A stretch of DNA of 20,854 nucleotides, from positions 1 through 20,854 of IMG/VR virus record IMGVR_UViG_3300027742_000038. One strand, written 5' to 3'. The DNA comes from a virus. The notes beneath the pieces are model-generated. The model was not told the origin of the DNA and ran no database searches. It saw only the letters and a program-made list of their open reading frames with translations. Below, piece after piece: positions 1 through 20,854 of this stretch (position 1 is its first letter; each line of letters opens with the position of its first letter). The position numbers and the translations under genes were made by a program.

Positions 1-380
1 TAGCTATTACTTTTAGAAATAGATTAAAAAAGAAATTAGTACATTTTTTAGTTGACGATAATACAGAAGAAGAATTTTTGATAAAATCTGGAAACAAGGA
101 CATTATTGACCAATATAATACAGAATTACGAGCATATTTATTACAAGGCAATTTACAAACAAGTTTACTTATAAACGAGAGCATCGCGTTGGAAATGGAA
201 ACCACTGGTGCAATGGGGTTAATAAAGTTAGTAGAACCAACCGGGGGAAGAAAAGACAGATATACCGCATGCAGCTATTTAAACTATTATGTGTCTCTCA
301 TGGATACAGAATTATTATCGGAAGGATATATATCTGAAGATGATGAAAAAGCTTTTCTTGAGATGGGTGTAATTATATAA
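1..380 (+). CDS. terL: Terminase large subunit, C-terminal end (partial, 5' end outside window)
   Basis: The reading frame is open from the window edge, so the internal TTG at 78 is not a real start; about 125 residues are visible. The end contains GGRKDRYTACSYLNYY, which resembles the last nuclease motif of phage large terminases, where a conserved Asp followed by Arg-Tyr and a small/aromatic helix supplies the third metal-binding acidic residue of the RNase H-like domain. The gene lies 12 bases upstream of a portal gene, the usual place for a large terminase. The enzyme would drive ATP-dependent DNA packaging and cut concatemers. The ATPase domain is not in view, so the assignment rests on this motif and on gene order. 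Confidence 0.6.
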   Translation, partial: AITFRNRLKKKLVHFLVDDNTEEEFLIKSGNKDIIDQYNTELRAYLLQGNLQTSLLINESIALEMETTGAMGLIKLVEPTGGRKDRYTACSYLNYYVSLMDTELLSEGYISEDDEKAFLEMGVII

Positions 381-392
381 AGGAGATTATGA

Positions 393-2051
393 ATGGCAAG
401 TGAAAATAAAAAAGAAGAAAAAATACTTTTAACTGAAACAGAGGTTTGGGACGTTATTAAATTTGCAAGAAGTTTATATGGTTATTCTTATCTTTCTCCT
501 AGTCTTATAAATGCTAGAATGAAAGATATAAATCTTAACCCAAGAGAAGCAACAGACAACTTGCTCGAACAAGCAATGAAAAACCCGAAATCAAATGAAG
601 GTCTTCTCCGAGAATTTTCACAAAATTTTGAACTAACATCTATGGTTTATAAACGATTACTTCAATATCTTTCAAACATGTTAGCTTTTGATATAACTTA
701 TATATGTGATGTTGATACAGAAAAAAATGAATATAATAAACCAAGATATAAAAGTGATACAAAAATTGTTGAAAAATTTCTTGATAAATTTGATTATAAA
801 AAAGAATTTAGAATAGTTATAAGAGAAATGCTTAGAAATGATGCATATTTTGGTTTATTCAGAGATTTAGGTGATAAATATATATTACAAGAACTTCCGC
901 CAGATTATTGTAAAATAACTGGGCGGTGGAGCAGAGGTTTTTTGTTTAGTTTTAATATGGATTGGTTTGACCAAGCAGGTGTTGACATAAACATGTATCC
1001 ACCTTTTTTTAAAAAAAAGCTCAATGAAATAAATAAAAAAAGAAAAACATCAACTTATAAACCAAGTATATATCCAGAAAAAAGGGGCAGAGTTTTTTGG
1101 AATAACTGGGTTGATATTCCAACAGATATTGGTGTTTGTTTTAAGCTATCCCCTGAATTGGTAACAAAATTACCTTATTTTGTTCCTTTATTTAGTGATT
1201 TAATTTTGCAACCATTAATGCGCAAATTACAAAAAAATACAAATATGGCAGCAGCGTCTAAAATTATTATGGGTGAAGTACCATTGTTAAACAAAGAAAT
1301 AAAAGCAACGGTTAGAGACAGCTTCGCAATAAGCCCAGATTTACTTGGAAAGTTTTTGTATATTGTTAAAGCCGCTATATCTGATGCAATAAAAGTTGGA
1401 GCAGTGCCATTAAATAATATACGTTCAATGGATTTTAAAGGCGATAACAATTTATATGATAGTTATATAAGAACAGCTTTAGCAACAAGCGGTATAAATA
1501 CAAACTTGATTTTTAGTAGCAGTATAAAGCCAAACGCAATTGAAACACAATTAAGTTTAGATGTTGACGAACAAATGATGGAAGCCATTTATCCTCAATT
1601 TGATGATTTTATGGATTATTTCATTAATAAAAAAACAAAACATTTTGAATTTTATTTTGTATTTGAAGGCACAGAATTTTCAACAAATCGTAAGAAAAGA
1701 TTTGATACAGCAATGGCTTTATTTAATCAAGGTATTATTTTGGAACAAAAAATAGCAGCATCACTTGGCATGAAGCCTCATCATCTTAGACGGCATTTAG
1801 AAAGAGCAAAAGAAACAAAATTTATGGAATTATTAATGCCACCTAGCGTTGAAACACAAAAACAATTGCAAGAATTTATGCCACAACAACTGTATCCCGG
1901 TCAGCAGCCTCAACAAACAACCGAAAATGAAAAAAAAGATAAAGGAAGACCCAAAAAAGATATATCTGAAATAAGTGAAGAAGGTGCTCAAACACGAGCA
2001 ACAGGGGCGAATATCGGAAGAGGTGGAGACATTGATAAAGTGGCAGATTAA
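393..2051 (+). CDS. Portal protein
   Basis: A 552-residue protein with no signal peptide or membrane segment. Size, position between terminase and prohead protease, and sequence style all fit a phage portal, the dodecameric ring at one capsid vertex through which DNA enters and leaves. Residues around 150-190 (NDAYFGLFRDLGDKYILQEL) resemble the portal wing region. The last 70 residues are Gln/Lys-rich and disordered, ending in a KKDKGRPKKD stretch and an EEGAQTRATGANIGRGGD tail of the kind often seen at portal C-termini. The ATG at 393 follows AGGAGA at 381-386. An ATG at 389 is in another frame and stops after four codons. The assignment is by context and general resemblance rather than a diagnostic motif. 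Confidence 0.8.
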   Translation: MASENKKEEKILLTETEVWDVIKFARSLYGYSYLSPSLINARMKDINLNPREATDNLLEQAMKNPKSNEGLLREFSQNFELTSMVYKRLLQYLSNMLAFDITYICDVDTEKNEYNKPRYKSDTKIVEKFLDKFDYKKEFRIVIREMLRNDAYFGLFRDLGDKYILQELPPDYCKITGRWSRGFLFSFNMDWFDQAGVDINMYPPFFKKKLNEINKKRKTSTYKPSIYPEKRGRVFWNNWVDIPTDIGVCFKLSPELVTKLPYFVPLFSDLILQPLMRKLQKNTNMAAASKIIMGEVPLLNKEIKATVRDSFAISPDLLGKFLYIVKAAISDAIKVGAVPLNNIRSMDFKGDNNLYDSYIRTALATSGINTNLIFSSSIKPNAIETQLSLDVDEQMMEAIYPQFDDFMDYFINKKTKHFEFYFVFEGTEFSTNRKKRFDTAMALFNQGIILEQKIAASLGMKPHHLRRHLERAKETKFMELLMPPSVETQKQLQEFMPQQLYPGQQPQQTTENEKKDKGRPKKDISEISEEGAQTRATGANIGRGGDIDKVAD

Positions 2052-2062
2052 AGGAGATGAAA

Positions 2063-2272
2063 ATGTTAGTTAATCCCGAAATTATAAAAGATAAGTATAA
2101 ATGTGGGAAAAAAGTTATGGAATATCTTGTTTATGAATGCAATTTTCCTTTGCTTGGTTATAACAACACAGAAAAAGCTTGGTATTTTGCAAACACGGAT
2201 AAATTAAAAGAACACGTGAGAAATATGCCCATACGATTAAAAATATGGACATTTCTAAAAAATAGCTTCTAA
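2063..2272 (+). CDS. Small hypothetical protein between portal and prohead protease
   Basis: Sixty-nine residues from the ATG at 2063. An in-frame ATG at 2057 directly abuts the AAAGGAG at 2050-2056 and would be too close to it, so 2063, six bases downstream, is the better start. The protein is basic and compact, with a pattern like a small winged or helix-turn-helix fold (KYKCGKKVMEYLVYE, then PLLGYNNTEKAWYFANTDKL). I do not recognise the family. It starts 11 bases after the portal stop and is clearly in the same transcript. A DNA-binding or small assembly role is possible, but nothing in the sequence decides it. Confidence 0.6.
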   Translation: MLVNPEIIKDKYKCGKKVMEYLVYECNFPLLGYNNTEKAWYFANTDKLKEHVRNMPIRLKIWTFLKNSF

Positions 2273-2301
2273 CAGGCATTCCATGAAGAAAGGAGGTAAA
2301 T

Positions 2302-3858
2302 TTGACAAAAAAATATAGTTTTGCAGTTGAAAACATTGAAATGTTTGATGAAAATCCCGATTCTAATTTTGCTGTAGTATCACTTGATTTCTTTTCATCT
2401 GGAAAAAATCGTCACGATTTATTCGTATCAGAAGATACACTAATGCGCACATCAAGTACAATAAAAAATTGTCCATTGGTTTGGAAATACGATGATGTTC
2501 TTGATGATGTTTATACGCATGACGATGAAGAAGTGCCTTGTGGCTTTGTGCCAGAAAGTGCAAATATTAAAGCGAAGAAAATTTCAGATGGTAGAGTTAT
2601 GTTAAACACAACCGCTTATGTATGGAAAAGATATACCGGGCAACTTTTGGATATTTTTAAACGTGATGGCGGAGTAAAGCCTGTTAGTGTAGAAATGAGT
2701 GTTTATAAATTAGAACCTATGCCGGACGGATTATATGAATTAAAAGATTATAGATTTGAAGGGATAACCATCTTGGGTAGTTATGTTCGGCCCGCTATTC
2801 CAGATGCAACCGCAACGGTCTTGTCTTTTTCAAAACAACTTAAAAAAGAATACAAAGATGCTCTGAAAGATGAAGTTTCCTCCAAAAACATACAACTTGA
2901 TAAATCTTTTATAGAGCAATTGAACCAAGAAAAACAAAAAAAAGAACAAGAACCTTTTATTGCGACATTCCCATATAAATCTAAAGCTGACATGAACCCT
3001 GCTTTAAAAGGTATAACCCCTCCAATTTCTCTCGGGCAAGCCAATGAGATATCCAGACAAGCAGACGCAATTGGTGTAGATAAAAAGAAAAACGGATGGG
3101 CAATCGCAATTTCCAATTTTAAGAAAACGCACAAAGTTGTTAACGGAAAATGGGTTAAAAAAGAAAGTAAAATGTCAGAAAATCCGGGAGAAACAAATAA
3201 GCAAAAAAATGTAAACACTGAAAAGGAGAATAATATGAATAAAGATGAATTAAAGAATAGCTCTCAAGAAAAATTGGATGGGGCCAAAATGTCTTCTAAA
3301 AAAGAGCAAACATCAGAAGAAAAAGATAAAGAAAAGAAAGAAAATTTTGAATATCCTGAAAATTTTAATATGGAAGAAATGGCCCAACTTTTTTCTGATG
3401 ACAAAGAAGATAAAGATATAAAAATGGCTAAAGAAGAAATAGTTAAAGGCAAATATGCCAGCCCACAAATTCTTATGAGTGGCATGTTTGCGCAAATGAA
3501 AAAAATGAGTAAAACTCTTCAAAAGATGGCAGAGAAAAATAAAGCTTATATGGAAGAAAACGAAAAACTTCGAAAATTTAAAGAAGAAGTTGAAGGGAAA
3601 GAAAAACAATTTCAAATAAGAACAACTTTAGAAGAATTAGAAGAAAAAGTTATAATTCCAGAAGAAGCAAAAGAAGAAATGCTCGCTGAAGCCAAAAATT
3701 ATTCTTTTAAAGACATTGAGGGTTGGACAAATTATTGTAAAGCAAAATCATTTGATTTTGAAATTCGCAAAGATAAAATGAAAGAAAAAAGCGAAGTTTT
3801 AAAAGCCGCTCTGCCTTTTAAAGAAGAAAAAAAACAAAAAGAAAGCCTTTGGGCTTAA
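2302..3858 (+). CDS. Prohead maturation protease fused to scaffolding domain
   Basis: A 518-residue protein with a TTG start four to five bases after AAAGGAGG (2289-2296). Residues 1-180 look like a phage capsid maturation serine protease. H73 in YTHDDE and S129 in KPVSVEMSV are the candidate catalytic His and Ser, and ITILGSYVRPAIPDATATV (155-173) matches the conserved strand and loop that follow in this family. Residues about 222-286 form a separate small module (GWAIAISNFKKTHKVVNGKW). From about 312 to the end the chain is Lys/Glu-rich and helical, with a coiled coil near 390-450, as expected for a scaffold. Protease-scaffold fusions of this kind assemble the procapsid and are then degraded from within. 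The gene lies directly upstream of decoration and capsid genes. Confidence 0.75.
   Translation: MTKKYSFAVENIEMFDENPDSNFAVVSLDFFSSGKNRHDLFVSEDTLMRTSSTIKNCPLVWKYDDVLDDVYTHDDEEVPCGFVPESANIKAKKISDGRVMLNTTAYVWKRYTGQLLDIFKRDGGVKPVSVEMSVYKLEPMPDGLYELKDYRFEGITILGSYVRPAIPDATATVLSFSKQLKKEYKDALKDEVSSKNIQLDKSFIEQLNQEKQKKEQEPFIATFPYKSKADMNPALKGITPPISLGQANEISRQADAIGVDKKKNGWAIAISNFKKTHKVVNGKWVKKESKMSENPGETNKQKNVNTEKENNMNKDELKNSSQEKLDGAKMSSKKEQTSEEKDKEKKENFEYPENFNMEEMAQLFSDDKEDKDIKMAKEEIVKGKYASPQILMSGMFAQMKKMSKTLQKMAEKNKAYMEENEKLRKFKEEVEGKEKQFQIRTTLEELEEKVIIPEEAKEEMLAEAKNYSFKDIEGWTNYCKAKSFDFEIRKDKMKEKSEVLKAALPFKEEKKQKESLWA
3221..3228 (+). promoter_or_regulatory. Internal ribosome binding site for nested scaffold
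   Basis: AAAAGGAG lies within coding sequence six bases ahead of the ATG at 3235. It is as strong as the sites that precede true genes in this operon and falls exactly between the protease and scaffold parts, which argues against coincidence. Confidence 0.6.
3235..3858 (+). CDS. Nested scaffolding protein from an internal in-frame start
   Basis: Inside the protease-scaffold gene, a strong ribosome binding site (AAAAGGAG, 3221-3228) sits six bases before an in-frame ATG at 3235. This would give a 207-residue protein identical to residues 312-518 of the long form, without the protease. The product is highly charged and helical, starts MNKDELKNSS, and ends in a region rich in Lys and Glu. The arrangement matches lambda C/Nu3 and herpesvirus UL26/UL26.5, where excess free scaffold is made from the 3' part of the protease gene. 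The internal site is directly visible; that it is used is inference. Confidence 0.6.
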   Translation: MNKDELKNSSQEKLDGAKMSSKKEQTSEEKDKEKKENFEYPENFNMEEMAQLFSDDKEDKDIKMAKEEIVKGKYASPQILMSGMFAQMKKMSKTLQKMAEKNKAYMEENEKLRKFKEEVEGKEKQFQIRTTLEELEEKVIIPEEAKEEMLAEAKNYSFKDIEGWTNYCKAKSFDFEIRKDKMKEKSEVLKAALPFKEEKKQKESLWA

Positions 3859-3878
3859 AAAATAGGAGGTATTAAATT

Positions 3879-4433
3879 ATGACTACTCATGCAGTATTAG
3901 TTCCAAACATGATTATGGCTATGAACATCGATTCTTTAAACCGTCATGTAATTGATTTGGGGGATTCCGCTTCAAGTATTGATAACGGGAATGTATTTGA
4001 ACTTGCTTCAAGATATACACCAACATCAGGAAGTTTGGCAGAAGTTTGGGAACTTCAAGTTCCAGATTCAGCTTCCGCAACAGATTTATGGATGGCTTAT
4101 AGTGGAGATGAAGTTGTTTTAACAGATTCAAAGTATAAGGGACTTGACCCCGACCCACGAAATTTTTATAGTGCATCAAATACAGTATTTAGCGCATATA
4201 AACCACAAGTTGGTGATATTATTACAGTAACGGCAGCTGGATTTGAAAATACTTTCAGTTCACATAGTTATGCTATGACTGTATATGATTCATTTAAATT
4301 AACTTGGACAAGTAGCGCGCCAACAGCAGGTTTATATTATAATTATTTAGAAACAACTTATATTTCTTTGCCAACGGGCGCAATTGATGACCAAAGAGTA
4401 ACAGCATATCGTTTAGAATGTGCTCAAATATAA
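3879..4433 (+). CDS. Probable head decoration protein
   Basis: A 184-residue protein rich in Ser, Thr, Ala and aromatic residues, with a beta-strand pattern and no membrane segment or signal peptide. It begins nine bases after AGGAGG (3864-3869). It lies between the prohead protease and the major capsid protein, the usual place for decoration or capsid-stabilising proteins (the lambda gpD position). The gene ends 29 bases before the capsid gene and shares its strong ribosome binding site, as expected for a product made in large amounts. I see no diagnostic motif, so the call rests on position, size and composition. A minor capsid protein is the main alternative. Confidence 0.5.
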   Translation: MTTHAVLVPNMIMAMNIDSLNRHVIDLGDSASSIDNGNVFELASRYTPTSGSLAEVWELQVPDSASATDLWMAYSGDEVVLTDSKYKGLDPDPRNFYSASNTVFSAYKPQVGDIITVTAAGFENTFSSHSYAMTVYDSFKLTWTSSAPTAGLYYNYLETTYISLPTGAIDDQRVTAYRLECAQI

Positions 4434-4462
4434 TAGAATAATAAAAACAGGAGGTATTAATT

Positions 4463-5569
4463 ATGACTAAAATTCCTAATCACGTTATAGAATTTGCGGG
4501 CGGTATTAGCAAAATGAAACCTTACAGACAATTTGTAGATTATTACAATCATTGGCGGGCAATATCCAAACAAAGTATAACAACACAATATGATAATGAT
4601 ATTTCTTTCTCAGAAAAAGAAGACAAAATGAACGCTTCTTTACGAAGAGAAATATTACGAGTTGCCGGTATTAATAACATTGAAGACTTTCCTTTAGCTG
4701 TATGGGCAACAAATCCAAATATTACATGGGCGACATTTGCTGTTGTATCAGCAATGATTGATATGGTTTTGCCAGATGCAATTATTGAAAATGTTGGCAT
4801 GTATTCGGATGTACGAACAATTGGTTGGGGAGACTCAACATCATTTGATATCAAACCTAGAGATATTTTTGTTGTATCCAAAGCTGGACGCTCAAAAAGA
4901 TTGACAGAACTAAAGAAACAATACATGGGACAGGTAACAATTGTTCCTGAACCAAGACAATTATCAGTATTTGTTTCTTTAATGAAAGTTTTATCTGGGA
5001 AAGAATCTCTGGGGGAACTTGTTACAAAAATGGTACGTTCATTTGAAACAGAACTCAGTTATGATATTTATGATGCATTTAAAGTAGCAATGGACGCAGT
5101 TGATAATACTGCCACTACAGGTTTACGCACAGCAGGATGGTCCCAAAGTGAATTTTTGCGACTATCACAAATAGTGGGTGCTTGGAATGGTGGCACACGC
5201 CCTCTCGCTATCGGTACAGTTTCAGCATTAGGCAGTGTTTTACCAAGTAACGCCAACTATCGCTATGAACTTTCTAGCGATTATGTCAAACTTGGTTATA
5301 TTCGAAATTTCTTGGGAACAGATGTTATGGCTATCCCACAAATTGCCGATTGGACAACACCATTTGGTTTGAAAATGGATGATGATAGAATTTGGATTAT
5401 CTCACCATCAAGCGATAAGATTGTAAAGGTTGTTCTTGAAGGGTCAACATTAGCAAATGTAACTGATGCTTGGGACCACGCTAACTTATTGCAAACCACA
5501 ACCATGTATAAAAGTTGGGGTACAGGAATTGCTACAAACGCAGTTGCTGCCTTAATTACAATTACATAA
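4463..5569 (+). CDS. Major capsid protein (HK97-fold type)
   Basis: A 368-residue protein following a perfect AGGAGG (4449-4454). It has the expected place, after protease, scaffold and decoration genes, and the expected length. The charged N-terminal 70 residues could be the flexible arm. The centre holds a long helix (LGELVTKMVRSFETELSYDI, about 179-198) resembling the spine helix of HK97-fold shells. The C-terminal part includes NFLGTDVMAIPQIADWTTP and DDRIWIISPSSDKIVKVVLE, typical of the P- and A-domain strands of phage capsid proteins. It would form the icosahedral shell. It is followed by a GC-rich hairpin. Confidence 0.8.
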   Translation: MTKIPNHVIEFAGGISKMKPYRQFVDYYNHWRAISKQSITTQYDNDISFSEKEDKMNASLRREILRVAGINNIEDFPLAVWATNPNITWATFAVVSAMIDMVLPDAIIENVGMYSDVRTIGWGDSTSFDIKPRDIFVVSKAGRSKRLTELKKQYMGQVTIVPEPRQLSVFVSLMKVLSGKESLGELVTKMVRSFETELSYDIYDAFKVAMDAVDNTATTGLRTAGWSQSEFLRLSQIVGAWNGGTRPLAIGTVSALGSVLPSNANYRYELSSDYVKLGYIRNFLGTDVMAIPQIADWTTPFGLKMDDDRIWIISPSSDKIVKVVLEGSTLANVTDAWDHANLLQTTTMYKSWGTGIATNAVAALITIT

Positions 5570-5585
5570 TATTGTATAAAATAAA

Positions 5586-5610
5586 GGGGGGTATATTTAA
5601 AATACCCCCC
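5586..5610 (+). terminator. Hairpin after the capsid gene, possible attenuator
   Basis: A perfect 9-bp stem (GGGGGGTAT with ATACCCCCC) around a 7-base loop, 16 bases after the capsid stop. It stands out in AT-rich sequence. On the + strand the 3' flank is GAAAAAATATTTT, not a clean T-run, so termination is probably partial; it may also protect the 3' end of the capsid message. The 5' flank would give a T-rich tail if read on the other strand. Confidence 0.5.
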
Positions 5611-5633
5611 GAAAAAATATTTTCAGGAGAAAA

Positions 5634-6260
5634 ATGACTACAAAAAGTACTACAAAACCTAAAGAAATGTCTATAGAAAATTTACAAAAATTGGTTTTCG
5701 AACTTCAAGAACAAATAGCAGATTTAAAAAAAGATAAAAATGAAATCCAATCCAATGAATTAGATATTAGACCAGATAAATATGTAAGTATAATGAGTTT
5801 GTTACCTTACACGTTGATTCTTTCTACAGAAGGAAATGGAAAAGGAAAACAATATAAATTTAAAAAATTTGGAGAAAAAAGAAGAGTTTTATATAAAGAT
5901 TTGGTTGATATTGTTGAAACAAATAGAAAATTTTTAGAAAGTGGTTATTTTTATATTTTAGGCAAAAATGTTATACGCAGTCTTGGTTTAGATGATATTT
6001 ATGAACAAGTGTTAAATAAAGAACAAATTGAAAAAATATTGAATACAATTGATGTCGATGATGCTTTTGAAGTTTTTAAATCTGCATCTACAAGGCAAAA
6101 AGAAACACTTATCACAATGTTAGTTAAAAAATTAAAAGACACTCCCGATAAAACAAATATGAATTTTATTGATAAAGTTTCAAGAGAAACCGGCGTTGAT
6201 ATTTTTGGTAAAGTAGAAGACATAAAAACATATGAAGAAATGTTGAAAGAAGAAGAATAA
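5634..6260 (+). CDS. Hypothetical protein downstream of capsid gene
   Basis: A 208-residue soluble protein that starts four bases after AGGAG (5625-5629). Residues 14-40 form a short coiled coil (SIENLQKLVFELQEQIADLK). A central block around 47-120 (DKYVSIMSLLPYTLILSTE, then KKFGEKRRVLYKDLVDIV) looks conserved and folded, followed by helices and an acidic C-terminus ending EEMLKEEE. I cannot name the family with confidence. It lies just after the capsid hairpin and before the neck genes, so a capsid-associated or assembly role is plausible. Confidence 0.6.
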   Translation: MTTKSTTKPKEMSIENLQKLVFELQEQIADLKKDKNEIQSNELDIRPDKYVSIMSLLPYTLILSTEGNGKGKQYKFKKFGEKRRVLYKDLVDIVETNRKFLESGYFYILGKNVIRSLGLDDIYEQVLNKEQIEKILNTIDVDDAFEVFKSASTRQKETLITMLVKKLKDTPDKTNMNFIDKVSRETGVDIFGKVEDIKTYEEMLKEEE

Positions 6261-6272
6261 TAAGGAGGTCTT

Positions 6273-6728
6273 ATGGCAACATCTTTGCGGGGAATATATG
6301 ACCTTTTCATGCAACTTGTTACAGATTACAGATTAGATACTCTGTTTGATATAAATGAAGATGATTTTGATACATATTTGGAGGCATGGTTAATATTTGC
6401 TATTTCGGATTTTTCAAATTGTGACCAAAGTTTATGCTATGATGAATATTCAAAAGATTTTGATGTTACATTGACATCCCAAAATAAAGTTATTTTAGCT
6501 AAATTAATGATGAAATATTGGTTAAGAAAGCTTGTTAACGATATTACTCAAATGAATCTTCATATAACAGATAGAGATTTTAAAATGGCTTCGGAGGCAC
6601 AGAATTTAAAACAAAAAAGAGATTATATGTTAGCTGTCGAAGAAGAGTGTTCACAATTATTAAATAATTATGAATATGGCAATGTAACTTGGAGTGATTG
6701 GGCCAATCAAGATTTTTCAGGAGTATAA
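6273..6728 (+). CDS. Probable head-tail connector protein
   Basis: A 151-residue, mostly helical, acidic protein starting four bases after AAGGAGG (6262-6268). Size, helical content and position downstream of the capsid gene fit an adaptor (gp6/gp15-like) protein that sits under the portal. No diagnostic motif is visible, and the call is by gene order. Its stop codon is one base before the next start, so translation is probably coupled. Confidence 0.45.
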   Translation: MATSLRGIYDLFMQLVTDYRLDTLFDINEDDFDTYLEAWLIFAISDFSNCDQSLCYDEYSKDFDVTLTSQNKVILAKLMMKYWLRKLVNDITQMNLHITDRDFKMASEAQNLKQKRDYMLAVEEECSQLLNNYEYGNVTWSDWANQDFSGV

Positions 6729-6729
6729 T

Positions 6730-8031
6730 ATGACAAGTTATAAATATAAATATATACCATTACATAAAACAGCTTCTGAACATAAAGGAAATAGTCCTAA
6801 AGATAGTTACACAGAATTATTTCAAGAAACATTGGATAGACAATTTTATAATGCTTCAAACTGGTATAATATTCAAGAGGAAACATATATTGGTTCTGGA
6901 GAATATAAATATATAGACGTAAGAATTAGCCACGTTATTAACACTGAAACCGGTCTAAAATTAGGCGACGATTGGAAAACATTATATTTTAAAAATATAA
7001 CACACAATACTGAAATGGGAAAATATTATATATTTGATAACAATACATGGTTAACTATAAATAAAGAATTCAATAAAAATCTTGTGGGCATATGTACAAT
7101 AAGACGTTGCAATAATACTTTAAGGTGGATTGATGAGGAAACAGGCGCATATTATGAAGAGCCGTGTTCCGTAGAAGACCCCATTAAAGAACCAAGGAAT
7201 TATTTTACACAGGGGTCACCTTTTCCAATCCCCGGTGGTTTTCTTCATATACACACACAATTAAACGATAATACAAATTTAATAAAACCAAACCAGCGTT
7301 TTTTATTCGGTAATTCTAATCACTGGTCGGGTTGGAAAGTTGTCGGAGTTGGTATTAACGATTTTAGAAATGAAAAAACTTATGATATTGATTCATCAAA
7401 AGTTTTAACATTAGATTTGGTAGCAAATTTTATAAATGAAGAAATTGATGATATAACAAATGGAATTGCTGATGTTAATACAAATTTATATACATTAACA
7501 ATAAACAATTCAAGTATTGAAGGCTCTCCGGGAACAACATATCAATTATCGGCAGAAATAACTTATAATGGCAGAACTATTGATAGGACAATAACGTGGT
7601 CAACTACAAATTCTAATGTAGCAAACGTTGATTCAAATGGGCTTGTAACTTTTGTCTCCACGGGGGCATGTATTATTACAGCAACAATTTATGAAAATCC
7701 AGCGGGAGACACGTGTGGTGTAACTGTAACAAATACACCCGGTTCTAATTATGAAATTACTATATCCCCGGATACAAATTATATATTAGAAGGACTTTCT
7801 GGGACATATTCAGTATATTTACATGAAAACGGTGTTCAATTATCAAATATATTTGTTTGTTCTTGTTCCGGAAATGATGTACCAATTACAAACTACTCTT
7901 TTGCACAAACAGATAATAATCATTTTTCTGCATCAAATATAACCAGAGACGATTCATCTTATCTGACAATAAATTGTACATCCGGAAGTTATATTAAAAA
8001 TTTCAATATTTATTTAAAGGGAGCATGGTAA
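6730..8031 (+). CDS. Neck-region structural protein with two C-terminal Ig-like domains
   Basis: From the ATG at 6730, six bases after AGGAG (6719-6723), the protein has 433 residues. An upstream in-frame start at 6694 lies inside the previous gene and lacks a ribosome binding site. Residues 1-245 form a novel-looking domain rich in Asn and aromatics (HSGWKVVGVG-like strands around 200). Residues about 248-335 look like a bacterial Ig-like (BIG_2) domain: LSAEITYNGRTIDRTITWST, then SNVANVDSNGLVTFVSTGACIITA. Residues about 336-433 form a second beta-rich domain of similar size. Phage Ig-like domains are usually displayed on the virion surface and may bind carbohydrate. The N-terminal domain may be a head-closure or neck protein, by position only. 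Confidence 0.6.
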   Translation: MTSYKYKYIPLHKTASEHKGNSPKDSYTELFQETLDRQFYNASNWYNIQEETYIGSGEYKYIDVRISHVINTETGLKLGDDWKTLYFKNITHNTEMGKYYIFDNNTWLTINKEFNKNLVGICTIRRCNNTLRWIDEETGAYYEEPCSVEDPIKEPRNYFTQGSPFPIPGGFLHIHTQLNDNTNLIKPNQRFLFGNSNHWSGWKVVGVGINDFRNEKTYDIDSSKVLTLDLVANFINEEIDDITNGIADVNTNLYTLTINNSSIEGSPGTTYQLSAEITYNGRTIDRTITWSTTNSNVANVDSNGLVTFVSTGACIITATIYENPAGDTCGVTVTNTPGSNYEITISPDTNYILEGLSGTYSVYLHENGVQLSNIFVCSCSGNDVPITNYSFAQTDNNHFSASNITRDDSSYLTINCTSGSYIKNFNIYLKGAW

Positions 8032-8035
8032 TAAA

Positions 8036-8605
8036 ATGGAAAATGACACAAAAAATATTGGGATAGATGCTTATGGTGATTTTGAAGTTTTTGCAAAACT
8101 ATCTTATGGTTGTATAAAATATTTAATGAACAATAACGAACTCGTATGGAAATTATTAAAATATACGGGGCCCGATGCTTGGAAAAAAAGTAATTTAACA
8201 CAAGCAGAAAAAGGAGCATTAATTTATCGAGGGCAACAAGATTCATCAGATTACCATGTATTTTTAGACACAAAACAACCAGACGTATATGTTGATGAAA
8301 CAACAATACTTAGAATTTCACCGAGTTATGCCATTGGTTTAGATAGAGTTGTGGGTTATATTGAGGTTTCAATGGAAGTATTTTCTCATTATAAAATAAA
8401 TCATTTGTCAAATTATCAAACAAGAGTGGATACAATCGCTGGAGAATTACTGGGTGTTTTTAATGGTGTTAATCTTCAGGCGGGTACAGGTAGTTTTGGT
8501 TTGCTCTCTTTTAATAAAATGATTGATACAAGTTCTAGGCTTTTTGAAGTTGGTCAAATCCCATTTGGAGGAAAACAAATAATTTTTACAACATTTACGG
8601 GATAA
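8036..8605 (+). CDS. Probable tail completion or neck protein
   Basis: A 189-residue soluble protein of mixed alpha/beta pattern. Its start is four bases after the previous stop; the nearest ribosome binding site, AAAGGGAG at 8016-8023, is a little distant, suggesting coupling to the gene upstream. A conserved-looking part runs ILRISPSYAIGLDRVVGYIE, then a C-terminal FGLLSFNKMIDTSSRLFEVG. Position just before the tail genes and size fit a tail terminator or head-tail joining protein, but no motif proves it. Confidence 0.45.
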   Translation: MENDTKNIGIDAYGDFEVFAKLSYGCIKYLMNNNELVWKLLKYTGPDAWKKSNLTQAEKGALIYRGQQDSSDYHVFLDTKQPDVYVDETTILRISPSYAIGLDRVVGYIEVSMEVFSHYKINHLSNYQTRVDTIAGELLGVFNGVNLQAGTGSFGLLSFNKMIDTSSRLFEVGQIPFGGKQIIFTTFTG

Positions 8606-8612
8606 GGAAAAA

Positions 8613-9425
8613 ATGGATAATATTTCTCATTATTTAACATTTGATTTGCCAGTACCCTATAAAGATTTAATGCTTTATCCGGTAACACTTAAAGATTACA
8701 CAAAATTTTACTATTTTGCACAGTGTTTTACGTTAGATAAAAATAGTATCCCTGATGCAAGAATTATTTCTATGAAAGAATTAGAATATATTTATTTTTC
8801 AACACAGGAAAATCCAGAAATAAATCCTTATTTAATTTGGTTTGACCGGGTTTTAGCTTTATCCCTAAAAGAAGAAAAATCTTTTGAAAGCCTTGAAAAA
8901 AGTATTACTGAAAAATATAGATATTATGAAAATAATCAACATAATCCATACTTTATTATAAATGATAAAAATTATTTTGAAGAAGATTATCAAAATATTA
9001 AAAAAATAATATGTAGACAAAATCTTGTTGATTTACCTGACGAACGTTTTACAAAAGAAGTTCGTGATTCTTTAGAAGAAGCAAAAAAATATAAAAATAA
9101 AGATGATTCTCCGGCAACACTTGAAGATTACATTATTTCTTTGTCGGTTGAAACAGGATGGAAATTGGATTATATTTACAATATGACAATAAGAAAATTT
9201 CTTAATTCATTAAAAAGACTCGACCATATTTTACATTACAAAATTTTTCTCACCGCGTCTTTGTCTGGTTTTGTCGAGTTTAAAGACAAGTCTTTTATTA
9301 AACATTGGCTTGCCAATTTAGAAGAAGGCGATAGATATAAAGATATTTCTTTGGATTTGGAGGAAGTCCGGGGAAAAATTTCATTAGATACCGCTAAAAA
9401 GAATATTAAAAAACGTATTAAATAA
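8613..9425 (+). CDS. Hypothetical protein upstream of the tail tube gene
   Basis: A 270-residue, largely helical protein with no membrane segment, beginning just after AAGGA (8604-8608). The N-terminus (HYLTFDLPVPYKDLMLYPVT) resembles short beta-rich leaders of phage tail assembly proteins. The C-terminal third contains TGWKLDYIYNMTIRKFLNSL followed by a Lys-rich helix. Its length and helical character are reminiscent of Gp15-like tail assembly proteins, but I would not assign it. It occupies the slot where a myovirus would carry a sheath gene, and it is clearly too small and too helical to be one. Confidence 0.5.
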   Translation: MDNISHYLTFDLPVPYKDLMLYPVTLKDYTKFYYFAQCFTLDKNSIPDARIISMKELEYIYFSTQENPEINPYLIWFDRVLALSLKEEKSFESLEKSITEKYRYYENNQHNPYFIINDKNYFEEDYQNIKKIICRQNLVDLPDERFTKEVRDSLEEAKKYKNKDDSPATLEDYIISLSVETGWKLDYIYNMTIRKFLNSLKRLDHILHYKIFLTASLSGFVEFKDKSFIKHWLANLEEGDRYKDISLDLEEVRGKISLDTAKKNIKKRIK

Positions 9426-9444
9426 AAAATAGGAGGAATAAATT

Positions 9445-10503
9445 ATGACTAAAAAGTTTTTAACATCTGTAGCAGATGTATATGCATATGATGACGATAA
9501 TGAAGTATTGTTCATTGGTAAAACACTTTTGGATAGTTCTATCGAAGTCTCTCTTGGGTCACAACCAGTTAGAGGTGGGCAAGGAAATCAATTACAATAT
9601 GTTTATTATCATACAGCGGAAATGAACTTTACAATCACAGATGCTCAATGGAATCCATTTATGTTAAAAGAAACTATTGGCAGTGACTATGAATTGGGAG
9701 AATATTATACAGAAGAAACTGTTACGGTTTCTACTTCTGGTTCTGGTACTGTTACTGGTACACCTTTAGTTTATGGTACAGAATCAAGTATTTATGGTTG
9801 GGCAACGGATTCAAATAGCCGGGTACAAAGAGTTACATTTAGTGGCAGTAACTTTACTGGTGTTGTTGGCAAAACCGGAGAAGCTATTTCTGGGGAATAT
9901 TGTGTGCGGTATTATAAAGCTAACACAAGCAAAGGCAAAGAAATCACAATAGAAGCAAATATGATACCTTCTGTTATAAAACTTGTTCTTGAAGCACAAT
10001 TAAATTCACCCGATGTTACAGCTAACAAAATTGGCGTTGTACAAATTATAGCACCAAAAGTTATATTATCTGGTGGTTTTACTATATCAATGACCCCAGA
10101 TGGTGTTTCTAGTACACCCCTAAGTGGTTTGGCTTTAGCTTATACACCATCAGCAACAGCCGGTGAAGCGTGCGATGTCGACGAATATTATGCTAAAGTT
10201 GTGGAAATTATTGATGATAGCAATTGGTACGATGATGTATATGATTTAAGTGTTTGTGGTGGTAATTTTACTGTTAGTGTAGGAAATACTTCAACCCTTG
10301 TTGTATACGCTATACCTGATGCGGGAAATTCATTTAAAGTACCAAATTCAGAACTTACTTTTGTAAGTGATTCTGGTAATGCCACCGTGGGAACACATAC
10401 TGGCATTGTAACGGGAGAAATTGCCGGGTCTGCAACAATTAGTGCGTGCGCTACATCAGCTAGTACAGTCGACACAACTGTTGTCGCTACAGTAACCGCT
10501 TAA
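9445..10503 (+). CDS. Major tail (tube) protein with C-terminal Ig-like domain
   Basis: A 352-residue protein behind AGGAGG (9431-9436). Residues 1-255 have the beta-rich pattern of tail tube proteins (IGKTLLDSSIEVSLGSQPVR, YHTAEMNFTITDAQWNPFML, later IPSVIKLVLEAQL). Residues about 265-352 look like an Ig-like domain, as is common on tail tube proteins, where it projects from the tail surface. It lies downstream of the neck genes and upstream of chaperone and tape measure, and is followed by a terminator, as expected for an abundant structural protein. It would form stacked hexamers around the tape measure. Confidence 0.75.
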   Translation: MTKKFLTSVADVYAYDDDNEVLFIGKTLLDSSIEVSLGSQPVRGGQGNQLQYVYYHTAEMNFTITDAQWNPFMLKETIGSDYELGEYYTEETVTVSTSGSGTVTGTPLVYGTESSIYGWATDSNSRVQRVTFSGSNFTGVVGKTGEAISGEYCVRYYKANTSKGKEITIEANMIPSVIKLVLEAQLNSPDVTANKIGVVQIIAPKVILSGGFTISMTPDGVSSTPLSGLALAYTPSATAGEACDVDEYYAKVVEIIDDSNWYDDVYDLSVCGGNFTVSVGNTSTLVVYAIPDAGNSFKVPNSELTFVSDSGNATVGTHTGIVTGEIAGSATISACATSASTVDTTVVATVTA

Positions 10504-10520
10504 TAGAAACTAATTAATTA

Positions 10521-10548
10521 AAAAGCATTTATAATTGCTTTTATTTTT
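10521..10548 (+). terminator. Probable intrinsic terminator after tail tube gene
   Basis: A 7-bp stem (AAAAGCA with TGCTTTT) with an 8-base loop, followed by ATTTTTA. The stem is AT-rich, so it is probably leaky. It lies 18 bases after the tail tube stop and just ahead of the ribosome binding site (AAGGAG, 10552-10557) of the next gene. Confidence 0.5.
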
Positions 10549-10563
10549 ATTAAGGAGAATTTT

Positions 10564-10818
10564 ATGACAGAAAAAGAAATTAAGAATAAAGAAGAGAATT
10601 CCTTACCGGAAAAACAAAAGGAAAAAAAATCTTATGTTGTTCCACAATCAAAAACAAAACCAAGATTAAGTAAAAAAGAAAAAGAATTAGAACATTTTAA
10701 AAAAATATTGGCAGAAAAAAAATATAAATCTTTAGGTATTTGGCATGGGAAATTAGCAGTGGAAACAGAAAATGGCAACGGAGAATTAATTGATATTCCG
10801 GAAGGATATAGAGAATAA
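10564..10818 (+). CDS. Small Lys/Glu-rich hypothetical protein
   Basis: An 84-residue, highly charged protein. Residues 1-40 are disordered and Lys-rich; residues 36-54 (SKKEKELEHFKKILAEKKY) form a basic helix; the C-terminus (SLGIWHGKLAVETENGNGEL) may be a small beta unit. The start is six bases after AAGGAG (10552-10557). It follows the tail tube gene and its terminator and precedes the Gly/Ser/Thr-rich protein by 14 bases. I do not recognise a family. Confidence 0.6.
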   Translation: MTEKEIKNKEENSLPEKQKEKKSYVVPQSKTKPRLSKKEKELEHFKKILAEKKYKSLGIWHGKLAVETENGNGELIDIPEGYRE

Positions 10819-10832
10819 ATAGGAGGTAAAAT

Positions 10833-11192
10833 ATGACTATTTCGGCGCAAGATATTTCAGATTTAAATGGTTCTATGGAAGCCGCACGAAATTATGGTAG
10901 TGGTTTGGGTACAGAGGTATCTACGCTCGCCGGGCATCCTGTGATTGCAAGTGCAAGTTTTTCTGGTTCAACAGTTACGGTTGTAAGCACGGGTTTATCT
11001 ACTGTAACAGGTGTTGTAGCCGGATTATCTGGTAGTCCGACTTTAAACCACGCATATTACAGTGCAGTTTCAGGTAGCACAGCGGGAGATATTTTCATTT
11101 ACGGATGGAAACCAACTTCAACCGGAGATGGCACACCTGTAGCAGCGGATGATAATTTTGTAGATGGCTATTGGGTCGCAGTGGGGACATAA
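10833..11192 (+). CDS. Small Gly/Ser/Thr-rich protein, probable virion surface protein
   Basis: A 119-residue protein with a strong AGGAGG (10821-10826). Composition is dominated by Gly, Ser, Thr, Val and Ala, with almost no Lys or Glu, unlike its neighbours. The centre (ASFSGSTVTVVSTGLSTVTG) suggests regular beta strands, and the end (GDIFIYGWKPTSTGDGTPVA) looks like a folded beta cap. It has no signal peptide. A terminator precedes its upstream neighbour and a very strong one follows it. This suggests an abundant structural product such as a tail or capsid decoration protein, but no family is recognised. Confidence 0.5.
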   Translation: MTISAQDISDLNGSMEAARNYGSGLGTEVSTLAGHPVIASASFSGSTVTVVSTGLSTVTGVVAGLSGSPTLNHAYYSAVSGSTAGDIFIYGWKPTSTGDGTPVAADDNFVDGYWVAVGT

Positions 11193-11201
11193 GATAATTA
11201 A

Positions 11202-11235
11202 AAATGTGCCACAATTTTTGTGGCACATTTATTTT
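11202..11235 (+). terminator. Strong intrinsic terminator
   Basis: A perfect 13-bp stem (AAATGTGCCACAA with TTGTGGCACATTT, 11202-11214 and 11218-11230) with a 3-base loop, followed by ATTTT. It starts 10 bases after the stop at 11192 and lies before the chaperone gene, whose ribosome binding site (AGGAG, 11240-11244) is immediately downstream. Confidence 0.8.
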
Positions 11236-11248
11236 AAATAGGAGAATC

Positions 11249-11806
11249 ATGGATAAAGTAAAATATGTATTTCGTCTTCCAGATGAAATTGAAATTGAAC
11301 ACAACGGTGTTAAAATAAAAATTGTTCCGTTTTTAAAAGCAAGCCAACAAATTTATTTAATAAATCAATATATAGAACAATATTTCGAAGAATTATCAGA
11401 AAAAGATAAAGTTGTTTCTTTATCAAAATATAATTATATGACCGCTGAATATAACATGCGCGGTTATATATATCAAATGTTAACTAACATTGACCATGAA
11501 AGTATAACACAAGAAACGCTCGGGGACGATATACTTTGGGATAAAATAGAAATTACAATTGTAAATTTCTATGATTTTTATTACAAAAATTTGGATTATA
11601 TTATTGAGGATATTAAATTTCAAATTCAAATTGAAAATTCTGTAGGAAATGTCATTGCAAATTTCTCAGATAAAATTTCCAATATATTGGATAAATTTTC
11701 TGAAATGACACCAGAAGAAATAGAAAAACTTCAAATCCAAGGAAAAGAATTATTAGAAGAATTAAAAGAAAACGCTATCATTAAAGATATGACAAGAAAG
11801 AAATAA
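11249..11806 (+). CDS. Probable tail assembly chaperone
   Basis: From the ATG at 11249, four bases after AGGAG, the protein has 185 residues. An in-frame ATG at 11204 lies within the terminator stem and is rejected. The N-terminus is beta-rich (YVFRLPDEIEIEHNGVKIKI) and the rest helical and acidic, ending TPEEIEKLQIQGKELLEEL. Position between tail tube and tape measure is the classic place for the gpG-type chaperone that coats the tape measure before tube assembly. A second ORF begins two bases after its stop in the -1 frame, as in gpG/gpGT pairs. No sequence motif is diagnostic, so the call is by context. Confidence 0.5.
   Translation: MDKVKYVFRLPDEIEIEHNGVKIKIVPFLKASQQIYLINQYIEQYFEELSEKDKVVSLSKYNYMTAEYNMRGYIYQMLTNIDHESITQETLGDDILWDKIEITIVNFYDFYYKNLDYIIEDIKFQIQIENSVGNVIANFSDKISNILDKFSEMTPEEIEKLQIQGKELLEELKENAIIKDMTRKK
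11797..11803 (+). other. Candidate weak -1 frameshift site
   Basis: A-AAG-AAA directly before the chaperone stop codon (11804-11806). The A-AAG step could let a lysine tRNA slip back one base, joining the chaperone frame to the zinc-ribbon frame, which is open from 11785 onward. The A-site codon would then mismatch (AAA to GAA), so the site is far from ideal. Recorded because frameshifting is common at this genomic position. Confidence 0.2.
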
Positions 11807-11808
11807 TT

Positions 11809-12006
11809 ATGTCTAATTTTGGCAAATTCAAGCGTACTCTAAAAAGAAAATGCCCGTTTTGCGGGAATGTTTTAGAAATTAGGGTTCATTATGAAAAAAA
11901 TTTAAATAAAGGCATTGAAATTGAAATTCCAATTGAATATATTGCCTGTTCTAACCGAGCTTGTTATTATGAAGAAGAAATGGAACAAAAAAGAAGAAAA
12001 AAATAA
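11809..12006 (+). CDS. Small zinc-ribbon protein
   Basis: A 65-residue, very basic protein with C15-P-F-C18-G and C47-S-N-R-A-C52, a CxxC...CxxxxC arrangement of a zinc ribbon. Its ends are Lys/Arg-rich (KRTLKRKC, and KRRKK at the C-terminus). It starts two bases after the chaperone stop and lacks a ribosome binding site, almost alone in this operon, which points to translational coupling or to expression by -1 frameshift as a fusion. Possible roles are the second half of the tail chaperone pair or a nucleic acid binding protein. The exact function is unknown. Confidence 0.6.
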   Translation: MSNFGKFKRTLKRKCPFCGNVLEIRVHYEKNLNKGIEIEIPIEYIACSNRACYYEEEMEQKRRKK

Positions 12007-12020
12007 AGAGAGGTTGTAAT

Positions 12021-13190
12021 ATGGCAAATCTTGAATTTGAAAATTTAGAAGAAAATTTTAAAAACCTTTTCAATATGAAATTTGAAATGGGTAAGAAAAA
12101 ACAATTAGCCATTGATATGTATAGCGATGCCGGTATTGGTAAAGAAAATGTTCCAGTTAAATTTTTATATAATACTCTAAACGATATAATGTTAAATACT
12201 TTTGCCCATACGGGTATTGGTGAATATTATCAGTTGCCAGCAGGAATAGAACTTAAAAATCCAACCCAAGAAACACTAATTAGAGACTCTAAAACTTTTG
12301 AAAAATTTCTTATCGAACAAGTAGAAAATTTAGTAAATGCGTCTGTTACAAATCGGGCCGTCGTATTGGGATTTCAAAATGAATTAGAGAAAATGTATGA
12401 AAGTTATACAACTGATGTTTTTACCGGGTCGCTTTTAGAGCGTATAGAACATAAACGAATAAGTCCGCAAAAATTTGGTACGTTTATTGAAAAAAATTAT
12501 TTTGCCTCATATACGAGAGGAAAAGCGAGCGACCCAAGAGCCGATATATTTGATTTAGCATTAGAAATAAAAACAACTGGTATATATAAGAAAAAATCCG
12601 AACTTAATGTTGGCAGTATTTCGGGCATATTTAGTGAATATTTTCATACCGAAGATAGTGCCGGAAACATAACCAAAGCAATATTAAAAGACGAAGAAAA
12701 ACTCGTATATAATATTCTTATAACAACATATAAAACTGTTCTTAAAATGAGAAATTTATTACTTATATTTACAAGAAACATTAGTGCAGAAAAAGGAAGA
12801 ATTGGTTTTCAAGAAATTGATTTGTTTACATTAATTAAAGCCAAAAGAGTTTATGACGAAATAAAAAAAGAATTAACCGGTCATGTTAGTGATATTATAT
12901 CCGTAGATATTACACCAAAAAAATCCGCTATAAATAAAAAAACCGGGAAAAAATGGGTAAAAAATACAATTACATATGAAGTAAAATTTAAAATGCCAAC
13001 AAGTGATGAATTAATTGCACAAGCGGGGGCTGGAAAACCATTTCTCGAAATGGAACAAATGAAAATAAAAGAATTATATCAACGGCAAATAGATTTGTTG
13101 TCTATCGCAAGAAAACCGTCTCAGGAAAGATTTAGAAGAGCGTTATTTGGTTTATTAAGATATAGAACTCAACGTTGGGCAAGAAAATAA
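12021..13190 (+). CDS. Putative MutH/Sau3AI-like endonuclease
   Basis: A 389-residue soluble protein after GAGAGG (12008-12013). The centre carries the active-site pattern of the MutH/Sau3AI branch of PD-(D/E)xK nucleases: KFGTFIEK with E157, then DPRADIFDLALEIKTTG with D175, E182 and K184. In E. coli MutH the equivalent stretch is E56, D70, E77, K79 in DFPELGVELKT; the D-x6-E-x-K spacing is identical, and ELKT/EIKT agree. Downstream, TVLKMRNLLLIF (239-250) fits the MutH strand that carries its further lysine. MutH and Sau3AI act at GATC. Residues 1-140 and about 280-389 are extra, and the C-terminus is strongly basic (RFRRALFGLLRYRTQRWARK). No GATC is found in this window. The family call comes from motif reading only; another PD-(D/E)xK nuclease is the main alternative. 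Confidence 0.6.
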   Translation: MANLEFENLEENFKNLFNMKFEMGKKKQLAIDMYSDAGIGKENVPVKFLYNTLNDIMLNTFAHTGIGEYYQLPAGIELKNPTQETLIRDSKTFEKFLIEQVENLVNASVTNRAVVLGFQNELEKMYESYTTDVFTGSLLERIEHKRISPQKFGTFIEKNYFASYTRGKASDPRADIFDLALEIKTTGIYKKKSELNVGSISGIFSEYFHTEDSAGNITKAILKDEEKLVYNILITTYKTVLKMRNLLLIFTRNISAEKGRIGFQEIDLFTLIKAKRVYDEIKKELTGHVSDIISVDITPKKSAINKKTGKKWVKNTITYEVKFKMPTSDELIAQAGAGKPFLEMEQMKIKELYQRQIDLLSIARKPSQERFRRALFGLLRYRTQRWARK

Positions 13191-13216
13191 TTTTTATTTT
13201 ATTAAGGAGCAATTGT

Positions 13217-13636
13217 ATGGAAAATATTTGGTTAGAAGTATTGGGAGAATTAGTTAATGTTATTTCCGGCGTTATACTCGCTGGTGTAAGTGGTTTAGGG
13301 GCATTTTATGTTACTAAACTAACAAAAAAAATGAAAAGAAAAGAATTTATAGAAGATATTGAAACCTACGTCAGAGGTGTTGAACAATCGCCTTTATATA
13401 GTTCCATGAAAGGCTCACAAAAGTTTATCAAAGTACAAGAATTTGCTAAAAGAAAGGCTATAGGATATGAAATAATTATATCAGAAGAAGAATTGGACCT
13501 GTTAATTGAATCCAAAGTACAACTAATGAATCAGGATATAAAACAATTAGCAAATATGTTAAATTTTCAAATTTCTGGTTCTTCTTTAAGTAATTTAGAT
13601 GATACACAAAAAATAAAAATAGAAGCAGAAGGTTAA
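13217..13636 (+). CDS. LLH-type holin-like membrane protein
   Basis: From the ATG at 13217, seven bases after AAGGAG, the protein has 139 residues. An upstream in-frame start at 13175 overlaps the nuclease gene and has no ribosome binding site. One hydrophobic segment near residues 5-33 (ELVNVISGVILAGVSGLGAF) is followed by a basic stretch (KLTKKMKRKE) and a soluble helical tail. One N-terminal membrane helix with a long charged cytoplasmic tail is the layout of phage LLH-family holins, which permeabilise the membrane at lysis. No endolysin gene is in the window. Confidence 0.6.
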   Translation: MENIWLEVLGELVNVISGVILAGVSGLGAFYVTKLTKKMKRKEFIEDIETYVRGVEQSPLYSSMKGSQKFIKVQEFAKRKAIGYEIIISEEELDLLIESKVQLMNQDIKQLANMLNFQISGSSLSNLDDTQKIKIEAEG

Positions 13637-13655
13637 TTTCAAAGGAGATAATAAA

Positions 13656-13880
13656 ATGTTTTACAATTTAATTAAAACTGCAGAATTTTGGTTGGCTATT
13701 ATTGCTTTATTCCAAACAATATTATTGAATTATTTAGGTGTACCACAGGATATTTGGCAAGGAGTAAATGCCATTTTACTTGTTATGATTGGTGCGCTAA
13801 CCGTAGACAGAGTTTCTAATAATTTCATTGAGGGTATAAGAAAAACTATGCTTGAAATTCGAAAAATGGATAAAAAATAA
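13656..13880 (+). CDS. Small membrane protein, second holin candidate
   Basis: Seventy-four residues, starting eight bases after AAAGGAG (13641-13647). Two hydrophobic segments, about 11-29 (FWLAIIALFQTILLNYLGV) and 36-50 (VNAILLVMIGALTVD), are separated by a short turn, and a basic amphipathic tail follows. Size and layout fit small phage holins, and it is directly downstream of the LLH-type holin-like gene, as in holin/antiholin pairs. A strong terminator follows 7 bases after its stop. Confidence 0.6.
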   Translation: MFYNLIKTAEFWLAIIALFQTILLNYLGVPQDIWQGVNAILLVMIGALTVDRVSNNFIEGIRKTMLEIRKMDKK

Positions 13881-13886
13881 TAATAC

Positions 13887-13915
13887 AGGAGAGGGAGAAA
13901 TCCCTCTCCTTTTTT
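13887..13915 (+). terminator. Textbook intrinsic terminator after the holin pair
   Basis: A perfect 10-bp stem (AGGAGAGGGA with TCCCTCTCCT) closed by a GAAA tetraloop and followed directly by TTTTT (13911-13915). It sits 7 bases after the stop at 13880 and 15 bases before the resolvase start. Confidence 0.9.
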
Positions 13916-13930
13916 ATGCGAAAGGAAAAT

Positions 13931-14428
13931 ATGTCGAAAAACAATGAAAGCATAAACACATTTAAAAAATATGTTTATGCTCTCGACTTATCTTTAAATT
14001 CAACCGGTATAGCTTTGTTTATAACAGATGGTCAATTTATAAAAACATTGACCATAGACACCCGTAAAGAAAAAGAAACAAAATTTAAACTTAAAAAAAT
14101 AGGGAAAACATTTTTGGAGCTTATTGAAAAATATCCACCAAAACTTGTTGCAATAGAACAGGGTTTTAGCCGTTTTAATAAAAGTACACAGGCAATATTT
14201 CGAGTTCACGGCATTACAAATTATTTATTTTGTGATTACGAACAAATTTATTATCCTTCTTCCAGTGTAAAGAAAATTATAACTGGAAAAGGAAATGTAA
14301 GCAAAAAAATAGTACAAGAATGTCTTTTAAACAAACATCCGCATATAAAATTCAAAAATTTTGATGAATCTGACGCTTTTGCGGTTGGGAAAACATATTT
14401 TATAGAAAAAGGAATTAAGATAAAATAA
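13931..14428 (+). CDS. ruvC: RuvC-like Holliday junction resolvase
   Basis: From the ATG at 13931, after AAAGGA (13921-13926), the protein has 165 residues, the normal RuvC length. An in-frame ATG at 13916 abuts the terminator and lacks a ribosome binding site. The four catalytic acids of the RNase H-like RuvC fold are all present: D19 in ALDLSLNSTGIALF, E76 in VAIEQGF, and D145 and D148 in FDESDAFAV, with the same three-residue spacing as E. coli D138 and D141. The enzyme would cut branched DNA made during replication and recombination, so that packaging can proceed. It sits between the holins and the tape measure. Confidence 0.8.
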   Translation: MSKNNESINTFKKYVYALDLSLNSTGIALFITDGQFIKTLTIDTRKEKETKFKLKKIGKTFLELIEKYPPKLVAIEQGFSRFNKSTQAIFRVHGITNYLFCDYEQIYYPSSSVKKIITGKGNVSKKIVQECLLNKHPHIKFKNFDESDAFAVGKTYFIEKGIKIK

Positions 14429-14446
14429 TATTTTAGGAGGTTTTAT

Positions 14447-17400
14447 ATGGCAGGCGAAAGTTCGTTTATTGTTAATTTTGACCTCATACCAAAAGTAGAT
14501 GTTTCCAAAATGCAATCTGAAATCACGAAAATAAAATCTGTTATTTCACAAGATTTTAGTCAAAGTGATATTAATTTTGGTAGTCCAAAATTTGAAAACA
14601 TATCCAACATTAATGAAATGCAAACAGCTATTGAAAAAATAAAACAAAATGCAGAAAATGCTGGCTTATCTATGGGCAGCCTTAAATTAGAAACAGAACA
14701 GTTTGTGGTTCAAGGAAAAGAAGTTGAAGTTGTAACAAAACTTATGGCGGATTTATCAGACGGGGGGGCATATACAAAAAAAGTAATTGCTGATATAGGA
14801 ACAGCTTTTACAACTTTAAATCAAAGTAAACAATATGTCGAAAATTTAACTCAAAAAATGAACGAAATGGAAGCCCGTGCTCAATCAATGAGTGGCAAAA
14901 ACAAAGACGCAGTTATGGCACAGGTTACTGCTATAAGAAACCAAATAACAGCATATAAACAATTGGATACTGCTCAAAATCCAGCAAAAGTAAAAGAATA
15001 TATTTCAACTCTAAAAGAGCTAGAAAATAAATTAAATACAATAGTTGCGGGCACAAAACGTACAGCAAGCGGACTTCAAAATTGGGTTTCTACTATGGGG
15101 CGGGCTATTAAACAAACCATTGCTTATAGCACTTCTCTTAAATTAATACAACTGGCACAACAAATGGTAAATGAAGCTATACAATATACCATTGATTTAA
15201 ATAAACAAATGGTAAATATTCAATTGCTTCAAGTACAAGGAGCACAATCTCCGGAAGAAATAAGTGCCTTAGCAAATTCTTATAATCAATTGGCGCAAGA
15301 ATATGGTGCTACCACCATGGAAGTCGCAAAAGGCAGTGTCGAATGGTTAAGACAGGGTAAAACCATTCAAGAAACTTCTGAGCTTTTGAAATCTTCAACA
15401 ATGTTGGCTAAATTAGGTAATATGGAAGTTGCAGGAGCTACAGAGGCATTAACTTCTACTTTGAATTCTTATCGTATGGAAGCAGACCAAGCGGTTAGCG
15501 TTGTTGATAAATTAATTGCAGTTGACAATATCGCTGCTACCAGTGCACGAGAAATGGCTGTTGCCATGCGATATGTGGCTTCTACATCATCCGAAGCCGG
15601 CGTTTCAATTGACCAATTGATTTCTTATATTGCTGTAATGTCCTCAACCACTCGTTTAAATGCAGAATCAATTGGTCAAAGCTTAAAAACAATGTTTACT
15701 CGCATGGAAGATATTAAAGCGGGAGCATTAGATTCGGAAGGTTTGGGCATTAACGATGTCGAAAGAGCTTTGGGAAGAGTTAATTTGACTTTGAGAAATT
15801 CTGATGGAACTTGGCGTGATTTAGGTATTGTTCTTGAAGAAGTTGCTGGAAAATGGAATACTTTAGATGAAATCGAACAAAAAAATATCGCTAGAGCCAT
15901 AGCCGGTACAAGACAAAGAAACTTGTTTATGGTTTTAATGCAAAATATGGGCACAGCCTTAGAATATCAAGCAGAACAAACAGATTCGGCTGGTTTAGCA
16001 TGGGATAGATATCAGATTTATCTTGATAGTGTAGAAGCAAAACAAAACCAATTGAAAGCATCTATTGAAGGATTATATATGGATGCTTTAGAAGATGGTT
16101 TAATAACAACGATTTATGATGCTGGAATTTCTGCTGTTGATTTTATAGATAAGGTGGGGGGAATTCGAACGGGCATACTTTTATTAGTTGGGGCCATTGG
16201 TATATTGAAAGCAACAGAAATTGGTGCTTGGGTAACAAAAATAGTAACAAATTTTAAAGCATTAGGTACAGTTATTAAAATAGTAAATATACAAACCGGT
16301 TTTACCATTGGGGAATTGGGAATAGCTATACCTGTAATTGAAAGTACAAAGATTGCAACTTTTTCATTATCAGCGGCTTTTCTTGGTTTGTGGGAATCTA
16401 TGCTTCCATTTCTTGCTCCAGCGGCGGTTATAGCCGGTATAGTTGGCATTGGCATTGCATTAGGATACGCAAATAAAGAGGCGGAACGGGCAAAAGAAGC
16501 GTGGGAAAAAACAAAAGAAAGTTATAATGAACTTTCTTCGGAATTAGAATCAAAAAAAGCAATACTTTCTGTTGCACAACAATATGTTACATTAAAAAAT
16601 ACACAGAATAAAACAAAAAAAGAAATGCAAGAATTTTATAATATCACTCAAGATTTAGTTGCTTTAATGCCGGATTTAAGAATAACAACAGATGAATATG
16701 GTAATACTCTTATTGCTGTTGGACAAAATATTGACGGTGTTATTGATAAAATAAATGAAGAAATTGAAGCCTTAGAAAGAAAACAACAGCTTGAGCTTGA
16801 AATCGGGGCAGAAACAGAAGCGGAAAATCTTTTAGTATTATACGATGAATTGACCGCTGCTAAAGAAAAATTTCAAGATACGGGCTCTGGAACAGACGAA
16901 TTAGCAATGATTAATGCCCAAGAAGCATTTGATACAGCAATGGAAGATGCTTTAGCTCGATGGGAAATATACGGAGAAAAGGCAAGGGGCCTTTTCATGC
17001 GCGGATTGACAAAAAGTAAAGGAATGGGGGCAACTGATAGTGGTTTTGCCCAAAAATTCTTAAAAGAAACAATGTATTCAGATGAAGCGGAAATTGAAGA
17101 ATATCACAGAAAACAGGCAGAAAAACAAGCACAGGCATATGCGGATGAATTAGAAAATGCATTAAAAAGATATACTGGAAAAATAAAAATAATGCCTGAA
17201 ATAGATTTAGATGAATCTGAGTTTTCAAAAACTATAAATGAATTTGAAGAATCATTTTCAGACTTAGAAAAAATAACCAAAAATATAGATTTGGGGGATT
17301 GGTTAGATGATAGTCAACTTTCACTAATAGAAAGTTTAAATATAGAAGTAACTCATTTAGCAAACGGTCAACAACAATTACGGTCATCAAGTGGACAATT

Positions 17401-20125
17401 AATTACTACAACTGCCCAACTTGTTGAAGAATATATTAAAGAAAAAATAAACATACTTAATATAAGTGATGCTCAAAAAGAAGAAATTGCTGAAATATTA
17501 AGATTAATTATGGCAAACAATCAATTGGAAGATTCTACACAAAAACAAATAGACGCTTTAGCCGATTTAGATTCACAAGCAGATAAAACTTCTTCCGGGT
17601 ATCAAACACTCGGGAATGTTTTAGAAAAATATACACAAACAGGTAACTGGACTCTCGATATGGCTCGGCAACTTATTGATGCCGGTTATGCCGAGGCTGT
17701 TTCTATAAATGAACAGACAGGGGCAGTAACAGTTGATATACAAAAACTGGCAGAATTAGCTGCTGAAAAAGCAAGAAATATTTCATTAAGTTATAGCCAA
17801 CAATACGCGGAATTATCTCTTACAGACGCTCTTTCCAATGAAGCTTTGGCAGCCCTTGCTGCTGCAAAAGCGTGGGAAGAAAAAGCAAAAGCAATGGAAA
17901 AAGAAGCTGTTAGTGCGGAAGAAGTTCTTGATTTGCTATCCCAAATAGGAAGTTTTAGCTTCAGTGGTGGCGGTGGCGGCGGTGGCGGTAGTGCTGAAAA
18001 AGAACTTACAGCATTAGATAAAGAAGTTGTACAATTAGAAAAAGATATAAAATCTTTACAAAGAACCATTGAAGATGCCAATGAAGAATTTGATGATTGG
18101 TTAACTGCACAAAATGATTTAATTTTCCAATGGGAAGATTCTATTTTTTGGATTGAAAAGAATTATGAAAATTTAATACAACCATTGGAAGATGCAAATG
18201 ATGCTTTACAAGCAGAAATAGATGAATCAGCAGAAGCACTAGATGATTTAAAATGGTTATATCAGGAACGTTTATGGGTACTAGAAGATGAAATTAATGG
18301 TTATAATGACCAAATTGATGCTATAAATAATGCGTTAGATGCACAAGAAAAAGCATGGGATAGTCAGATTGCCGGTTTAAAAACCCAAATTGATGCTTTA
18401 AAAGAGCAAAAGAAAGCCATTGAAGATGCGGCGGATATTGTCATAGAAGGTTACGAAAACCAGATAGATGATATTGAAGAATTAATTGACGCAGAAGAAG
18501 AACGTGCCGATATTTCTGTTGAAGGATATGAAGATGAAATTGATGCATTGGAAGAAACTTTAGATTCTTATAATGATTATATTGACGCACAAAAGAAATC
18601 TCTTAAATTAATGAAAGAAGAAGAAGATTATTTAAGCAGTCTTGAAGAAAAAAATAAAGATTTAGCAGATTTAAAATCTGAAATAGCACTTTTAGCTTTA
18701 GATGATAGCGAAGAAGCTATCGCAAAAAGATTAAAATTAGAAGAAGAAGCAAGTAATTTAGAAGGAGAAATTGCTGAAGATGAACGAGATAGAGAATATG
18801 ACTTAAAAGTTCAAGCGTTAGAAGATGCTCAAGAAGCTTTTGAAAACAGCATTGAAGCACAAATAAAAGCCATTGAAGATTTAATAGATGCTACAGAAAA
18901 ACAAAGCAAAGCGATTACAGACGCTTATGAATTGCAAATAAAACAACTCGAAGATTTGATTCAAACAAAAGAAGACGAAACTGAAACAGCCGTAAACGGT
19001 ATTGAGTCTCAAATTGATACTTTAAATACTCAAATAGATACAATTAACAAATTGAAAGAAACGGCACAGCAACAAGCAGAACAACAAATTGCTGACATTC
19101 AGGCTGAAATTGACATTCGGCAACAAGAAATTGATACTATAACCCGAACCATCGAAGAGGCGCAAAGAGAACACGACATTCTTGTTCATCAACATGAAGA
19201 AGAAATGGAAGCAAATCAAGAAAGAATTGATGCGTTAGAACAAGAACGAGATGCTCTTATTAGTGTTTATCAAGAATGGATTGATGGTTTACAATATATT
19301 ATAAAACAAAGGCAACATGCTCACAACCAGTATATGGAACAACTTGACGATGAATTGCGAGCATTACAACGAAATCTTGATAAACTCAGAGAAATGCAGG
19401 CTGCGGAAAATAATGGTGGAGGTGGCGGTGGAGGTGGCGGTGGAGGTGGCGGTGGAGGTGGCGGTGATAATAATTTTATTCCACAACTTAAAAATTATGC
19501 AAATAGTTTAGCGGATAGTTATCATTTAACAGATGATAACGCTACATCTCTTCGTGTTTACGCTCAAAGTCAGGGGAATCAAGTAAACAACGGCACTTTG
19601 GGTTTGGCTGACGCGGAAGCCAACATACAATCTAAAGCCTATTCTTTATTAACAGCACAAAATTCATCTCCTACACCTGTTGCCGGATTGCCCACTGAAC
19701 CGGGCCAACCCGCAACACCCGTACATTCTGGCGGTATTGTTGGTTATCACTCTGGTGGTAATGTTGATATTGAAAAACATCACGATGGAGTTGGTAGTTG
19801 GGCTGGTGGTTTGCGCAGTAATGAAGTATTTGCAAAATTATTGCGTGGAGAATATGTTTCTACCGAAAATGAAATGAAAAATTTCTTACAAAACATATTG
19901 CCAAAAATAATATCAAAAAGTCGTGATATTCCACGGATAACACCTGTTTCGAGAATACAAAACGGAGGAAATATTACAGTAAGTATGCCAATAAATGTAG
20001 AGGGAAATCTTGATAAAACTGTTTTACCTGATATTGAAAAAGTTGCCGATAAAGTTATTGGAAAAATCAATGAATCATTGAGGAATCGTGGTATAAAAAG
20101 AAATGCTGGAAATTTCAGTATATAA
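14447..20125 (+). CDS. Tail tape measure protein
   Basis: A 1892-residue protein starting seven bases after AGGAGG (14434-14439). Residues about 1-230 are helical. Residues about 250-550 match the TP901-type tape measure core (SAREMAVAMRYVASTSSEAG, AESIGQSLKTMFTRMEDIKA, then AIAGTRQRNLFMVLMQNMGT). Hydrophobic segments near 571-590 and 659-675 could enter the host membrane during DNA ejection. An eight-glycine run (1174-1181) and a 17-glycine run (1657-1673) bracket about 475 residues of acidic coiled coil with degenerate repeats. The C-terminal domain (HSGGIVGYHSGGN, LRSNEVFAKLLRGEYVSTEN) is typical of Firmicutes tape measures. At about 0.15 nm per residue the tail would be near 280 nm long. 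It sets tail length and forms the channel plug. Confidence 0.9.
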   Translation: MAGESSFIVNFDLIPKVDVSKMQSEITKIKSVISQDFSQSDINFGSPKFENISNINEMQTAIEKIKQNAENAGLSMGSLKLETEQFVVQGKEVEVVTKLMADLSDGGAYTKKVIADIGTAFTTLNQSKQYVENLTQKMNEMEARAQSMSGKNKDAVMAQVTAIRNQITAYKQLDTAQNPAKVKEYISTLKELENKLNTIVAGTKRTASGLQNWVSTMGRAIKQTIAYSTSLKLIQLAQQMVNEAIQYTIDLNKQMVNIQLLQVQGAQSPEEISALANSYNQLAQEYGATTMEVAKGSVEWLRQGKTIQETSELLKSSTMLAKLGNMEVAGATEALTSTLNSYRMEADQAVSVVDKLIAVDNIAATSAREMAVAMRYVASTSSEAGVSIDQLISYIAVMSSTTRLNAESIGQSLKTMFTRMEDIKAGALDSEGLGINDVERALGRVNLTLRNSDGTWRDLGIVLEEVAGKWNTLDEIEQKNIARAIAGTRQRNLFMVLMQNMGTALEYQAEQTDSAGLAWDRYQIYLDSVEAKQNQLKASIEGLYMDALEDGLITTIYDAGISAVDFIDKVGGIRTGILLLVGAIGILKATEIGAWVTKIVTNFKALGTVIKIVNIQTGFTIGELGIAIPVIESTKIATFSLSAAFLGLWESMLPFLAPAAVIAGIVGIGIALGYANKEAERAKEAWEKTKESYNELSSELESKKAILSVAQQYVTLKNTQNKTKKEMQEFYNITQDLVALMPDLRITTDEYGNTLIAVGQNIDGVIDKINEEIEALERKQQLELEIGAETEAENLLVLYDELTAAKEKFQDTGSGTDELAMINAQEAFDTAMEDALARWEIYGEKARGLFMRGLTKSKGMGATDSGFAQKFLKETMYSDEAEIEEYHRKQAEKQAQAYADELENALKRYTGKIKIMPEIDLDESEFSKTINEFEESFSDLEKITKNIDLGDWLDDSQLSLIESLNIEVTHLANGQQQLRSSSGQLITTTAQLVEEYIKEKINILNISDAQKEEIAEILRLIMANNQLEDSTQKQIDALADLDSQADKTSSGYQTLGNVLEKYTQTGNWTLDMARQLIDAGYAEAVSINEQTGAVTVDIQKLAELAAEKARNISLSYSQQYAELSLTDALSNEALAALAAAKAWEEKAKAMEKEAVSAEEVLDLLSQIGSFSFSGGGGGGGGSAEKELTALDKEVVQLEKDIKSLQRTIEDANEEFDDWLTAQNDLIFQWEDSIFWIEKNYENLIQPLEDANDALQAEIDESAEALDDLKWLYQERLWVLEDEINGYNDQIDAINNALDAQEKAWDSQIAGLKTQIDALKEQKKAIEDAADIVIEGYENQIDDIEELIDAEEERADISVEGYEDEIDALEETLDSYNDYIDAQKKSLKLMKEEEDYLSSLEEKNKDLADLKSEIALLALDDSEEAIAKRLKLEEEASNLEGEIAEDERDREYDLKVQALEDAQEAFENSIEAQIKAIEDLIDATEKQSKAITDAYELQIKQLEDLIQTKEDETETAVNGIESQIDTLNTQIDTINKLKETAQQQAEQQIADIQAEIDIRQQEIDTITRTIEEAQREHDILVHQHEEEMEANQERIDALEQERDALISVYQEWIDGLQYIIKQRQHAHNQYMEQLDDELRALQRNLDKLREMQAAENNGGGGGGGGGGGGGGGGGDNNFIPQLKNYANSLADSYHLTDDNATSLRVYAQSQGNQVNNGTLGLADAEANIQSKAYSLLTAQNSSPTPVAGLPTEPGQPATPVHSGGIVGYHSGGNVDIEKHHDGVGSWAGGLRSNEVFAKLLRGEYVSTENEMKNFLQNILPKIISKSRDIPRITPVSRIQNGGNITVSMPINVEGNLDKTVLPDIEKVADKVIGKINESLRNRGIKRNAGNFSI
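17966..17989 (+). repeat. First polyglycine tract of tape measure (8 codons)
   Basis: Eight consecutive GGT/GGC codons, a G-rich island in AT-rich coding sequence. It encodes residues 1174-1181, a flexible linker between the helical middle and the coiled-coil block. Confidence 0.85.
19415..19465 (+). repeat. Second polyglycine tract: four 12-base repeats plus GGT (17 codons)
   Basis: Four exact copies of GGTGGAGGTGGC followed by GGT, encoding residues 1657-1673 of the tape measure. The repeat is in frame, so gain or loss of a unit would change the linker by four glycines without a frameshift. Confidence 0.9.
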
Positions 20126-20148
20126 AAATTTTAAAAAAAGGAGAAAAA

Positions 20149-20502
20149 ATGCAAAATATAGCTATAATAGATATATATTATTATCTTGGTATATTTATGT
20201 CCGCGGCAATTATTATACTTTTTAGTATGTCTTTTGTATACGGAATATTATATCAAAAGAAAAAAAAATTAAAAATGCTTGAAACTTGGGTACATGTGTA
20301 CATAACTTTTGTAAGTTTTTTATGGATATTAATATTTTCTTATGTTCTTTTTAAAGATATTATTGGCGTGCCTATTTTATATCCATGTTCATTTGGAGGT
20401 ATGTTTATCAGACCAGTAATTTTAATGACAGCCACGGGAACGATGATTTCCCAAAGAACAAGATACAATATAGTAAAAAAATATTTTGGAGACAAACCAT
20501 GA
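20149..20502 (+). CDS. Small membrane protein, first of a tandem paralogous pair
   Basis: A 117-residue protein after AAAGGAG, with hydrophobic segments near 10-32 and 46-68, and a third, weaker one near 72-100. A basic loop (YQKKKKLKMLE) follows the first segment. The conserved-looking end reads RPVILMTATGTMIS. Its stop overlaps the next gene's start (ATGA, 20499-20502). It resembles that gene over its whole length. The function is unknown; position after the tape measure suggests a membrane or lysis-related role, or superinfection immunity, but nothing proves it. Confidence 0.6.
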   Translation: MQNIAIIDIYYYLGIFMSAAIIILFSMSFVYGILYQKKKKLKMLETWVHVYITFVSFLWILIFSYVLFKDIIGVPILYPCSFGGMFIRPVILMTATGTMISQRTRYNIVKKYFGDKP

Positions 20503-20854
20503 AAGAAATAAATGATTTAATTTGTTGTTTAATTAATTTTATTATTCCTATTTTTATTGTCATTACTTCTTTTGGCGCAGTTTTTTATGGCACAAGATAT
20601 AAAAAAATAAAAATTCATAAGCACAAATATGAATGGATATATACGCTTGTCATAATTATATACATTCTTTGGGGATTACTTTTTCTTTTTATATTAATAG
20701 AAAATTTTCTTCCAACATTTACCTTTTTTTCTAAAAAAAATCATGGTATTTTAATAATGGCAGTAAGACCATTAATTTTATTAACAACTAGCACACAATA
20801 TGTTCTTAATAAATTAAAATATTTAAAAACAATACGCTATCGAAATGGAGGTAA
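20499..20854 (+). CDS. Small membrane protein, second of the pair (partial, runs off the window)
   Basis: It starts at the ATG of the ATGA overlap and is open for 118 codons to the window edge, where a GGAGG (20847-20851) suggests that the next gene begins soon and this one ends just beyond. Two clear hydrophobic segments, near 8-31 and 47-70, and a weaker third carry the same landmarks as the upstream protein: a Tyr-Gly then Tyr-Lys-Lys after segment one, Trp at 46 and 58, and R90-P91-x-I-L-x-T. Function unknown. Confidence 0.6.
   Translation, partial: MKEINDLICCLINFIIPIFIVITSFGAVFYGTRYKKIKIHKHKYEWIYTLVIIIYILWGLLFLFILIENFLPTFTFFSKKNHGILIMAVRPLILLTTSTQYVLNKLKYLKTIRYRNGG

Follow-up and report, generated by a model that had tools for sequence, protein, structure and literature searches.

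The stretch of DNA analysed here, called the window in the following, is the IMG/VR record IMGVR_UViG_3300027742_000038 with its 20,854 bases and is most likely a fragment of a phage genome. It encodes a portal protein (match to PHROG 2739, E 1.7e-55) that resembles the portals of phages of Enterocloster, Lactococcus and staphylococci with genomes of roughly 100-135 kb, and another contig from this phage is 99.8% identical. The host was sought in two scans of bacterial genomes and none was found there. The genes and signals of the region are:

6694-8031: virion-type protein that contains a Big_2 domain, of the bacterial Ig-like kind (PF02368, E 1.1e-9)
11204..11806, plus strand: gp11204, function unassigned, upstream neighbour and slot marker in relatives
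11809..12006, plus strand: gp11809, small zinc-ribbon protein directly upstream of the nuclease gene, slot marker in relatives
12010..12013, plus strand: ribosome binding site GAGG for the nuclease gene, read from the sequence
12021..13190, plus strand: P0001, intact ORF with ATG start, 389 amino acids, predicted PD-(D/E)xK nuclease of the MutH/MvaI branch, member of a hypervariable family at a fixed slot
13217..13636, plus strand: holin-like protein (PF09682 Holin_LLH, E 8e-10)
13916..14428, plus strand: RuvC-like Holliday junction resolvase (PF02075); some relatives have a RusA-like ORF in its place
14447..20125, plus strand: tape-measure-like protein of 1892 amino acids, downstream landmark of the slot

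The ORF at 12021-13190, which the initial annotation had described as a MutH/Sau3AI-like nuclease gene in a late structural operon, is genuine: it is intact, begins with ATG and has the GAGG ahead of it. The setting is confirmed by the portal gene, the holin-like and RuvC-like neighbours and the long tape-measure-like ORF. Translation of the holin-like protein more probably begins at the ATG at 13217, which follows AAGGAG, than at the TTG at 13175. The zinc-ribbon protein gp11809 shows a weak match, under the cut-off, to Lar, a protein of restriction alleviation (PF14354, E 4.4e-4), and is conserved in relatives without the nuclease gene too.

Using the conserved neighbours gp8036 and tape measure, about 90 related loci were gathered, most of them on records that are fragments. 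The gene order is largely kept and runs from gp11204 and gp11809 over the protein in the slot to a small ORF (often holin-like), RuvC/RusA, integrase and tape measure. In one clade the nuclease is found at this one slot in 23 of 23 readable members, as a protein of 300-423 amino acids in which G-x-F-x-(E/Q) is followed by a D, by E-x-K and, further on, by K-(M/I/L), and P0001 would be the local allele of this clade-wide family. The sister clades have the same RuvC-integrase-tape measure order, and their slot contains a short unrelated ORF or lacks the gene altogether. Common ancestry of the nuclease with this short ORF was rejected (hhalign probability 0.2%). Gene 00033 of the Enterocloster phage CB457P1, of similar size and near position, proved to be a tape-measure fragment and not a homologue.

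The RuvC-like (window 13916-14428) and RusA-like resolvases (for instance L009 6346-6813) interchange at the same place. In most relatives, but not in the window, the late operon includes a tyrosine recombinase gene directly ahead of the tape measure gene (L009 7043-8008 is an example). In several relatives, an inserted ORF of 157-395 amino acids interrupts the tape measure gene, much as an intron or a homing gene would (L051 16486-20516, L102 9806-15130, L070 12898-16035 and L013 17266-22964).

The location among the resolvase and recombinase genes of the late operon, together with the presence in all members of the clade that could be read, would be in line with a role in late DNA processing, in which the enzyme acts with RuvC/RusA and the recombinase to trim or nick replicating phage DNA before packaging. 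However, the sister clades keep the same gene order without the gene, and a housekeeping function fails to explain a divergence that is far above that of every neighbour (see below). We consider such a role unlikely.

The putative active site was identified by comparison with MutH, and its codons are located as follows:

12489..12491, plus strand: E157, pairs with MutH E56; among 18 members the residue is E in 14 and Q in 4
12543..12545, plus strand: D175, pairs with MutH D70, invariant
12564..12566, plus strand: E182, pairs with MutH E77, invariant
12570..12572, plus strand: K184, pairs with MutH K79, invariant
12744..12746, plus strand: K242, pairs with MutH K116, invariant

These pairs (MutH E56/D70/E77/K79/K116 with E157/D175/E182/K184/K242) are those of the hhalign alignment. 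Across 21 diverged members G153, F155, D175, E182, K184 and K242 (P0001 numbering) are invariant. The PD...(D/E)xK motif of the nuclease superfamily is present with its D, E and K unchanged in all 21, and the accessory residues of the MutH type, E56 and K116, are matched by E157 (E or Q) and the invariant K242. E157, D175, E182 and K184 as well as the EIKT motif had been placed correctly before, and K242 had been missed. The D-x6-E-x-K spacing, which had also been taken as a MutH feature, is found in P0001 but is not a trait of the family, since the gap between D and E varies from x4 to x62 over 18 members.

In hhalign comparisons the scores were 29.7 for Sau3AI, 29.1 for MutH and 27.2 for MvaI (overall range 24.7-29.7); with null sets made up of phage ORFs and seven E. 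coli proteins, 288 unrelated phage ORFs reached at most 21.1, reversed sequences 10-16 and other E. coli PD-(D/E)xK nucleases (Vsr, Mrr, McrC, HsdR, RecB) 9-14.5. A sequence-profile search of the PDB returned MvaI as the sole match (E 0.029). The AlphaFold model of P0001, a low-confidence prediction (pLDDT 63) that is weak outside the core, resembles MvaI (Z 7.4), BcnI (Z 6.8), MutH (Z 6.5) and Sau3AI (Z 4.8). The model of the relative L041 (pLDDT 74) matches MvaI with Z 8.3 (rmsd 4.2 over 166 residues), followed by BcnI (Z 7.7), MutH (Z 6.8) and Sau3AI (Z 4.8), where Z values of 7-8 are modest, and down to rank 16 its matches are type II enzymes and MutH only. With the alpha/beta core of the PD-(D/E)xK superfamily, both predicted models have type II restriction enzymes as their top matches.

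By sequence profiles and models, the family belongs to the MutH/MvaI/BcnI/Sau3AI branch of PD-(D/E)xK nucleases, and by predicted structure it is closer to MvaI and BcnI than to MutH. The original reading as a MutH/Sau3AI-like nuclease is therefore upheld by the catalytic residues in 21 members, hhalign, the PDB profile match to MvaI and the two models; the structure prediction that it had called for yields the PD-(D/E)xK fold, with MvaI, BcnI, MutH and Sau3AI as best matches.

Profile databases contain little that resembles the family. P0001 reaches 12.5 bits with the MutH profile PF02976 over the catalytic motif, below the cut-off of 23, and PF15515 (MvaI_BcnI) finds no match in the window or in ten related records. 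P0001 alone matches no Pfam, no PHROG and none of 50,697 phage records, and a search of IMG/VR with it returned only the near-identical contig. No model of Pfam, PHROGs, PADLOC or NCBIfam matched the members of the alignment consistently, and the nucleases would be an unrecorded phage family added to a branch that is best known from mismatch repair and restriction. A Pfam match of P0001 to XisI (E 0.014) was judged to be due to chance, and resemblance to the tail terminator fold was rejected, with probabilities that reach just 0.23.

A weak fold resemblance to tail terminator or completion proteins and the location in the structural operon might also suggest a virion protein with a structural or DNA-binding function that has kept a nuclease fold and is catalytically dead. 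This explanation is very improbable, because the catalytic residues are all invariant while the remainder of the protein goes down to 12-44% identity, and nuclease folds rank at the top.

Within the clade the median pairwise identity of the nuclease is 18.7% (range 12.4-43.7), compared with 71% for gp8036, 62% for gp8613, 61% for MTP, 57% for gp11809 and RuvC, 42% for TMP, 40% for gp11204 and 74% for the integrase. RuvC is a second variable spot, weaker than the nuclease. In close pairs of phages, DNA similarity is 79-84% up to a few bases from the start codon and 89-93% from the stop codon onwards. The blastn alignment of L026 and L029 ends 2 bp ahead of the start and picks up again 6 bp past the stop, and L017 and L026 show the same pattern within 2 bp. 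Since the alleles are strongly diverged and the difference is confined to the ORF, diversifying or replacing selection that spares the catalytic residues is indicated.

Either whole-ORF allele swapping or very fast divergence could generate this pattern. The nucleases of L020 and L097 are the most similar after those of L037 and L041, yet their neighbour genes are not the closest, and a conflict between the topologies of nuclease and neighbours gave p values of 0.014-0.23 in four tests (0.014 and 0.02 in two, the other two not significant), which is no more than suggestive of allele exchange over fast divergence. Under both processes the active site stays intact, and thus an active enzyme is favoured.

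A divergence that is limited to the ORF, with closely similar flanks, would also fit a free-standing homing endonuclease, each allele of which cuts the same place in co-infecting phages carrying another allele and copies itself in; this idea overlaps with a role in conflict. Homing genes usually have a scattered distribution, whereas this gene is fixed in the clade, and we know of no homing enzyme that belongs to the MutH/MvaI branch. Phages are known to have nuclease genes located at boundaries of exchange (PMC10448857). Taken together, homing has in our opinion only a small chance of being the explanation.

The window contains no GATC, as the initial annotation had noted, compared with 38.9 sites expected from trinucleotides and 44.8 +/- 6.3 in the shuffled window with both strands counted, and the second contig has none either. 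The absence is total and is not explained by composition. CCWGG is missing from the window too (0 versus 10 expected), thus GATC is not the sole missing site.

It had been proposed that the enzyme attacks host or rival DNA at GATC, the phage itself being immune through loss of the site. The absence from the window, the GATC cutters MutH and Sau3AI in the same branch and the weak PF02976 match are in line with this proposal, as is the observation that GATC is the only type II site missing from all tested carriers but one. In total 22 of 23 carriers avoid GATC, with 0 of 213, 215, 176 and 184 expected sites in the gene-bearing G010, G051, G052 and G018, respectively. A Fisher test of gene presence against GATC absence gives a p value of 0.008, which was set aside because the gene has a single origin and therefore provides one independent contrast.

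However, related phages without the gene avoid GATC as fully, an outcome that the initial annotation itself had named as refuting its proposal: the complete Enterocloster phage CB457P1 (W01) has 0 of 231 expected sites and the long record G039 has 0 of 306. One carrier (G007/L016), in turn, does contain GATC, with 16-17 sites where about 42 are expected, and one of them lies inside the gene (L016:14618). A tree built from two neighbour proteins shows one change in the state of the gene and seven in the presence of GATC. The loss of GATC is thus independent of the nuclease gene. Moreover, GATC specificity does not follow from membership in the family, because the branch includes enzymes with other sites: MutH and Sau3AI cut GATC, MvaI cuts CCWGG and BcnI CCSGG, and it is the latter two that fit the models better. 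GATC is a possible target but not a favoured one, and the combination of a GATC nuclease with self-immunity by site loss is improbable.

Further type II sites (CCWGG, GGCC, GGWCC, GCWGC, CATG, CGCG) are purged in varying sets among the relatives, which also argues against the GATC proposal, and no single site is missing from every carrier. Several restriction-type sites are purged at once in G051 (L127-L131), G052 (L132-L135) and G039 (L103-L109); G051 has CCWGG 0/137, GCWGC 0/109, GGWCC 0/75 and the non-palindromic CCCAG 0/99, and G039 has CATG 0/378. CCWGG as a common target, an idea derived from MvaI, was rejected, since G010, G018 and G037 have the gene as well as CCWGG sites. Among palindromes of up to 6 bp, no purged site was seen to track the allele in close pairs; close phages with different alleles have GATC and GGCC losses in common.

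Dam-type methyltransferases (PF02086) are encoded by the two long GATC-bearing relatives G034 (70436-71092) and G044 (113667-114359); in the small sample of six long GATC-free records no PF02086 match was found. No PF02086, PF00145 or PF01555 match was found in the window or in most carriers, the records being fragmentary, and the carrier G010 encodes a distant C5 methyltransferase. A linked cognate methyltransferase, by which a type II restriction-modification system is defined, was not found in these fragmentary records. Loss of GATC sites has been described for the staphylococcal phage K (roughly 140 kb) and ascribed to Sau3A restriction (PMC6532042). In the phages studied here, GATC loss is best explained as a separate trait that arose because hosts restrict DNA at GATC and at further type II sites; most of the phages would have answered this restriction by site loss and at least two by Dam-type methylation. 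With site loss and GATC-type methyltransferases as alternative states, this phage group offers a good natural test of restriction escape. The case further illustrates that the presence of a nuclease gene and the disappearance of a restriction site, although readily linked, are to be kept apart.

The overall best explanation, which on balance we hold to be probable, is that P0001 is an active late nuclease of the MutH/MvaI branch that has been diversified by conflict between genomes. The fold and the active site are demonstrated computationally, by alignment and models, and DNA cleavage activity and late timing are suggested by conservation and gene order. P0001 would then be a metal-dependent DNA endonuclease, made late in infection, that cuts or nicks specific sequences in the presence of Mg. 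A fixed slot and an invariant active site, with nearly all else changed, resemble arms-race genes and not housekeeping genes. Conflict with other DNA in the cell would be the most economical role: rival phages or satellites might be cut at allele-specific sequences, or homing-like cutting might spread the allele itself. A more far-reaching version is tentative and rather doubtful as a whole: the clade might keep an obligatory, polymorphic late nuclease of restriction type without a methyltransferase. Its alleles would have different targets and be exchanged as complete ORFs, and it would act against co-infecting phages or satellites as a weapon or a gene drive, while the phage would protect itself by lacking the target.

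Among known systems, the type II enzymes MvaI and BcnI (PF15515) are the best structural matches of the L041 model, and the alignment covers the whole catalytic domain. In contrast to them, the phage family was found without a PF15515 match or partner methyltransferase, and it is phage-borne, probably late, hypervariable and equipped with extra N-terminal helices. MutH and Sau3AI (PF02976) are similar in that conserved residues of the family align with all five catalytic residues of MutH and hhalign scores are far above the controls; the family differs from them in staying under the Pfam cut-off and in its variable D-E spacing. Phage K is comparable in the loss of GATC sites, which bears on the explanation by host restriction only; no relative of the nuclease was found in the phage collection. 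Phage homing endonuclease genes of the T5orf172 and HNH families coincide with boundaries of exchange (PMC10448857), and the nuclease ORF studied here falls on such a boundary as well. However, the P0001 family is fixed in its clade instead of scattered and has a predicted fold other than T5orf172 or HNH. Finally, Odn of phage ICP1 is a phage nuclease that cuts the replication origins of a satellite and is encoded at a locus that varies between isolates (PMC8263062). Its nuclease and binding domains are different, and in the family described here it is the whole ORF that varies; nevertheless, Odn may serve as a functional precedent for a phage nuclease that is aimed at another genome.
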